Shown: positions 1 through 64,000 of the stretch, one piece after another
How the letters are laid out: the number at the start of each line of letters is the position of its first letter
Numbering within the stretch: the first letter of the stretch is position 1
Origin: Coriobacteriia bacterium
Lineage (GTDB): Bacteria; Actinomycetota; Coriobacteriia; Anaerosomatales; JAAXUF01
Assembly: GCA_013336165.1 (NCBI GenBank)
Contig: JAAXUF010000004.1
Span: forward strand, 62,001 to 126,000
DNA: 64,000 bases
Direction: 5' to 3'
Translations under genes and position numbers: made by a program
The notes under the pieces: model-generated
What the model saw: only the letters and a program-made list of their open reading frames with translations
What the model was told of the DNA's origin: nothing
The model's database searches: none

Positions 1-659
1 TCGTTGCGCATCGACTTGATGATCCGGACGTCCTCAGTGCGCAGAAGCGCGCGGTGCGCGCCGGCCAGCGCGAGGAACGTGACGATGGGCTCGGCGCCCT
101 TGAGATAGACGGCGAACGTCCCTCGCCGCTGTGCCAAGCGCGCCTCGATGTGAAAACGCGCCATCAGGCCGACAAGGTCGTGGGCGAGCTGCTCGGTCTC
201 GGCGGTCAACTCAAAGTGGAAGTCGCCGTGCGGGTCGGCCACGAATCCGCCGCCGAGAAACGCTCCCCGCAGGTACGCGATCGCGCAGCAGTCGCGCTTG
301 ACCAGCTTGGGGTCGATCCCGATCGAGAACCCCTCTTCTCCCAGAATCCCCAGTTCGGACAGCGCTGGGCCGAGAGCGGGCTGCGAAGGGACGGTGATCA
401 GATAGTTGTTCGTCTTGTGCAGAACACTGCGACGCACAGTCAGTTCGGTCTTCAGTCCGTACATGTTGTGAAGCAACTTGACCACAACGCGGGCGACCGG
501 GGCGGTTTCCGTGGCGACTTCCAGCCGGTAGCGGCCCGGTCCGGTGATGTGCAGAGTTCCTTCGATGCGCACGAGAGCAGCCAGCTCTGCCTTGAGGCAG
601 CACTGGCGCTTGGGCTCAATACGCGAGAGCTCGTCTTTCACCTCTGCGGTGAAGGACAT
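1..659 (-). CDS. whiA: WhiA, DNA-binding regulator (3' part beyond window)
   Basis: Translating the minus strand from the ATG at 659 gives an open frame of about 219 residues that begins MSFTAEVKDELSRI and runs off the window edge. This is the N-terminal half of WhiA, which has a LAGLIDADG-homing-endonuclease-like fold without nuclease activity; the C-terminal helix-turn-helix lies outside. In actinobacteria WhiA acts with WhiB in sporulation and division control, while in firmicutes it affects division and chromosome segregation. The cysteine pair after KRQ near residue 20 and the run of glycines in the loop LRGAFLGGGF near residue 128 are typical. The start is one base after the yvcK stop, so it is the distal gene of a rapZ-yvcK-whiA operon, the conserved order in Gram-positive bacteria. 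Confidence 0.93.
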   Translation of the reverse strand, partial: MSFTAEVKDELSRIEPKRQCCLKAELAALVRIEGTLHITGPGRYRLEVATETAPVARVVVKLLHNMYGLKTELTVRRSVLHKTNNYLITVPSQPALGPALSELGILGEEGFSIGIDPKLVKRDCCAIAYLRGAFLGGGFVADPHGDFHFELTAETEQLAHDLVGLMARFHIEARLAQRRGTFAVYLKGAEPIVTFLALAGAHRALLRTEDVRIIKSMRN

Positions 660-660
660 C

Positions 661-1623
661 CTAGGAAACCACCCCTTCGAGCACGTCTTTGAGAGCAGGA
701 CGGGAATGCCGCGCCGGGTTGGAAGCGTCTGCTAACCCAGTCCCAACCACACGGATGCCGAGGGCCTCGATCCGGGCCCGGATATCCGGCCCCGAAGCCA
801 CCGGCTCGACAACAATGTCATCATCGCACACCTGAGCCACCGATACGCTCGGATCGTGCACGATCGCGACATCGATCGCACCTGCGAGCCCGTGCTCCTC
901 GAGCGCAATGACATGATCAGCGGCGTCAAGGCCGTGTGTTTCGCCTCGCATGTTAGCGACGTTGCACACGTAGACGCGCAACGCAGCCGAGTCGCGCACG
1001 GCCTTCGCAAGGCCGTCCACCAGGAAGTTGGGAATGATGCTCGTGTAGAGCGAGCCCGGCCCGATGACGATCACATCAGCGCGACGTATTGCCTCAAGCG
1101 CCGGGCCATATGGCGCAGGTTCGTTCGGATCGAGCCGGACGTGCGCGAGCGGCCGTGAACTCACTGCCAGCTTTGCCTGGCCGGTAAGTGCGAGGCCGGC
1201 CCGGTCGACACCGGTAAGCCTTACATCGACCAGGGTCGACGGCAGTACCTTTCCGCGTACGGTCAAGTAGCCTTCCACGGTCTCAATCGCCTCTGCAAAC
1301 GAACCCTGCAAGTCCGTGAGTGCGGCGAGAATGAGGTTGCCGAGCGCGTGGCCCGCGAGCCCCTCTCCGTGCGGGAAGCGGTACTGAAGCAGGCGCGCCT
1401 CTAGACCGTCCTCCTCGGCGGCCATCGCCACGAGGCAGTTGCGGATGTCGCCCGGAGGCAGCATTCCCAGCTGCTCGCGAAGAAGTCCCGAAGAGCCTCC
1501 GTCGTCGGCCATGCTGACTACCGCGGCCGTCTCGAATCCCAAGCCGAGAAGGGCCTGCAGGACGGCGGGCAGCCCCGTACCACCGCCGATGGCGACGGCG
1601 CGCCTACCTTCACCCACGCTCAA
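661..1623 (-). CDS. yvcK: YvcK/CofD-family protein (gluconeogenesis factor)
   Basis: This 320-residue protein opens with the nucleotide-binding segment AIGGGTGLPAVLQAL at about residues 11-25. MADDGGSSG and the PPGDIRNCLVA stretch follow, both diagnostic of the YvcK branch of the CofD family. YvcK binds UDP-GlcNAc in Bacillus and Mycobacterium and is needed for growth on gluconeogenic carbon sources and for cell-wall precursor allocation. The start codon is TTG at 1623. It overlaps the rapZ stop as TTGA and is preceded by a GAGGAGG ribosome binding site. A GTG two codons later is possible but sits farther from the ribosome binding site. Translational coupling with rapZ is likely. Confidence 0.95.
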   Translation of the reverse strand: MSVGEGRRAVAIGGGTGLPAVLQALLGLGFETAAVVSMADDGGSSGLLREQLGMLPPGDIRNCLVAMAAEEDGLEARLLQYRFPHGEGLAGHALGNLILAALTDLQGSFAEAIETVEGYLTVRGKVLPSTLVDVRLTGVDRAGLALTGQAKLAVSSRPLAHVRLDPNEPAPYGPALEAIRRADVIVIGPGSLYTSIIPNFLVDGLAKAVRDSAALRVYVCNVANMRGETHGLDAADHVIALEEHGLAGAIDVAIVHDPSVSVAQVCDDDIVVEPVASGPDIRARIEALGIRVVGTGLADASNPARHSRPALKDVLEGVVS

Positions 1624-2558
1624 CGGGCCTCCTCATCTCGGCCGCTGTCGCGGTGACTGACGAAGACTCGATAGCCCTGCTCCCGAAGATGCTCGGCGGT
1701 GACCTCGGCCAGTGCAACCGAGCGGTGCATGCCGCCCGTGCATCCTAATGCAACGGTGAGGTGATGCTTGCCTTCCATCACGTAGCCGGGCATGACGTCG
1801 TCGAGCAGGGGCAGCCAGCGTTTCAGGAACGTCTGCGTCGCCGGCTTCTCCAACACGAAGTCCCGGACAGCATCCGCAAGGCCGGTCAGTGACCTCAACT
1901 CCGACTCGTAGTACGGATTCGGAAGAAACCGCACATCCATGACGATATCGGCATCCGACGGCGTTCCGTACTTGAATCCGAATGACATCACTTCAACCGT
2001 CAGCATGAGTGCCGACGGGTCTCCCGAAAACCTGCCACGGATCACTTGGCGCAGCTCTTGGGGCCGAAGTCCCGTGGTATCGATGACGAGGTCTGCGCGA
2101 GTGCGGATCTCGTCGAGCTCGGCCCGCTCGGCGGCGATGCCTTCGAGCACGGTTCCGCCCTCCTCGCACAGGGGGTGAGGACGTCTCGTCTGACTGAAGC
2201 GGCGAACGAGAGTCTTGTCGTCCGCCTCCAAGAAGACAACGTGTGAGTCGACACCGCGGTCCTCGAGCTTGCGTATCTCGCCCGAGAGCGCCGCGAAGAA
2301 CTCGTGTGCGCGGACATCGCATACGACGGCCATACGCCGCACGTCCAAGCCCGGCAGCTTAGCCAGGTCGATGAGCTGCGGCAAGAACGCCGGTGGAAGA
2401 TTGTCGATGCAGAAGTAGCCGAGGTCTTCAAACGTGTGCATGGCTTCGCTTCGGCCGGCTCCAGACATGCCGGTGATCACCACAAGCTCAGGCCGTTCCC
2501 CTGCCGGCACGCTCGCGCCTGGGGAGGGCGGGATGTCTGCGGGACACGAATCGGTCAT
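1620..2558 (-). CDS. rapZ: RapZ/YvcJ nucleotide-binding protein
   Basis: A 312-residue P-loop protein of the RapZ/YvcJ family. The Walker A segment is ITGMSGAGRSEA near residue 28, with R where the family usually has K. DLGYFCIDNLP follows at about residue 46, and the C-terminal half has GCTGGMHRSVALAE, the conserved RapZ signature. In E. coli RapZ is an RNase E adaptor that controls GlmZ small RNA and glucosamine-6-phosphate synthase; in Gram-positives the protein hydrolyses nucleotides and its RNA role is less defined. The N-terminal 24 residues are Pro/Ser rich and poorly conserved. A GGGGAG ribosome binding site precedes the ATG. It lies 60-90 bases after uvrC and overlaps yvcK. Confidence 0.94.
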   Translation of the reverse strand: MTDSCPADIPPSPGASVPAGERPELVVITGMSGAGRSEAMHTFEDLGYFCIDNLPPAFLPQLIDLAKLPGLDVRRMAVVCDVRAHEFFAALSGEIRKLEDRGVDSHVVFLEADDKTLVRRFSQTRRPHPLCEEGGTVLEGIAAERAELDEIRTRADLVIDTTGLRPQELRQVIRGRFSGDPSALMLTVEVMSFGFKYGTPSDADIVMDVRFLPNPYYESELRSLTGLADAVRDFVLEKPATQTFLKRWLPLLDDVMPGYVMEGKHHLTVALGCTGGMHRSVALAEVTAEHLREQGYRVFVSHRDSGRDEEAR

Positions 2559-2645
2559 GAGGTACTCCCCCTCGATGCGGCTGGAGACAGTTCAGCTCTA
2601 CTGCCGAGTATAGCGCCCGGGCTGCCGAATTGGAGTGCGGCGGCG

Positions 2646-4523
2646 TCAGTGGGCGGATTCGGGCTCTGTACGGGATTGCCGCATGACGGATGCGATTTCC
2701 TCGGCGGTGTCACGGGGGATTCCGGAAACGGCGGCGATCTCGTCGACGGTGGCCTGGCGCAGACGCTTCACCGAGCCGAAGGCTTTCAGGAGCGCCTTCT
2801 TGCGCGTCGGCCCGACGCCGGGCACGTCGTCGAGCACGGACGCTGTCATCGCGTTGCCGCGCAGTTTGCGGTGGTACTCGATCGCGAAGCGGTGCGCTTC
2901 GTCGCGGACGCGCTTCACGAGATAGAGCGACGGCGAGCCGGCGGGAAGCACGACGGGATCTTCGGACCAGCTCACGAACAGCTCCTCCTCGCGCTTGGCC
3001 AGCCCAACGACAGGGATGCTCGAAAGCCCCAGCTCTGCGAGCACGCCCAGAGTCGCCGAGAGCTGCGGCTTACCGCCGTCGACGATCACGAGGCCAGGCC
3101 GCGACCCAAAGCGCGCGTCGGCCATGCGCTCGGGAGCGAAGCGGCGGCGCAGAACCTCCGACATCATCGCGATGTCGTTGGCCTCACCGGTGTCAAGGCG
3201 CACGCGAAAGCGGCGGTAGCTCTTAGGGTCCGACCTCCCGCTCGCAAACACAACCATCGAACCTACCGAATGCCGTCCGTGAAGAGTGGAGATGTCATAA
3301 CACTCGATCCTCAGGGGCGGCGCAGGCAGGGCAAGAGCGCTTTCGAGCTGAAGCAGAGCCGCGTTGAGGCGCTCTTCGTCGTAGCGCGTCCGAACCTTGA
3401 AGCGCATGAGGCTGTGCCGGGCGTTTTCCTCGGCGAGGTTGAGCAAGTCGCGCTTCTCCCCCTTCACCGGCACGGTAAGGCGAACCCGCTTGCCTCGGAC
3501 CGACGTGAGCCACTCCTCAACCGCGGGTGCGTCATCAGGCAGCTCCGGCAACACGAGTTCACCGGGCAACTCCGGACCCTCGGCGTAGTAACGAAGCAGG
3601 AAGCCGCCCACCAGCTCAGGCAGCGGCACGTCGAGACCCTTGTCGAGTACGAATTCGTTGCCCACCAGCACGCGGCCTTCCCGCACAACGAACACGTGAA
3701 CGCCGGCAACCGTTTCCTCGCGGAAGAAGCCGACGACGTCCAGATTCAAAGGCCTCGCCGAGACCACCTTCTGACGCCCGCGGATGGCCGCCACGGCCTC
3801 GAGGCGGTTCCGGTAGCGCGCCGCGCTCTCGAAGTCGAGTTCGGCGGCGGCGTCGCGCATGCGGCGCCCCAGCTCGCCCTCAACGTCGTCGTGCTTGCCG
3901 GCAAGAAAGCGCGAGATGCGGCCGACGTTCTCGGCGTAGTCTTCGCGCGAGATCGCGCCGACGCAGGGGCCCGGACCGAGGCCGACATGGTAGTCGAAGC
4001 ATGCTCGGCTAGTCGGCTCTCCGCCGTGGTCGTTGACGCGCTTCCATTCCGCGCATGTGGCGCGGCACAGGGGAACGATACGGCGCACGATGTCGATCGT
4101 GTCACGCGCCGCACGTGCGTCCGTGTAGGGCCCGAAGTACTTGGTGCCCGGATTGTGCTTCTCGCGCGTGAACTTGATCGCCGGATACGGGTCCGAGAGC
4201 GTCAGCGCGATGAACGGGTAACTCTTGTCGTCGCGATAACCCACGTTGTACGGCGGTGAGAACTGCTTGATGAGGCTCTTCTCAAGGATGAGCGATTCGA
4301 CCTCTGTGCCCGTCACGACGTAGTCGTAGCTCGCGACCTGCTCCATCATCAGCGGGATCTTCTCGCGCTCGTCCTGACCGAGGACGTACTGCTTCATCCT
4401 CTTTCGCAGCGACTTCGCCTTGCCCACGTAGAGGACGCCGCCTTCGACCGTCTTCCACAGGTAGACGCCAGGCGAGTCCGGCACCGAACCCAACTGCTCC
4501 GCTATGCTCGGCCGCTCCGTCAC
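2646..4523 (-). CDS. uvrC: UvrC, excinuclease ABC subunit C
   Basis: UvrC makes both incisions around a DNA lesion in nucleotide excision repair. I place the start at the GTG at 4523, giving 625 residues ([23 protein letters not shown]). It overlaps the uvrA stop as GTGA and has GAGGGG upstream. The longer frame to 4619 adds 32 Arg/Gly-rich residues lying wholly inside uvrA and is unlikely. The order is the GIY-YIG nuclease ([20 protein letters not shown]), a Cys-containing linker, the UVR motif near residue 200, the RNase H-like nuclease ([31 protein letters not shown]) and C-terminal helix-hairpin-helix motifs ([16 protein letters not shown]). Length is normal for the family. Confidence 0.96.
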
Positions 4524-7390
4524 GCGCGACCGTGCCCCTCGCCAAGCTCCGGCGCCACGGTCGCACCGCGTCCTTCCAGGACCGGCTTGAGGAACCGGCC
4601 CGTGTGCGAGTATTCGCATGCCGCGACTTCCTCGGGCGTGCCAGACACCACGACTTCACCGCCGCGATCACCGCCTTCGGGACCCAGATCGATGATCCTG
4701 TCGGCAGACTTGATGACGTCGAGGTTGTGCTCGATCACAAGCACCGTGTTGCCACCGTCGACGAGGCGCTGCAGCACGATCAACAACTGTCGCACGTCGT
4801 CGAAGTGAAGGCCGGTGGTCGGCTCGTCGAGGATGTAGAACGTCCGCCCGGTTGAACGGCGCTGCAGTTCGCTCGCGAGCTTGACGCGCTGTGCCTCGCC
4901 GCCTGAAAGAGTCGTGGCGGGCTGACCGAGATGCACGTAGCCGAGGCCCACGTCATAGAGCGTCTGTAGCTTGCGCCTGATCGGCGGGATATTCTCGAAG
5001 AACGACAACGCTTCCTCCACCGTCATGGCGAGGATCTCCGAGACGTTCTTGCCCTTGTACGTCACCTGCAGCGTCTCGCGACTGTAGCGCGCGCCTTTGC
5101 AGACCTCGCACGGCACGTAGACGTCGGGCAGGAAGTGCATTTCGATTTTGATCTGCCCGTCGCCCTTGCACGCTTCGCAACGGCCTCCAGCGACGTTGAA
5201 CGAGAACCGGCCCGGGCTGTAGCCTCGCGCCTTCGCCTCCGGCGTGGAAGCGAAGAGCGAACGCACGTCGTCCCACAAGCCCGTGTACGTCGCGGGGTTC
5301 GACCGCGGCGTTCGGCCAATGGGCGACTGGTCGATGTCGATGATCTTGTCGATGTACTCGAGTCCCTCGAGCTTGCGGTAGTCTCCCGTACGCCGACGCG
5401 CCCTCTGCAGCTTGTTGGCCAGTGCCGGAGCCAGCGTGTCGGTGATGAGCGAGCTCTTGCCGCTTCCCGATACACCCGTGATGACGGTGAGCACGCCGAC
5501 GGGTATCTCGGCGTCGATGTCTTTTAGGTTGTGCTCCGTGGCGCCCAGAAGCCTGATCGCGCCCTTGCCCGTTGTGCTGCGGCGCGTCTCCGGCACGGGA
5601 ATCGAGACACGACCGGAGAGGTACGCCGCCGTAAGCGAGTCGGGACATGCGAGGATGTCTTCCGGCGTGCCCACGCACACGATATGGCCGCCGTGTTCGC
5701 CGGCACCGGGCCCCATGTCCACCACGAAGTCCGCCGCGCGGATCGTCTCCTCGTCGTGCTCGACCACCAGCACGGTGTTGCCGAGATCGCGCAACCGTTC
5801 CATCGTCGCGATCAGCCGCGCGTTGTCGCGCTGGTGAAGACCGATCGAAGGTTCGTCGAGGATGTAGAGCACGCCCATGAGACCGGCGCCGATCTGGGTC
5901 GCAAGCCTGATGCGCTGCGCCTCGCCGCCGGAAAGCGATGCCGTCCCTCGTTCCAGCGTGAGATAGTCGAGACCCACGTCCACAAGAAAGCGCAGCCGCT
6001 CGATGATCTCTTTGACGACACGCCGGGCGATCTGTTCGTCGCGCTCGGATAGTTCAAGCTGCTCGAAGAAGTCAAGCGATCTCTTCGCCGAGAGGCCCGT
6101 GACTTCGTGGATGTTGCTGCCGCCCACGGTGACAGCCAGTATCTCGGGCTTGAGCCGGGCGCCCTTGCAGGTATTGCAGGGGATGACGCTCATGAACTCC
6201 TCGAGCTTCTCCTTCGCCTGCTCGGACTCAGTCTCCTGGTGGCGCCGCATCACGGTGTTGACTGCACCTTCATACTTGGAGAACCAGTGCGTCTCCCGGC
6301 CGTCCCGCGTGACGTAGTCCACCCGGATGCGCTGGTCGCCGAGGCCGTTGAGCAAGACGTCCTGCACCTTGTCCGGCAGGTCCTGCCACGGTGTGTCGAG
6401 CGAGAAGCCAACCTCGGCCGCGACCGCCGCAAGCATCTGCGGGTAATACGTCTGCCCCGTCGCAAACGGTTTGATCGCGCCCTGTGCGACAGTGAGGCTC
6501 GTATCCGGCACGATGAGCCGCGGGTCGGGCTCAAGACGGCTGCCGAGACCTACGCAATCGGGGCAGGCGCCGTACGGCGCGTTGAACGAAAAGTCTCGTG
6601 GAGCGAGTTCGTCCATCGACACGCCGTGGACCGGGCATGCGAGCGCCTGCGAGAATGAGAGTTCCTCGCCCTCCGCAGGTGCGATCAAGACGGTGCCATC
6701 GGCAAGCCGAAGGGCGGTCTCGATGCTGTCGGCCAAACGAGAGCGCAGTCCCTCCTTCATGACCAGTCGGTCGACGATGACGTCGATATCGTGCTTGTAC
6801 TTCTTGTCGAGCGGAATGTCCTCGTCAAGGGTGCGAACTTCACGGTCCACCCGCACGCGCGTGAAACCCTCGCGCTTGAGATCGTCAAACAGCTTGCCGT
6901 ACTCCCCCTTGCGCCCGCGGACAACGGGCGCGATAACCGAGAACTTCGTGCCTTCCGCAAGCTCAAGAACACGGTCGACGATCTGGTCGGGACTCTGCTT
7001 GCGAATCTCACGGCCGCAGATGTGGCAATGCGGGATGCCGATGCGCGCGTACAGCAACCGCAGATAGTCGTAGATCTCAGTCACGGTCCCCACCGTCGAG
7101 CGAGGGTTCTTCGACGTCGTCTTCTGGTCGATGGAGACCGCCGGGGACAATCCCTCGATGTGATCGACGTCCGGCTTGTCCATCTGGCCGAGAAACTGCC
7201 TGGCGTATGCCGAGAGCGACTCAACGTAGCGGCGCTGCCCCTCGGCGTAGATCGTGTCGAAGGCCAGCGAGCTCTTACCTGAGCCGGACAGCCCGGTGAT
7301 GACCACGAGTTTGTCCCTCGGTATGTCGAGGTCGAATCCCTTCAGGTTGTGCTGGCGGGCACCGCGGATTTGTATGCAGTCGAGGGACAA
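4520..7390 (-). CDS. uvrA: UvrA, excinuclease ABC subunit A
   Basis: UvrA is the damage-recognition ATPase of nucleotide excision repair. The start chosen is TTG at 7390 ([20 protein letters not shown]), because AGAAAGGA lies at good spacing upstream and the family begins at this point; this gives 956 residues. It has two ABC modules: Walker [10 protein letters not shown] near residue 34 and GVSGSGKSS in the second half, ABC signatures LSGGEAQRI and LSGGEAQRV, and Walker [15 protein letters not shown] and [13 protein letters not shown]. Zinc-binding cysteines appear in [23 protein letters not shown] and CEVCKGARY. It is coupled to uvrC. No LexA-type palindrome was seen in the 200 bases upstream, so SOS control is not supported by sequence. 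Confidence 0.97.
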
Positions 7391-7488
7391 GATCGAAATC
7401 CTTTCTGTGACGCGCAACCGGTGCACGTAATCCACCAGTATAGCTTCCCTTGTGCCAAGACGAGGTTTCATCCCCCGGACAAGGGACA

Positions 7489-7504
7489 GAAACACTTCCG
7501 AAAC
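7489..7504 (+). promoter_or_regulatory. Candidate GlnR half-site pair upstream of amtB
   Basis: GAAAC at 7489-7493 and GAAAC at 7500-7504 are separated by six bases, the 11-bp phasing of the actinobacterial GlnR half-sites (GTnAC-n6-GAAAC). The first half-site differs from the consensus. It lies in the 202-bp uvrA-amtB intergenic region, about 90 bases before the amtB start. It is included mainly because related pairs occur at the two other nitrogen promoters in this window. Confidence 0.4.
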
Positions 7505-7592
7505 AAGCCGCCGATACGGTGACTCGTGTCAGGCAGGCACCACCATGCGGGGCAGCTGTAGCCAACGCAGGTGGCGGACTTTAGGAGAGAGT

Positions 7593-8816
7593 ATGGACGG
7601 GTTAAGTACCGGCGACACAGCGTGGATGCTCGCGTCGACCGCACTCGTACTGTTCATGACGCCGGGACTCGCGGCGTTCTACGGCGGCATGGTGCGGAAG
7701 AAGAACGTCCTGTCCACCACGATGCACAGCTTCTTCGCAATTGGATCGGTTGGTGTCATCTGGGCTGTCATCGGCTACTCGCTCGCATTCAGCGGCGGGT
7801 CTGGCGCGTTGTCTGCCTTCGTTGGCGGGTTCGACTTCGTGGGACTGAACAACGTGACCGGCTTGATCGGCACGATTCCCCACAGTGTGTTCGCGATGTT
7901 CCAGGGTATGTTCGCCATCATCACCGTCGCCCTTATCACAGGCTCAGTCGCTGAACGCATGAAGTTCAAGGCATATGTGATCTTCACCTCTGCTTGGGCG
8001 ATTCTTGTCTACAGCCCGCTGGCCCACTGGGTATGGCAGGGAAATGGCTGGCTCTTCAAGCTTGGTGCGCTTGACTTCGCCGGCGGTACCGTCGTCCACA
8101 TCTCCTCGGCCGCTGCGGCCCTCGCTGCCGCAATCGTGCTCGGCAAGCGTAAGGGCCTCAACACCGAGGCGATGCGCCCGAATAACCTTCCTCTGACCGT
8201 GCTCGGCGCAGGCATCCTGTGGTTCGGCTGGTTCGGTTTCAACGCAGGTTCCGCTCTTGGTGCCAACGAGCTGGCAGGTGTGGCGTTCCTCAACACCATG
8301 ATCGCCGCCTCCGCGGCTGTCGTCGGATGGACGATTGTCGAAACGATGCACTCAGGGAAGCCGACCGTGCTCGGCGCCGCCTCCGGCGCCATCGCTGGCC
8401 TCGTCGTTATCACGCCTGCGGCTGGCTTCGTCGCCCCTTGGGCCGCGATACTGATGGGTCTTCTCGCCGGCGGGATCTGCTACTTCGGCCTCTACCTCAA
8501 GAAGAAGTTCAAGTTTGACGACGCACTCGACGTCGTAGGCATCCACGGTGTGGGTGGTACGCTCGGCGCAATCCTGACCGGTGTGTTCGCCACTACCGCC
8601 ATCAACTCTCTCGGCAGTGGTCTTGTCGACGGCAACGGCAAGCAGGTTCTCATCCAACTTGTGGCAGTCGTGGCAGCTTGGGTCTTTTCATTCGGTCTCA
8701 GCTTCATCATTCTGAAAGTCACGGACAAGCTCGTGGGATTGCGCGTCGACGAAGAGAGTGAAGTGCTGGGCCTCGACCTGGCACTGCATTCTGAAGAGGG
8801 CTACGTACTCGACTAG
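7593..8816 (+). CDS. amtB: Ammonium transporter AmtB
   Basis: A 407-residue Amt/Rh/MEP-family ammonium channel with about eleven membrane segments. It conducts ammonium or ammonia across the cytoplasmic membrane. The chosen ATG has AGGAGAGA directly upstream; the longer frame from 7452 adds 47 non-homologous residues. Visible hallmarks are TPGLAAFYGGMVRKKN near residue 25, FAGGTVVHISSAAAALAAA (the first pore histidine region), GWFGFNAGSAL and DALDVVGIHGVGGTLGAILTGVFA (the second pore histidine region). The C-terminal tail VDEESEVLGLDLALHSEEGY is the one that GlnK contacts. It is followed by glnK and glnD on the same strand, the usual actinobacterial nitrogen operon, and a GlnR-like motif lies upstream. 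Confidence 0.97.
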   Translation: MDGLSTGDTAWMLASTALVLFMTPGLAAFYGGMVRKKNVLSTTMHSFFAIGSVGVIWAVIGYSLAFSGGSGALSAFVGGFDFVGLNNVTGLIGTIPHSVFAMFQGMFAIITVALITGSVAERMKFKAYVIFTSAWAILVYSPLAHWVWQGNGWLFKLGALDFAGGTVVHISSAAAALAAAIVLGKRKGLNTEAMRPNNLPLTVLGAGILWFGWFGFNAGSALGANELAGVAFLNTMIAASAAVVGWTIVETMHSGKPTVLGAASGAIAGLVVITPAAGFVAPWAAILMGLLAGGICYFGLYLKKKFKFDDALDVVGIHGVGGTLGAILTGVFATTAINSLGSGLVDGNGKQVLIQLVAVVAAWVFSFGLSFIILKVTDKLVGLRVDEESEVLGLDLALHSEEGYVLD

Positions 8817-8825
8817 ATGCCGTGA

Positions 8826-9200
<375 letters not shown>

Positions 9201-9203
9201 GGC

Positions 9204-11465
9204 ATGAGAGCCTATCTCGCCCAGCGGACGGAATTCATCGCCTCGGCTCGTCCGAGCATTGAAGCGGCCCGCGAACTGTCGGCCTTGACCGACGAGGCCG
9301 TTCGGGAACTCTCCCGAACGGCCTCGTCGCTTGTGCGCGGACGGACCGCACTAGTAGCACTTGGTGGTTGGGGCGCCGGTGGCCTCCTCCCCTCTAGCGA
9401 CTTGGACGTCTTGGTGTTGTCCGACTCTTCCTCGTCTGCGCTCAAGCCGTACGTCGAAGCGATCCTCTACCCCCTGTGGGACGCCGGGTTGAAGGTAGGC
9501 CACCAAGTCAGGTCGCCCAAGGAGCAGTTGCACGGCATGCGAGCCGACCTCGCAACCTGCACCGCCGCGCTCACCGGGCGCGTCATCGACGGCGACGTCG
9601 CTTGGGCACAGCAGGTGCTGGCCTCCTGCGCCGCCGACGCGAAGAAGCGCTCGAAGCGCGTGCTGCGCGAACTCGCGGCAAGGCCGCGACCAGGGTCGCC
9701 CTATGCGCTCGAACCCGACCTCAAGGAAGACGCCGGCGGCCGGCGTGACTACGACGAGCTCGTCTGGACGTGCGCCGTCCTGACCGGAACGGTGCAGCGC
9801 GAGCCTTCAGCCCTCCTCGCCGCAAGATTGTCAACCTCCGCAGAGCTCGCCGCGATCTCGGAGGCCGCCGACACCATCAGCGCAGCACGCTTCACACTCG
9901 CACGGGCCGAGCTCGGCAACCGCATGAGCCTCGACGCCGCCGAGATACTCGGCACGGATGACGCCGAGCGCGTTCAGCTGGCGCTCGCGACAACGGCACT
10001 TGCTCTTACCCGCATTCGGCGGCGGGTGGCGGGCGTGCGCGATCGCGGCATCGCGGAAGACGACTCCCCACTCGGCGCACAGGCCATCTACGCGCTTCTG
10101 GACGCCGGCGAGCGCTCGCTTGATGCGCTTGAGGAGGCGGCGCAGGCAGGCAGGCTTGACGCTCTCATTCCCGGCTTCCGCGCCCTCATGACGGTGCGCC
10201 GTCCCGGCATCGGCCACCAGCTCACCGTGGGAGCGCATTCGCTGCGCGCTGCGGTTCTCTCGGCGACGATGCCAACGACAGGCGCGCTTGCCGAATCGCG
10301 GAGGGATATCGGCGATCTGCACACCCTGCAGGTGGCAGCTCTCGCGCACGACCTCGGCAAAGCGAAAGTGGGTAGCGGGCACGCAGAGCGCGGAACGGCA
10401 CCTGCTGCCGATGCGGCACGCAGATTCGGGCTCACGGAGGCTGCTGCGCTCGATGTCGCCGATCTAGTGCGCCACCACCTCGCGCTCGCCGAGACCGCGA
10501 CGCGCATCGACATTGACGACGAGGACGCGGTTCTCTCGGCGGCAGCACGCATAGGCCGGCGTGGGCTCCTGGCGCCCCTGCATCTACTCACTGCTGCAGA
10601 CTCGCTCGCAACAGGACCGGCCACGTGGAGCGCCTGGAAGGCCTCTCTGGTGGGCAAACTCGTGACTCGACTCGACGCCGCGCTCTCCGCCGAGATCGAC
10701 GGTGCCGGGCTGGCGATCCGTGGTGAGGCCGTGCGTGGTGAGGCACTCGCTGCACTGGCTGTCGACGATACCCTTGAGCGAGCCTTCATATCGGAGGCTC
10801 CCCTGCGCTACCTTGCCGACCGCGATCCTGGGGCGGTGACCCGCGACGCACGTCTGGTGGCCGCGCTCACGTTGTCCGCCTCGGCGGTTGAGGCCCGAAT
10901 CGCAGTCGGCAGCGGACCCACTGCCGACTCATGGAGCGTCACGGTCGTGGCGCCCGACCGCCCGGAGCTACTGTCGCGCATTGCGGGAGCCATGTCGCTC
11001 GCTGGACTCGACATCCTCGCCGTGGATGCCTACGGCGCATCCGGAGGGCTCGCGCTCGACCATTTCGTGGTGGCATCGGCCACGCTCAAGCCCGTAACTC
11101 CCGAGACGTTCACTTCGCTGGAGCGGTTCTTGCGGGCAGCCCTTGGCGATCGCCTCGAACTGGAGACCCGCCTCGCCGAGCGACGGCGCCACTACCCCGC
11201 CCGCGTGCAGACGCCCGTGCAGGTCAGCATGGTCACCACGGGATTCGATACTGCCGTGCGCGTCTCCGCGCCGGACCGCCCTGGGCTCCTACACGACCTC
11301 GCACGCGCGGTATCGGCGACGGGCCTCAATATCCGTTGGGCGAAGGCCCTCACTGTCGACGGCATCGCGCTGGACACCTTCCATGTGACGGACGCCGAGG
11401 GCGGTCCCGTGGACAATCCAGGCATCCTCGGCCATCTGGCGATGCGTCTGCGAGAAATCGAGTAG
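9204..11465 (+). CDS. glnD: GlnD, PII nucleotidyltransferase/nucleotide-removing enzyme
   Basis: A 753-residue bifunctional enzyme that modifies and demodifies the PII T-loop tyrosine in response to glutamine. It starts three bases after glnK. Domains are an N-terminal nucleotidyltransferase (GGWGAGGLLPSSDLDVL near residue 54), an HD phosphohydrolase (VAALAHDLGKAKVGSGHAERG near residue 375, LVRHHLAL) and two C-terminal ACT domains (VVAPDRPELLSRIAGAM and VSAPDRPGLLHDLARAV). The DxD metal site is intact, but the usual GRGEL part of the motif reads GAGGL, replacing a normally conserved Arg and Glu. Whether the transfer activity is uridylylation or adenylylation cannot be told from sequence. It is shorter than the E. 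coli protein of about 890 residues. Confidence 0.92.
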   Translation: MRAYLAQRTEFIASARPSIEAARELSALTDEAVRELSRTASSLVRGRTALVALGGWGAGGLLPSSDLDVLVLSDSSSSALKPYVEAILYPLWDAGLKVGHQVRSPKEQLHGMRADLATCTAALTGRVIDGDVAWAQQVLASCAADAKKRSKRVLRELAARPRPGSPYALEPDLKEDAGGRRDYDELVWTCAVLTGTVQREPSALLAARLSTSAELAAISEAADTISAARFTLARAELGNRMSLDAAEILGTDDAERVQLALATTALALTRIRRRVAGVRDRGIAEDDSPLGAQAIYALLDAGERSLDALEEAAQAGRLDALIPGFRALMTVRRPGIGHQLTVGAHSLRAAVLSATMPTTGALAESRRDIGDLHTLQVAALAHDLGKAKVGSGHAERGTAPAADAARRFGLTEAAALDVADLVRHHLALAETATRIDIDDEDAVLSAAARIGRRGLLAPLHLLTAADSLATGPATWSAWKASLVGKLVTRLDAALSAEIDGAGLAIRGEAVRGEALAALAVDDTLERAFISEAPLRYLADRDPGAVTRDARLVAALTLSASAVEARIAVGSGPTADSWSVTVVAPDRPELLSRIAGAMSLAGLDILAVDAYGASGGLALDHFVVASATLKPVTPETFTSLERFLRAALGDRLELETRLAERRRHYPARVQTPVQVSMVTTGFDTAVRVSAPDRPGLLHDLARAVSATGLNIRWAKALTVDGIALDTFHVTDAEGGPVDNPGILGHLAMRLREIE

Positions 11466-11612
11466 CCATCTACGGGTAACGGCAAGTACACTGTATGCTG
11501 AAATTACGGGACAAGAGCGCGCTGATTGCGCACTATGTACGATGGCGTGCGGACACGCTAGGCCTATCTTCAGCGCAAACAGTCACTTCCGAACGAGAAC
11601 GGGCCAACGTAT

Positions 11613-12677
11613 ATGGCATATCGCTCCAAACACGGTAAGAGCAAGATCATTCGTCTGAACAAGACGTCCAGAGTGATAGCGTACTGCCTGGCAGGCATCC
11701 TCGCATTCTCGCTTCTATCGTTCGTGGTCATCTTCCATTCCCCGTACACGTACCTGAAGGACCTCTGGGTCACAACGGCCATGTCCACGATGAACCACCA
11801 GTATCTTGCGAGGATATTCGTCTCCGACAAGGAGATCGAAGAAATAATGGCCAGGAACAGAGTTGTTGATTCAGGCCAGAGTGTGGACGTCTCACAGATA
11901 TCCAGCCCACCAGTGGCGAATAACCTGGCTGAAGCCAGAAAGCTCCAGGAGGAGCTGGCTTTGATCGAGAAGATCGATCTCAGTGGCCCCGGATATCACG
12001 GAACCCTGCTGATCGTTCATGACCCATCGAGAGTATTCGTCGGCGCTACCAGCAAGGCCGGCGTGGTCGGCGAAAAGCTCGACGTTATGGCCAAGAAATA
12101 CGATGCCGTCGCTGCGATCAACGCGGGTGGCTTTGTTGATGTGGGAGGTGTGGGCAACGGCGGGACTGCCGACGGTCTCACGATATCCCAAGGTAAGGTA
12201 GTCAGCGGAGTGAACGGCGTTCGCTACGACCTTGTCGGCTTCACCCAAGACAACAAGCTGATGTTGGGAAGCTACACGCTCGCCGAAATCAAGAACATGC
12301 AGATCCGTGATGCCGTGTCCTTCCATCCCTTCCTGATCGTCAACGGTCAGCCGTCACAGATCATTGGAAACGGTGGTTGGGGCATCGATCCAAGAACCGC
12401 TATCGGACAGAGGCAAGATGGGGCGGTGCTCCTGCTTTCCATCGACGGCAGGCAAGCGAGCGCGGTCGGCGTCTCGATCAAGGATCTCCAGAACATAATG
12501 ATCCAGTACGGAGCCTACAACGCGACGAATCTTGACGGCGGATCCTCTACAACCATCTTCTGGGAAGGGTCGATTATCAATAATCCGTGCGGCCCTGCCG
12601 GTGCGAGATACCTGCCAAACGCAATCATGGTCAGCAACGTCGACGAGAACTCCCTCCTTTCCGTACAAGGAGAGTAG
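11613..12677 (+). CDS. Membrane-anchored phosphodiester glycosidase (NAGPA-like)
   Basis: A 354-residue protein with a basic N-terminus, one membrane segment (VIAYCLAGILAFSLLSFVVIF, residues 23-43) and an extracytoplasmic domain of the phosphodiester glycosidase/DUF2233 family. Typical motifs are AAINAGGFVD near residue 170, SFHPFLIVNG near residue 230 and NLDGGSSTTIFWEG near residue 310. Related domains remove GlcNAc from GlcNAc-phosphodiesters, and bacterial members are linked to exopolysaccharide or cell-wall glycan processing; the substrate here is unknown. The segment SPYTYLKDLWVTTAMSTMNHQYLA after the membrane helix is common to this subgroup. Base composition looks lower in GC than its neighbours, which may reflect transfer. 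It stands alone, 147 bases after glnD, without a strong ribosome binding site. Confidence 0.8.
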   Translation: MAYRSKHGKSKIIRLNKTSRVIAYCLAGILAFSLLSFVVIFHSPYTYLKDLWVTTAMSTMNHQYLARIFVSDKEIEEIMARNRVVDSGQSVDVSQISSPPVANNLAEARKLQEELALIEKIDLSGPGYHGTLLIVHDPSRVFVGATSKAGVVGEKLDVMAKKYDAVAAINAGGFVDVGGVGNGGTADGLTISQGKVVSGVNGVRYDLVGFTQDNKLMLGSYTLAEIKNMQIRDAVSFHPFLIVNGQPSQIIGNGGWGIDPRTAIGQRQDGAVLLLSIDGRQASAVGVSIKDLQNIMIQYGAYNATNLDGGSSTTIFWEGSIINNPCGPAGARYLPNAIMVSNVDENSLLSVQGE

Positions 12678-12684
12678 AGCAGCC

Positions 12685-13248
12685 GTGACCCTCTACACAC
12701 GCCGAGGCGACAGCGGCGAAACCGGGCTCGTCGGAGGTTCGCGGCTGAGCAAAGCCTCCGCGCGCATCGAGGCGTGTGGAACGGTCGATGAAGCAGCAGC
12801 CTCCATCGCGTTCGCGCGCGCGGCCGTCTCCGACGACCTGCTCGTCCGTATGCTGATCTTCGTGCAGCACAGACTCGCCAACTGCGCCTCGGTACTGGCG
12901 ACGCCTGAAGCCGACTCAACCTCCGAGCAGCTGCATGTCAGCGCGGCCGACGTCTCATGGCTCGAGCAGGCGGTCGACCTCCTCACGGAGAAGACCGGCG
13001 AGTTCCGGCAGCTCGTGATCGCCTCTGACAGCGAGGTCTCCTCGCGCCTGAACCTTGCCAGGACCGTAGTGAGGCGCGCAGAACGCAAGACGGTTGCACT
13101 TGCCGAGAAGGAACCAGTCGACGGCGACGTGCTTGCGTTCATGAACCGCCTCTCGGACCTGCTTTACGCGGCATCGGCGTACGTCGATGCCGAAGAGTAC
13201 CGCCCGCAACAGGTATGGAATCCGCAAGTCGAGCCACCGGAACTCTAG
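12685..13248 (+). CDS. Cob(I)alamin adenosyltransferase, PduO type
   Basis: The enzyme converts cob(I)alamin to adenosylcobalamin using ATP. I chose the GTG at 12685 (VTLYTRRGDSGETGLVGG, 187 residues) because AAGGAGAG lies 10 bases upstream and family similarity begins here; the longer frame runs back into the previous gene. Motifs are YTRRGDSGETGLVGG for ATP binding, RIEACGTVDEAAA near residue 28, and RTVVRRAERKTVALAEKE with AFMNRLSDLLYAASAYVD near the C-terminus. It lies eight bases after the glycosidase gene, but a functional link is not obvious. No other cobalamin gene is in the window. Confidence 0.9.
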   Translation: MTLYTRRGDSGETGLVGGSRLSKASARIEACGTVDEAAASIAFARAAVSDDLLVRMLIFVQHRLANCASVLATPEADSTSEQLHVSAADVSWLEQAVDLLTEKTGEFRQLVIASDSEVSSRLNLARTVVRRAERKTVALAEKEPVDGDVLAFMNRLSDLLYAASAYVDAEEYRPQQVWNPQVEPPEL

Positions 13249-13255
13249 GAAATGC

Positions 13256-13492
13256 TTACCCGTGCCCGAGAGTTCGCGCGGAGTCCTCATACGTCTCGAC
13301 AGTCGCTTCCTCGGCGCTCTCTCCTGCGTGATACTCGGGGTTCTCTTCATCAGCCTCTGGGCCGATGCCAAGTTCGTCCGGAGTGAGCGGACCAGCAAGC
13401 GTTGATTTCGTCTTCATCTGTGAGCGAATGCCAGAGTAGAACGCCACAACCGCGGCGACAAGAACCAGAACCCAGAACCACCACGTAAACAT
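13256..13492 (-). CDS. Small single-span membrane protein, unknown
   Basis: A 78-residue protein starting at the ATG at 13492, preceded by AGGGGG. It has a Trp-rich N-terminus and one membrane segment (FTWWFWVLVLVAAVVAFYSGI, residues 2-22), then a short basic stretch and an acidic, probably disordered tail. I do not recognise a family. It is convergent with the adenosyltransferase gene, with stops only eight bases apart. Confidence 0.65.
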   Translation of the reverse strand: MFTWWFWVLVLVAAVVAFYSGIRSQMKTKSTLAGPLTPDELGIGPEADEENPEYHAGESAEEATVETYEDSARTLGHG

Positions 13493-13678
13493 CGCACCAC
13501 CCCCTACCAAGCGCTCGGCCGATACATCTGTTCCTTCCCATAGTCGGAACTTGGCCGCTCAACTTCGGGCTGTGCTCTTTCATGCGTCTATCATCGCCGT
13601 TTGGCGCATATGCATGCACATCTCTCACCCCGTGGGGATATACTGCCAGTACTGTCGAGGTGGAACGGGATTCTCGCG

Positions 13679-14506
13679 ATGACCATCGAAAAAAAGTACG
13701 AAGCTCTGCTGGCTCGGCTCCTTGAGTTCGAAAGCGTACTTGTCGCCTATTCCGGTGGCATCGATTCCACTCTGGTCGCGTTTGGCGCACACGCGGTATT
13801 GGGCGATCGCTGCAGGGCCGTTCTCGGCTCTTCAGACACATACCCCGACTCGGAGATCAGCGCCGCCCGCGAACTTGCGGGCCGTCTCGGTTTCCGGCTC
13901 ATCGAGGTGGAAACATCCGAACTCGCCGATCCACGATTCGCCGCGAACGGCCCCGACAGGTGTTATCACTGCAAGGGCGAACTTTTCGGCTTGCTGCTGC
14001 GTGTCGCCGATGTTGAGGGCCTGCAATATGTAGCAGATGGAAACAACGCCGACGATCTTCATGACTTCCGGCCAGGTCGCCGTGCCGCGCAGGAACTTGG
14101 TATCGTGAGCCCCTTGGCGGAAGTCGGGCTTACGAAACCGGAGATACGCGAACTCGCCCGCGAACTCGGCCTTCCCAACTGGGACAAACCATCGATGGCG
14201 TGCCTCGCCTCGCGCTTCCCTTATCACGAGCGCATCACCGACGAGGGCCTCGCTAAAGTTTCGTCCGCCGAGAAGGCTCTGTGTGGTTTAGGCCTTTCGC
14301 AATTCCGCGTTCGCTCGCACGGCCCTATCGCGCGAGTGGAAGTGTGCCCATCCGAGATCGACTTCGCCTGGAGCATCCGCCACGCAATCTCAATCGCAAT
14401 GCGGCAGGCCGGTTTCAACTACGCCGCGCTGGATCTGGAAGGCTATCGTGCAGGATCGATGAACGAGGTCTTGCAGGAGGCCCAGACCGCCGCCTTCGAA
14501 GTCTAG
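13679..14506 (+). CDS. larE: LarE-family ATP-dependent sulfur transferase
   Basis: A 275-residue PP-loop ATPase. The nucleotide-binding motif is AYSGGIDSTLVA near residue 22. CYHCKGELF near residue 98, NADDLHDFRPGRRAA near residue 122 and MACLASRFPYHERIT near residue 174 place it in the LarE family, and the Cys in the last motif corresponds to the sacrificial sulfur donor of Lactobacillus LarE. LarE sulfurises the pyridinium dicarboxylate precursor of the nickel-pincer cofactor of lactate racemase. No larA, larB or larC gene lies nearby, so the partner enzyme is unknown here. The start at 13679 was chosen where family similarity begins. Its stop codon shares the palindrome CTAG with the stop of the opposing metal ATPase gene. 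Confidence 0.87.
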   Translation: MTIEKKYEALLARLLEFESVLVAYSGGIDSTLVAFGAHAVLGDRCRAVLGSSDTYPDSEISAARELAGRLGFRLIEVETSELADPRFAANGPDRCYHCKGELFGLLLRVADVEGLQYVADGNNADDLHDFRPGRRAAQELGIVSPLAEVGLTKPEIRELARELGLPNWDKPSMACLASRFPYHERITDEGLAKVSSAEKALCGLGLSQFRVRSHGPIARVEVCPSEIDFAWSIRHAISIAMRQAGFNYAALDLEGYRAGSMNEVLQEAQTAAFEV

Positions 14507-16659
14507 CGTGACGCCGTTCTGAGAAGACGCAGCCCGTTCAGAATCACGAGCAGGGCAACTCCCGTGTCCGCAAAGACCGCCAACCACATGTTGGCATAAC
14601 CCAGTACGGCGCCAAGCAGCACCGCCATCTTCACGATCACCGAAAACGCCACATTCGCCCGCACTGTGGCGACGGTGCGTCTCGCCAAGCGGAAGAAACC
14701 CGGCAACGCCGAGAGGTCATCGGCCATCAGCGCGACATCGGCCGTTTCCAGCGCGACATCCGACCCTGCCGCCCCCATTGCGATCCCGATGTCAGCAGCA
14801 GCAAGCGCAGGCGCGTCGTTGATGCCGTCACCGACCATCGCGACCGCACCATACCGCTGCCCAAGCCGCCTCACGGCATCGACTTTGCCTTCAGGCAGCA
14901 GCCGAGCCATGTGGCTCGAAAGCCCCGCTCTTGCGGCAACACCGGCAGCGGAGCGTTCGTTGTCTCCGGTGAGCATAGTGAGGTGTTCGATGCCGCCATC
15001 CTTCAACGCCGAGATGACATGCGGCGCCTCTGCGCGCAGCGGATCCGACACGCCGAGAAAGCCGAGTGGTCCGCCGCTGTCGACAAGCACCAGCACCGTC
15101 AGACCGTCGGCCTCAACCGAAGCGAAAGCATCGATCATGTGCTCCGGTATGGTCGCGATCTCCAGCGCAAAATGCGGACTCACGAGAGAGTACCGCCGCC
15201 CGCCGAGAATGCCTTCGACTCCGCGACCCGGCAGCTCAAAGAACCCGCTCACGGGTTCCGTCACCAAGCCTCGCCGCTGAGCGTCCTCGTGTACGGCCCG
15301 TGCGAGAGGATGCGTCGAGTGCGCCTCGAGCGATGCGGCGATAGCGAGGACGCCGAGTGGATCACCGCCGTCACATGCCTCGGCATGCGTCACCTTTGGT
15401 TTGCCTTCCGTAAGCGTTCCGGTCTTGTCGAAAGCGATCGCTTTCACTCGTGAGGCGCTTTCCAGGAACGCACCGCCCTTCACCAACACGCCATCGCGTC
15501 CCGCGCGCGCAATCGCGCTCACAAACGTCACCGGAGTCGAGATGACCAGCGCGCAGGGGCAAGCTGCCACGAGCACAACAAGCGCACGGGACAGCCAATG
15601 CGTCCAGACCGACCAATCGCTGAAACCCACCTGCACAAGCGGCGGGACCACCCATACCAGCGCCGCAAGCGCAACAACGGCCGGTGTGTAGACGCGGCTG
15701 AACCGGTCGACGATGAGCTGAACCGGTGCCTTTGCGGCCTGCGCCTCTTCAACCAGCCGGACGACACGAGCCAGCGTCGAGTCCTCGGCGACAGCTGTGA
15801 CCGTGGCCTCCAGCAGGCCGCTCAGATTCAGCGATCCCGCAAACAGGGGATCACCCTCGCGTTTGTCGACAGGTACGGACTCCCCGGTTATGGGCGCCTC
15901 GTCGAGCGCCGAAACCCCAGCGACCACAACAGCGTCAACTGCAACACGTTCGCCGGGGCGGACCAGCATTCGCTCGCCGACGCGGACTTCCCCAAGCGGC
16001 ACCTCGGCGACGGTGCCACCCCTGGTAACCCGCGCCGTTGAAGGAGCAAGCTCCATGAGTCTTTGGATCGAAGTGCGGGTACGGTCCAGCGCGCGAGCTT
16101 CAAGCCACCCACCGAGCGTGAACAGGAAGACAACCGCGGCAGCTTCCGCAAAATCCTCCAGTGCGACAGCTCCGGCAACGGCAACGATCATGAGCACGTT
16201 CATATCGATGCGACGAGTCCTCGCCGCGGCAATCGCCCTGGGCAGAAGGAGGAGCCATCCGAAAACGACCGACAGGAGATATGCGGCTGCCGAGAACGCA
16301 GCGAGCGTCTCGGGAGCCACCAGATGGATCGCGCCGCCGATGAGAGCCATCAGCCCCGATCCTACAACGGCAGCCTGAGTGCGATTCGCCCACAGCCGCG
16401 CGGCGGGAGAGCCCTCCATGTCCACTGTGGCCGAATCCCCCACAGGTACCAAGCCGTGGCCCGCGCGAGCGACAGCCGCCTCCACTGCGGCCCGAGGATC
16501 CTGATCCGCCCACTCAACCACTAGGTTTCCGCTCGCGAAGTTCAGATCCGCCGAGACTACGCCCGGCGTCATCGCCACGGACTTGGCCACCGTCTGGGCG
16601 CAGTCGGGGCAGTCGAGCCCGGTTACCCGCCATACAGCGCGCGTGCACACTTCGGTCAC
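14503..16659 (-). CDS. cadA: P-type heavy-metal ATPase (Zn/Cd/Pb type)
   Basis: A 718-residue P1B-type ATPase that exports divalent soft metals. It has an N-terminal heavy-metal-associated domain (GLDCPDCA, residues 14-21), the actuator TGES near residue 259, and the membrane CPC motif at residues 367-369 (VVLVAACPCALVIS) that defines Zn/Cd/Pb or Cu pumps. The phosphorylation site is DKTGTLTEG with Asp411. HP in THPLARAVH, TGDN and MVGDGINDAPALAAADIGIAMG complete the catalytic set. Pairing with an upstream ArsR/CadC-type repressor carrying ELCVCDL favours Cd/Zn/Pb over copper. Its ATG overlaps the regulator's stop by four bases. CPC with an N-terminal CxxC is also seen in copper pumps, so metal identity is inferred. 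Confidence 0.9.
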   Translation of the reverse strand: MTEVCTRAVWRVTGLDCPDCAQTVAKSVAMTPGVVSADLNFASGNLVVEWADQDPRAAVEAAVARAGHGLVPVGDSATVDMEGSPAARLWANRTQAAVVGSGLMALIGGAIHLVAPETLAAFSAAAYLLSVVFGWLLLLPRAIAAARTRRIDMNVLMIVAVAGAVALEDFAEAAAVVFLFTLGGWLEARALDRTRTSIQRLMELAPSTARVTRGGTVAEVPLGEVRVGERMLVRPGERVAVDAVVVAGVSALDEAPITGESVPVDKREGDPLFAGSLNLSGLLEATVTAVAEDSTLARVVRLVEEAQAAKAPVQLIVDRFSRVYTPAVVALAALVWVVPPLVQVGFSDWSVWTHWLSRALVVLVAACPCALVISTPVTFVSAIARAGRDGVLVKGGAFLESASRVKAIAFDKTGTLTEGKPKVTHAEACDGGDPLGVLAIAASLEAHSTHPLARAVHEDAQRRGLVTEPVSGFFELPGRGVEGILGGRRYSLVSPHFALEIATIPEHMIDAFASVEADGLTVLVLVDSGGPLGFLGVSDPLRAEAPHVISALKDGGIEHLTMLTGDNERSAAGVAARAGLSSHMARLLPEGKVDAVRRLGQRYGAVAMVGDGINDAPALAAADIGIAMGAAGSDVALETADVALMADDLSALPGFFRLARRTVATVRANVAFSVIVKMAVLLGAVLGYANMWLAVFADTGVALLVILNGLRLLRTASR

Positions 16660-17087
16660 TCGATCCTCCCCCGCTCACCCGCATGCTCAAGCCCTTGTCC
16701 GAGAAGAGTGCGTACGTGGTCATCGGCTAATCGGTAGACCGCCCGATTGCCGTCCCGCCTGTACGCGACCAGCCCGCGATCTCGGAGAAGCCGCAGCTGA
16801 TGGCTGACGCCTGACTGCGAGACCTCGCACAGAGCCACCAGATCACACACACAAAGCTCTTGATATGACAGCGCTTCCAGAATCCGAAACCGCGTAGGAT
16901 CTGCCAGCGCCGAGAATATCCCGGTCGTCGCCAGCACTGTCGCGTCGGTGACGATCATTGTCTTCAGCCGCTCTATGGCTGATTGGTCTACAGCAGTCTC
17001 CGCGCACTCACACGAAGATGACTCCGGCGACATGCTGACGCTGTCAATCGGACTCGCTTCCAACGCTCTATATGAATGTTTGCTCAT
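16656..17087 (-). CDS. ArsR/SmtB-family metal-responsive repressor (CadC-like)
   Basis: A winged-helix repressor of about 143 residues if it starts at the ATG at 17087. The DNA-binding segment is FSALADPTRFRILEAL followed by ELCVCDLVALCEVSQSGVSHQLRLLRDRGLV. The ELCVCDL pair is the alpha-3 metal site of CadC/ArsR proteins, and an N-terminal CEC (about residues 26-28) resembles the extra cysteines of CadC. A longer frame to 17132 and an internal ATG at 17033 are alternatives, and none has a good ribosome binding site. I prefer 17087 because a promoter (-35 TTTACG, 17-base spacer, -10 TATCCT) would initiate at or beside this ATG, giving a leaderless message. It is co-transcribed with the metal ATPase. 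Confidence 0.87.
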   Translation of the reverse strand: MSKHSYRALEASPIDSVSMSPESSSCECAETAVDQSAIERLKTMIVTDATVLATTGIFSALADPTRFRILEALSYQELCVCDLVALCEVSQSGVSHQLRLLRDRGLVAYRRDGNRAVYRLADDHVRTLLGQGLEHAGERGRIE

Positions 17088-17122
17088 ATATGCAGGATAG
17101 CGAAGTGGCACCGCGACGTAAA
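17069..17122 (-). promoter_or_regulatory. Promoter and operator of the metal-efflux operon
   Basis: On the minus strand TTTACG (17122-17117) and TATCCT (17099-17094) are 17 bases apart. Just downstream is the inverted repeat TATATGA-n8-TCATATA (17069-17075 with 17084-17090), which covers the expected transcription start and the ATG at 17087. AT-rich palindromes of this kind are the operators of ArsR/SmtB-family repressors, so autorepression is likely. Confidence 0.6.
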
Positions 17123-17206
17123 GACGCCGCACTTCGTCCGCAGCCGAGACGAGCTTCAGACGCTCGCAGGCATGGAACTGGCAGGGTCGATGCAGTCCGG
17201 CTGCCG

Positions 17207-19276
17207 CTACCGCCGCTTCCGTCGCCCATACTCCGAGCTCTTGCGTGCTCCCTGCTTCAGACGTTTGAGCACCTCGTCGGTTGACGTCGACTCCACCTCA
17301 GCACGAAGCTTGACCACTTGGTCGCGCAGTCGCGCGGCTGACTCGAAGTCCAGCGCCGCCGAGGCCGACACCATGTCATCCTCGAGCGTCGCGATGAGCC
17401 GAAAGACCTCTTCCTTCGGCAGCTTCGCGAGCTCGCGTGCCGTTGCGACCGCCGTGGTCGCCTGGGACTCGCCCTCGTGCATGTATTGCACGATGTCGGC
17501 GATCGCTTTGCGGATCGTCTGCGGCTCGATGCCGTGCTCGGTGTTGTACGCCACCTGTTTTTCTCGGCGGCGATTGGTCTCTTCGATCGCGAACTTCATC
17601 GAGTCCGTCACGCGCTCGGCGTACATGATGACGGAGCCGGACACGTTTCGCGCCGCGCGCCCGATCGTCTGGATGAGGGAGCGCCCGTTGCGCAAGAAGC
17701 CCTCCTTGTCGGCATCGAGGATCGCGACGAGAGACACTTCCGGCAGGTCGAGCCCCTCGCGCAACAGATTGATGCCGACAAGCACGTCGAACACCCCCGC
17801 ACGCAAGTCGCGCAGGATCTCGATGCGCTCGAGCGTGGCGATGTCGGAGTGCAGATAGCGCACGCGGATTCCCTGCTCGAAGAGGTGGTCCGTGAGGTCC
17901 TCAGCCATTTTCTTGGTGAGTGTGGTGACCAGCGTGCGCTCGCCGACCGCCGTGCGTGCCTTGATCTCGCCGATGAGATCGTCGATCTGCCCCTTGATCG
18001 GCCGCACGACGATCTGCGGATCCACAAGACCCGTGGGCCGGATGATCTGTTCCACGACCTGTTCGGTGACCGCGAGTTCGCGGTCACCGGGGGTGGCTGA
18101 CACGTAGATGAACCGCGGCACTCGCGCTTCAAACTCGTCGAAGCGCAGCGGGCGATTGTCCAGAGCACTCGGCAGGCGAAAACCGTGCTCCACGAGCGTG
18201 ATCTTGCGGCTGCGGTCACCCTCGTGCATCCCGCGGATCTGCGGCAGCGTGACATGGCTCTCGTCGATGATGCACAGAAAGTCATCACCGAAGTAGTCGA
18301 TGAGCGTGTTTGCCGGCTCGCCGGCCTCGCGTCCGTCTAGGTGGCGCGAATAGTTCTCGATACCGCTCGTGAATCCCATCGTCTCGAGCATCTCAAGGTC
18401 GTAGTTCGTCCGCATCTCCAGCCGCTGCGCCTCGAGCAGCTTGCCTTCTGCGCGGAACTCCTTCAGGCGCTGCGTAAGTTCCTCCTGAATCGTCTCAATG
18501 GCGTGAGCGAGTTTGCGCGCCTCCGTCACATAGTGTGTCGCGGGCCAGATCGGCAGTTCGTCGAATGCGTTGAGGACTTCCCCCGTGATCTGGTTGACCT
18601 CGGCAACAACCTCGATCTCGTCGCCAAAGAACTCCACCCGCACGGGATGATCGGCATACGGCGGGAAGATGTCGACGACGTCTCCCCTAACCCGGAAGGT
18701 CCCGCGCGTAAGCTCGTAGTCATTGCGATCGTACTGGATGCCGATGAGGTCGCGGACGAGCGCATCCCGATCCATCGCCTTGCCTCGGCCGAGAAAGACC
18801 GCCATGCCTGCGTAGTCTTCCGGCGATCCGATGCCGTAGATGCAACTCACGCTTGCTACAACCACGACGTCCTTGCGCGACAGCAGAGCCGCAGTGGCCG
18901 CGTGACGCAGCTTCTCGACCTCGGCGTTGATCGACGAGTCCTTCTCGATGAACGTGTCTGTCGAGGGGACGTAGGCCTCAGGCTGATAGTAGTCGTAGTA
19001 AGAGACGAAGTAGACGACCGCGTTGTCCGGCAGGAAGTCCTTAAGCTCCGAGGCAAGCTGCGCGGCCAGCGTCTTATTGGGCGCCATGACGAGCGTGGGC
19101 TTCTGAACCTGCTCGATCACCTTGGCCATCGTGAACGTCTTGCCACTTCCCGTGACGCCGAGAAGCGTCTGGTAGCGAAGGCTCTCGGCCACACCGCGTG
19201 TCAGAGCGGTGATCGCCTCTGGCTGGTCTCCTGCAGGCTCGAACGGAGAAACGACTCTGAACTGGTTCTTCAACAT
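17207..19276 (-). CDS. uvrB: UvrB, excinuclease ABC subunit B
   Basis: UvrB is the helicase-like damage-verification subunit of nucleotide excision repair. The ATG at 19276 gives 689 residues; it shares one base with the preceding gene's TGA, and AGGA lies upstream. The alternative TTG at 19294 adds six residues. Motifs are [12 protein letters not shown] (Walker A, about residue 41), the beta-hairpin [27 protein letters not shown] near residue 335, [38 protein letters not shown] and the helicase motif [11 protein letters not shown]. The C-terminal UVR motif that contacts UvrC is [26 protein letters not shown]. uvrA and uvrC lie 10-15 kb away in a separate operon. Confidence 0.97.
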
Positions 19277-19860
19277 CACTTGGATCCTGTCCAACTAGGA
19301 AACGCGTCAGGATAGAGTGCGCCGTAGCGCTCTCGCGCGCGCACCACGTTCACAACGTAATTCTTGGTCTCAGGAAAATCGATGGCCGCCCGAATGTCGC
19401 CGCCCTCTTTCTTCCACTCATCCGCATGACGCAATCCTGCATTGTACGCCGCGAGCGAGGCCTCTATCTCGTGGTAGCGCTCGACAAGGTAGCGCAGATA
19501 CGCGGTTCCGTACTCAATATTGACAGTGGGGTCTGACAACCGGCCGGGCGGGAACTTCTCGGCATCGACCTTGTCCGAGTCGGCCAGGTCCTGAGCGGTC
19601 TGCGGCATGACCTGCATCAGCCCGACCGCTCCCGCGTAGGAGTTCGCATCCGGCCTCCAAGACGACTCGGTGTTGATCACCGCCGCCACGAGATACGGGT
19701 TCACACTGTGGCGCAGAGCCGAGTCGACGATCTGTGCTCGGTAGTCCAGCGGATAGTATTGCCGCTGCCAGCCAGCCGGTCCGCGCACATAGAAGAAGGT
19801 TATCGCCGCCAGCCCGACCGCCACGCCCACCAGCAGCGCCCGCACGAAGTTGCGGCTCAC
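19276..19860 (-). CDS. Lytic transglycosylase, SLT domain
   Basis: A 194-residue exported murein hydrolase. An N-terminal membrane anchor ([18 protein letters not shown], residues 8-25) is followed by a C-type lysozyme-like SLT domain. The catalytic glutamate is in [29 protein letters not shown] near residue 66, followed by [16 protein letters not shown] and SLAAYNAG. These enzymes cleave peptidoglycan glycan strands to 1,6-anhydro-muropeptides. The GTG start overlaps the coaE stop as GTGA, and the stop overlaps the uvrB start, so coaE, this gene and uvrB form one unit. Confidence 0.93.
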
Positions 19861-20474
19861 TCGTGGTCACCAACCGCCACACGCTCGTTCCAGAACCGGT
19901 CCAGCTCGCCGAGAAACCGCTCGAGGGATCCGTCATTGACAATCACAAAGTCGGCAAGCGCCTCACGGGCTTCGTCGGGCGCTTGGACGGCGAGCCGGCG
20001 ACGAACATCATCCTCAGTCATGTCGCCTCGGAGTGCTGCACGGGAGATGCGCAGGTCTTCAGGAGCACTGATAGCCAGCACAACGTCGGCGAGGTCGACA
20101 AACCATGGCGCCTCGGCGAGGAGCGGGACCTCGACCACGATCACGCGGGGCGGCTCGGCAGAACCCTTGAGCGCCGACAGGATGGAGGCGATCTGGGTCG
20201 CGACGGCAGGGTGGACCAGATGGTCAAGGGCGCCGGCGGCTTCGGGTGAGGTGAATGCGACACCCGCCAGAGCGGCACGATCCAATGTCCCGTCAGGCCG
20301 CAACACTGCTGCTCCGAACCGGGCGACAACGGCATCCAGCACCGGCGAATCCGGCTTGAGAACACTCTCGGCGACTTCATCGAGATCGAGCGCCACGGCT
20401 CCACGGGCGCGAAGATGCTGCGCTGCCGTGCTCTTTCCTGAACCGATGCCGCCTGTGAGAACGAGAACCATCAT
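19857..20474 (-). CDS. coaE: Dephospho-CoA kinase
   Basis: CoaE phosphorylates the 3' hydroxyl of dephospho-CoA in the last step of coenzyme A synthesis. The 205-residue protein has the P-loop LTGGIGSGKSTAAQHL at residues 7-22, then ALDLDEVAESVL with the acidic substrate site near residue 34, and VIVVEVPLLAEA near residue 105. Length is normal. Two ATG codons (20474 and 20471) are both possible; neither has a strong ribosome binding site. It lies 127 bases after rpsA behind a hairpin and is coupled to the transglycosylase gene. Confidence 0.94.
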   Translation of the reverse strand: MMVLVLTGGIGSGKSTAAQHLRARGAVALDLDEVAESVLKPDSPVLDAVVARFGAAVLRPDGTLDRAALAGVAFTSPEAAGALDHLVHPAVATQIASILSALKGSAEPPRVIVVEVPLLAEAPWFVDLADVVLAISAPEDLRISRAALRGDMTEDDVRRRLAVQAPDEAREALADFVIVNDGSLERFLGELDRFWNERVAVGDHE

Positions 20475-20535
20475 GAGACATGCCCATCACTAGCCGAGAT
20501 ATGAAGCCTAACAGAATTTCTACCCAGCAAAGCCG

Positions 20536-20571
20536 CGAGACCGGATCACCCTGCTGGGCAATCCGGTCTCG
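20536..20571 (-). terminator. Hairpin between rpsA and coaE
   Basis: CGAGACCGGAT at 20536-20546 pairs perfectly with ATCCGGTCTCG at 20561-20571 (11 bp, 14-base loop). It lies downstream of the rpsA stop on the minus strand. The following bases contain only scattered T residues, so termination may be incomplete, leaving some read-through into coaE. Confidence 0.5.
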
Positions 20572-20601
20572 ATAGTGGCAATCAGCGCCTTGACGACAGA
20601 A

Positions 20602-21900
20602 CTACTCCGGCTTGGCTTCGTCCTCTGCGACGACTTCCTCGGCCTCGGGAGCAACCTCGGCCTCGACGACTTCGGCATCCTCTGGGGCCTCGACAGCAGC
20701 CTCAACAGCCTCAACAGCCTCAACAGCTTCAACAGCTTCAACGGCCTCGGCGGCCTCGGCTTCCGGCTCTCCGCCGACGATCTCGATGGTCAGACCGAGG
20801 GTCTCGGCGGCTGCACGCATCGAAAGCGAGATCCGGCGACGCTCAAGGTCGACATCCATGACCTTGACCATGACCTTCTGGCCGACCGCGGTAACCTGAT
20901 CGGGGGTCTCGACATGGCCCTTGGCCATCTCGGAGATGTGCACGAGGCCCTCGACGCCGTCGCCCAGCTCGACGAACACGCCGAACTGCACGAGCTTGGT
21001 GACGGTACCCTCGATGATCGAGCCGATCGGGTAGTCCTCGACAAGAACTTTCCACGGATCGGCAGTCGTCTGCTTGAGGCCCAGGGAGATGCGCTCGCGG
21101 TTCATGTCGACATCGAGCACCTGGACGTTGACCGGATCGCCGACCTTGACGACCTCGGACGGATGGTTGACATGGCTCCACGACAGCTCGGAAATGTGCA
21201 CGAGGCCGTCGATGCCGCCGAGATCGACGAAGGCGCCGAAGTCGACGATCGAGGAAACGTGGCCGGGGAGGATCATGCCCTTCTGCAGCTTGCCGAGAAT
21301 GTCGGCGCGCTCGGTCTTGCGGCCCTCTTCGAGGACGACGCGGCGAGAGAGGACGACGTTGTTGCGGTTACGGTCCATCTCGATGACACGCGCCTCGAGG
21401 CGGGTGCCCGTGTAGGCAGCCAGATCCTTGACGCGACGAAGGTCGACCAAAGACGCCGGCAGGAAGCCGCGTAGGCCGATGTCGAGGATGAGACCGCCCT
21501 TGACGACCTCGATGACTTCGCCTTCGACGTTATCGCCTGAGGAGAACTTCTCTTCGATCCTGGTCCACGCGCGCTCGTACTCGGCACGCTTCTTGGACAG
21601 GATGAGACGGCCGTCCTTGTCCTCCTTCTGGAGAACGAGGGCCTCGACGTGATCGCCGCACTTCACGATGTCGGCGGGATTGGCGTCCTTGCGGATGGAA
21701 AGCTCGCGTGCAGGGATGACGCCTTCGGACTTGAACCCGATGTCGAGCAGAACCTCGTCGCGCTCGACTTTGACGACGGTACCGCTGACAAGGTCGCCCT
21801 CGTCGAAATCGGTCAGCGTACCGTCGATAAGGGCATGCATTTCCTCGTCGGTGTACTCGCGCTGCTCGATCACTGTACCGAAATCTTGCTGTTCACTCAT
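20602..21900 (-). CDS. rpsA: Ribosomal protein S1
   Basis: A 432-residue S1 protein that helps the 30S subunit bind and unfold mRNA. The start is the ATG at 21900 (MSEQQDFGTVIEQREYTDEEM) with AAAAGGGG upstream; a longer frame adds six residues. Four S1/OB modules are visible: GDLVSGTVVKVERDEVLLDIG, GDNVEGEVIEVVKGGLILDI, GMILPGHVSSIVDFGAFVDLGG and GSIIEGTVTKLVQFGVFVELGDG. The C-terminal 55 residues are a low-complexity acidic tail built from repeated V-E-A units followed by an Ala/Glu/Val-rich stretch. Four S1 repeats plus a disordered tail are usual for actinobacteria, where the protein is also involved in mRNA stability. Confidence 0.95.
   Translation of the reverse strand: MSEQQDFGTVIEQREYTDEEMHALIDGTLTDFDEGDLVSGTVVKVERDEVLLDIGFKSEGVIPARELSIRKDANPADIVKCGDHVEALVLQKEDKDGRLILSKKRAEYERAWTRIEEKFSSGDNVEGEVIEVVKGGLILDIGLRGFLPASLVDLRRVKDLAAYTGTRLEARVIEMDRNRNNVVLSRRVVLEEGRKTERADILGKLQKGMILPGHVSSIVDFGAFVDLGGIDGLVHISELSWSHVNHPSEVVKVGDPVNVQVLDVDMNRERISLGLKQTTADPWKVLVEDYPIGSIIEGTVTKLVQFGVFVELGDGVEGLVHISEMAKGHVETPDQVTAVGQKVMVKVMDVDLERRRISLSMRAAAETLGLTIEIVGGEPEAEAAEAVEAVEAVEAVEAVEAAVEAPEDAEVVEAEVAPEAEEVVAEDEAKPE
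20684..20760 (+). repeat. Short tandem repeats coding the S1 tail
   Basis: Tandem 9-base units of the type CCTCAACAG/CTTCAACAG encode consecutive Val-Glu-Ala triplets on the minus strand. The repeat stays in frame and does not disrupt rpsA. Copy number could vary by slippage. Confidence 0.75.
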
Positions 21901-22124
21901 GTGTGGACCCCTTTTCAATCACGGGGCCCCGAGTTCATGCCGTCGTCGCCTACAGGGTTACTCGTATCGGTTAGGACCGTCGTCGCCTACAGGGATAATC
22001 TACATGTCTCCGGGGGCCAATAGGACATGCGTATGCCCAGACGCCCAATGCGCCTGAACAGTCGCGTGAGCAGTCTACAAGATGCAGCGTGAGTACGCCA
22101 CCCCGACACGGAGCCGGGTGTAGC
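21901..22124 (-). other. rpsA upstream region with an 18-bp direct repeat
   Basis: This 224-base region holds the rpsA promoter and leader. CCGTCGTCGCCTACAGGG occurs at 21940-21957 and again at 21977-21994 (period 37 bp), and the identity extends to about 21 bases with one mismatch. A perfect palindrome CGGGGCCCCG lies at 21922-21931, and AAAAGGGG is the ribosome binding site. A possible promoter, TTGGCC and TATCCC at 17 bases, ends at the upstream repeat copy. Function of the repeat is unknown. Confidence 0.55.
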
Positions 22125-24788
22125 CTATTTCGCGTTTGCCCAATTCGGTCCGCTCGCCACGCTCACGTCAAGCGGCACTGCCAGCCGAACAACCCCCGCC
22201 ATTGCCTCGGTGACCATCGCCGAGAGCCGTTCTATCTCCTCAACTGGAGATTCGAAGACGAGTTCGTCGTGGACTTGCAGAACCATCGTGCTGCGGAAGC
22301 CTTCGGCTCGCAACCGGCGATCGACCTCGATCATTGCAAGCTTCATGATGTCGGCAGCCGTGCCTTGCATCGGGTGATTCATCGCCGTACGCTCGCCGAA
22401 CGACCGCAGGTTGTAGTTGGAGGAACCCAGTTCCGGGATGCGTCGCTTGCGACCGAAGAGTGTGATCGCCCAACCGTTCTTGTGCGCCTCTGCAACAGTC
22501 TCATCGAGGTAGCTCCGCACCCGCGGATAGGCAGCGTAGTAGCGGTCGATCATAGCCTGTGCCTCCACACGCGCGATCTTGAGCGACTCGGCCAAGCCAT
22601 GCGCCGACTGCCCGTACACGATCCCGAAGTTGACGGCCTTGGCGCGCGCACGCATACCCGGAGCCACTTCATCCGCGCTCACGCCGAAGACCCTCGCAGC
22701 CGTAGCCGTGTGAAAGTCCATGCCACTCGTAAACGCCTCGATCAGGCCCTCATCACCGGAAAGATGCGCCAGCACGCGCAACTCGATCTGGCTGTAGTCC
22801 GCCGAGACGATCCTGTCGCCCGGCTCGGCGGGTATGAAGGCCCGCCTGATCTTCCGGCCCAGATCGGTACGCACGGGGATGTTCTGCAGGTTGGGATTCG
22901 ACGACGAGAGACGCCCGGTGGCGGCCACCGTCTGGTTGAACGTCGTGTGAAGGCGGCCGTCGTCCCCCAACATACGCGGCAAGGCGTCGAGGTACGTGCT
23001 CTTGAGCTTGGTGAGTTCGCGGTATGAGACGATCTTCTCGGCGATGGGATGAAACGGCACGAGCGCGGCAAGCACCGACGCATCGGTCGAAAAGCCGGTC
23101 TTGGTGCGCTTCTGTGATGGCAGGCCGAGGCGTTCGAAGAGCACCTCGGCCAGTTGCTTGGGCGAATCGAGCGTGAAGGTGCAGCCTGCAAGCTTGAAGA
23201 TCTCGGCCGAAAGCGCGGCCATGCCCTCAGCCGCTTCAGCCGAGAGCGCCCGCAGGACTCCGGCATCTAGGCCCACACCTACGCGCTCCATGCGGGCGAG
23301 CACGGGTACAAGCGGCATCTCGATGTCACGCATGACCCTCAGAGAACCATCCTCTTCCAGACGCCGTTGGAGCTCCTTCGCAAGATCCGCCGCAGTGCCG
23401 GCCAGAACCACTGCATCGGGAACGTCCTTCGCTCCGAGAACAAGCATTTCGCCGAGATAATCGGCAGAAAGCGCCGAGAGTCCGTACGACGATCGGCTCG
23501 ACTCCAAGAGATACGCTGCCACCGCGATATCGAAAAGATTCGCCGGATCTGCGTCGAGTACCGCCACATCGCATTCATGCGCCTCGTCGGGAGGGCAGAC
23601 CACTTCGATCAGCGCCTTCACGTCCACTGTCGCGACTCCGGCCCGCCCCCGCAGAAGTTCGTCGAGAGTGCGGTCCACCGCCTCGGATGGCACCAGCGCT
23701 ACCGTGCTACCATGCGCCACGGCCAGATCACGACTCACGCCGAAGAGCGTCTCACTCGCGCCATCATCCAGCGCCACTCCGAGCCATTCTGTCGAGTCCG
23801 CGACCCAACCATGAACCGCATCCACAGCCTTCTGACCCACCAAGATCTCGCGTGCGACCTGCGTCTGGGATACCGGTTCATCTGATGTCTCATCAACGGG
23901 CGCGCCCCCTCCCGCCGAACGCACCGCGAGCACACGATCCAGCAGTGACGTGAATCGATACCGCCCAAATACCGCTGCGACTTCATGCGGATCAAACGCT
24001 CCGAAACTCACACTCGCGATATCGATGTCCAATGGCACGTCGCACGCGATCGTGGCGACAATCCGGCTCGCGCGCGCCGAGCCCTCATGTTCCCGCAGGT
24101 TCTCCCCCACCTTGCCCGGGATCTCCTCCGAACGCGCTAGGAGCTCGTCCAGTGAGCCGAACTCCTGAAGCAGCTTGGCGGCGGTCTTCTCGCCGATGCC
24201 CGGAACACCGGGGATGTTGTCGCTCGTGTCACCCTTGAGGCCGAGATAGTCGGGGACTTGTGCGGGTGTGACACCGTACCGCTCGAGGACCTCCGCGGGA
24301 CCGTAGACCACGATGTCGGTGATCCCCTTCTTGGTGGTTACGACCACGACGTCGTCATTCACCAGCTGAAACGCATCACGGTCTCCGGTAACGAGAAGTG
24401 TGCGCACTCCTGCGGACCTCCCGCGCACCGCCAAGGTGCCCAGAATGTCGTCGCCCTCCCACCCCTCGGCTTCCACAATCGGCACGTCAAGTGCACCGAG
24501 CAGCTCTTTGACCATCGAGAACTGTGCCTTTAGCGCCGGGTCCGTCGGGGGACGGTGCACCTTGTATTGTTCCAATGCCTCGGTACGAAATGCGGGCTTG
24601 CCGCGATCGAATGCGACGATCACGCCGTCTGGACGCAAGTCGGCGATCAGCTTCACGAGCATGGATATGAATCCGAACGCAGCGTTTGTTGGCCGACCAT
24701 CGGGAGCGGTCATGGTCGGGGGCAGCGCGTGAAATGCGCGGTGGATCAGGCTGTTGCCGTCAACGACGGCGATGGTGCGCTGTTGCAT
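22125..24788 (-). CDS. polA: DNA polymerase I
   Basis: An 887-residue DNA polymerase I. The ATG at 24788 (MQQRTIAVVDGNSLIHRAFHALPP) has GAAAGGG upstream; the frame extending to 25184 is not homologous. The N-terminal 5'-3' nuclease shows VAFDRGKPAFRTE, EAEGWEGDDILGTLA, VTGDRDAFQLV and GLKGDTSDNIPGVPGIGEKTA. The C-terminal family A polymerase shows DYSQIELRVLAHLS, KAVNFGIVYGQSAHGLAE and QVHDELVFE. The middle 3'-5' exonuclease domain lacks a recognisable DxE motif at its start (VALDDGASETLFGV), so proofreading is probably absent, as in Taq and mycobacterial PolI. It removes RNA primers and fills repair gaps, including those left by UvrABC. Confidence 0.95.
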   Translation of the reverse strand: MQQRTIAVVDGNSLIHRAFHALPPTMTAPDGRPTNAAFGFISMLVKLIADLRPDGVIVAFDRGKPAFRTEALEQYKVHRPPTDPALKAQFSMVKELLGALDVPIVEAEGWEGDDILGTLAVRGRSAGVRTLLVTGDRDAFQLVNDDVVVVTTKKGITDIVVYGPAEVLERYGVTPAQVPDYLGLKGDTSDNIPGVPGIGEKTAAKLLQEFGSLDELLARSEEIPGKVGENLREHEGSARASRIVATIACDVPLDIDIASVSFGAFDPHEVAAVFGRYRFTSLLDRVLAVRSAGGGAPVDETSDEPVSQTQVAREILVGQKAVDAVHGWVADSTEWLGVALDDGASETLFGVSRDLAVAHGSTVALVPSEAVDRTLDELLRGRAGVATVDVKALIEVVCPPDEAHECDVAVLDADPANLFDIAVAAYLLESSRSSYGLSALSADYLGEMLVLGAKDVPDAVVLAGTAADLAKELQRRLEEDGSLRVMRDIEMPLVPVLARMERVGVGLDAGVLRALSAEAAEGMAALSAEIFKLAGCTFTLDSPKQLAEVLFERLGLPSQKRTKTGFSTDASVLAALVPFHPIAEKIVSYRELTKLKSTYLDALPRMLGDDGRLHTTFNQTVAATGRLSSSNPNLQNIPVRTDLGRKIRRAFIPAEPGDRIVSADYSQIELRVLAHLSGDEGLIEAFTSGMDFHTATAARVFGVSADEVAPGMRARAKAVNFGIVYGQSAHGLAESLKIARVEAQAMIDRYYAAYPRVRSYLDETVAEAHKNGWAITLFGRKRRIPELGSSNYNLRSFGERTAMNHPMQGTAADIMKLAMIEVDRRLRAEGFRSTMVLQVHDELVFESPVEEIERLSAMVTEAMAGVVRLAVPLDVSVASGPNWANAK

Positions 24789-24879
24789 CTTTTTGACCCT
24801 TTCGGGAACAAGAACTGTAGGCGTATCGCCAAAGCGATCACTACCAGTGTACCCGAGCGTCTGACATCTGGAGGTCGGC

Positions 24880-25461
24880 ATGGGTTTCTTCAATTGGGCG
24901 GCTCCGCTGTTCAAACACTTCGCTGACCGCTGGTCGGAAGAAGACGTAGACAGCATCGCCGAGTGGTTGGCACCGAGCGTTTCAGCGGGTGGCTGGCTGC
25001 TCGACGTGGGTGGCGGAACCGGTGCGCTGGCTGCACGGCTGCAGACGCGCCTCGGCGCCGAAATCGCAGTTCTCGACCCGACGCCTGAGATGCTGAGCCA
25101 CGTCGCGCCACATGCCCACGTGCACACAGTCCTCGGAGCGGCAGAGGGTATTCCCTTTCCGGATGAGAAGTTCGACGCGATCATCGTGACAGACGCGTTT
25201 CACCACTTTAGAAATCAGAATGCGGCTGCGCAGGAGTTCGCCCGCGTTCTCAGGCCGAACGGCGGTGTCGTCATCCTGGAACTGGACAGCCGAAACCCTG
25301 CAATCCGTTGGATCGGGCTTGGCGAGAAGGTGCTGGGCGAACCCGCCGCTTTCCTGTCGCCTGCGGAGATGCAGGCCCTCATGTCCGCACAGGGCATCAC
25401 GGGAACCTGTACACCGATGAACGGGAGCTCGTACCGATTCACAGGCACAACGAAGTCCTGA
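24880..25461 (+). CDS. Class I SAM-dependent methyltransferase
   Basis: A 193-residue methyltransferase of the Methyltransf_11/UbiE-like group. Motif I is WLLDVGGGTGALAARL (about residues 38-53), the acidic motif II VLDPTPEM, and motif IV IVTDAFHHFRN with EFARVLRPNGGVVILELD. The start has GGAGGT upstream. It is divergent from polA and abuts the stop of glnR without a gap. Substrate is unknown; the HH-containing motif is common in quinone and small-molecule methyltransferases, but the C-terminus is shorter than in UbiE. Confidence 0.83.
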   Translation: MGFFNWAAPLFKHFADRWSEEDVDSIAEWLAPSVSAGGWLLDVGGGTGALAARLQTRLGAEIAVLDPTPEMLSHVAPHAHVHTVLGAAEGIPFPDEKFDAIIVTDAFHHFRNQNAAAQEFARVLRPNGGVVILELDSRNPAIRWIGLGEKVLGEPAAFLSPAEMQALMSAQGITGTCTPMNGSSYRFTGTTKS

Positions 25462-26133
25462 TTACCCGTTCCAGAGATACCCCACGTTGCGCACCGTCTC
25501 GAGGCGACGCGAGAGTTCTGCGCCGATTTTGGAGCGGATTCGACGCACATGCACGTCGACCGTGCGAGATCCGCCGTAGTAGTCACTTCCCCAGACGCGC
25601 CTGAGCAGCACCTCGCGCGAGTACGTGCGACCGGGATGCGTGACGAGGAACGAGAACAGTGAGTACTCCAGATACGTGAAGTCGATCGGTTCTCCGCGCA
25701 GGTACGCCTGATAGGTGGCAAGGTTGAGCGTGAGTTCGTCGATACGCACAAGCTCCTGCCTGGCAACTTCTTCGCCGGGCCAGAGCAGGCCGCGCACACG
25801 AGCAGCCAACTCGTCGGAGGTTGCGCCGCGAACTAGGAAGTCGCTCGGCATGCGGACGGGAAGCCGCAGTCCCGCAAGCGCCTCGGACTCCACTAAGACC
25901 AGCAGCTTGAGGTCCACGCCGCCGGAAGATGCATGCTCAACGATGTGACCAAGCGCCTCGGGGCTGCGGCCGCCATCCAATACGACCAGATCGGCCTTAT
26001 CGTCGACAAGACGTTTGGGCAAGTCCCCTGTCGAACAAAGAAGCGATCTGACGTCGAGCGGCTCAACAGCTCGTGTCACCCATGCGGATGTATGAGAGTC
26101 GTCTGAGACGATGAGAATGCGTTTCATATGCAT
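25462..26133 (-). CDS. glnR: GlnR-like OmpR-family nitrogen regulator
   Basis: A 223-residue response-regulator-like protein. The C-terminal winged helix (LTLNLATYQAYLRGEPIDFT, VWGSDYYGGSRTVDVHVRRI, LETVRNVGYLW) closely matches actinobacterial GlnR as I know the Mycobacterium sequence, including TVRNVGY and the GGxRTVDVHVRR signature. The N-terminal receiver keeps an acidic pair and Asp53, but the conserved Lys is replaced (FLVRGAT) and the Thr/Ser switch residue is not obvious. This fits GlnR, an orphan regulator not controlled by normal phosphorylation. GlnR activates glnA, amtB and related genes under nitrogen limitation. Its position directly after glnA supports the name. Start choice is between 26133 and 26127; GAGGAAAA upstream favours 26133. 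A longer frame to 26316 is unlikely. Confidence 0.78.
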   Translation of the reverse strand: MHMKRILIVSDDSHTSAWVTRAVEPLDVRSLLCSTGDLPKRLVDDKADLVVLDGGRSPEALGHIVEHASSGGVDLKLLVLVESEALAGLRLPVRMPSDFLVRGATSDELAARVRGLLWPGEEVARQELVRIDELTLNLATYQAYLRGEPIDFTYLEYSLFSFLVTHPGRTYSREVLLRRVWGSDYYGGSRTVDVHVRRIRSKIGAELSRRLETVRNVGYLWNG

Positions 26134-26169
26134 GATGATACCGTTTTCCTCGCTCAGGGGAATGACAGC

Positions 26170-26194
26170 GCCGGACGAGAAGCTCTCGCCCGGC
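26170..26194 (-). terminator. Hairpin between glnA and glnR
   Basis: On the minus strand GCCGGGCGAGA and TCTCGTCCGGC form an 11-bp stem with one G-T pair and a three-base loop. No T-run follows, so this is either a weak terminator or an RNA-processing or stability element setting the glnA:glnR ratio. Confidence 0.4.
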
Positions 26195-26233
26195 GCCGGG
26201 TACCTCATTTCCACCAGGGGTGGGGATTGTTCC

Positions 26234-27571
26234 CTAGATGATCGAAAGGTACTTGTCGAGCTCCCACTGGGTGACCTGGGTCCGGTACTCGTTGTACTCG
26301 GCACGCTTGTTCTCAACGTAGAAAGAGTGGATGTGATCGCCGAGGATCTCCTTCATGAGTTCCGAGCCCTCGAACAGGTCGATGGCCTCGCCCAAGCTGC
26401 CCGGCAGTGTGTAGATGCCGGCAGCGTCGAGCTCTTCCTGGCTCATGTGGAAGATGTTGTTCGTGGCCTCCGCAGCGAGTTCCAGCTTCTCCTCGATACC
26501 CTTGAGACCCGCGCCCAGCATGCAAGCGAATGCGGTGTAGGGGTTGGCCGAGGGGTCCGGGCAACGCAGCTCGATGCGAGTCGCGTTCTCCTTGCCGGGC
26601 TTGTACATCGGGACGCGAACGAGAGCCGAGCGGTTGCGGCGGGCCCACGCGATGTAGACCGGAGCCTCGTAGCCGGGGACCAAGCGCTTGTAGGAGTTCA
26701 CGAGCGGGTTGGTCACGGCGCAGAACTCGGGGGCGTACTTCAGGATACCGGCGATGTACCACTTGGCGATCTGGGAAAGGTTGAAGCCTTCCGGATCGTT
26801 GGCATCGAAGAACGCGTTGCCGTCCTTGGTGAACAGCGACTGGTGAACGTGCATGCCCGAGCCGTTCTGGCCGTAGATCGGCTTGGGCATGAAGGTGGCG
26901 TACACGCCGTGCTGCATCGCGATTTCCTTGACGATGAGGCGGTATGTCATGACGTTGTCGGCCATGGTCAGGGCATCGGCATAACGCAGGTCTATCTCAT
27001 GCTGCGACGGGGCAACCTCGTGGTGCGAGTACTCGACCGGAATACCCATCTGCTCGAGGGTGAGAACCGTGTTGCGGCGAAGGTCAGATGCGATGTCGAG
27101 GGGAGTCAGGTCGAAGTAGCCACCCTGATCGAGAACTTCGGTGTCCTGATCGTCGGCGAAGTAGAAGAACTCGAGTTCGGGACCAACGTACATGGTGTAA
27201 CCCATGTCGGCGGCCTTCTTGAGCACGCGCTTCAGCGCATAGCGGGGATCGCCCTCGAACGGCGTGCCGTCAGGCTTGACGATATCGCAGAACATGCGGC
27301 CGACGCCCTGTGCGGACGGACGCCACGGGATGACCTGGAAGGTCTCCGGATTCGGGTAGGCCACCATGTCGGATTCCTCGAGGCGGGTGAAACCGTCGAT
27401 CGAGGAGCCGTCGAAACCCATACCCTCGGAGAACGCGCCTTCGAGTTCGGTGTCGGTGACGGCAAACGACTTCAGCATGCCGAGCACGTCGGTGAACCAG
27501 AAGCGCACGAAGTGAACGTCGCGCTCCTCAACGGTCTTGAGCACATAGTCCTTATCGAACGTTGGTGCCAT
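26234..27571 (-). CDS. glnA: Glutamine synthetase type I (alpha subgroup)
   Basis: GlnA condenses glutamate and ammonia to glutamine with ATP. The start is the ATG at 27571 (MAPTFDKDYVLKTVEERDVHF) with AAGGGAGG upstream, giving 445 residues, the size of the GSI-alpha class. Motifs are GFDGSSIDGF, GPELEFF, EVAPSQHEIDLRYADAL, NGSGMHVHQSLF, RVPMYKPGKENATRIELRCPDPSANPYTAFA and ALKGI-like LKGIEEKLE. The position where the beta class has the adenylylated Tyr reads HMSQEELDAAGIYTLPGSL, without the NLYDLPPEE motif, so adenylylation control is not expected. A GlnR-type box and a hairpin lie upstream. glnR follows, and the glutamate synthase genes precede it. Confidence 0.96.
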   Translation of the reverse strand: MAPTFDKDYVLKTVEERDVHFVRFWFTDVLGMLKSFAVTDTELEGAFSEGMGFDGSSIDGFTRLEESDMVAYPNPETFQVIPWRPSAQGVGRMFCDIVKPDGTPFEGDPRYALKRVLKKAADMGYTMYVGPELEFFYFADDQDTEVLDQGGYFDLTPLDIASDLRRNTVLTLEQMGIPVEYSHHEVAPSQHEIDLRYADALTMADNVMTYRLIVKEIAMQHGVYATFMPKPIYGQNGSGMHVHQSLFTKDGNAFFDANDPEGFNLSQIAKWYIAGILKYAPEFCAVTNPLVNSYKRLVPGYEAPVYIAWARRNRSALVRVPMYKPGKENATRIELRCPDPSANPYTAFACMLGAGLKGIEEKLELAAEATNNIFHMSQEELDAAGIYTLPGSLGEAIDLFEGSELMKEILGDHIHSFYVENKRAEYNEYRTQVTQWELDKYLSII

Positions 27572-27656
27572 GTGTAGCCTCCCTTTCCTGACGTGCCGGA
27601 CGGCGCGTCGACAGACGGATCGATTCGAGCCATCTACCACAGAGTAGTCATTCTAT

Positions 27657-27672
27657 GTTTCGATGGTGTTAC
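27657..27672 (-). promoter_or_regulatory. GlnR box upstream of glnA
   Basis: On the minus strand GTAAC (27672-27668) and GAAAC (27661-27657) are separated by six bases, an exact match to the GTnAC-n6-GAAAC GlnR half-site pair. It lies about 90 bases before the glnA start. A candidate extended -10 (TGGTAGATG, near 27631-27639) would place the box near -41. Confidence 0.6.
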
Positions 27673-27696
27673 GATTCGCGGCTCCCGCAGGAATCG
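27672..27696 (-). terminator. Hairpin after gltB3
   Basis: CGATTC-GCGG and CCGC-AG-GAATCG form a 10-bp stem with a two-base bulge and a three-base loop a few bases after the gltB3 stop. It has no T-run. It may attenuate read-through from the glutamate synthase genes into glnA. Confidence 0.4.
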
Positions 27697-27700
27697 CCTC

Positions 27701-28522
27701 TCACAGATTCGTATACAGCTTCCCGTAAGGCCGATGGCTCAGAGGCGCGAGCTTTGTGAACGGCTTGGACAGCACCTCCTTGAGGTCCATCCCCAGGTCC
27801 GCGCAGTACTCGGCAAGCACGGGAGAAAGCTCGGCCAGATCGGTCTCGGTCGCAGCGGTCACACCGACCTCATTGCCGCATTGCCACGATTCGACTTCCC
27901 CACGCACGTAGATCGTGCCACCGTGCATGCCAGTGCCGAGGTAGCCGCCCACGAGCGGGCGCTCGGCGTCCTTGCTCATGCCGAGCAGGACCAGCAGCCC
28001 TCCCGCCATGTACTCGCCAAAGAAGTCCCGGGCCTTGCCGCCGCACACCACGATCGGCCGAAGCTCCTCGAAGGCCTTCATGTGAATGCCGACTCGGTAG
28101 CCGACGTCGCCCTTAATGAACAGCTTGCCGCCGCGCATACCATAGCCGAGCACGTCGCCCGCGTCGCCGTGGATCACGACCTTGCCTGCGTTCATGGTGT
28201 TGCCCACACCGTCCTGCGCGTTGCCGAACACCTCGATCGTGGGGCCGTCCATGAGCATCGCCATGTCCTGCCCGGGAGTCCCGTGCACCTCGATCGACAG
28301 ATTCTTGCCGCGAACGCCGGTGCCAATGTAGCGCTGGCCGTTCACGTTGTTGAGCACGACTTTGGTGGCTCCGTCGGCAAAAGCCGCCCGCACAGCGGCG
28401 TTAACTTGCCGGTAATACACTCCTTTGACGTCCATCGTGACGGTATCGCCCTCGCGAACCGTAGCCGGCTCGACGCAAGCGTAACCTTCGACGGGGCCGC
28501 CCGTTGGCTTTGTCACTGTCAT
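27701..28522 (-). CDS. gltB3: Split glutamate synthase, GXGXG subunit
   Basis: A 273-residue protein corresponding to the C-terminal GXGXG beta-helix domain of glutamate synthase GltB. Repeated glycine-rich turns are visible (GVRGKNLSIEVHGTPGQDM, GDAGDVLGYGMRGGKLFIKGDVGYRVGIHM, GTGMHGGTIYVRGEV). In full-length GltB this domain braces the amidotransferase and synthase domains. Here it is a separate gene, as in archaea and some anaerobic bacteria. It lies 17 bases after gltB2. The family is shared with tungsten formylmethanofuran dehydrogenase subunit C, but the neighbours settle the assignment. Confidence 0.9.
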   Translation of the reverse strand: MTVTKPTGGPVEGYACVEPATVREGDTVTMDVKGVYYRQVNAAVRAAFADGATKVVLNNVNGQRYIGTGVRGKNLSIEVHGTPGQDMAMLMDGPTIEVFGNAQDGVGNTMNAGKVVIHGDAGDVLGYGMRGGKLFIKGDVGYRVGIHMKAFEELRPIVVCGGKARDFFGEYMAGGLLVLLGMSKDAERPLVGGYLGTGMHGGTIYVRGEVESWQCGNEVGVTAATETDLAELSPVLAEYCADLGMDLKEVLSKPFTKLAPLSHRPYGKLYTNL

Positions 28523-28539
28523 AGCCTCGTCACTCCCCT

Positions 28540-30051
28540 CTAAAGGCCCGCGGGCTTGACGCCCAGAATGTCACACGTCTGCTTGTCGAGACCAACGGCA
28601 CGCAAGCGCTCCCTGCTGCCGCGAAGCGACTCGACCGCGTTCACGCCCAGCGCGCCGAGGATCTCCTGGAGTTCGTGGCTCCACGCATGCACCAAGTTGG
28701 TGAGCCTCTCGGCGCCCCACTCGGGATCGAGGCGGCGCGTCAGTTCCGGCTTCTGGGTGGTGAGTCCCCACGAGCAGCAGCCCGTGTGACAGCCTTGGCA
28801 CAGGTGGCACCCGAGCGCCATCAACGTCGCCGAGCCTATCGCCACGACGTCGGCGCCCAGCGCGATCGCCTTCGCCATGTCCGCCGAGGAGCGGATCGAG
28901 CCGGCCGCGATGATCGACGCCTGGTTGCGGATCCCCTCTTCTCGCAAGCGCTGGTCGACGACTGCGATCGCGATCTCAATCGGGATGCCCACATGGTCGC
29001 GGATGATCGCCGGAGCTGCGCCGGTGCCCCCGGTGAAGCCGTCGAGGTAGACGTAGTCGGCACCCGCGCGCACGACGCCCGACGCGATGGCGCCCACGTT
29101 GTGCACCGCTGCGATCTTGACGCCGACAGGCTTGTAGCCGCTAGCCTCCTTGAGCGAGTAGATGAGCTGGCGCAGGTCCTCGATCGAGTAGATGTCGTGG
29201 TGAGGAGCCGGCGAGATCGCGTCGGTTCCCTGCGGGATCATGCGGGTGGTCGAGACTTCCTTGTTGATCTTCTCGCCGGGAAGGTGCCCGCCGATGCCCG
29301 GCTTGGCGCCCTGGCCGATCTTGATCTCGATGGCAGCACCACGGTTCAGATACTCGGGGCTTACGCCAAAGCGACCGGAAGCCACCTGCACGATGACGTT
29401 GTTCCCATAGGGGTAGAGGTCCGCATGGAGGCCGCCCTCACCGGTGTTCATGAGGATGCCGAGACGTTCGGCTGCCATCGCAAGCGATTTGTGGACGTTC
29501 AGCGACACGGAACCGTAGCTCATCGGCGCGAAGATGAGGGGGGTGTCGAGCTTCACGTTGTTTTCGACGCCACTTCCCGGCTTCAGGCGGTAGCCGCCTT
29601 CGCCGTTGGCCTCGACCTCCACACTGTCGGGTTTGCGACCGAGGTAGGTGCGCAGTTCCATCGGCTCACGAAGCGGATCGATGGAGGGGTTCGTCACCTG
29701 GCACGCGTCAAGCACGAGGTGGTCGAAGATCTTCAGATACGGCTTGTCGTTGCCCATGCCGGTCAGCATGACGCCGCCGGATTCGGCCTGACGCCACACG
29801 TTCTTGCGAAGCTCGGGCGACCAGTTCGCGTTGTCACGCAGCGCGAGGTCGTTCTTCTTGATCGTGATGCAGTGCGCCGGGCAGTACGTCACGCAGCGGT
29901 GGCATGCGCGGCACTTGCTGTCATCGGGGTACGGGCGCTCGTTGAACGAGTACACGCCCCAGCCGCACTGCTGAACGCAGCGACCGCACTTGTGGCACTT
30001 GTTGTAGTCGATCTCGACCCGGAACTCGGGCTGAATGAGGCTTGTGGGCAT
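28540..30051 (-). CDS. gltB2: Split glutamate synthase, FMN synthase subunit with ferredoxin domain
   Basis: A 503-residue catalytic subunit that forms glutamate from 2-oxoglutarate and ammonia at FMN. The N-terminus carries two [4Fe-4S] motifs (CHKCGRCVQQC at about residues 19-29, CRACHRCVTYC at 47-57), absent from classic GltB. The FMN barrel follows with PLIFAPMSYGSVS, GEGGLHADLYPYGN, IEIKIGQGAKPGIGGHLPG, GVKIAAVHNVGAIASGVVRAGADYVYLDGFTGGTGAAP and AAGSIRSSADMAKAIALGADVVAIGSATLMALGC. A cysteine cluster CHLCQGCHTGCC corresponds to the [3Fe-4S] site. It lies one base after gltB1. No NAD(P)H-binding GltD subunit is in the cluster, so electrons probably arrive through ferredoxin or the HdrBC-like partner. 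Confidence 0.93.
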   Translation of the reverse strand: MPTSLIQPEFRVEIDYNKCHKCGRCVQQCGWGVYSFNERPYPDDSKCRACHRCVTYCPAHCITIKKNDLALRDNANWSPELRKNVWRQAESGGVMLTGMGNDKPYLKIFDHLVLDACQVTNPSIDPLREPMELRTYLGRKPDSVEVEANGEGGYRLKPGSGVENNVKLDTPLIFAPMSYGSVSLNVHKSLAMAAERLGILMNTGEGGLHADLYPYGNNVIVQVASGRFGVSPEYLNRGAAIEIKIGQGAKPGIGGHLPGEKINKEVSTTRMIPQGTDAISPAPHHDIYSIEDLRQLIYSLKEASGYKPVGVKIAAVHNVGAIASGVVRAGADYVYLDGFTGGTGAAPAIIRDHVGIPIEIAIAVVDQRLREEGIRNQASIIAAGSIRSSADMAKAIALGADVVAIGSATLMALGCHLCQGCHTGCCSWGLTTQKPELTRRLDPEWGAERLTNLVHAWSHELQEILGALGVNAVESLRGSRERLRAVGLDKQTCDILGVKPAGL

Positions 30052-30052
30052 G

Positions 30053-31321
30053 TCAGCTCACCTCAACTATCTCGCAGGAATCGGCAACACCGGTGACCGC
30101 GCAGGAAACCTCGCCCGCCGAGAGGTGTAGGTCTCCGTGGATGGGCCATGGCATGTCCTTGACGCGCGCGATGACAGGCTCACCGGCCTTGGGCGCCCAG
30201 ACGGAATCGGGGGCCTCCAGCACCTCACGAATAGCCGATTCCTCGGAAGCGACCATAAGGCGCGAGCCTTGGCGCGCAGCGACGAGCGGCCGCAGCTTGA
30301 TGCGGTCGTTCAGCGCCACCATGCCGCCGTTGAAGCCGAGCACGATCGCGAACGGACCGTTGAGCATCGCGGGTCCGTAGACCGCGCGAATGCTGCGCAT
30401 TACGGCTTGCTCCTCGGCGGGCATGCGGTCGATCTCGGTCCACAAGGGACTCGCGAGCGCCTTGCAGGCCAGATCGAGCGGCAGCTTGTGGCGGCGGAGC
30501 AGCAGGTCGAACAGATACGCGGCCACCTCGGTGTCGGTGCCCAGCGTGCACTTGTAGCCGAACGCTTCGAGGTAGCGGCTGTTGATGCCGTAGCTCGAGA
30601 TCTCGCCGTTGTGCACGATCGACCAGTCGAGCAGCGTGAACGGGTGTGCGCCGCCCCACCAGCCGGGAGTGTTGGTCGGAAAACGGTTGTGACCGGTCCA
30701 CGTGTAGCCCTGATACTCCTCAAGGAGGTAGTAGTGGCCGATCTCCTCGGGGAAGCCAACGCCCTTGAAGGCACCCATGTTCTTGCCGCTCGACGCGACA
30801 AACGCGCCGTCGACGCTCGAGTTGATGAGCATGACCGTGTGGACGATGTAGTCGTCGGCGGTCATCTCGGAGTTCTCGAGCTTGTGCGGATCGGGCTGTA
30901 GGAAGTAGCGCCACAGGATCGGCGCGTCGCTGATGCCCTTCACGGGACGCGTGGGCATGGGCTCGGCGAGGTCGACAACGAAGTAGCGATCGAAGACGCC
31001 TTCCGTCTCCTCCTTCGCCTTTGCGTCGTGATACATCATGTGGAAGCAGTAGTGGTCCGGAAACTCCGGGTAGATGCCGTAGCCGGCATAGCCGCCGCCT
31101 AGGCCGTTACCGCGGTCGCGCTGCACGGCCATGGCCTTGATGGCCTCGATCCCGCTCATCAGCGTGCCGGACTCATCGCAGATGCCCATCAAGCCGCATC
31201 CGCCGTGGATCTTGAAGGACGCCTCCTCAGCATAGCGCGGGCGCTCGCCGAAGGAGAACTCGCCGGAAAGCGCGGCCGGCCGACTCGTGGGCATCCTCTC
31301 CAACAGAGGTTCGTACGACAT
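30053..31321 (-). CDS. gltB1: Split glutamate synthase, class II amidotransferase subunit
   Basis: A 422-residue Ntn-type glutamine amidotransferase that would hydrolyse glutamine and pass ammonia to GltB2. The likely catalytic cysteine is in KIHGGCGLMGICD near residue 42, so a propeptide of about 41 residues would need removal to free the N-terminal Cys. Other motifs are TWTGHNRFPTNTPGWWGGAHPFTLLDWSIVHNGEISSYG, CTLGTDTEVAAYLFDLLLRR and GPFAIVLGF, typical of GATase_2 enzymes. It is two bases after the HdrBC-like gene and one base before gltB2, so the four genes are tightly co-translated. Confidence 0.92.
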   Translation of the reverse strand: MSYEPLLERMPTSRPAALSGEFSFGERPRYAEEASFKIHGGCGLMGICDESGTLMSGIEAIKAMAVQRDRGNGLGGGYAGYGIYPEFPDHYCFHMMYHDAKAKEETEGVFDRYFVVDLAEPMPTRPVKGISDAPILWRYFLQPDPHKLENSEMTADDYIVHTVMLINSSVDGAFVASSGKNMGAFKGVGFPEEIGHYYLLEEYQGYTWTGHNRFPTNTPGWWGGAHPFTLLDWSIVHNGEISSYGINSRYLEAFGYKCTLGTDTEVAAYLFDLLLRRHKLPLDLACKALASPLWTEIDRMPAEEQAVMRSIRAVYGPAMLNGPFAIVLGFNGGMVALNDRIKLRPLVAARQGSRLMVASEESAIREVLEAPDSVWAPKAGEPVIARVKDMPWPIHGDLHLSAGEVSCAVTGVADSCEIVEVS

Positions 31322-31323
31322 AT

Positions 31324-32667
31324 CTATTCAGCTCCCTTATGCGTATCTTCCGGCTCGGCCATGAGGCGTGCCATGGCGTCGCCCCCGCTAGCCGGCAGTG
31401 GTCCCATACCGAGCTTCTTGCGGGCGGACTCCCTCGGCTTACCTAGGGTTCCGGTCTCCATGAACATCTTGTAGGACTGCGGCACCGATTCCGGCCCCTT
31501 GCTGGCGGCAATCGCGAGTTCTTTAAGCTTGCGGAAAGTCTCGGCCATGCCGATGCCTGAGTGGCACAGCTCCTGGCACGTGTAGCACTCGACGCACTTC
31601 CAGATCTGGCCGTCTTCGATGACCTGGTCGATCTCGCCGCGCAGGACCTGGCCGATGATCTCGGTAGGCTTGAAGGTCGTGTCGACCTTGCATACCGGGC
31701 AGTCGTCCTTGCATGCCGAGCAGTTGAAGCACTTGCCGAGCAACGCCACGTCGAAGTTCTGGGCGATGCGCTTCTTGTCGCTGGCGCGCGCGTTCCACTT
31801 CTTCAGGAACGAGTCGACGCTGACGCGGTGCATGTCTAGGCCGATCTCCTCGGGCGTGTGCCCGTAGGTCAGCGCGATGAGTTCGGAGAGGTAGAGCACC
31901 GGGACGTGAATGTTCTCGTTGGCGCGCTGCATGGCGGCCTGGTTCAGGTCGAACTGCTGGAAGCAGCTCGGGCACACGACCACGAGCGCGTCGACCTGGT
32001 TGTTCTGGAGGTCGTTCAGTTTCCGGCGGCAGAATGCGAGCGAGCTGTCGCGCTCCCCGACGCGGTCGAGCGCTCCGCCACAGCACTGCATCTTCGTGGT
32101 GTAGTCGACAACGTTCGCCCCCAACGCCGAGACAATCGCCTCAACCTTAGTGGGATGCAGCGGGTCGTCCCAGCGCACGGCCGGCTGCGGACGCAGCAGG
32201 TGGCAGCCGTAGTGGACGGCGATGCGCATGCCCCACAACGGTTTCTTGGCGCCGGATGCGATAACGCCCGCGCCGAGACCATCGGAGAGCCACTCGGCGA
32301 AATGAATGACTTGGAGGTCGCCACCATAATGCAGACCCTCGCGCTCAAGACGCTCGTTGATGACGTCGCGCTCGCGCCAGTGAGTCTTGAGGTGACTCTG
32401 CGCCTCCTTGAACGTCGAGTAGCACCCGTTGCATGGGGTGACGACGTCCAGGCCGGCCTGCTCGACGAGCGCCAAGTTGCGCGCGGCGGCGGTGTAGAAC
32501 GTGTCGGGGTCGTTCGCCTTGACCAGCGTCCCTTCCGGGCAGCAGGTATGACCCGCGAGCTCATGAACCTGAGCGCCGAGGTCGTCAAACATCACACGCG
32601 TGGCCTTCTCGATGAACGGGAACCGCGCGGGGATCGTGCACCCCCAGAAGACCGCGAACTCCTTCAT
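31324..32667 (-). CDS. HdrB-HdrC fusion-like iron-sulfur protein (heterodisulfide reductase family)
   Basis: A 447-residue protein with two CCG domains followed by a HdrC-like ferredoxin part. The first CCG has Cys10, Cys42-43, Cys79 and Cys82; the second has Cys155, Cys195-196, Cys232 and Cys235. Both fit the Cx31-39CCx35-36CxxC pattern that binds the noncubane [4Fe-4S] clusters of HdrB. The C-terminal part has two classic [4Fe-4S] motifs (Cys313/316/319/323 and Cys358/361/364/368). The order B then C is the reverse of HdrD. Start is the ATG at 32667 with AAGGTG upstream. As first gene of the glutamate synthase operon it is a good candidate electron-transfer subunit; a role in thiol-disulfide chemistry is the alternative. 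No HdrA is in the window. Confidence 0.85.
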   Translation of the reverse strand: MKEFAVFWGCTIPARFPFIEKATRVMFDDLGAQVHELAGHTCCPEGTLVKANDPDTFYTAAARNLALVEQAGLDVVTPCNGCYSTFKEAQSHLKTHWRERDVINERLEREGLHYGGDLQVIHFAEWLSDGLGAGVIASGAKKPLWGMRIAVHYGCHLLRPQPAVRWDDPLHPTKVEAIVSALGANVVDYTTKMQCCGGALDRVGERDSSLAFCRRKLNDLQNNQVDALVVVCPSCFQQFDLNQAAMQRANENIHVPVLYLSELIALTYGHTPEEIGLDMHRVSVDSFLKKWNARASDKKRIAQNFDVALLGKCFNCSACKDDCPVCKVDTTFKPTEIIGQVLRGEIDQVIEDGQIWKCVECYTCQELCHSGIGMAETFRKLKELAIAASKGPESVPQSYKMFMETGTLGKPRESARKKLGMGPLPASGGDAMARLMAEPEDTHKGAE

Positions 32668-32710
32668 GCGCGCACACCTTCCAATCACGACCGGATCTCA
32701 AGAGACGGCG

Positions 32711-32793
32711 AAACGAAAAACACCCGCTCAACCCTTGTGGGGTCAAGCGAGCGCCGTTGCTCGCGTCTCTTGGATTCGGTACGCCTTTGTACC
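32711..32793 (-). promoter_or_regulatory. Two-hexaloop ANTAR-type antiterminator leader of the glutamate synthase operon
   Basis: On the minus strand hairpin P1 is GGTAC-AAAGGC-GTACC (32793-32778) and P2 is GCGAGC-AACGGC-GCTCGC (32764-32747), with a 13-base linker. Both hexaloops have A at position 1 and G at position 4, the signature recognised by ANTAR-domain proteins. The 3' arm of P2 is also the 5' arm of a terminator stem (CGCTTGACCC with GGGTTGAGCG, 32749-32725) followed by GGGTGTTTTT. P2 and the terminator are therefore mutually exclusive. ANTAR protein binding would stabilise P2 and permit transcription of the operon. Confidence 0.85.
32725..32749 (-). terminator. Leader terminator (attenuator) before the HdrBC-like gene
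   Basis: Ten-base-pair stem with two G-T pairs (extendable to about 13) and a CACAA loop, followed by TTTTT at 32720-32716 on the minus strand. It lies between promoter and start codon, 44 or more bases before the operon's first ATG. Confidence 0.8.
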
Positions 32794-32801
32794 GTGCGCG
32801 G

Positions 32802-32810
32802 AGTATAGCA
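32802..32810 (-). promoter_or_regulatory. Extended -10 promoter of the HdrBC/glutamate synthase operon
   Basis: TGCTATACT on the minus strand is an extended -10 element with five of six consensus bases. Initiation would fall near 32795, two bases before hairpin P1 of the leader. No good -35 hexamer is present, which fits activator dependence. Confidence 0.65.
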
Positions 32811-32828
32811 TGGGGGTAGTGCGGGGAG

Positions 32829-32844
32829 GAAATGTGGTGGAAAC
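32829..32844 (+). promoter_or_regulatory. Candidate GlnR half-site pair upstream of the glutamate synthase operon
   Basis: GAAAT (32829-32833) and GAAAC (32840-32844) are separated by six bases on the plus strand. The pair is centred about 41.5 bases upstream of the inferred transcription start near 32795, the usual position for an activator that replaces the -35 contact. Confidence 0.45.
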
Positions 32845-33041
32845 AGAGTATCTCCGGGACAGCGCAAAGCGACAGTGAATCGCGTTGACGCACGAGTAGT
32901 GTACCCGGAATCGATTCTTTGCCGCGTATCCGTTCTAAGGCAGGGTGTGCGTATTCGAGCGGGCGCGGTGCGCGGCCCGCGAGATACCGGAAAACACCAA
33001 GAGGGAACATCACCCGCAACAACATCCTCATCGCAAGAAGA
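32845..33041. other. Intergenic stretch without a recognised gene
   Basis: Between the operator region of the glutamate synthase operon and the terminator of the flavoprotein gene I see no convincing coding region, repeat or RNA element. Short open frames here have no ribosome binding site or recognisable protein. Confidence 0.5.
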
Positions 33042-33069
33042 GGAGCGGGCCGATTGCTCGGCCCGCTCC
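33042..33069 (-). terminator. Terminator of the flavoprotein gene
   Basis: Perfect 12-bp stem GGAGCGGGCCGA / TCGGCCCGCTCC with a four-base loop, followed on the minus strand by TCTTCTTGCG. It lies 33 bases after the stop of the flavoprotein gene. Confidence 0.75.
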
Positions 33070-33101
33070 ATCGCCGCTCAGACTTGTCACTCAACTCGGT
33101 G

Positions 33102-34730
33102 TCAGAGCGTGGCCGCATGCTGTCCGGCAACAAAACCCATGACCGACCCAGCGCCAACACATGAACCAGCGCCGGGATAACCGGCACCCATTACCGAGCC
33201 AGATGTGTTCCCGACGGCGTAGAGCCCCGCGATGACCTTGCCCCACACGTCCAGGACCTGAGCCTTCCCGTTAATGCGCAACCCGCCGTTGGTGCCACAG
33301 GTGCCCGGACCGTAAAGGGCACCATAGAACGGACCCTTCTCGATCGGCGCTAGGCAGTTATTCTTCAGGTCAGTACGCTTTCCCGTCAGATCGCCACCGG
33401 TATTCCGGTCAAAGGCATATTCACCGCGATGCCAGACGGGATCGACACCATTCTTCGCATTCGTGTTGAAGGCCGCAATGGTGGCGGCAAAGCCCGCAGA
33501 GTCGATGCCGAGAGCCTTGCATAGGCCCTCAAGCGTGTCCGCCTTCTTCATGTAGGCAGGAACGACACCTTTGTCGGTGTAGCTGGGAGGCAGAGGGTAA
33601 TTCTGTACGAAGGTCGAATCGCAGATCCAGTATGCGGGCATATTCCGCAGCTCAAAACGGCCGGTATCGTACTCCCAAAACGCGCGGTTGAACACCTGAT
33701 ATGCCGACGATTCATTGCCGATGCGCTCACCGTACTTGTTTACGACGACAGCCCCCGGCTTGCCGCGATACGTCTGCCAGTCACAATCGCCCTTGAGTTT
33801 GTCCGGCTCCACTACGAAGAACGGGAGTCCCCAGCAGGAGTTCATGTTGCGCAAATCAGCACCGATCGCCATACCCATCGCATGACCATCCCCGGTGTCG
33901 GTCTGAACCGATACGCTACCCTGGATCGGTCCTCGCAGATCACCGACGCGCATGTCTTTGTTGAAGTCGAATCCGCCCGTGCCCAAGATCACGGCCTTAG
34001 CCCCGATGTTGATGCTCTTGCCATCCGCACCCGTCGCCTCAACGCCGACTACCCTACCAGTCGCGTCCGTATAGAGCTTCTTGCCAGCGGTCGGCATCAT
34101 CACTTCGATGCCGAGTTTGTCAACGATGCCACGAATGAGCTTCCATGCTCCGGAACCTGATGTCTTCTTCCCATCGCTTCCGACGATATTGACTGTGCGC
34201 CCGAATGGCCGGAAGCCTGGGAATTCGTAGTAGTCTTGGAACATCGCCGGAGCGGTCGCTGCCACCCACTCGTATCCGAACTTGTCCCTGAACCATTCCA
34301 TCATCTTCGGCCCGTTTGTGAGATAAGAGTCGATCAACTCATCAGAAGACTGTCCTTCGGTGACAGCAACCATGTACTTGCGGGCATCTTCCGGTGTATC
34401 AGCTATACCCTTAGCTTTCTGAACGTAGTTGTTCGGTATCCACATGGCACCTCCGGAGATCGCCGTGGTTCCACCAAACAGATCACCCTTTTCGATAATG
34501 AGAACCGTCTTGGCGCCGGCATCCTTTGCGGCAATTGCAGCCATTGCGGCCGTGCCGGAGCCGACCACCAGGACGTCGACTTCTTTGTCCCACTTGATTG
34601 ACGCTATGCCCCCAGCATCGGCCGCCGTGTTCTTTGAGCAACCGCCCAACACGCTCGCGCCAGCCAGCACAGCACCAGCAACTGCTGCGGTCTTGATGAA
34701 GCTCCGTCGTTCGATCCCATTCTCAAACAT
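33102..34730 (-). CDS. Tat-exported FAD-dependent oxidoreductase lipoprotein (fumarate reductase/3-oxosteroid dehydrogenase-like)
   Basis: A 542-residue flavoprotein. The N-terminus has a Tat signal (RRSFIK, residues 8-13) and a lipobox (LGGC, residues 28-31), so it is probably exported folded and lipid-anchored outside. The FAD-binding motif is VVGSGTAAMAA near residue 55, followed by GGTTAISGGAMWIPNN. The C-terminal FAD signature is LYAVGNTSGSVMGAGYPGAGSC. These resemble the fumarate reductase flavoprotein and ketosteroid delta-1-dehydrogenase group, which is greatly expanded in anaerobic Coriobacteriia, where members reduce diverse organic acceptors. There is no heme domain or cytochrome gene beside it. 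Substrate is unknown. It is divergent from a membrane LuxR-type regulator that may sense its substrate. Confidence 0.85.
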   Translation of the reverse strand: MFENGIERRSFIKTAAVAGAVLAGASVLGGCSKNTAADAGGIASIKWDKEVDVLVVGSGTAAMAAIAAKDAGAKTVLIIEKGDLFGGTTAISGGAMWIPNNYVQKAKGIADTPEDARKYMVAVTEGQSSDELIDSYLTNGPKMMEWFRDKFGYEWVAATAPAMFQDYYEFPGFRPFGRTVNIVGSDGKKTSGSGAWKLIRGIVDKLGIEVMMPTAGKKLYTDATGRVVGVEATGADGKSINIGAKAVILGTGGFDFNKDMRVGDLRGPIQGSVSVQTDTGDGHAMGMAIGADLRNMNSCWGLPFFVVEPDKLKGDCDWQTYRGKPGAVVVNKYGERIGNESSAYQVFNRAFWEYDTGRFELRNMPAYWICDSTFVQNYPLPPSYTDKGVVPAYMKKADTLEGLCKALGIDSAGFAATIAAFNTNAKNGVDPVWHRGEYAFDRNTGGDLTGKRTDLKNNCLAPIEKGPFYGALYGPGTCGTNGGLRINGKAQVLDVWGKVIAGLYAVGNTSGSVMGAGYPGAGSCVGAGSVMGFVAGQHAATL

Positions 34731-34926
34731 GTGCTTCTCCCATTCATCCTAGTCAGCAAGCCTTCTTTCAAGAGGAGCTACCGCGCACACACCCCCTTCC
34801 AGGCGCGCCCCACGTTTTCTCCTGATTGACAGACTCGATTCTGCTCAGTGAGAGAAACATCCACATCATCCGGATCCTCTAGTTCTGGTCTGAGGTCTGG
34901 ACTTACCCTCGTATGAAACGGATGAG

Positions 34927-34953
34927 TTGTCTCAAATGGGAATCTGCTATGCT
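34927..34953 (+). promoter_or_regulatory. Promoter of the membrane LuxR regulator
   Basis: TTGTCT at 34927-34932 and TATGCT at 34948-34953, with TG one base before the -10 (TGCTATGCT). The 15-base spacer is short, but the extended -10 compensates. It lies about 60 bases before the start codon, in the 280-bp divergent region shared with the flavoprotein gene. Confidence 0.45.
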
Positions 34954-35010
34954 CACTTCGCCATCGCAGACTCAGCGTCGCACATGTCATGGAGGAGACT
35001 GTGAGAGTTC

Positions 35011-36465
35011 ATGAAGTACCGTGAGCCTGTGCCGTCTCGGCACATATCATTGAGAACAATGACTGTGCTGACGTTGGGGTTCGCCTCGATCGGCATATGG
35101 TTTCAGCTCGTCGGCTACAGCAGCATTCTTACCTTGCCCCCAGACGCGGAACCGCTGCCGTTTGGGCGCATCGCCTTCTTGTCGGCGATCATAGTGGTGA
35201 TGCTGAGCGGCATCTTCAGACCCGGGTTGATCGACAACCATCATTTGTCACTCCGCTTGGTCATGCCGCCAGTGCTCTTGGCCGGCACTGGTATGTCGCT
35301 GCTGGCCTATCATCAGACCTTGGTCCGCCCCTTGAACCTCGCAGTGCCGGGGTGCGCGTTGATGGGCTTGGGATATGCGTGGTTCCTCTTGGCATGGTAT
35401 CGGGCACTGGTCGCCACCAGAGACGTTCGAACTATCAGCATCATTCTGATGGGCGCGGGTGCGCTACGCCTTGTCATGCCTCTGTTTCTGTCGAGTGGAC
35501 TTCCGCAGCCATGGCCACTTCTTGCCACAGTGGCGCTTCCCCTGCTCTCCCTCGCCGCTCTCTTCCTGGTAGAGGAGATGCTCGAAGACCAGAGCCAAGT
35601 CACGGAAAATCCGGCTCCGCCAGCCATCGAACGTGTGCAGATCATGCAACTTGCGGCTCTCGGCTTCGGTCTCATCGTCCTGCGGGCACTGGGCAGCGGT
35701 GGCATCTGGGGCGATAGCAGAATGATCAGCGCCGTCCCGCTCGCACAGACGATACTCGTCTACGGCGCCGGCACGGCAATCTTCATCGGAGTCGGATATG
35801 TCACGATAACTCGGCGCGCGATCAAACCGTTGAGCGTCCTTAACCGAGTACCCATGCTCATCGCGATCGCCGGATTTCTCGTCCTGTCATTCCTTCTGCC
35901 CAACTATCGTGGTGCGCTCGTGACGGCTGTCTTTGCCGTATTCAATGAAGGCTACTACCAGATGCTCTTCGGGGTCGTCCTGGTGACCAGTGCAGGCGTA
36001 CTTCGCTTCCCTGCCACTAGGGTACTCGGCGCGACCTTCACTCTCACGTACTCTCTGAGTCTCTTCTGGCTATTCGTATTCGAAAACGCCGCGCCGCTTC
36101 CCAACACGATCATGCTCGTGGCCGCCTATGTGTTGGTCATCGTCACCGCTCTGTACTCGGTAAGGAGCACAGAGCCGGCGGACAACAAATGGAGCGCGTG
36201 GGAACAGCAGGATGCTTCAAATGCCGATTACTGCGAGGAGTTGGCGGCAGAGTATGATCTCTCGCCACGAGAGAAGGATGTGTTCTGTCTTCTCGCAAAG
36301 GGACGTAGCTTGCCGTTCATCCAAGAGGAGTTGTTCCTGTCGGAAGGGACCATTCGGACTCACGTCTCACATATTTACCAGAAGCTAGGGGTCCATTCGC
36401 GACAGGATCTTATCAGCATCGCCTCAAGCAAGAACCGCAAGTCGGATGGCGGACTCATCAACTGA
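35011..36465 (+). CDS. Membrane-bound LuxR-family transcriptional regulator
   Basis: A 484-residue regulator with about twelve hydrophobic membrane segments (residues 15-390), resembling an MFS-like sensor. A cytoplasmic LuxR helix-turn-helix follows (LSPREKDVFCLLAKGRSLPFIQEELFLSEGTIRTHVSHIYQKLGVHSRQDL, about residues 418-470). This architecture is typical of Coriobacteriia such as Eggerthella, where such regulators sit beside oxidoreductase genes and respond to the substrate. Here it is divergent from the Tat flavoprotein. The ribosome binding site GGAGGAGA is 10-13 bases before the ATG, a long spacing. The N-terminal part could be purely sensory or still transport; the sequence does not decide. 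Confidence 0.85.
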   Translation: MKYREPVPSRHISLRTMTVLTLGFASIGIWFQLVGYSSILTLPPDAEPLPFGRIAFLSAIIVVMLSGIFRPGLIDNHHLSLRLVMPPVLLAGTGMSLLAYHQTLVRPLNLAVPGCALMGLGYAWFLLAWYRALVATRDVRTISIILMGAGALRLVMPLFLSSGLPQPWPLLATVALPLLSLAALFLVEEMLEDQSQVTENPAPPAIERVQIMQLAALGFGLIVLRALGSGGIWGDSRMISAVPLAQTILVYGAGTAIFIGVGYVTITRRAIKPLSVLNRVPMLIAIAGFLVLSFLLPNYRGALVTAVFAVFNEGYYQMLFGVVLVTSAGVLRFPATRVLGATFTLTYSLSLFWLFVFENAAPLPNTIMLVAAYVLVIVTALYSVRSTEPADNKWSAWEQQDASNADYCEELAAEYDLSPREKDVFCLLAKGRSLPFIQEELFLSEGTIRTHVSHIYQKLGVHSRQDLISIASSKNRKSDGGLIN

Positions 36466-36735
36466 GCCCGGAGCACCATCGCGGCCAGAATCGCAGGCAA
36501 GTATGCAGCGGCGGCGGCCCTGCAGCTTGTCTGCATCAGGTGCCAGACTCGGCATTTCTTTGGGGCAAGGCCTATCCAACTGCCTCGACGGAATCGGCGA
36601 GGTCCATGGAGTGGGTGCCTTCCAAGCGCGCAAGACTGGAAGCGTCTGCGAAACGCCGGCGGCCCGGCATGTCCCTTGTTGCGTCAAAGGCTCCTTGACA
36701 TCTGGGATCTTGCCGCCATATACACCGGATGGCAA
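36466..36735. other. Convergent intergenic region, nothing recognised
   Basis: 270 bases between the LuxR-type gene and the LysE-type gene. Several GC-rich imperfect hairpins are possible, but none has a T-run. Open frames crossing it show no recognisable protein. Confidence 0.4.
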
Positions 36736-37374
36736 TCAGCCCACATGCACTCCCCACACTGCCACAACTCCGAACAGAACCAGCACCGCCCCCGACACTC
36801 GGCTGATGCCCGCCACAGTGCGCGATCCGACACGAACGCGCACCAGCGAAACGCCGATGATCAGCGCCACCCACCACGCCAGTGAGCCGAGGGCAACCCC
36901 GGCCGTGGCCACCGCAGCAGACGTTGTCCCGTTGCCGGCAGGAAGCACCGCGCTGGCGAACACTGCGACAAACGACATGATCGTCATCGGATTCGCGAGC
37001 GTCAGCCCCACAGCCGAGCCGTACAGCGCGGCACTGCCGATACCCCCGTTCGAGTCTGCGACAGCCTCGCCGGATCCCGGCTTCTCGGCAGGGCGCAGCA
37101 TCGAGCGCAGTCCGAACCAGACGAGCACGCACCCTCCCACAACTTGCAGGGGCATGCGCCAGGAGACCAGCGCCGAGGAAACCGCTGTCACGCCGAAAGC
37201 CGCAAGCGCGGCGTAGAGGCCGTCGGCAGTCGCGATGCCGAGGCCCGTTGCCACGCCGGCCTTCGTGCCGCGCTCCAGCGTACGCTGGATGCAGAGCATC
37301 CCCATGGCGCCGATCGGCGCCGCGATGGCCGCACCGATCACGAAGGTGCGCACGAAGAGTCCGATGAGCATCAT
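36736..37374 (-). CDS. LysE/RhtB-family amino-acid exporter
   Basis: A 212-residue membrane protein with about six segments. The family signature is in the first helix (FVIGAAIAAPIGAMGMLCIQRTLERG), and NPMTIMSFVAVFA near residue 130 is typical of LysE/RhtB translocators, which export basic or neutral amino acids. I start at the ATG at 37374 (MMLIGLF), with AAGG just upstream; a TTG at 37398 would overlap the regulator gene. It follows the Lrp-type regulator on the same strand with a 13-base gap, the classic regulator-exporter pairing. Confidence 0.87.
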   Translation of the reverse strand: MMLIGLFVRTFVIGAAIAAPIGAMGMLCIQRTLERGTKAGVATGLGIATADGLYAALAAFGVTAVSSALVSWRMPLQVVGGCVLVWFGLRSMLRPAEKPGSGEAVADSNGGIGSAALYGSAVGLTLANPMTIMSFVAVFASAVLPAGNGTTSAAVATAGVALGSLAWWVALIIGVSLVRVRVGSRTVAGISRVSGAVLVLFGVVAVWGVHVG

Positions 37375-37387
37375 GTCCTTGAACGAC

Positions 37388-37840
37388 TTACCCGGCAAAC
37401 GGAACGAGAGGCCGCTCGATCGGCGACGACAACACGACTGTCGTATGCGTGCGATCCACCGGACCGATGTTCTTCAGCGCCACGCTGATGAGGTTCTCGA
37501 GCCCCTGAGTACCGTCACAGCGGACTTTGAGCAGGTAGTCGTGCTCACCGGTCACATGGTGGCATTCGACCACTTCGGGAATCGCCTCAAGCGCCGTGAG
37601 GAACGCGTCCTTGTCGGCGCCATGCGACAGCGTCAGAGAGACGAAGGCGCAGAGATCGAGACCGACTGATGCAGGATCGATCGAAGCCGAGTATCCTGTG
37701 ATGACGCCGCGCTCTTCGAGGCGTCGCACGCGATCCGCCGTAGACGGGCCGGAAAGCCCGATCTTGGCGGCGAGATCTGTAAACGTAGTGCGGCCATCGG
37801 CGGCAAGTGTTTTCAGAATGGTGAGATCCGTGGAATCCAT
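37388..37840 (-). CDS. Lrp/AsnC-family transcriptional regulator
   Basis: A 150-residue feast/famine regulator. The N-terminal helix-turn-helix is LTILKTLAADGRTTFTDLAAKIGLSGPSTADRVRRLEERGVITGY. The C-terminal RAM/effector domain contains AFVSLTLSHGADKDAFLTAL and VVECHHVTGEHDYLLKVRC. Start is the ATG at 37840 with GAAGGGGA upstream. It probably senses an amino acid and controls the downstream LysE-type exporter and itself, through the inverted repeat upstream. Confidence 0.92.
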   Translation of the reverse strand: MDSTDLTILKTLAADGRTTFTDLAAKIGLSGPSTADRVRRLEERGVITGYSASIDPASVGLDLCAFVSLTLSHGADKDAFLTALEAIPEVVECHHVTGEHDYLLKVRCDGTQGLENLISVALKNIGPVDRTHTTVVLSSPIERPLVPFAG

Positions 37841-37885
37841 GTGGTCCCCTTCTACGTATGGCACCCATGGAGTCTACTATTACTT

Positions 37886-37905
37886 GGCATATATGACAAT
37901 ATGCC
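37886..37905. promoter_or_regulatory. Inverted repeat upstream of the Lrp-type regulator
   Basis: GGCATAT-n6-ATATGCC (37886-37892 with 37899-37905) lies about 46 bases before the regulator's start, in AT-rich DNA between the regulator and the end of pdtaR. This is a plausible autoregulatory site. Confidence 0.5.
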
Positions 37906-37944
37906 TACTATGATAAGCCAAACTCGCAAGATTGCCTTCTAGAA

Positions 37945-38514
37945 TTAGATCTCGGCTTCTGCGGCGAGAATGACCGCTTCAGCCATCTCCCGAAGCGTCT
38001 TTCGCTTGTCCATCGCGACCTTCTGAAGGCGCTTGAACGCCTCGGGCTCACTCGCCCCCCGTGCCATGAGAATCCCCTTCGCGCGGTCGACAAGCTTCCG
38101 AGTCTCCAGACGCTCGGCGAGGTCGGCGACTTCGTTGGCAAGCGAGACTGTCTCGGCGTAACGCGAGATGGCGATAGCCATCGCCGGCAGTATGTCGGCA
38201 CGCGAGAACGGCTTGACAACGTAGCCCATCGCACCGCCCGCCGCCGCCTGTTCCACATAACTAGCTTGCGAGAACGCGGTTACCATGACCACGGGAGCCA
38301 GACGCTCTTCGCCGAGCACCGCGGCGGCCTCGATGCCGCTCACGTTGGGCATATTGATGTCCATGAAGACGATGTCTGGGTGCAGCCTGCGCGCTAACTC
38401 GATGGCCTCGGCGCCGTCACGCGCCTCACCGACGACCTCGTGCCCCTCTTCTTCGAGCATCTCGCGCAGGTCCATGCGGATGAGCGCCTCGTCCTCGGCG
38501 ATCAGAATGCGCAC
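37945..38514 (-). CDS. pdtaR: ANTAR-domain response regulator (PdtaR-like)
   Basis: A 189-residue RNA-binding response regulator. The receiver has the acidic residues in IAEDEALIR, phosphoacceptor Asp52 (VFMDINMP) and Lys101 (VVKPFSRAD). The C-terminal ANTAR domain is about residues 125-180 (RKLVDRAKGILMARGASEPEAFKRLQKVAMDKRKTLREMAEAVI), with the conserved AKG(I/V)LM and EAF motifs. ANTAR proteins bind paired hexaloop hairpins and prevent transcription termination. A GTG start lies four bases after pdtaS. The best candidate RNA target seen is the leader of the glutamate synthase operon at 32711-32793. Mycobacterial PdtaR and firmicute EutV are the closest models. Confidence 0.94.
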   Translation of the reverse strand: MRILIAEDEALIRMDLREMLEEEGHEVVGEARDGAEAIELARRLHPDIVFMDINMPNVSGIEAAAVLGEERLAPVVMVTAFSQASYVEQAAAGGAMGYVVKPFSRADILPAMAIAISRYAETVSLANEVADLAERLETRKLVDRAKGILMARGASEPEAFKRLQKVAMDKRKTLREMAEAVILAAEAEI

Positions 38515-38518
38515 TCGA

Positions 38519-39970
38519 TCAGTCCTCCAGAGTGTCGAACGCAGACGGCTTAGGTTCGCAGTGGGCCAGATCAGGCAGCGGTGCGCGCACCGTGACGGTC
38601 GTGCCGCGGCCGCCCGAGAACGTCAGCGTGCCGCGCAGATCGTCCTCGACGACAGTGCGCACGATCGTCAAGCCCAGATTCGCCGAGGTGGCCGGGTCGA
38701 AGCCTTCCGGCAGCCCCGCGCCGTCGTCGCGCACGGTGATCACGAGCTCACCCGGAACGCGCCGCATGACGACCTCGACGTGCCCGCTCTGGCGATCCGC
38801 GATGCCATGCTCGAGCGCGTTGTGCACGAGCTCGGCCACCGCCAGCGCAAGTGCGGTCGCGGTATGCGCATCCACGTCACCGGTGACGCCTTCGACCGAT
38901 ACTGTGATCGCACTCCCCTCACCCAAAATCCCCCGGCTCACAAGCCCGACGATGGTGCGGGCGGCCTCGGCGAAGTCGACACACTCCTTGTCGCTTCCGG
39001 CGAGCAGATCGTGCACGACCGCCATGGAACTCACGCGCTCTGTCGCCTCGGCGAGGGCGTGCCGCGTCTCGACCGACTCGCTGCGGCGTGCTTGGATGCG
39101 CAGAAGGCTCGCAATGGTCTGCAGGTTGTTCTTCACGCGGTGGTGGACTTCTCGGATGGTCGCTTCCTTGACCTTGATCTCCTGATCGCGCCGACGAGCC
39201 TCGGTTCTGTCCTCGACGAGGACCAGAGCGCCTGCGGGAAGGGCGATCGTGCGATACTCGAAGACACGCCCGCCCACCTCCACGTCTGTCGCCATCGCAC
39301 GATTGCCGCCTAGGACGGGGACAATTGCGATGCCCGCTCCCGGAAGGATCGTGGCCTTGGAGTCTCTCAGAGTTCCCTCGACGCCGGACAAGCGCATGAT
39401 GTTCACGGCGTTGGGGCTCGCATAGGTGACCTGGCCCGCGCCGCTCACGCGCATGACACCATCGCCGGCGCGACGTGTGGTCGCAAACGGCCCGCCGGTT
39501 CGATAGTCCATGAGCGGCCCGGAGTTCAGCGCCTCGAGCAGCTCCTCCGCGGCATCCATGAACGCGTTCTCCATCGCACCCGGCGACTCAGCGACCGCCT
39601 CGGCAAGGTCGCGGATGACCACGGCAAAAGGCTCCGGGGTGCCGATCGGCCACGCCGCGGTACCGTACTTGATGCCGCGCGCCACCCTGCGCCGATCGCC
39701 AAAGACCGGACGCTTCGATGCAAGCGCCTCGTACGCCTCGGGTTCCTCCTGGCGATCGAGCGTCTTGCCGTTGCGGCTGGAAGCAAACGGCGCCACGGCC
39801 GTGCTGGGGCGCGCGTCAGCCGCGACGGTGAGAAGTTCGTCCGGTCCAAGCACCGCCAGCGCGAAGTCTCCATAGCCCATGTCGGCAATGAGCTGCAGGT
39901 TCGCGGCAGCATTTCGCAAATGGACCCGGACGTCTTCAGGGTAGGCCGATATGAGATCGGATGAAGTCAT
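38519..39970 (-). CDS. pdtaS: Sensor histidine kinase, HisKA_2 type (PdtaS-like)
   Basis: A 483-residue soluble kinase. The N-terminal GAF-like domain (residues 10-150) and PAS domain (about 160-255, including RRAGDGVMRVSGAGQVTYASPN) resemble Mycobacterium PdtaS. The dimerisation and phosphorylation helix is TIREVHHRVKNNLQTIASLLRIQ with His276/277. The ATPase part has AVAELVHNALEHG, VRDDGAGLPEGF and LGLTIVRTVV. No membrane segment is present, so it senses a cytoplasmic signal. The start at 39970 is preceded by TATACT only six bases upstream, suggesting a leaderless message; a longer frame to 40075 is not supported. It is the cognate kinase of the adjacent ANTAR regulator. Confidence 0.93.
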   Translation of the reverse strand: MTSSDLISAYPEDVRVHLRNAAANLQLIADMGYGDFALAVLGPDELLTVAADARPSTAVAPFASSRNGKTLDRQEEPEAYEALASKRPVFGDRRRVARGIKYGTAAWPIGTPEPFAVVIRDLAEAVAESPGAMENAFMDAAEELLEALNSGPLMDYRTGGPFATTRRAGDGVMRVSGAGQVTYASPNAVNIMRLSGVEGTLRDSKATILPGAGIAIVPVLGGNRAMATDVEVGGRVFEYRTIALPAGALVLVEDRTEARRRDQEIKVKEATIREVHHRVKNNLQTIASLLRIQARRSESVETRHALAEATERVSSMAVVHDLLAGSDKECVDFAEAARTIVGLVSRGILGEGSAITVSVEGVTGDVDAHTATALALAVAELVHNALEHGIADRQSGHVEVVMRRVPGELVITVRDDGAGLPEGFDPATSANLGLTIVRTVVEDDLRGTLTFSGGRGTTVTVRAPLPDLAHCEPKPSAFDTLED

Positions 39971-39976
39971 AGAAGA

Positions 39977-39982
39977 AGTATA
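39977..39982 (-). promoter_or_regulatory. -10 element of pdtaS-pdtaR
   Basis: TATACT on the minus strand ends six bases before the pdtaS ATG, so initiation would occur at or next to the A of the start codon. No Shine-Dalgarno sequence fits in the gap. Confidence 0.5.
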
Positions 39983-40073
39983 CGCGCGGAGGGAAGACGA
40001 AACAGGTCTGCGAAGCATACAATCCGATAGAAGACCGGGGGCGGAGCGCTGCGCCAATGACCGAGGGGCATCC

Positions 40074-40859
40074 ATGGAGCATGAAGTCTCACCTCTACTG
40101 GAGCGGGAATCTCAGCTCAACCTGATCGCGTATTTCGTCATCCTCGCTCTGACCGCAGTTTCGGGTGTGTTGGTGTTCATGCTGATTGCCCGAGTAGAGG
40201 TGCCTTCCTTCTGGATCTTCAGCGACAACTGGGTTCGGGCTTTGAGCGTCGCCACCGTCTTCGGAATCGTCATTTATCTCGCCGACCAGCAACGCCGTCT
40301 CCAACTGAAGCTGCAGCACTCGTATGCTGAACTTCTGCAGGCTCGCGCCGAGATCATGGCCTCCGTCGACCGGTTCGCGTTCGCTCAGCACGCCGCGGAA
40401 ATCATGGTCACTCACCCGCAGGACGAGGGGCTTCGGGAACTGTTGAGCCAGGTCGCCGAGCATTTCGGCGCCAACGCATCCGCAGTTGTCGGAGCCGATC
40501 TCGAACTGTCCGTAAGAAACGAGGAGTACCGCGAAGCTGCGCGCGACGCCGTGATGAGGGCGTCTATCGAGACTGTGGGCAGAGGCACTCCCCTTACCCT
40601 GTCAACATTCGGTGACGGCTCGACGGCACTCGCTGTCCCGCTTCGAGTCAAAGGCCATCTCAAGAATGTGCTGTGTATTTGGCGCAAGTCGGGCAGCTTC
40701 CCCGAGCAGACACTTGACGGACTGCAGCTGGTGGCGCGGATCGTCGAGCTTGGCATGGAGAACAGCTCACTTCGCGCTCTCGACGACGAGGACTACGGGG
40801 AATCGCAGAATCGGCTTGACGAGACGTGGGACATGCCCCAGTCCGACACGCTATACTGA
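40074..40859 (+). CDS. Membrane-anchored GAF-domain protein, unknown
   Basis: A 261-residue protein starting at the ATG at 40074 with GAGGGG upstream. Two membrane segments (LIAYFVILALTAVSGVLVFML and ALSVATVFGIVIYLA, about residues 16-65) are followed by a short coiled coil (QQRRLQLKLQHSYAELLQARAEIM). A GAF-like domain with no kinase or output domain comes next. It is divergent from pdtaS with starts about 100 bases apart. It might feed a membrane signal to the soluble PdtaS kinase, but this rests only on location. Confidence 0.7.
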   Translation: MEHEVSPLLERESQLNLIAYFVILALTAVSGVLVFMLIARVEVPSFWIFSDNWVRALSVATVFGIVIYLADQQRRLQLKLQHSYAELLQARAEIMASVDRFAFAQHAAEIMVTHPQDEGLRELLSQVAEHFGANASAVVGADLELSVRNEEYREAARDAVMRASIETVGRGTPLTLSTFGDGSTALAVPLRVKGHLKNVLCIWRKSGSFPEQTLDGLQLVARIVELGMENSSLRALDDEDYGESQNRLDETWDMPQSDTLY

Positions 40860-40869
40860 CCGACGGTGT

Positions 40870-40886
40870 CCGAGCTTCATGCTCGG
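40870..40886 (+). terminator. Hairpin after the GAF protein gene
   Basis: CCGAGC-TTCAT-GCTCGG lies eleven bases after the stop and ten before tRNA-Leu. It has no T-run. It may separate the two transcripts or mark tRNA processing. Confidence 0.4.
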
Positions 40887-40896
40887 TGGCCGATAT

Positions 40897-40982
40897 GGGC
40901 GAGTGGCGGAATGGCAGACGCGGAGGTCTCAAAAACCTTTGGCCGAGAGGTCGTGTGGGTTCGACTCCCACCTCGCCCACCA
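40897..40982 (+). tRNA. tRNA-Leu (anticodon CAA), CCA encoded
   Basis: Acceptor arms GGGCGAG (40897-40903) and CTCGCCC (40972-40978) pair. The D arm contains GCGGAATGGCAGACGC, the anticodon loop CTCAAAA gives anticodon CAA, and a long variable arm TGGCCGAGAGGTCGT marks a class II tRNA. The T arm is GTGGG-TTCGACT-CCCAC. Discriminator A40979 is followed by a genomically encoded CCA. It reads the leucine codon UUG. Confidence 0.96.
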
Positions 40983-41045
40983 CGTTTCATCCCGGGAGGC
41001 CGATCTCATGACTGGCTCCGATAACGCATCGGATGCCGTCGTGGC

Positions 41046-42356
41046 CTACCGCCGAGTATCCGAGGAGACCGGCGATTCTCCCGCCGGATCTGCGCCCGCC
41101 GCGCGCCCCGCGCGCACGTAGAACGGGGCCGCAGCTCCCACAAACAGCGCGCCGACAAGCCACCCCGCCGAGATTCCGAAGCGACCAGACAGGTAGCCCA
41201 GCGCCGGCTGACCCACGCTGCCGCCAACGTCGCCGAAGAGCGAGTCGATCGAAAGCATCGTGGCTCGCTCGGCGGAAGGAATGTGCTCGTTGACAAACCC
41301 TGCGCGCAGAGGACCACTCAGTCCAAAGAGCACTCCCCAAAGGAGCCACAGGCCAATCGCCACCAGCGCCGGGCCCACGCCTCGCGCGTGCGTCACCACC
41401 GCCACCAGCCCTATCGATGCCGCAATCACCATGCCGGCCGCCGAGTTGAACGCGAGAACCCTGGTCGCACCCGCCGGATTCGCGATGCGCGAACCCACAA
41501 CTCGGACCAGCAGGTTCCCGCCGATCATCGCAAGCGAGAATACCGCCTGCACGATCCCGAGTAGCCACACATAGTTTTTCCCGAGCAGCTCCAGCACATA
41601 CGGCTGCCATGAGTAGAAGCTGTAGATGCCGAAGATCCCCGTAAGCAACGAGGTGAAGAGCAGCGGTCGCAGGACCGGGCTCCCCCAGCCCAGCTTCACT
41701 CCCGCCGAGAACACGCGCCGCGTCTCCTCTCGGAAGTTGGAGACGTGCAACGCCCTGGGCTTGAAGCCGGAATCGTGCACGAGTGCGGTGACGAGCGCGA
41801 AGGCCGCAGCCAGCGCCGCCGCGCGCAAGAGATACGGCCACACAAGGTCAACCTGGCCGAGAAACCCGCCCAGCAGGCTGCCCACCAACGTGGCCGTGCC
41901 GAACGCCATCTGTCCCCAGGCAAACACGCGGTTCTTCGAACCCTCCCAGCCGGCGTGGTCGAGCGCATCGACCATCCACGCGTCAACAGCGCCGATCTGG
42001 AACGTGAACCCAAGACCCAGAAGCAGGCTGGCGAGGACGAATCCAAGGAGCCCCCAACCGAAGATCGGCACCGCGACATACAGCAGAGTCGACACCACCA
42101 GCGTACCGATGGCCAGAAGGTAGGATGCTCGGCGGCCGATCGTGTCGGCGATCACCCCCGTGGGAACCTGGAATATGAACTCGCCAACCGTGAACGCGGT
42201 GTTCACAAGCATCACCTGGAAGATCGTCAGCCCGCCGCGCTGAAGGAGGAAGATGGTGTTGACCGCCCATATCAGGGATGACGCGAGCGTGAAGAGCCCG
42301 TTCGTCGTAAGGTAGGCGACGAGTATCTTTCGCTGGGTGTATGCGGGCACAGTCAC
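41046..42356 (-). CDS. MFS transporter
   Basis: A 436-residue major facilitator protein with about twelve membrane segments. The loop between helices 2 and 3 has GVIADTIGRRASYLLA near residue 66, the MFS motif A; the charged central loop is HVSNFREETRRVFSAG. Substrate cannot be predicted. The GTG start at 42356 is 62 bases from the divergent deaminase gene. The C-terminus is Ala/Pro rich and hydrophilic. Confidence 0.87.
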   Translation of the reverse strand: MTVPAYTQRKILVAYLTTNGLFTLASSLIWAVNTIFLLQRGGLTIFQVMLVNTAFTVGEFIFQVPTGVIADTIGRRASYLLAIGTLVVSTLLYVAVPIFGWGLLGFVLASLLLGLGFTFQIGAVDAWMVDALDHAGWEGSKNRVFAWGQMAFGTATLVGSLLGGFLGQVDLVWPYLLRAAALAAAFALVTALVHDSGFKPRALHVSNFREETRRVFSAGVKLGWGSPVLRPLLFTSLLTGIFGIYSFYSWQPYVLELLGKNYVWLLGIVQAVFSLAMIGGNLLVRVVGSRIANPAGATRVLAFNSAAGMVIAASIGLVAVVTHARGVGPALVAIGLWLLWGVLFGLSGPLRAGFVNEHIPSAERATMLSIDSLFGDVGGSVGQPALGYLSGRFGISAGWLVGALFVGAAAPFYVRAGRAAGADPAGESPVSSDTRR

Positions 42357-42418
42357 TCCCCATCGGCAGGTAGGGTATACGTTTCACACAGGATGGTTCC
42401 CGAGATCGAGGAGAAGCA

Positions 42419-43462
42419 GTGAGCAGTTCTGAACTTGACCGCAATGCCGACCTCGCCGCTCTGGTCTCGGCGATGCCGAAGGTCGAGTTGCACGTCCACC
42501 TCGAGGGAACGCTCGAACCCGAGCAGATGCTCGCACTCGCCCGCCGAAACGGCGTCAAGGTGCCGTTCGCCGACGCTCAGGAGACGCGCGCAGCCTACGA
42601 CTTCGAAGATCTGCAGTCGTTTCTCGACATCTACTACGCGAGCTGTGCGGTTCTCGTCACGCGCGAGGATTTCCGCGACGTGACGCTTTCCTACCTTCGC
42701 CGCGCCGCAAGCGACAACGTCCGCCACGTGGAGCCGTTCTTCGACCCGCAGACGCACACCGCCCGCGGCGTTGCGTTCGACACCGCTATCGCCGGTATCC
42801 TCGACGGCCTGGCCGAGGGAGAGCGTGAGTTCGGCATCACCAGCCGCCTCATCCTGTGCTTCTTACGCGACCTGCCGGCCGCAAGCGCCGAGGCCACCCT
42901 GCGTGAGGCTCAACCATGGCTCGGCCGCATCGCAGCCGTCGGCCTGGATTCCGCCGAGATCGGCAACCCTCCCGAGAAGTTCGCGGAGGTGTTCGCCCTC
43001 GCCCGCGAACTGGGTCTCCTGTGTGTCGCCCACGCCGGCGAAGAAGGTGGCGCCGATCTCGTGACGCGGACGCTCGACGTACTGAAGGTGCGGCGCATCG
43101 ACCACGGCGTGCGCTCTGTAGAGGATCCGCAGTTGGTAGCCCGGCTGGTCCGCGAAGGTGTCGCTCTGACCGTGTGCCCGTTCTCAAACCTCAAGCTACG
43201 GGTGACGCCCACCATCGCCGATTCGCCGCTGAAGGCGCTTCTCGACGCCGGCGTTCGAGTGACCGTGAACTCGGATGATCCCGCGTACTTCGGTGGCTAC
43301 ATCGGAGACAACCTGTTGGCAGCGACCCGGGAGCTTGGGCTCACACGCGACGATCTCCACGCCTTGGGCAGGAACGCTATCGAGGGATCATTCGCCGCCG
43401 ATGCGCGCAAATCGACGCTCATCGGTGAGCTGGATGCGGTGTTCGCGGGAGCACGCCCCTAG
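42419..43462 (+). CDS. Adenosine/adenine deaminase family enzyme (adenine deaminase type)
   Basis: A 347-residue zinc-dependent deaminase. Metal ligands are in ELHVHLEGTL near residue 23, HAGEE near residue 200 and NSDDPAYFGGY near residue 285; the catalytic His is in RIDHGVRS. NSDDPAYFGGYIGDN is characteristic of the adenine-aminohydrolase branch of this family rather than true adenosine deaminase, so conversion of adenine to hypoxanthine is my preferred reaction. A GTG start with GAGGAG upstream was chosen. Its stop overlaps the stop of the opposing aldolase gene in the palindrome CTAG. Confidence 0.85.
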   Translation: MSSSELDRNADLAALVSAMPKVELHVHLEGTLEPEQMLALARRNGVKVPFADAQETRAAYDFEDLQSFLDIYYASCAVLVTREDFRDVTLSYLRRAASDNVRHVEPFFDPQTHTARGVAFDTAIAGILDGLAEGEREFGITSRLILCFLRDLPAASAEATLREAQPWLGRIAAVGLDSAEIGNPPEKFAEVFALARELGLLCVAHAGEEGGADLVTRTLDVLKVRRIDHGVRSVEDPQLVARLVREGVALTVCPFSNLKLRVTPTIADSPLKALLDAGVRVTVNSDDPAYFGGYIGDNLLAATRELGLTRDDLHALGRNAIEGSFAADARKSTLIGELDAVFAGARP

Positions 43463-44031
43463 CGCAGTTCGCGCCCCACACTGTCCCGCAGATCGAGCAC
43501 CCGGCACGACGCCTCCAGCGCGCTGATGCGATAGAACGCTTCCTCGAGCGTGTCGGCGATCGCGAAGGGACCGTGCGAGCGCAGCACCGCAACACTCACG
43601 TTTTGCAGCGCAGTGGCGAGCATCTCGGCGGCCTCAGGCGACGCGATCGTGCGGCGTGGCGCCAGAACGGGGACCGACGCACCGATCACGTAGAGCGATT
43701 CCGAATCGATGGGCCGAATGTCGTCTTCGATGAGCGAACGAAAGATCGTGTGCGTAGTGTGCGCGTGCACGATCGCCCTCGCGCCGGTGGCACAGTAGAT
43801 CGCCCGGTGTACCACGAGTTCCCGGCTGCACTCGGCGTCGACGTCGCACTCATCGATCGAGGTCTCGACGAGGTCTCCCTCTGCCAGGCGCCCCAGCATC
43901 GAGCCGCGCCGAGTGATGAAGATGCTGTCTCCCGCCCTCACGGACAGGTTTCCGCCATGGCTCGTCACGGCGCCCGAAAGGAACAGGTCCCGGCCGACTC
44001 GGGAGAACAGCTCGTAGCGGCTCAGGGACAT
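43459..44031 (-). CDS. Class II aldolase/adducin family protein
   Basis: A 190-residue zinc-dependent aldolase-fold protein like L-fuculose-phosphate aldolase. Key features are TSHGGNLSVR near residue 24, FITRRGSMLGRL near residue 38, the zinc histidines in AIVHAHTTHT near residue 90 and LRSHGPFA near residue 150. The family includes fuculose- and rhamnulose-phosphate aldolases and methylthioribulose-phosphate dehydratase; the substrate is not clear here. It follows pfkA by 18 bases on the same strand, which suggests a carbon-metabolism role. Confidence 0.83.
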   Translation of the reverse strand: MSLSRYELFSRVGRDLFLSGAVTSHGGNLSVRAGDSIFITRRGSMLGRLAEGDLVETSIDECDVDAECSRELVVHRAIYCATGARAIVHAHTTHTIFRSLIEDDIRPIDSESLYVIGASVPVLAPRRTIASPEAAEMLATALQNVSVAVLRSHGPFAIADTLEEAFYRISALEASCRVLDLRDSVGRELR

Positions 44032-44049
44032 ACTGGTACGCCTTTCAGT

Positions 44050-45021
44050 CTAGAGCGCCAGGACACGCGCAAGTTGGTGTATCTCGGTGCGCAGCAGATG
44101 CTGCGTGTCGTATGCATCGTGCAGCGGATACGCGACCACGTTGGCCGCCTGCAACCCGACGGCAACCCCACTCACCCCGCCGAGAATCGCCTCCACGGCA
44201 CGCGCGCCCATCCGGCTTGCGAGGAGGCGGTCGAATGCCGACGGCGATCCCCCGCGCTGCACGTAGCCGAGAACGACCGCACGCACCTCGTGCCCGCTTG
44301 CCGCGCCGAGTTGCTCGGCGACGGTGAAGGCGTGTCCGGCTCCCTCGGCAAGGATCACCAGCGAATGCCGCTTGCCTCGGCGCGTGCCCACAGCGACGCA
44401 CTCGACGACCTCGGCCATGCTCCACGGCACCTCGGGCACCAGGATGCAGTCGCCGCCGCACGCGAGTCCGGCGTAGGTCGCTAGGATGCCGCAGCTGCGA
44501 CCCATGACCTCGATCACGAACGTGCGCTCGTGGCTCGAAGCGGTGTCACGGATCTTGCTGACGGCGTCGCACACCGTGTTGAGCGCCGTGTCGAAGCCAA
44601 TTGACGTGTCAGTGCCGGCGACATCGTTGTCGATGGTGCCCGGCACGCCCACGACCCGCACGCCGATTGAGTGGAGTTCCTCCGCCGCACGGTAGGAACC
44701 GTCCCCGCCGATAATCAGAAGGCCGTCGATGCCTGCCGAGCGCAGAACCTCGGCACCCTGGGCGACACCCTCGGCAGTCTCAAAGCGTGCCGAGCGCGAC
44801 GTGCCAAGGAACGTGCCACCGCGGTCGAGTACGCCGCCGACATCGCTCACCGCAAGCGGACGCATGCGCCCCTCGAGCAGCCCCTCGAAACCGTGCTCGA
44901 TGCCGATGACCTCGGCGCCGCGCGCGATGCCGGACCTGACTACCGAGCGGATCGCCGCGTTCATGCCCGGCGCGTCTCCCCCGCTGGTCAGAACCGCGAT
45001 CCTGGATCGGATATCCGCCAT
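44050..45021 (-). CDS. pfkA: 6-phosphofructokinase (ATP type)
   Basis: A 323-residue phosphofructokinase converting fructose-6-phosphate to the 1,6-bisphosphate. Motifs are LTSGGDAPGMNAAIR near residue 11, IIGGDGSYRAAEEL near residue 104 (the Gly at this site favours ATP over pyrophosphate), PGTIDNDVAGTDTSIGFDTAL near residue 126 with the catalytic Asp, VIEVMGRSCG and VLGYVQRGGSPSAFDR. It starts after GGGGGAG, four bases after accA. The accD-accA-pfkA-aldolase order links fatty-acid precursor supply and glycolysis in one unit. Confidence 0.93.
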   Translation of the reverse strand: MADIRSRIAVLTSGGDAPGMNAAIRSVVRSGIARGAEVIGIEHGFEGLLEGRMRPLAVSDVGGVLDRGGTFLGTSRSARFETAEGVAQGAEVLRSAGIDGLLIIGGDGSYRAAEELHSIGVRVVGVPGTIDNDVAGTDTSIGFDTALNTVCDAVSKIRDTASSHERTFVIEVMGRSCGILATYAGLACGGDCILVPEVPWSMAEVVECVAVGTRRGKRHSLVILAEGAGHAFTVAEQLGAASGHEVRAVVLGYVQRGGSPSAFDRLLASRMGARAVEAILGGVSGVAVGLQAANVVAYPLHDAYDTQHLLRTEIHQLARVLAL

Positions 45022-45025
45022 GAGC

Positions 45026-46000
45026 TCACTCCCCCGGGAGTCTGCAGTACTCGCCTATGTCGCGAAGCCGGTCATACCGGCGAACGAACAGGTCTTCAGG
45101 AAGAGTACCCGAAAGTCGGTCGAGTGCGTCGGAAATGGCGACACCCACCGCCGAGATCACGCCGCTAGGATCACGATGAGCCCCGCCGAGAGGCTCCGGG
45201 ATGATCTCGTCCGCGATGCCGAACTCGTAGACATCCCGTGCCGTCATGCGCAGGCAGGAGGACGCCGCCTCTGCCTGGCCGGAGTCGCGGTAGAGGATCG
45301 ACGCGCACGCCTCGGGACTGCTCACCGAGTAGTACGAGTTCTCCAGCATGATGAGATGATCGCCAAACCCGATTGCAAGCGCCCCGCCGCTACCGCCCTC
45401 GCCGATATCGGCGACGACGATGGGCACCCGCAAGCCGGACAGAAGCTCGATGGACTCTGCGATCGCCCACGCCTGACCGCGCTCCTCGGCTTCGATGCCC
45501 GGATACGCGCCGAACGTGTCAAGGAAGGTAACGAGCGGCAGACCGAACTTCTCGGCGAGGCGCATGACGCGCATGGCTTTCCGGAAGCCCTCCGGGTGCG
45601 GGCTGCCGAAGTGTCGGCGAATGTTTTCCGTGGTGTTGCTGCCTTTGCGGTGGCCGAGAAACGCGATGCGTTGCTCACCAAGCGTGGCAAGTCCTGCGAA
45701 CATGGCCTCGTCGTCGCCAAAGAGGCGATCGCCGTGCAGCTCGATGACATCCGTGAATAGCGCCTCGACATAGTGCTGAGTCTTGGGGCGCTCAGGGTGA
45801 CGCGCGATTTGCACGCGGTCCCACGGAGAAAGCCTGGTGTAGGTCTCAATCCGAAGTTTGGCGATTTCGGCGGCGAGCGAATCAACCTCGGCGGCGAGTT
45901 CGGGTGCCTCGGCGAGGCTCAGGCGACGCAGATCTTCGAGCTTCTTCTCGAGGTCGAAGAGTGGACGCTCGAAATCCATAACGTAGCGCGGCTTCACCAT
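45026..46000 (-). CDS. accA: Acetyl-CoA carboxylase carboxyltransferase alpha subunit
   Basis: A 324-residue AccA. The N-terminal helical part (DFERPLFDLEKKLEDLRRL) is followed by the crotonase-like core with HRKGSNTTENIRRHFGSPHPEGFRKAMRVM near residue 140, VTFLDTFGAYPGIEAEERGQ near residue 170, GEGGSGGALAIGFGD and YYSVSSPEACASILYRD. With AccD it transfers the carboxyl group from biotin to acetyl-CoA. The ATG directly follows the accD stop codon, indicating translational coupling. No accB or accC lies in the window. Confidence 0.95.
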   Translation of the reverse strand: MVKPRYVMDFERPLFDLEKKLEDLRRLSLAEAPELAAEVDSLAAEIAKLRIETYTRLSPWDRVQIARHPERPKTQHYVEALFTDVIELHGDRLFGDDEAMFAGLATLGEQRIAFLGHRKGSNTTENIRRHFGSPHPEGFRKAMRVMRLAEKFGLPLVTFLDTFGAYPGIEAEERGQAWAIAESIELLSGLRVPIVVADIGEGGSGGALAIGFGDHLIMLENSYYSVSSPEACASILYRDSGQAEAASSCLRMTARDVYEFGIADEIIPEPLGGAHRDPSGVISAVGVAISDALDRLSGTLPEDLFVRRYDRLRDIGEYCRLPGE

Positions 46001-46912
46001 CTAGAGAACACCGCCTTTCGTTCCTGCGGCGGAAGGTTCGGCGGAGTCTAGGTAGCCAAGCAGCAGCGAAATGCGGGCCTTGAGCTCGCCACGCGGCACG
46101 ACGTCATCGATCATACCGTGCTCGAGCATGAACTCGGCGGTCTGGAAGCCTTTGGGCAGCTTCTGGCGGATGGTCTGCTCGATCACGCGCTGACCGGAGA
46201 AGCCGATAAGCGCGCCCGGCTCGGCGAGCAGGACGTCGGCAAGCACCGCAAACGATGCGGTAACCCCGCCGTACGTGGGATTGGTGAGAATGGAGATGTA
46301 GAGCAGCCCGGCCTCGGCATGTCTGCGGACGGCGGCGCTGGTCTTGGCCATCTGCATGAGCGAGAGCATGCCTTCCTGCATACGCGCGCCACCCGATGCC
46401 GCAAAGCACACGACAGGAATACGTTCTCTCGTGGCAAATTCAAAGGCCCTGACGACTTTCTCGCCGACGACCGACCCCATCGATGCTCCGATGAAACGGA
46501 AATCCATCGCGACCAGCACGACTTCGCGGCCATCAATGTGGGCGCGACCGGTCATGATCGCCTCATTCAGGCCGCTTTTCTCAGAAGCGCTGGCCACCTG
46601 CGCCTCGTAGGGCTTCAGGGCAACGAACTCAAGGGGGTCACACGGAACGAGATCCGCGTCCATCTCGGCGAACAGGCCATCGTCGGCTATGAGCTCGATG
46701 CGCTGTGGCGCCGTCAGATCGAAGTGGAAGCCGCAACCGGGGCACACGCGCGCATTGTCGGCGAGTTCACCCTCGTAGATGATCTTGTTGCAGCTCTCGC
46801 ATTTGACCCAGACGCCATCCGGAACCTCTGCCCCGCCGGCGGCCGGGCGCGATTCAGCGACGCGGGTGTAGCGCTTGTTCTCCCTGGCGGAAAGCCAGTC
46901 TGCGATCGACAT
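46001..46912 (-). CDS. accD: Acetyl-CoA carboxylase carboxyltransferase beta subunit
   Basis: A 303-residue AccD. The start is the ATG at 46912 (MSIADWLSARENKRYTR) with GGAGG upstream. The N-terminal zinc ribbon has cysteines in VKCESCNKI and VCPGCGFHF. The carboxyltransferase core shows GSVVGEKVVRAFEFA, VVCFAASGGARMQEGMLSLMQMAKTSAA, YISILTNPTYGGVTASFA and GFSGQRVIEQTIRQKLPKGFQ. It is the first gene of the accD-accA-pfkA-aldolase unit. Confidence 0.95.
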   Translation of the reverse strand: MSIADWLSARENKRYTRVAESRPAAGGAEVPDGVWVKCESCNKIIYEGELADNARVCPGCGFHFDLTAPQRIELIADDGLFAEMDADLVPCDPLEFVALKPYEAQVASASEKSGLNEAIMTGRAHIDGREVVLVAMDFRFIGASMGSVVGEKVVRAFEFATRERIPVVCFAASGGARMQEGMLSLMQMAKTSAAVRRHAEAGLLYISILTNPTYGGVTASFAVLADVLLAEPGALIGFSGQRVIEQTIRQKLPKGFQTAEFMLEHGMIDDVVPRGELKARISLLLGYLDSAEPSAAGTKGGVL

Positions 46913-46967
46913 AGAGTACGCCTGCCTCCGACTCAATATGTACCGACGAGTCTACTATTCCCGAGAG

Positions 46968-47027
46968 AACCGCTGCGGCACCGCCAGGCTTCCTGTGGAG
47001 GGCCGGACGGTGCCGCATGGCGGTTTT
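46968..47027. terminator. Strong hairpin between the fructose-bisphosphate aldolase gene and accD
   Basis: GCGGCACCG (46975-46983) pairs with CGGTGCCGC (47008-47016), extended by AACCGC (46968-46973) with GCGGTT (47020-47025). On the plus strand TTTT follows; on the minus strand TTCTCT follows. It sits just after the aldolase gene's stop and probably terminates that minus-strand transcript. Confidence 0.6.
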
Positions 47028-47040
47028 GTCGAGTGTGAAT

Positions 47041-47997
47041 CTAGAGCTTGAAATCCTCCGTGCCGTTGAACACCGCAAGTGCGCGGTCGGCGTCGTAATC
47101 GCGGAAGGTTATCGCGCTGATCGCCTTGGTGAGACGGACGGCTTCATCCAGCGAGCGCTGGTGGATGTTGCGACCGGTCGCGTTGCCGATGGCACCACCC
47201 ACGTGGATCTGTTCGTGGAGCTGCGTCAGGAACGTCTTGGCGTCAACCGTCGAGCCGCCGGCGCACACAAGGCCGGTGCGGCCGCTGGAAAGCGCGGCTT
47301 CTTTGAGCTTCTCGGCCGATGTGGCGGTGTCGTCACCCTTGGGCGGGTTGACCTTCACGAAGTCGGCGCCCAGGCAGGCCGCGGTACCGGCAGCACCGGC
47401 GATGAGGTGCGCGTCCTTCTCGTTGGCGACTGCCTTGCCCCGCGGGTACATCCACAGCACGACGATGAGGCCGTTGGCGTGCGCATCGGCGATGAGTTGG
47501 CCGGCCTCGGCCATCATGGTCGACTCGTACTCCGAGCCCAGGTAGATCGTGTAGCCGATACCGACAACGTTGACGCCGTTGTCGCGCAGGTCGAGCACCG
47601 TCTGGATGTCGTAGAGCTGGGGCGAATACGGATCGTCCTGGTGCTTCTCGGGATTGGTCGAAGTCTTCACCAGGTGCGTCTTCGAGTTCATCTTCACGAG
47701 GTAGTTGATGTCCGGATAGTCAGCGGCGTACTGCGCGATGAGGCCGCGCTGGCCGGCAAGGACGCCAATGACGCCCTGCTCGCCGATGCGGAACAGGTGC
47801 TCGGGCTCAGAGTCCGCCGCGTCGATTCCCTCACCGAAGAAGTCGTCGTTTAAGTGCTCGATCTTCTGGTCGCACGCGAAGAGCATCAGGCGGCCTGTGC
47901 CCTGAGTCGCGGCAAGATAGCTTCCGATGTAGGTGTCGACGGCGACATCCGGCACATCGGCCGGGACGCGGACAAGGTCACGGTTGATCTTCGGCAT
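47041..47997 (-). CDS. fbaB: Class I fructose-bisphosphate aldolase, DhnA/FbaB type
   Basis: A 318-residue aldolase of the DeoC/FbaB family common in archaea and anaerobic bacteria. Motifs are RLMLFACDQKIEHLNDDF near residue 36, VGIGYTIYLGSEYE near residue 145, LWMYPRGKAV near residue 182 and ADFVKVNPPKGDD near residue 217. The Lys in VKVNPP is the Schiff-base residue. It acts directly after phosphofructokinase, splitting fructose-1,6-bisphosphate. AAGGAGGACC precedes the ATG. It is transcribed alone, as judged by flanking gaps of over 120 bases and the hairpin downstream. Confidence 0.9.
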   Translation of the reverse strand: MPKINRDLVRVPADVPDVAVDTYIGSYLAATQGTGRLMLFACDQKIEHLNDDFFGEGIDAADSEPEHLFRIGEQGVIGVLAGQRGLIAQYAADYPDINYLVKMNSKTHLVKTSTNPEKHQDDPYSPQLYDIQTVLDLRDNGVNVVGIGYTIYLGSEYESTMMAEAGQLIADAHANGLIVVLWMYPRGKAVANEKDAHLIAGAAGTAACLGADFVKVNPPKGDDTATSAEKLKEAALSSGRTGLVCAGGSTVDAKTFLTQLHEQIHVGGAIGNATGRNIHQRSLDEAVRLTKAISAITFRDYDADRALAVFNGTEDFKL

Positions 47998-48132
47998 AAG
48001 GGTCCTCCTTGAGAATCGATGACGTAGTACTTGTGATGACGCCTACATTGCCACCAAGGCGCAGTATGAAACCATGGAACAGGTTACGCGAAGCAGGCCG
48101 CGGATGGAAGCGAGCGAGGCTCATCGGCACGA

Positions 48133-48585
48133 TCAGGCCAGCGACTTGCGCATCGTGCGGTGGGCGATACCGGTGAGTTCGCTCGCGAACTCCGGCCCCT
48201 CGAAGAAGTAGCCCAGCTTCTCGTAGAAGCCGTAGGCGGTGTAGCGTGCGTTGAGCCAGAGTTCCTCGGCGTCTTGCGAGCGAGCCAGGTCCTCGAGCGT
48301 CTGCATCAGCAGTCGGCCCACCCCTTGGCCGTGCGCGTGCGGGGCAACCATCACCTGGCGCACTTGACGGCTGACGCCTCCCGCCACCGGCAGCAAGCGT
48401 GCGGTGCCCAGAATCCGTCCGCCCTCATCGAGCGCCACAGCGAACTGGCTGCCATGCGCAGGGTGGTACCATTCGGCATCGCGCGCGACTCCAAATGGCC
48501 CATATAAAACGTCGTAGGAAAGGTCGAGGACCTCGCCGAAACGAGGCCAGTCGTGGGTGACGATGACGATATCGGTGAAGGGCAT
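48133..48585 (-). CDS. GNAT-family N-acetyltransferase
   Basis: A 150-residue acetyltransferase. The acetyl-CoA motif is VRQVMVAPHAHGQGVGRLLMQTLEDLARS (about residues 74-102), and AYGFYEKLGYFFEG near residue 117 is the typical C-terminal motif. These resemble the ElaA/PhnO-like group of small-molecule acetyltransferases. Substrate is unknown. It lies 78 bases after nadE on the same strand. Confidence 0.85.
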   Translation of the reverse strand: MPFTDIVIVTHDWPRFGEVLDLSYDVLYGPFGVARDAEWYHPAHGSQFAVALDEGGRILGTARLLPVAGGVSRQVRQVMVAPHAHGQGVGRLLMQTLEDLARSQDAEELWLNARYTAYGFYEKLGYFFEGPEFASELTGIAHRTMRKSLA

Positions 48586-48663
48586 CCGGTCTCCGGGATC
48601 GGGTTGGAGGCGAATCCAGAACTGAAGCGCACACGGTGTACATGATACCGCCTAGCGCGAACG

Positions 48664-50271
48664 TCAACCGTTAAATCCATTGGTAATCGGCATGCGCCGG
48701 TCCTTGCCAAAAGACTTCGACGTGATCTTGACGCCGATCGGCCCCTGGCGCCGCTTGTACTCGGCGACATCGGTCATGCGCACAACGCGGTCGACCGTCT
48801 CGGCGTCGAAACCTTGCGCCGAGATCTCGTCTCGGCTCTCGTCGTGCTCGACGTAGCGCCGCAGAATCTCATCGAGCACGGGGTACGGCGGCAGCGAGTC
48901 CTGATCGACCTGACCTGCCCGCAGCTCGGCCGAGGGCGCCTTGGCCAGAATCGCCTCGGGGATCACGGGGCTGCGGCCTTGCGTGTTACGCCATCTCGCA
49001 AGCTCGTAGACGTGCATCTTGAATACGTCTTTGATGGGAGCGAATCCTCCCACCATGTCCCCATAGAGCGTCGAGTATCCCACCGAGAGCTCGCTCTTGT
49101 TGCCGGTTGCCAGCGGAAGCCACCCGAACTTGTTCGACAACGCCATCACCAACGTGCCGCGCACGCGGGCCTGCAGATTCTCCTCGGCGACATCGGGCTG
49201 TGTGCCCGAGAACGGCCCGGCCAGAGTATCAAGGAACGCCGAGAACGGACCCTCGACCGGCAGCTCAAGCGTGCCGATGCCGAGCGCCTCCGCCAGCGCG
49301 ACTGAGTCGCTCACGCTGCCTTCCGACGAGTAGCGGCTTGGCATGAGGATGCCGTGGACGTGATCAGCGCCCAGCGCGTCGGCGGCGATTGCCGCGACCA
49401 ACGCGGAGTCGATGCCACCCGAGAGTCCGAATACCACGTCCGTGAAGCCGTTCTTGCGCGCGTAGTCGCCAAGCCCGAGACAGATCGCCGAGTAGACCTC
49501 GGCCTCAGGCTCCAGCGTGGGCGCCAGGTAGTGCGACACGCCTTCGCAGGTTCCAGGCGTGAAATCGGCGATGACGAGGTCCTCCTCGAACGCCCTCCCG
49601 CGCGCGATCACTTCGCCGTCTGGCGAGATCACGACGCTGCGGCCGTCGAAGACGAGCTCGTCCTGCCCGCCGACAAGGTTGCAGTACACCAGCCACACGC
49701 CGTTGTCGCGCGCACGCGCGATGAGCATCTCCTCGCGCTCGCGTCCCTTGCCCATATGGAAGGGCGACGCCGAGATGTTGAGCACAACGGAAGCTCCAAG
49801 TTCGGCGGCTTCTTCGACCAGCTCGGGAACCCACACGTCCTCGCAAACAGTGGTGGCAAAAACGCCCCCGCCCAACTCGGCGAGATCGGGTGCGTCGCCC
49901 GGCACGAAGTAACGGTGCTCATCGAAGACTCCGTAGTTGGGGAGCCGGCGCTTGTGGTAGACGCGCACCACGTCGCCGTCCTGACACAGCGCAGCGGCGT
50001 TGAAGAGCATGCCGTCAACCCGATCGACGAATCCCAGAATCACAGGCTTGGTGCATGCGCGGGCGACGGTTGCAAGCGCCGCCAGATTCTCGTCGATGAA
50101 GTGGTCCTTGTGGACAAGATCCTCCGGAGGGTAGCCCGTCAACACGAGTTCCGGGAACAGCGTGATCTGTGCTCCGGCCTTCTCGGCGCGTCGAATGGCG
50201 TGAAGTACACGGCCGACATTGCCGTCGATATCGCCGACGGTCGAATTGATCTGGGCGAGCGCAACGCGCAT
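48664..50271 (-). CDS. nadE: Glutamine-hydrolysing NAD+ synthetase
   Basis: A 535-residue two-domain enzyme. The N-terminal nitrilase-type glutaminase has the Glu-Lys-Cys triad in FPELVLTGYPPEDL near residue 41, YHKRRLPNYGVFDE near residue 104 and TVCEDVWVPE near residue 142. The C-terminal synthetase has the PP-loop VVFGLSGGIDSALVAAIAADALG near residue 278 and LATGNKSELSVGYSTLYGDMVGGFAPIKDV near residue 390. It amidates deamido-NAD+ to NAD+ using glutamine. The start gives the usual MRVALAQINSTVGD N-terminus. Confidence 0.96.
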   Translation of the reverse strand: MRVALAQINSTVGDIDGNVGRVLHAIRRAEKAGAQITLFPELVLTGYPPEDLVHKDHFIDENLAALATVARACTKPVILGFVDRVDGMLFNAAALCQDGDVVRVYHKRRLPNYGVFDEHRYFVPGDAPDLAELGGGVFATTVCEDVWVPELVEEAAELGASVVLNISASPFHMGKGREREEMLIARARDNGVWLVYCNLVGGQDELVFDGRSVVISPDGEVIARGRAFEEDLVIADFTPGTCEGVSHYLAPTLEPEAEVYSAICLGLGDYARKNGFTDVVFGLSGGIDSALVAAIAADALGADHVHGILMPSRYSSEGSVSDSVALAEALGIGTLELPVEGPFSAFLDTLAGPFSGTQPDVAEENLQARVRGTLVMALSNKFGWLPLATGNKSELSVGYSTLYGDMVGGFAPIKDVFKMHVYELARWRNTQGRSPVIPEAILAKAPSAELRAGQVDQDSLPPYPVLDEILRRYVEHDESRDEISAQGFDAETVDRVVRMTDVAEYKRRQGPIGVKITSKSFGKDRRMPITNGFNG

Positions 50272-50590
50272 CGGCTACTCCCGTGTTCCTCGGCGGCCTC
50301 GTGAAGCTTGTGGCCATTACTCATGATAAGTCTACCTGACTCAGGCTCGCGTAGCGCTTAGCTTGGTTGAGACCGCCTCCCCGAGCGGTCTCAACACCTC
50401 CGGATAACGCTACTTACCTGCGGCGTTTCCAGGTTTGGCATCAATATCGCTGTTCACCGCTTCGGCCGCCGCCCACGCAACGCTAAGACTGCGGAATTGA
50501 CTCGGGCGGATCGGCACGGTTCAAGGTTCCGGCTGCGTCCGCCGAGTACGGCCTTGAGGCGTCTTAGTCCCCGGCGAAGGGCGCCCGCGA
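50272..50590. other. Divergent intergenic region with a large two-part hairpin
   Basis: 319 bases between nadE and the NlpC-like gene. A nested structure is present: GTAGCG-TTA (50351-50360) pairs with TAA-CGCTAC (50405-50413), and inside it GTTGAGACCGC (50366-50376) pairs perfectly with GCGGTCTCAAC (50385-50395) around an 8-base loop. No T-run follows on either side. Downstream, the plus strand is GC rich with further inverted segments. It could be a structured leader of the NlpC-like gene; I could not match it to a known riboswitch. Confidence 0.45.
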
Positions 50591-51262
50591 ATGGAGCACC
50601 TCAAGTCTGTACGACGGCCGGCGAGAATGCGCCGGCTCCTGTTTGTTCTCCCCCTCTTGGTGTCCGTTCTACTGGCCGGAGCAGTGATTCCGGCTCAAGC
50701 AATCACCCGCGATGAAGTGCTCGCCCGAGCCACATCGTGGGTCGATCGACAAGTCCGCTACAGCCAAACTTCCTATTTCGAAGGCTATCGGCAGGACTGC
50801 TCAGGCTTCGTCTCGATGGCCTGGGGCGCAGGAACCTCCTTCACCACGTACTCTATGAGTTCGTACTCGCAGCGCATCTCGAAAGACGAGCTTCAGCCGG
50901 GTGACGCCATCCTCACGAGCCCTGGGCACGCCCTCCTGTTTGCGGGCTGGCTCAACGACAGCCATAGCCAGTACGCCGCCATGGAAGAGTCGACGTGGGG
51001 CTATCCGGCTCAGTCGACCACCAAGAACTGGACCTTTGCCAGCGTCGCGCGCCGTTTCAACAACATCGAAGAACCCGCACCCGTAATCCAGCCTGTGGTG
51101 GCACCCGTGCCTGAGCCTGTTGCTGCGCCGCCTTCGTCGACGCCCACAGAAGCGGCGCCGATTGCTGTGAGCGGAGTGCGGTTGATCCCCGTGGTAGCCT
51201 CTCTTCCTCGATCGATGAGTGGCAACCCGACTGCGGACCTCGGGCCGCAAACGTTCTCTTAG
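50591..51262 (+). CDS. Secreted NlpC/P60-like cysteine hydrolase
   Basis: A 223-residue secreted protein. A signal peptide (MRRLLFVLPLLVSVLLAG from residue 13, ending near AQA at 37) is followed by a small papain-like domain with QDCSGFVSMAWG (Cys70) and LQPGDAILTSPGHALLFAGW (His113), typical of NlpC/P60 or related CHAP-like peptidoglycan hydrolases. The C-terminal 70 residues are Pro/Ala/Val rich and probably disordered or wall-spanning. Start could be the ATG at 50591 or at 50627. It may cleave wall peptides; the substrate is unproven. Confidence 0.72.
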   Translation: MEHLKSVRRPARMRRLLFVLPLLVSVLLAGAVIPAQAITRDEVLARATSWVDRQVRYSQTSYFEGYRQDCSGFVSMAWGAGTSFTTYSMSSYSQRISKDELQPGDAILTSPGHALLFAGWLNDSHSQYAAMEESTWGYPAQSTTKNWTFASVARRFNNIEEPAPVIQPVVAPVPEPVAAPPSSTPTEAAPIAVSGVRLIPVVASLPRSMSGNPTADLGPQTFS

Positions 51263-51263
51263 C

Positions 51264-51549
51264 CTACTTGAGTTCTAGCCACTTCGTGAGGAAGAGGTGC
51301 ACGACGACGATCATTGCCACGGCGATTGCCGAGACGGAGAGCATCGAGTCCCAAGTGAGCGCGAGTGTCACCAAGGCGATTACCACGACCAGAAGCGGCA
51401 TAAGAGTCATGACGACACGCGGCCAGTCTGGCCGGCCGGCCGAGCAGACTGTAGGCGATGGTTACGGCGACGACCAGGACGAGCCAGAAGGCCAAACCGA
51501 CGAGGAATGCGAATACGCGGTAGGGTTCGGGAATCATTTCGGTCTCCAT
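51264..51549 (-). pseudogene. Small multi-span membrane protein gene with a GGCC-repeat frameshift
   Basis: The frame from the ATG at 51549 encodes METEMIPEPYRVFAFLVGLA and a hydrophobic helix up to YSLLGRP, then becomes Arg/His-rich nonsense. Shifting frame at three tandem GGCC units (51430-51441) continues cleanly as DWPRVVMTLMPLLVVVIA and further membrane helices to HLFLTKWLELK and a stop at 51264. Removing one GGCC gives one uninterrupted protein of about 93 residues with roughly three membrane segments. The gene is either phase-variable, recently inactivated or affected by an assembly error. No family is recognised. Confidence 0.7.
51430..51441. repeat. (GGCC)3 tandem repeat inside the small membrane gene
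   Basis: Three copies of the tetranucleotide GGCC, exactly where the reading frame of the surrounding membrane protein breaks. A change of one unit shifts the frame, so copy number decides on or off. Confidence 0.85.
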
Positions 51550-51565
51550 GATGTAGATGAAACAA

Positions 51566-52735
51566 TCATCGGCCTAGTTGCTGTTCGGCTGACCACAGCA
51601 GCTGATACGTAAAACCAGTCAGCTCGGGCTGTAGAAGATCATCAAGCACGGCACCTGTGAAGAAGATCTGCGGTACCATTATCGACCTTCGGGGAAGCCG
51701 AAAGATCCCGGCACCTCCCAGCCCTGCCGTCTTGAACGCCCACTTGTCGATTCGATATGGAGGCTCGTTGGGGCGCAAACGCCGCATTACCGACTCGTTT
51801 TCGTCAAGCACATCTCGCACCTCAAGCACGTTGAATATGAAATACTTCTCACCCCCACAAACCACAGGTAAGAACTCTCCATACTTGGCAAGAAGCGGAC
51901 CAAGCGCTTTCGCAGCTCGCTCAGACATGGCAGGACAAAAGAAGCACGGAAAATCGGTCTTTTTGAGTTTTCGACGCCCTTCCCTCTCGAGTATCTCGCC
52001 CTCAAGCGGGTTCCATTTGTCAACAACGGATTCGCCGTTTTGGATCGAAAGCCGGACACTTGGGTCAGCGTCCGGAATGAGAAGTAGGGCCGCCGTTTCG
52101 ATGGACGACACCCACTCATAGATCTCAGCAATCGGTCTATCTGAGAGAGCAGGGGACGAGTCAAGACACCTCGATACCTGCCGCAAATCGGGCAGGCTAC
52201 AGCCGGCCCTTTCAAACTCGTGGACAGCATCTTCGGTAAGAAAGATAGCCGTCGGCATAGACGCCAGTCTGAAGATCCCGTTCTTCCCCACCAACCTATC
52301 ATCAAAGCAAAGCGATTGAACCTCGACGATCAAACCGCCCTCAAGTCGCACACTTGACCGGGATGGATCATATGCCTTCTCATTCAGAATGTTGGTAACA
52401 TTGAGTGCCCAATAGGCTTTTTCGCCTTGCACGTTCAGTCTCACAATCTGACCCCAGCGGCTCAGATACTTGGCCATTCGCCTGTGTATCTCATGATCGA
52501 AAACGAACACCCACGGAAATCGAACGGGATAGGTCTCGTGCCGACCTCCCGATCCGCCTATCGTTGATAGATACATCTTGGGCGATTTCCACGCCCCTAG
52601 CCTCTCACCGTCGAAGCTGCGGAAGCTCTCAAAGACATCGAACATCCCGTCATCATCCTCATCGACGGCCTGGAGCACTCGTCGATCGAAACGATCCGAT
52701 GGTTCCAGCACAAATACGCTCATCGAGTGGTGCAC
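51566..52735 (-). CDS. Duplicated DUF1629/Imm11-like protein
   Basis: A protein of about 389 residues made of two similar halves. Each has a core of beta strands followed by a GIFRL motif (NGIFRLASMPTAIFLTEDAVHEFERAG near residue 160; GAGIFRLPRRSIMVPQIFFTGAVLDDLLQPELTGFTYQLLW at the C-terminus), reminiscent of the Imm11/DUF1629 immunity family, whose members end in a tGfxf segment. I start at the GTG at 52735 because GAGGA lies upstream; TTG at 52741 and ATG at 52723 are alternatives. No toxin gene is adjacent. GC content appears lower than the flanks, suggesting transfer. Family assignment is by pattern only. Confidence 0.6.
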   Translation of the reverse strand: MHHSMSVFVLEPSDRFDRRVLQAVDEDDDGMFDVFESFRSFDGERLGAWKSPKMYLSTIGGSGGRHETYPVRFPWVFVFDHEIHRRMAKYLSRWGQIVRLNVQGEKAYWALNVTNILNEKAYDPSRSSVRLEGGLIVEVQSLCFDDRLVGKNGIFRLASMPTAIFLTEDAVHEFERAGCSLPDLRQVSRCLDSSPALSDRPIAEIYEWVSSIETAALLLIPDADPSVRLSIQNGESVVDKWNPLEGEILEREGRRKLKKTDFPCFFCPAMSERAAKALGPLLAKYGEFLPVVCGGEKYFIFNVLEVRDVLDENESVMRRLRPNEPPYRIDKWAFKTAGLGGAGIFRLPRRSIMVPQIFFTGAVLDDLLQPELTGFTYQLLWSAEQQLGR

Positions 52736-52798
52736 ATGCAATCCTCGCTCTGTCTGCCCCTAGAATCCGCCATTGCCCAGAATAGTCGACGCACAAAA

Positions 52799-53596
52799 CT
52801 ATAGTCTAGCGAAGAACTGGCCGTGCACCGCATCGGCGAGCTCGGCGGCGAATTTGCGGAGAGAGTCCAGATCGTCCTGGCGCCGGACGATCGCGCTGCC
52901 AACGACGACGCCATCGGCAATGCGGGCCACAAGCGCTGCCTGCCCGGGTGTTGAGACGCCAAAGCCTACGGCAACCGGCAGGGGCGTCGCGGCCTTGACC
53001 CGCACGACAAGATCGGCGAGTTCGCTAGGCAGGTCCGCTCGCTCGCCGGTGACGCCGGTGGTCGACACGCAGTAGACGAACCCGCGTGAAGCCTGGCCCA
53101 CTCGAGCGAGGCGCTCGGGGGTTGAGGTCGGCGCCGCCAAGAACACAGTGTCGATCCCGTCAGACGCGGCAAGCCACGGGCCGGCCATGTCGGGCGGCAG
53201 ATCCGGCACGATCACCCCGCCGATCCCGGCCCCCCTCATCGCCGATCCCACCGCGGGCATCCCCACGCGCATCAGCGGATTCAGGTACGTCATCAGCGCC
53301 ACGGGCGGCGCATCTGCACCTGCGGTCGCAATGAACTCGCCGGCCAGATCGATGGTCTCGGCGAGGCCGAAGCCGCCCGGGTTTGCGCTGCGTGCGACCT
53401 CGGCGGCTTCGCGGATGACCGGACCGTCGGCAAGCGGATCGGCATACGGCACACCGAGCTCGATGAGATCGGCGCCCGCCTCGGCAAGCGCACGCAGGGC
53501 CGCAAGCGATCCCGCACGGTCGGGATAGCCTCCCATGACGTATGCCACGAGCGCCGGCCGGCCGTGCGAGAACGCTCGCGCGAGACCCGGACTCAC
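52799..53596 (-). CDS. trpA: Tryptophan synthase alpha subunit
   Basis: A 265-residue TrpA that cleaves indole-3-glycerol phosphate to indole and glyceraldehyde-3-phosphate. The GTG at 53596 overlaps the trpB stop as GTGA; the same frame extends upstream but only as Arg-rich antisense-like sequence. Catalytic Glu is in [23 protein letters not shown] near residue 40 and Asp in [11 protein letters not shown] near residue 120. [18 protein letters not shown] and [15 protein letters not shown] form the phosphate site. It is the last gene of the trp operon. Confidence 0.95.
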
Positions 53597-54819
53597 AGGC
53601 CGGCCTCGCGCACGATGTCGATGTCCTTGTCGCCGCGGCCCGAGACCGTGACCACGACTACGCCTTCCGGCCCAAGTTCGGCCGCAAGGCGAGGCAGGAG
53701 CGCAAGCGCGTGCGACGACTCGATGGCCGGGATGATGCCTTCCGTACGAGTGAGCTGCGAGAATGCCGCGAGCGCCTCGGCGTCGGTGACCGCTTCGTAG
53801 CGAACGATGCCTTCGTCCTTGAAGAACGCGTGCTCGGGTCCGACCCCCGGATAATCGAGCCCCGCCGAGATCGAATACGCCTCGAGGGGATTGCCGGCAT
53901 CGTCTTGGAGCAGGTAGCTGTAGAAGCCGTGGAGGATGCCCGGCGTGCCGAGCGACATCGATGCGCCGGTCCTGTCGGTATCCAGACCCAGCCCGGCGGC
54001 CTCCGCTCCGAACAGCAGCGGGCGCTTCTCGGCAGGCACCGTCGCCACGAATGGGTAGAGCGTGCCGATGGCGTTGCTGCCACCGCCGATACAGGCCACG
54101 ACAGCATCCACGCGCTCGACGTGCTTCTCGGCGAGCTGGGCGATGATCTCGGTGCCGATCACACTCTGGAAGTCGCGGACGATCATCGGGTATGGGTGCG
54201 GGCCGACGGCGCTGCCCAGCACATAGAACGTGTCCTCGACGCGCTCGACCCAGTGGCGCAGCGCGGCCGTGACGGCGTCGGACAGGGTGCCCTGGCCGTC
54301 GGCCACCGGGATGACCTCGGCGCCCAAGAGGCGCATCTTGTAGACGTTGAGCGACTGGCGGCGAATGTCCTCCGTGCCCATGAAGACGGCGCACTCGAGG
54401 TCCATGAGCGCGGCTGCGGTCGCGGTTGCGACGCCGTGCTGGCCTGCGCCTGTCTCGGCGATCACGCGCTTCTTGCCCATGCGCTTGGCGAGTAGGCACT
54501 GGCCAAGCGTGTTGTTGATCTTATGCGCCCCCGTGTGACACAGGTCCTCGCGCTTCAGATACACGGCCGCCAGGCCCACAGCCTCGGCGAGACGGTCTGC
54601 GCGGTAGAGCGGCGTGGCGCGGCCGACATAGTCGCGCAGCAACAGATCGAGTTCGGCAACGAATGCGGGATCGAGGCGAGCGGATTCATAGGCCGCGGTA
54701 AGCTCCTCGAGGGCGGGAACCACCGTCTCGGGCACGAAGCGCCCTCCGTACGGGCCGTAGAAGCCGGCTGCGTCCGGTCCCGAGTAGACGCTTCCGGCTG
54801 AGGGGAACAGCTCGCTCAT
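53593..54819 (-). CDS. trpB: Tryptophan synthase beta subunit (TrpB1)
   Basis: A 408-residue PLP enzyme that condenses indole with serine. Start is the ATG at 54819 ([13 protein letters not shown]) with GGAAGGAAGA upstream, overlapping the trpF stop by four bases. Motifs are [37 protein letters not shown] with the PLP lysine near residue 95, [32 protein letters not shown] and [10 protein letters not shown]. It is the classic form that pairs with TrpA, in contrast to the TrpB2-type gene three positions upstream. Confidence 0.96.
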
Positions 54820-55460
54820 CGTGATTCTTCCTTCCGGTCGGCCGCACGCACGGCGGCACAAAGTGCACGCACTTTCTCAGGATCTTTGACGCCGGGCGAC
54901 GACTCGACACCAGAGGAGACGTCGACGGCGAACGGATGGAGCGCCGCGATGCACTCCCCCACGTTTCCGGCGTTCAGGCCGCCCGCAACATAGAAAGGAG
55001 CCCAACCGGGCAGCTCGCCGATGGTATGCCAGCTGAACGTTTGCGAGGTACCGCCCGCCTGCCCCGCCACATACGTGTCGAGAAGGAGTGCGTCAACGTG
55101 CCCCCGGTAGGGCTCCAGCTGGGCTGTATCGAACTCCGTGCCAACCCGAAACGCCTTCACGACGGACGCAGGCGCGACAGCGCAGTTCTCCGGCGACTCG
55201 TCCCCGGAGAACTGCACCGCCGAGAGGCCACACAGCGTTACAGCGCGTGCAACCTCCTCGGCAGGCGCGTTCACGAAGACGCCGACGCGTTCTACTGCGG
55301 GCGGCACCGCCGAGAAGATCTCGGCCGCGCGAAGCACGTCGACCTGCCGTGGCGAAGGCGCGAAGACGACGCCGATCGCGTCGGCTCCGGCCGCCACAGC
55401 AAGAGCGGCGTCCTCGGCGCGGGTGATCCCGCAGATCTTGATTCGCGTTCGGCGAGACAT
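54816..55460 (-). CDS. trpF: Phosphoribosylanthranilate isomerase
   Basis: A 214-residue TIM-barrel isomerase. The ATG at 55460 ([18 protein letters not shown]) has AGGAGAGGA upstream; the longer frame to 55661 overlaps trpB2 and is not homologous. Motifs are [11 protein letters not shown] with the catalytic Cys, [31 protein letters not shown] (catalytic Asp) and AGGLNAGNV with [19 protein letters not shown] for phosphate binding. It interconverts PRA and CdRP. The usual QLHG sequence reads QFSG. Confidence 0.94.
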
Positions 55461-55491
55461 CGGGTCCTCTCCTGAGCCCCGGCTAGGGCTA

Positions 55492-56838
55492 TTATTCCGG
55501 CTCGCAGAGCGTCGAGCCGGCGGCGTAGTCGTAGTCGATGAGGCTTCCCGACAGGTACTGCTGGTAAGCTGACAGGTCGAAGTGGCCGTGACCCGACAGG
55601 CAGAACAGGATCGTCTTGTCCTCACCGGCCGCCTTTGCTGCGAGCGCCTCATCGATCGCAACGCGGATTGCGTGCGAGCTCTCGGGTGCGGGCAGAATGC
55701 CCTCGGCGCGGGCGAACTGCACCGCGGCGTCGAAGCATGCGACCTGATTCACCGCAACGGCCTCCATCTCGCCCTCGTGCATGAGCGCCGAAACCAGCTG
55801 AGAATCGCCGTGATAGCGAAGCCCGCCGGCGTGAATCCCCGCCGGCACGAAGTCGTGACCCAGCGTGTACATCATCATCTGTGGAGTCATGCCGGCCTCG
55901 TCGCCTAGATCGTAGCGGTACTCGCCGGCAGTGAGCGTCGGACACGCCTTGGGTTCAACAGCGAGCAAGCGCGTCTTGCTCTTGCCCTGCAGCCGGCGGT
56001 AGTAGTAGGGGAATGCGATGCCGGCGAAGTTGGAGCCGCCGCCGACGCAGGCAATAACGACATCAGGCTCGGCCTCGGCCATCTCCATCTGCAGAATCGC
56101 CTCTTGGCCGATGATCGTCTGATGCAAGCACACGTGGTTCAGGACGGAACCCAGCGCATAGTGCGTGCCGGGGTCCTTAAGGGCGACTTCGACAGCCTCT
56201 GAGATTGCGATGCCGAGCGAACCGGTCGACTCCGGGTTCATCTCAAGCACATGGCGGCCAGCGTCGGTAAGGTTTGTCGGCGAGGAGTGGACCGAGGCGC
56301 CGTAGGTCTCCATGAGGTTGCGGCGATACGGTTTCTGGTCGTAGGAGACCTTGACCATGAAGACCTCGACGTCGATGCCGTAAAGCGCACCGGCGATTGC
56401 GAGAGCGCTGCCCCACTGGCCGGCACCCGTCTCGGTGGAGATCTTCTTGATGCCCTCGAGTTTGTTGTAGTACGCCTGCGGAATGGCGGTGTTGGGCTTG
56501 TGCGACCCGGCAGGACTCACACCTTCGTACTTGTAGAAGATCTTGACGCCCTCGGGGAGGCCGAGGTCCTTCTCAAGCTGCAGCGCGCGGTTCAGCGGCG
56601 ACGGACGATACGTCTTGAACACATCGATGACCGCGCCCGGAATGTCGATGAACCTCTCCTGCGACACTTCCTGCATCACGCATTCCATCGGGAAGAGAAC
56701 CGAGAGCTGCTCGGCGGTGGCTGGGTTCCCGTCAGGTCCGAGCGACGGCGGAACCGGGTTGGGTAGATCCGGCTGGATGTTGTACCAAACCGTGGGGATG
56801 TCCTTCTCGTCGAGCATGAACCTTGTCCGGTCTGACAT
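55492..56838 (-). CDS. trpB2: TrpB2-type tryptophan synthase beta-like protein
   Basis: A 448-residue PLP enzyme of the TrpB2 branch, longer than TrpB1. Diagnostic features are the N-terminal WYNIQPDLPNPVPPSLGPDG, YRPSPLNRALQLEK, KYEGVSPAGSHKPNTAIPQAYY with the PLP lysine, STETGAGQWGSALAIA, VIACVGGGSNFAGIAFPYYY and ILFCLSGHGHFDLSAY. TrpB2 proteins can make tryptophan from free indole or phosphoserine and often do not bind TrpA. It lies between trpC and trpF in a complete trp operon that also has trpB1 and trpA. Confidence 0.94.
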   Translation of the reverse strand: MSDRTRFMLDEKDIPTVWYNIQPDLPNPVPPSLGPDGNPATAEQLSVLFPMECVMQEVSQERFIDIPGAVIDVFKTYRPSPLNRALQLEKDLGLPEGVKIFYKYEGVSPAGSHKPNTAIPQAYYNKLEGIKKISTETGAGQWGSALAIAGALYGIDVEVFMVKVSYDQKPYRRNLMETYGASVHSSPTNLTDAGRHVLEMNPESTGSLGIAISEAVEVALKDPGTHYALGSVLNHVCLHQTIIGQEAILQMEMAEAEPDVVIACVGGGSNFAGIAFPYYYRRLQGKSKTRLLAVEPKACPTLTAGEYRYDLGDEAGMTPQMMMYTLGHDFVPAGIHAGGLRYHGDSQLVSALMHEGEMEAVAVNQVACFDAAVQFARAEGILPAPESSHAIRVAIDEALAAKAAGEDKTILFCLSGHGHFDLSAYQQYLSGSLIDYDYAAGSTLCEPE

Positions 56839-56893
56839 GATTTCGAGCTCCTCTCGTAACTGATCGCCTAATGAATCGTCCGCCGTTGGTTAC

Positions 56894-57694
56894 CTATTCG
56901 ATCGCGGGCCATCGAGCAACGCCCGTCAACTCCTGCAACACGTCCTCCGGGTACTCCGCCCTCATCAACGTCTCGCCGACAAGAACCGCCTTCGCTCCCG
57001 CCCTCGCGGCAGCCTCAACATCAACTCGACCCTTAACTCCGCTCGCCGAGACCACCGTGGCCCCCGCGCGAACCGCTGCCGCGATCGTATCGCGTGCAGC
57101 ATCCGAGTCGACCACGAGTGTGTGCAGGTCGCGATTGTTGACGGCGATGATCTTCGCGCCTGCGGCCAGAGCGATCTGAAGTTCGGCTTCGTCGATGACC
57201 TCGACCAGCGGCGTGAGGCCGAGTGTCGCCGCCATGTCGATGTACTCGGCGATTCCGGTGCTGAGCACGCCCACCATGAGCAGGATCGCGTCGGCGCCAT
57301 GGCCGCGAGCGACGAACAACTGCACCGGGTCGACCACGAAGTCCTTACACAGCACCGGGATGTCGACCGCGTCCGCGATATCAGAGAGATCCGTGAAGCT
57401 GCCGCCGAACGATTCCGGCTCCGTCAGCACGCTGATAGCCGCTGCCCCACCGTCTTGGTAGTGCAGCGCCTGTTTGGACGCCTCGCAGTCCGGCGCGATC
57501 GCACCGGCGCTCGGCGAGGCCTTCTTCACCTCGGCGATGACGGCGACATCCGTGCGATCCCGCAGCGCCGCGGCAAAGTCGCGTACCGGGCGGCCGCAAC
57601 ATGCGAGACGCTCGCGGTCAGCCGCCGAGAGGCCGCCGAACTCGGCGGTGATCCGGGCGCTCCTGCGTGCGATCATGTCGGTGAGGAAGCTCAC
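56894..57694 (-). CDS. trpC: Indole-3-glycerol phosphate synthase
   Basis: A 266-residue TIM barrel that closes the indole ring from CdRP. Motifs are VIAEVKKASPSAGAIAPD near residue 53 with the catalytic Lys, AAAISVLTEPESFGGSF, VLCKDFVVDPVQLFVARGHGADAILLMVGVL, LVEVIDEAELQIALAAGAKIIAVNNRDLHTL and VSASGVKGRVDVEAAARAGAKAVLVGETLMRA. Its start overlaps the trpGD stop by four bases. Confidence 0.96.
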   Translation of the reverse strand: MSFLTDMIARRSARITAEFGGLSAADRERLACCGRPVRDFAAALRDRTDVAVIAEVKKASPSAGAIAPDCEASKQALHYQDGGAAAISVLTEPESFGGSFTDLSDIADAVDIPVLCKDFVVDPVQLFVARGHGADAILLMVGVLSTGIAEYIDMAATLGLTPLVEVIDEAELQIALAAGAKIIAVNNRDLHTLVVDSDAARDTIAAAVRAGATVVSASGVKGRVDVEAAARAGAKAVLVGETLMRAEYPEDVLQELTGVARWPAIE

Positions 57695-59424
57695 GCGGAC
57701 GCCCCCGCCGCGTCTGCGGCTGCGCGCTCAGCAGCGCCTAGGCGCTGCGAAGTCGCAACGAGCGCATCGAGCACGCCGACTGCACGTCCGGAGTCGATCG
57801 CTTCGCGCGCCAGCGCCACGCCCTCAGCAAGATCGGCGGCCTTGCCGGCTGCCAGGAGTGCGGCGGCGGCGTTCATGAGGACAACGTTGCGCCGAGGGCC
57901 GGCCTCGCCGCCGAGGATTGCCCGCGTGATCGCCGCGTTCTCGGCGGCATCTCCGCCCGCGAGATCGGCGAGCGTGCCACGCGGCAGGCCGACGGCTTCC
58001 GGCGTGACCTCGTAGGTGCGCACGATGCCGACGGCGATGTCGAACTCCGCAACCGTGGTGATCCCGCTCGCCGAGACCTCGTCCATGCCCGGGTGGCCGT
58101 TGACGACGAGCACCCGCTCGGCGCCTAGGCGACCGGCGACCTCGGCCATCAAGGGCGCGAGCTGCGGGTCGTATACGCCGAGCAGCTGGCGCTTGGCGCC
58201 GGCGGGATTGGTGAGCGGACCGAGGATGTTGAACACCGTGCGGATGCCGATCTCCTGGCGCGTCGGCCCCGCGTGCCGCATGCTCGCGTGCAGCGACTTA
58301 GCGAACAGGAAGCCGACACCTACCTCGTCGATGCAGCGCGCCACATCGGTTGCCGACAGCGAGATGTCGACCCCAAGCGCCTCGAGCACATCCGCACTCC
58401 CCGCCGCCGAGGAGACCGCGCGGTTACCGTGCTTCGCCACCGGAACGCCCGCGCCTGCGACCACGAAGGCAGTGGTCGTGGAGATGTTGAAGGTGTGCAG
58501 GCCGTCGCCGCCGGTCCCGCAGGTGTCGATGTAGCCGCGCACCGCGGGACGAACAGGCGTAGCGCACTCGCGCATTGCGCGAGCGAAGCCCACGATCTCG
58601 TCGACCGTCTCCCCCTTCATGCGCATCCCGGTGATGAGCGCACTGATCTGCGATGGCGTGGCCTGCCCGTCCATGATCTGCGTCATCACCACGTGCGCCT
58701 CGTCTTCGGAAAGCGAGGCCCCGGAGGCGACGCGAGCGATGGCGCCCGCTGCCGAGGTGATCTCGGCGGTTCCGGCGCTTGCACGCGCAGAGCCACCAAC
58801 GGCTGCGACAAGGCCTGGGGTACCGGACACCCCACTGGTCAGCGGTACTTCGCCTGCCATGTCGAGGAAGTTCGCGAACAGCTTCGCTCCCTCGGGCGAA
58901 AGAACGCTCTCGGGGTGGAACTGCGCCCCGAAGATCGGCAGCGTCTTGTGGCGCAGCGCCATCACGATGCCGTCGGGCGTGGTAGCCTGCACCTCGATCG
59001 CCTCCGCCGGGATTGACGCGGGATCCACACACAACGAGTGGTACCGCGTCGCCGTAAACGGATTCGGCACGCCTGCGAAGATGCCCTGCGCGTCGTGATG
59101 GATCTCGGCGGTCTTGCCATGCACGGGCTTGAGCGCGCGACATACGGTCGCACCATAAACCTCAGCTATACACTGATGTCCCAGGCAGATGCCGAGAAGC
59201 GGCACGCCCTCCTTCGCCGCAAGACGGATCACGTCGCGCGAGATCCCGGAGTCCGCAGGCGTTCCCGGGCCCGGTGAGATCACGATGCCGCGTGCGCCAA
59301 GCGCGAGTGCCTCCTGAGGCGTGATGGCGTCGTTGCGTCGCACCTCGACCGCCGAGCCAAGCGCGGAGAGAAGCTGGACGACGTTGTAGGTGAAGGAATC
59401 GTAGTTGTCGACAACGAGGATCAT
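57691..59424 (-). CDS. trpGD: TrpG-TrpD fusion: anthranilate synthase glutaminase and phosphoribosyltransferase
   Basis: A 577-residue fusion. The N-terminal class I amidotransferase (about residues 1-195) has DNYDSFTYNVVQLL, PGPGTPADSGIS, LLGICLGHQCIAEVYG with the catalytic Cys, and the His/Glu pair in QFHPESVLSPEG. After a 40-residue Ala/Ser linker, the anthranilate phosphoribosyltransferase follows with GETVDEIVGFARAM, DTCGTGGDGLHTFNISTTTAFV, KHGNRAVSSAAGSADVLEALG and GIRTVFNILGPLTNPAGA. Start is the ATG at 59424, overlapping the trpE stop as ATGA; the longer frame to 59505 lies in trpE. Similar fusions occur in enterobacteria and some other lineages. Confidence 0.96.
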   Translation of the reverse strand: MILVVDNYDSFTYNVVQLLSALGSAVEVRRNDAITPQEALALGARGIVISPGPGTPADSGISRDVIRLAAKEGVPLLGICLGHQCIAEVYGATVCRALKPVHGKTAEIHHDAQGIFAGVPNPFTATRYHSLCVDPASIPAEAIEVQATTPDGIVMALRHKTLPIFGAQFHPESVLSPEGAKLFANFLDMAGEVPLTSGVSGTPGLVAAVGGSARASAGTAEITSAAGAIARVASGASLSEDEAHVVMTQIMDGQATPSQISALITGMRMKGETVDEIVGFARAMRECATPVRPAVRGYIDTCGTGGDGLHTFNISTTTAFVVAGAGVPVAKHGNRAVSSAAGSADVLEALGVDISLSATDVARCIDEVGVGFLFAKSLHASMRHAGPTRQEIGIRTVFNILGPLTNPAGAKRQLLGVYDPQLAPLMAEVAGRLGAERVLVVNGHPGMDEVSASGITTVAEFDIAVGIVRTYEVTPEAVGLPRGTLADLAGGDAAENAAITRAILGGEAGPRRNVVLMNAAAALLAAGKAADLAEGVALAREAIDSGRAVGVLDALVATSQRLGAAERAAADAAGASA

Positions 59425-60917
59425 CTCTTCGCTCCCTCGTCGCTGGAGCTCATGCCGGCGGTGAGCCGCAGTGCTTTGTGCATGGCGCCCGCCTTGTGTA
59501 TGCATTCCTCGTACTCGGTCTCAGGGTCGGAGTCCGCTACGATCCCCGCGCCCGACTGCGCATACGCGCGACCGTTCACGAGAACCACCGTGCGGATCGT
59601 GATGCACATGTCCATCGCGCCATCGAGGCCGAAGTAGCCGACCGTCCCCGCGTACGGGCCGCGCGCCTCTGGCTCCAGTTCGCGGATGATCTCCATCGCA
59701 CGCACTTTCGGGGCGCCGGAGACCGTACCCGCCGGGAACGTCGCCTTAAGAGCGTCGAACGCGTCCTTGCCGGGAGCCAGCGTCCCTGTCACATTGCTGG
59801 TGATGTGCATGACATGCGAGTAGTACTCGACCTGCATGAGTTCGTCGACCGTCACCGTCCCCGGCGCGCTCACGCGCCCGAGGTCGTTGCGGCCGAGATC
59901 CACGAGCATGACATGCTCGGCGCGCTCCTTCTCGTCCGCGAGCAGTTCCGCGCGCAGGCGGCTGTCCTCGGCGGCGGTGAGGCCACGCGGGCGCGTACCA
60001 GCAAGCGGGCGCGTCAGCACGGTGTCGTTCTCAACGCGCACCAGCGGCTCGGGGCTTGAACCGACGAGCGTCACGTCGCGTGTGCGCACGTAGAACATGT
60101 AAGGCGACGGGTTGACCGCCCGCATCACGCGATACAGATCGAGCCCATCCGCCGAGAACGGCGCCGAGTAACGCTGCGACAGCACCACCTGGAAGATGTC
60201 GCCGGCAACGATGTGCTCCTTGGCGGCTTTCACCTGCTCGACGAACTCCTCGCGCGAGGTGTGCGCCTCGATCGGCACCTCGACTTCGACGCCGTACGCG
60301 CCGAGCTCCGCACCGCGCGGGCCTTCGTCGATGCGGCGCAGGTACGAGTCGATACGCCTGAGCGCGGCATCGTAGGCGATGTCGGGCGCGCCGCCCGGAC
60401 GCACGGGCGCGATGACCTGCATAACGCGCCGAGCGTGATCGAAGGCGACGACCACATCGGCGAACATGAACGTGAAGTCCGGCACGCCGAGAATGTCGTT
60501 GTCATGCCGCGGTACCTTCTCGAAGCTCGAGGCCGTCTCGTACCCCATATAGCCCACCGCGCCGCCAACGAACAGCGGCAGCCCCGGCACCCGCGCGACA
60601 CTCCCTGCCTGCAGTTCACGGGACACGACGCGCAGCGGGTCTTCGGCGTATTCGCCGCGCACGCCGCCGTTCTCGATCACGACCTCATGACCGCGGGCGC
60701 TGATGACCTCGCGGTCGCCGACGCCAAGGAAGCTGTAGCGCCCGAGCCGCTCGCCGCCGATGACGCTCTCAAGGAGGAACGCATGCTCGGCGCCCTCGGC
60801 GAGCGCCATGAAGGCGCTGATCGGCGTGGCCAGATCCGCATAGACTTCGCGGGCGACCGGGACCACGTCGTAGGCGGCAGCCAGACGCGCGAACTCGTCT
60901 CTGCTCGGCAGTATCAT
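59421..60917 (-). CDS. trpE: Anthranilate synthase component I
   Basis: A 498-residue chorismate-using enzyme. The ATG at 60917 (MILPSRDEFARLAAAYDVVPV) lies six bases after AGGAGG; an ATG one codon earlier is possible. The longer frame to 61109 runs through the T-box leader. The N-terminal part carries LLESVIGGERLGRYSFLG, the tryptophan feedback site region. The C-terminal chorismate-binding domain has QVVLSQRYSAPF, NPSPYMFYVRT, RPLAGTRPRG, LVDLGRNDLGRV, FPAGTVSGAPKVRAMEIIRELE and TVGYFGLDGAMDMCITIRT. It is the first gene of the trp operon, controlled by the T-box upstream. Confidence 0.96.
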   Translation of the reverse strand: MILPSRDEFARLAAAYDVVPVAREVYADLATPISAFMALAEGAEHAFLLESVIGGERLGRYSFLGVGDREVISARGHEVVIENGGVRGEYAEDPLRVVSRELQAGSVARVPGLPLFVGGAVGYMGYETASSFEKVPRHDNDILGVPDFTFMFADVVVAFDHARRVMQVIAPVRPGGAPDIAYDAALRRIDSYLRRIDEGPRGAELGAYGVEVEVPIEAHTSREEFVEQVKAAKEHIVAGDIFQVVLSQRYSAPFSADGLDLYRVMRAVNPSPYMFYVRTRDVTLVGSSPEPLVRVENDTVLTRPLAGTRPRGLTAAEDSRLRAELLADEKERAEHVMLVDLGRNDLGRVSAPGTVTVDELMQVEYYSHVMHITSNVTGTLAPGKDAFDALKATFPAGTVSGAPKVRAMEIIRELEPEARGPYAGTVGYFGLDGAMDMCITIRTVVLVNGRAYAQSGAGIVADSDPETEYEECIHKAGAMHKALRLTAGMSSSDEGAKR

Positions 60918-60950
60918 CATGCGCCTCCTTTCCATCTTTGCCTGAGAATA

Positions 60951-61205
60951 CAAAAAGCCCTCGTCCGTCAAGGGACGAGAGCTTGCTCTCGCGGTACCAC
61001 CCTTGTTGACTCGCCGAGGAATCGGCGCGCCCACTTTGGTCCAACGGGTACTCCGGCGGCCATCGCCTTTCATACCCAGCCTCTTGTATCGGTGAGGATC
61101 CGTCGGCACTAATCAGTCGCTTGAGACCTTTGTGCCAATACCTCAGGGGCCCATTCCTTCAGAACCTTGCGCCAGGATTCCACCGTCCCCGGCTCTCTAT
61201 CGCGT
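60951..61205 (-). promoter_or_regulatory. tRNA-Trp-sensing T-box riboswitch upstream of trpE
   Basis: The minus strand shows the T-box order: AGAGAGCCGGGGACGGTGGAA of stem I, then GAATGGGCCCCTGAGG with the specifier TGG (61153-61151, tryptophan), and the T-box antiterminator sequence GGGTGGTACCGCG (61002-60990). A competing terminator CTCGTCC-CTTGAC-GGACGAG (60979-60960) is followed by GGCTTTTTG. Uncharged tRNA-Trp would stabilise the antiterminator and allow trp operon transcription. The 5' end is approximate. Confidence 0.93.
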
Positions 61206-61331
61206 TGGTGCTGAAATACTCTTCCCCGTCACAGGTAACGTGTTCGGTTAGGGGCGAGGATATCATTGTTCACCTGCGAAGCACAACTGCCTCTCGGACC
61301 GTATTCTTCCAGGCCGCCGCTCCGCACCCTA
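61206..61331 (-). other. Promoter region of the trp operon
   Basis: Between the SdpI-like gene stop and the T-box. One possible promoter on the minus strand is TTGTGC and TATCCT with an 18-base spacer (about 61284-61255); TATTTC near 61216 is an alternative -10. No coding region is seen. Confidence 0.4.
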
Positions 61332-62015
61332 CTACCGGTCCTGCTTGTCTTCCGGCGGCGTCATCTCCTCGGGATGCAGCCTGCGGTAGAGCACCCACGA
61401 ATACACGTAGGTGATCGGCACGAGGCCCAGCGCCGGAATCAGCAGAAGCACGATCCCCCACACAGGCGGCAAGAACGCACCAACGACCGCGAGCGCGCCA
61501 GCCAACATGAACAGCCGCCCGCCGAGCACGTTCGTCTTCGCCCACACGGTGTCATCCGACAACGTCCATGAATAGCGCACACCCATCGTCCAGTTGCGCT
61601 TCACTCGGCCCATGTAGTTGCCGAGCACAATGAACATGATGCCGACCGCAACTTCAATGATCGATGTCATCGGGAGCGCATGGTTCTGTGCTGCGAAGAT
61701 TGTCCCAACGAAGACTACAGCCATTAGGCCGGTGATCAACTCGATGGCGATCGAATAGAACTGCTTCGAGCGGATGACGTTTGCTCGCTTGGGGTCAAGA
61801 TACGGAGCCAGCCAAAGGAGCACATAGAGCCCGATAGCCATAAGTGGGGTCAGGAATACGCTCCAGAACGACTTCGCCGCCCAACCATCGATCTGACCTG
61901 TGGGCCCCCAGTGTATCGGTATCTGCGCGGGCATCGATGGGTAGACGATCGCGCCCGTCAGAAACATCGCGGCGATCAGCACCAGTGGGAGCTTGGGCAT
62001 GTCCTTGAACCTCAT
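61332..62015 (-). CDS. SdpI/DUF1648 family membrane protein
   Basis: A 227-residue membrane protein with about six segments. The N-terminal DUF1648 signature is PSMPAQIPIHWGPTGQIDGWAAK near residue 26, and the SdpI-like signature is VLGNYMGRVKRNWTMGVRYSWTLSDDTVWAKTNVLGGRLFM near residue 130. Bacillus SdpI gives immunity to the SdpC toxin and signals to its repressor; most homologues have no known toxin. RBS AAGGGAG precedes the ATG. It lies between the his and trp genes with no toxin gene nearby. Confidence 0.87.
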   Translation of the reverse strand: MRFKDMPKLPLVLIAAMFLTGAIVYPSMPAQIPIHWGPTGQIDGWAAKSFWSVFLTPLMAIGLYVLLWLAPYLDPKRANVIRSKQFYSIAIELITGLMAVVFVGTIFAAQNHALPMTSIIEVAVGIMFIVLGNYMGRVKRNWTMGVRYSWTLSDDTVWAKTNVLGGRLFMLAGALAVVGAFLPPVWGIVLLLIPALGLVPITYVYSWVLYRRLHPEEMTPPEDKQDR

Positions 62016-62059
62016 CGCATCTCCCTTTCACGCATTGGCGTCCGATACGATTGTGCCCA

Positions 62060-62737
62060 CTACTTCCGCCGCGAAGCGAGTTCCTCGGCGAGGTCGGCGG
62101 GCGTGAGATCGTTGCGTGCCATGACCACGAGCAAGTGGTAGATCACGTCGCCGATCTCGTACCGCAAGTGCTCCCGGTCGCCATCCTTGGCAGCCATGAT
62201 CACCTCGCCGGCTTCCTCGGCGATCTTCTTGAGGAGCTTGTCCTCATGGCCGGAAAGCAACCGCGCCGTGTAACTCTCATCGGGCGACGCGCCGCGGCGC
62301 GACTCGATAACGTCCCACAGCCCGTCGATAACCTCGCCGAATGCACTGCTTGCCGTTCGTATGGGCACATCGAGCGCGACGTGTCCGATGCCCGGCGCAA
62401 GCCGCCGATAGAAGCACGAGAGCTCGCCCGTGTGGCACGCGCCCTCGCCGACTTGGTTGACGAGCACCAGCAAACAGTCGGCATCGCAGTCGTAGCGGAT
62501 CTCGACGACGTCCTGCGTGTTGCCGCTCGATTCGCCCTTCATCCACAGCCTATTCCGGCTGCGGCTGAAGAACCACGTCTTGCCGGTCTCGATCGTCTCG
62601 ACGAGCGCCTCGCGGTTCATGTAGGCGACCATCAGCACCTCGCGCGTATCGTGCTGCTGCACGACGGCCGTGATCAGGCCGGCCGAGTCGAAGGTCATCT
62701 CGTCGATGCCGAGAAGGTCGTGTTCGCGATCAGCCAT
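62060..62737 (-). CDS. hisIE: HisIE, phosphoribosyl-AMP cyclohydrolase/phosphoribosyl-ATP pyrophosphatase
   Basis: A 225-residue fusion for steps 2 and 3 of histidine synthesis. The HisI part has VLMVAYMNREAL, TWFFSRSRNRLWMKGESSGN and the metal site in YDCDADCLLVLVNQVGEGACHTG. After residue about 125 the HisE part has ARLLSGHEDKLLKKIAEEAGEVIMAAKDGDREHLRYEIGDVIYHLLV. The HisI-HisE order and length are normal. It is 52 bases after hisF on the same strand. Confidence 0.95.
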   Translation of the reverse strand: MADREHDLLGIDEMTFDSAGLITAVVQQHDTREVLMVAYMNREALVETIETGKTWFFSRSRNRLWMKGESSGNTQDVVEIRYDCDADCLLVLVNQVGEGACHTGELSCFYRRLAPGIGHVALDVPIRTASSAFGEVIDGLWDVIESRRGASPDESYTARLLSGHEDKLLKKIAEEAGEVIMAAKDGDREHLRYEIGDVIYHLLVVMARNDLTPADLAEELASRRK

Positions 62738-62789
62738 GTGGCAGCTCCTTGGTGATGTCTTCGTATAGAGCAGTCTATCAGCAGCGCTT

Positions 62790-63554
62790 CTACAGCCTTA
62801 CAGGTATTCCGGCACGCCCCATCGCCTCTTTCACCTGGCGCACAGTGTAGGTTCCGAAGTGGAAGACGCTCGCAGCCAGCACGGCATCCGCATCGGCCTC
62901 CACGCAGACCTCGGCGAAGTGGTCGAGCTCTCCGGCTCCGCCGGACGCGATCACCGGAATGTTGACGGCCCGCGTCACGGCCCGTGTCAGAGCCAGGTCG
63001 TAGCCTGTCTTCGTCCCGTCACAGTCCATGCTTGTAAGGAGGATCTCACCCGCGCCGAGACGTTCGGCCTCCTCGGCCCATCGGACCGCATCCATCTCCG
63101 TATTGATGCGTCCGCCGTTGATGAAGACCTCCCATCGGTCGCGGTCGCCCGCGATACGCCGCGCGTCGATTGCTACCACGATGCACTGCGAGCCGTAGAT
63201 GCGGCTGGTGTGCGTGATGAGCGCAGGGTCGCGAACGGCCGCCGAGTTAAGCGAGATCTTGTCGGCGCCGGCGGAGAGCATCGCGCGGATGTCGGCTGCG
63301 GTGCGCATACCGCCGCCTACTGTGTACGGGATGAAGCACTCCTCGGCGGTACGAGTGGCGACCTCGAGCATCGTCGGGCGGTCCTCGTGACTGGCGGTGA
63401 TGTCGAGGAAGACGACCTCGTCGGCGCCCTCGCGATCGTAGATCGCGGCCATCTCGACGGGGTCGCCGGCGTCGCGCAGGTTGACGAAGTTCACGCCCTT
63501 GACGACGCGTCCCTTGTGGACGTCCAAGCAGGGTATGACGCGCTTCATCAGCAT
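62790..63554 (-). CDS. hisF: Imidazole glycerol phosphate synthase, cyclase subunit
   Basis: A 254-residue TIM barrel. The N-terminus [23 protein letters not shown] matches the family start, so the ATG at 63554 is preferred over the ATG at 63548. Asp11 (CLDV) and Asp in [12 protein letters not shown] are catalytic; [22 protein letters not shown] and [13 protein letters not shown] bind the substrate phosphates. With HisH it forms IGP and AICAR. It overlaps the hisA stop, indicating coupling. Confidence 0.96.
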
Positions 63555-64000
63555 GAGGCGACCGCAATCGCAAACGCATCGGACAACGTGAATGCGCCTT
63601 CGTAAATCGCGCGGCCCACGATCACGCCCTCGATCACGCCGGGTTCAAGCGCAGCGAGTGCTCGGATGTCGTCAAGGGTCGAGACGCCGCCGCTCGCCAC
63701 TACCGGGAAACCGGCGGTGCGCGCGATTCCGACATACGCCGGGGCGTTGATGCCGGATTGCATGCCGTCGCGCGAGATGTCGGTGTAGACCAGATGCGCC
63801 ACGCCAAGGTCGCGCAGTTCGCCGACAAGTTCGCTCGCCCGCGTAGCCGTGCCCTCGCGCCAGCCTTCGACCGCCACGAACCCGTCGCGCGCGTCGATGC
63901 CAGCCATGACCGCGTCGCCGAAGCGACTGACGGCCTCGCGCACGAACGCCGGGTCCGTCGCCAGCTTCGTGCCCAGCACGCAGCGCCCGGCTCCGGCGAC
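63548..64000 (-). CDS. hisA: HisA, ProFAR isomerase (5' part beyond window)
   Basis: The C-terminal 150 residues of the HisA TIM barrel; the frame stays open to the window edge ([16 protein letters not shown]). Visible motifs are [35 protein letters not shown] with the catalytic Asp, and [16 protein letters not shown] with [15 protein letters not shown]-like [19 protein letters not shown]. It isomerises ProFAR to PRFAR, the HisF substrate. In actinobacteria the homologue can be PriA, acting in both his and trp pathways. A separate trpF is present here, which makes bifunctionality unnecessary but does not exclude it. Confidence 0.92.

Follow-up and report, generated by a model that had tools for sequence, protein, structure and literature searches.

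A two-hexaloop ANTAR-target leader, very probably an antiterminator, before an HdrBC-linked glutamate synthase operon in Anaerosomatales

The leader region at 32794-32716 (minus strand) in the MAG of an uncultured subsurface member of the Coriobacteriia, assigned through its named relatives to the order Anaerosomatales (described in PMC9686372), is very probably an ANTAR-target antiterminator, where the response regulator PdtaR would prevent termination before an HdrBC-gltB1B2B3-glnA operon, judging from sequence and from analogy with characterised ANTAR systems. Positions refer to the window, which is the whole 64-kb stretch of DNA that was analysed. Since the leader is conserved throughout the order and a single matching regulator is present, nitrogen assimilation is very probably switched on in these organisms when the polymerase reads through a built-in stop. 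The new elements are the depth and dedication of an ANTAR-glutamate synthase leader in Actinomycetota, and a promoter box common to amtB, nifHD and glnA that points to two-layer control.

The leader is built up by two hairpins and an intrinsic terminator, all on the minus strand. The P1 hairpin (CGGTAC-AAAGGC-GTACCG, 32777-32794) has the core GGTAC-AAAGGC-GTACC at 32793-32778 and is lengthened by the pair C32794-G32777. It is followed by a linker of 13 nt (GAATCCAAGAGAC, 32765-32777), by the antiterminator hairpin P2 (GCGAGC-AACGGC-GCTCGC, 32747-32764) and by the terminator stem-loop (32719-32755) with its U-tract TTTTT (32716-32720). The 5' arm of the terminator starts inside the P2 loop and takes up the entire 3' arm of P2. 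An earlier sequence-only reading had described P1, the linker, P2 and the terminator, and the description agrees base for base; its claim that the whole P2 3' arm is re-used by the terminator is borne out by sequence, folding and covariation. Both hexaloops in the window have A at position 1 and G at position 4. Directly upstream of P1 is an extended -10 element of the TGnTAnnnT type (TGCTATACT, 32802-32810), and transcription therefore probably starts about 2 nt before P1, as had been proposed. An element of this type is found immediately 5' of P1 in 56 of 58 leaders scanned.

A motif scan for two A1/G4 hexaloop hairpins with 5-bp stems, a linker of 3-25 nt and a terminator re-using the P2 arm gave one occurrence in the 64-kb window and none in 40 dinucleotide shuffles. 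A search with Rfam 15 gave no family at threshold at the leader site. Elsewhere in the window, trpE and a trpG-trpD fusion are immediately preceded by a T-box leader (60968-61241, minus strand, 105 bits in Rfam).

Because they share an arm, P2 and the terminator cannot form at the same time. When the RNA extends only to the terminator loop, it folds into P1 and P2 (-19.8 kcal/mol), and in the full leader the terminator is favoured by about 5 kcal/mol (-33.8 against -28.4 kcal/mol with P2 enforced). By default, RNA polymerase starting just before P1 would thus meet a longer terminator hairpin that displaces P2, and transcription would halt at the U-tract before the HdrBC-gltB1B2B3-glnA-regulator operon. 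By analogy with EutV and NasR, from which binding, dimerisation, the requirement for phosphorylation and the sign of control are taken over, PdtaS would phosphorylate PdtaR upon induction, and PdtaR would dimerise via its ANTAR domains and hold the P1 and P2 hexaloops. The 3' arm, retained in P2, would then be unavailable to the terminator, and transcription would enter the nitrogen-assimilation operon.

To our knowledge, all characterised ANTAR targets that overlap a terminator are antiterminated, and a stabilised P2 can only hinder a terminator with which it is mutually exclusive. This makes it unlikely that PdtaR binds P1 and P2 with another sign or switch, either because the unphosphorylated form is active or because binding favours termination, even though the sequence does not fix the sign of control, mycobacterial PdtaR is reported to bind different targets when phosphorylated and unphosphorylated (PMC11537054) and one relative has a kinase-less GAF_PdtaS-ANTAR fusion.

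A long-range helix between AAGAGACG in the linker (32764-32771) and CGTCTCTT after the U-tract (32700-32707, minus strand) appears in the minimum-energy fold and is strong in the window and in a few relatives, and similar pairings were found in L007, L009 and L025. It was rejected as a general part of the leader since the swap test across families was not significant (own against swapped mean -6.33 and -6.01 +/- 0.29, with 256 of 2000 swaps as good).

The operon, also on the minus strand, begins with a gene for an HdrBC-like iron-sulfur protein with CCG domains and 4Fe-4S (31324-32667), the ATG of which at 32667 agrees with the orthologs. Next comes a split glutamate synthase encoded by gltB1 (class II glutamine amidotransferase subunit, 30053-31321), gltB2 (FMN domain of glutamate synthase with an N-terminal ferredoxin domain, 28540-30051) and gltB3 (GXGXG domain of glutamate synthase, 27701-28522). 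These are followed by glnA, encoding a type I glutamine synthetase (26234-27640), and by the last gene, encoding an OmpR-family regulator without a Pfam-recognised receiver (25462-26256) that is a candidate reader of the promoter box. The operon had been described as HdrBC-like plus split glutamate synthase, which is right, and it also includes the glutamine synthetase. Electrons probably enter via the HdrBC-like protein in place of the NADPH subunit GltD. The gene order HdrBC-gltB1-gltB2-gltB3 is also found in Deltaproteobacteria, there without the RNA leader; no leader was found in the HdrBC-glutamate synthase loci of Deltaproteobacteria and Armatimonadetes, where the best match had an E-value of 0.91.

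Comparisons with relatives show that the leader is strongly conserved. The first operon gene was matched in 67 of 79 relatives, a count that takes in a few genomes with only a weak paralog. The ortholog set consists of 59 leaders with complete upstream sequence, and the alignment of 55 sequences. None of the 59 complete leaders lacks P2 or the terminator, and P1 is missing from very few; L024 has P2 and the terminator and no clear P1. P2 has the form GAGC-N6-GCTC in 59/59 complete leaders (GGGC in one), and a strict scan found a P1 hairpin with G4 in 55/59. G4 of the P2 loop is present in 59/59, and the G4 column of P1 is invariant in the 55-sequence alignment, G4 of P1 being a search condition in the loop scan. 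Position 1 is A in 44/55 and G in 11/55 of the P1 loops, and A in 56/59 of the P2 loops with G in the remainder. The claim of A1 and G4 in both hexaloops thus holds for the window, but A1 is not strict in the orthologs. The sequence-only reading had been staked on conservation in orthologous leaders, and both the hexaloops and the P2-terminator overlap turned out to be strongly conserved.

The stems are supported by covariation. In the 55-sequence alignment, 6 of the 7 P1 pairs have compensatory changes. For P1 and P2 together, 48 cells were changed on both sides, compared with 14.0 +/- 3.0 when shuffled (0/500), and pairing fell from 90% to 22-43% in the control with slid partners. The terminator has compensatory changes at 10 of 14 pairs, and the covariation within the P2 arm was reached in 0/500 shuffles. 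The clearest case is position 5 of the P2 3' arm, where the base pairs with its terminator partner (columns 74-105) as GC in 30 and AU in 24 sequences with no mismatch, whereas it is mismatched with its P2 partner in 18 sequences. It follows that the P2-terminator overlap is under selection.

These observations also bear on two other explanations. It is very unlikely that PdtaR binds the leader and acts on translation, as has been reported for mycobacterial ANTAR targets, because the stretch of about 80 nt from the end of P2 (32747) to the ATG contains the intrinsic terminator, which covaries and re-uses the P2 arm, and this arrangement is found in the orthologs as well. That the hexaloops are incidental, the element being simply a terminator or else an attenuator that responds to another factor, would fit a terminator that is strong by itself and an upstream gene that is co-directional with the operon. 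However, a plain terminator would have no use for P1, which nonetheless covaries and keeps its loop, a promoter element lies between the upstream gene and P1, and the leader and the ANTAR gene co-occur and are linked, so that this explanation is extremely improbable. The antitermination reading is instead in line with the architecture of ANTAR targets proposed from the sequence, which gains support from conservation, covariation and the linked ANTAR protein.

The genes for this protein and its kinase are adjacent (37945-40075) on the strand of the leader, 5 kb upstream of it. PdtaR (37945-38514, minus strand) is a response regulator with REC and ANTAR domains, and PdtaS (38519-40075, minus strand) is a histidine kinase with GAF_PdtaS, HisKA_2 and HATPase domains whose true start codon may be internal. 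A GAF_PdtaS and HisKA_2 kinase beside a REC-ANTAR regulator identifies the pair as PdtaS-PdtaR-like. The genome accordingly does encode the PdtaR protein that had been named as the binding partner, has no other ANTAR protein, and carries the gene in linkage with the leader; PdtaR is the putative ligand of P1 and P2. Its best solved homolog is Rv1626 (entry 1s8n, E 1.4e-62). Alignment with EutV and Rv1626 shows that most RNA-contact positions are kept: R142, K143, K149, E160, M172 and R175 are identical to EutV, K147R, Y164F and N173D are similar, and R168Q and R177T differ. The position that stacks on G4 is aromatic, with Phe for Tyr164 in EutV.

The leader appears to be the only one of its kind in the 2-Mb genome, which is 99.5% complete. 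A covariance model of the full leader found the site at 4.4e-25 and no other match in the genome below E=3, thus the ANTAR layer appears to be specific to glutamate synthase. With a model of P1 and P2 only, the next match in the genome (19.6 bits, E 0.07) is a single-hexaloop hairpin before an elongation-factor-G-like gene. This hairpin (L206 near 980-1033; G000:C1:317282-317335) is located just before the ribosome-binding site of that gene and was also found in L209, L210 and L222; the loops are AACGGC, AACGGT and AACGAT, and the stems differ and are weak in L210. It occurs in the family of the window and in one other family, was not seen in the other families examined, and is possibly a second, translation-type PdtaR target.

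In the class sample of 149 genomes, with the leader called at a covariance-model E<=5e-5, the leader was found in 60 genomes and an ANTAR domain above cut-off in 67. Leader and ANTAR were found together in 59 genomes, the leader only in 1 (64% complete), ANTAR only in 8 and neither in 81. The co-occurrence gives p=2e-31 in a Fisher test, a value that ignores phylogeny. The argument from physical linkage, on the other hand, stands apart from phylogeny: all 47 leader-ANTAR pairs on the same contig are within 15 kb, and in 20 of them the regulator gene comes immediately before the leader, at a distance of no more than 500 bp.

More distant relatives show similar arrangements. In another family of the class (L097), a GAF_PdtaS-ANTAR fusion without a kinase (1551-2663, plus strand) is encoded immediately upstream of the leader and the same operon, and is a one-component version of PdtaS-PdtaR according to its domain content. 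In another class of the phylum (L110), a GAF-GAF-ANTAR gene (222-1481) is followed by a two-hexaloop leader with terminator (1501-1596) and then by glutamine synthetase, and in a further class (L111) the leader precedes an HdrBC gene. The gene contexts of these three loci, and not their modest scores, carry the argument. Matches in the class with E-values of 0.003-0.01 (L103-L106) were located in genes or repeats and were rejected. With the short model, one of them (L103) reached 29 bits, and no ANTAR protein was listed for its genome; therefore 20-30 bits alone means little. In two other families of the phylum (L112, L113, L114 and L115, near 1501-1590), a hairpin GAGC-AACGGC-GCTC and a terminator were found before the apparent start of a full-length GltB frame; the upstream hairpin has no hexaloop, and these genomes encode ANTAR proteins.

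The view that nitrogen assimilation is elongation-controlled in this organism is supported, but the promoter has a GlnR-like box, so elongation is probably only one layer of control out of two. This box is a GTTTC-n6-ATTTC direct repeat (32829-32844, minus strand; GAAAT-n6-GAAAC on the plus strand) beside the -35 region. In 38 of 58 orthologous promoters, a pair of [GA]TTTC half-sites with a period of exactly 11 bp was found upstream of the -10 element. The sequence RTTTCnnnnnnRTTTC occurs at 8 places in the whole genome, and five of these belong to this operon, two amtB genes, nifHD and a divergent pair of glnA and a glutamate-synthase-domain gene (32829-32844 and 7489-7504 in the window, and L198, L200 and L203). 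Like GlnR boxes, these are GAAAC-type repeats of 11 nt located at nitrogen promoters, and GAAAC-n6-GAAAC boxes probably mark a GlnR-like nitrogen regulon whose candidate regulator is encoded at the end of the glutamate synthase operon. The best solved chains for this OmpR-family protein are 8hih, 8hig and 8hml (4e-29 to 2e-25), which we take to be actinobacterial GlnR, ahead of PhoB/MtrA; no NCBIfam cut-off was reached, and similarity makes the protein a candidate GlnR. Of 79 relatives, 69 have a similar protein; in the most distant of them the similarity is only that of a paralog.

The known actinobacterial GlnR boxes, gTnAc-n6-GaAAc (PMC10704036), resemble the boxes found here in having GAAAC half-sites (b-site), an n6 spacer and an 11-nt repeat, and in being located at amtB, glnA and glutamate-synthase promoters. 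In contrast, both half-sites are GAAAC-like in this genome and the candidate regulator gene lies inside the target operon. Initiation is probably under separate control by this GlnR-like regulator and would be set by nitrogen status, with elongation set by PdtaS-PdtaR.

ANTAR antitermination of a nitrogen-assimilation operon, as proposed here, is known from NasR and the nasF leader in Klebsiella. NasR is a single sensor-ANTAR protein without a kinase and in this respect is like the L097 fusion, but it controls nitrate assimilation and has another sensor domain.

The E. faecalis eut leaders and EutV/EutW (PMC3369931, PMC8934654) share with the present system two A1/G4 hexaloop hairpins, an intrinsic terminator overlapping P2, and a histidine kinase that partners a REC-ANTAR response regulator. 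They differ in that the target is ethanolamine use and not nitrogen assimilation, in having several leaders where there is one per genome here, and in that kinase and regulator here are of PdtaS/PdtaR type. The linkers also differ. The eut leaders naturally have linkers of 5-12 nt, and induction was strongly reduced when the eutP linker was changed to 14 nt, whereas the linker in the orthologs is as long as the 13 nt of the window or longer and long linkers are the rule in the clade. The geometry of the ANTAR dimer may therefore differ from that in eut. A linker above the eut range counts against the antitermination reading, as do the P1 loops with G at position 1 (11/55), the genomes with ANTAR only, and L024.

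The combination of ANTAR and glutamate synthase, of which the sequence-only reading knew no description, is not new in itself. Upstream ANTAR targets were predicted for glutamate synthase genes of Desulfotomaculum reducens by Ramesh et al. 2012, whose list of targets includes both glutamate and glutamine synthases (PMC3369931). The predicted motifs before the glutamate synthase of D. reducens and the nitrogen operons of D. acetoxidans (PMC3369931) are thus alike in position, but they belong to multi-site regulons in Firmicutes. Here, a single dedicated site is found in an actinobacterial class, with an HdrBC-linked split enzyme and order-wide conservation with covariation. The PdtaS-PdtaR system of Mycobacterium, which includes Rv1626 and has the same GAF_PdtaS and HisKA_2 kinase type, has RNA targets that are linked to lipid and redox genes and controlled at the ribosome-binding site, unlike the terminator-based switch on nitrogen assimilation proposed here. 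In the survey of Actinobacteria by Mehta and Ramesh 2021, few ANTAR targets with terminators were found, and glutamate and Coriobacteria do not appear in its main text. The leader is an unusually well-supported case, and no description of such a setting was found in the portion of the literature covered.

The two layers might work together as an AND-type control of ammonia assimilation in Anaerosomatales, a tentative model that we consider quite possible but somewhat short of probable. A GlnR-like activator would license initiation via the boxes common to amtB, nif and glnA, and a dedicated PdtaS-PdtaR pair, with this leader as its one terminator-type target in the genome, would license elongation. 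The second input would then be something other than nitrogen status, for example redox or the supply of electron donor for the HdrBC-coupled glutamate synthase.

With this leader, PdtaS-PdtaR-type ANTAR systems outside mycobacteria gain a clear, single and deeply conserved target, in a phylum where few terminator-type ANTAR targets have been reported. The setting of one regulator and one target makes the question of the PdtaS signal testable. In a subsurface order that is widespread and for the most part uncultured, the leader also ties central nitrogen assimilation to the control of transcription elongation.
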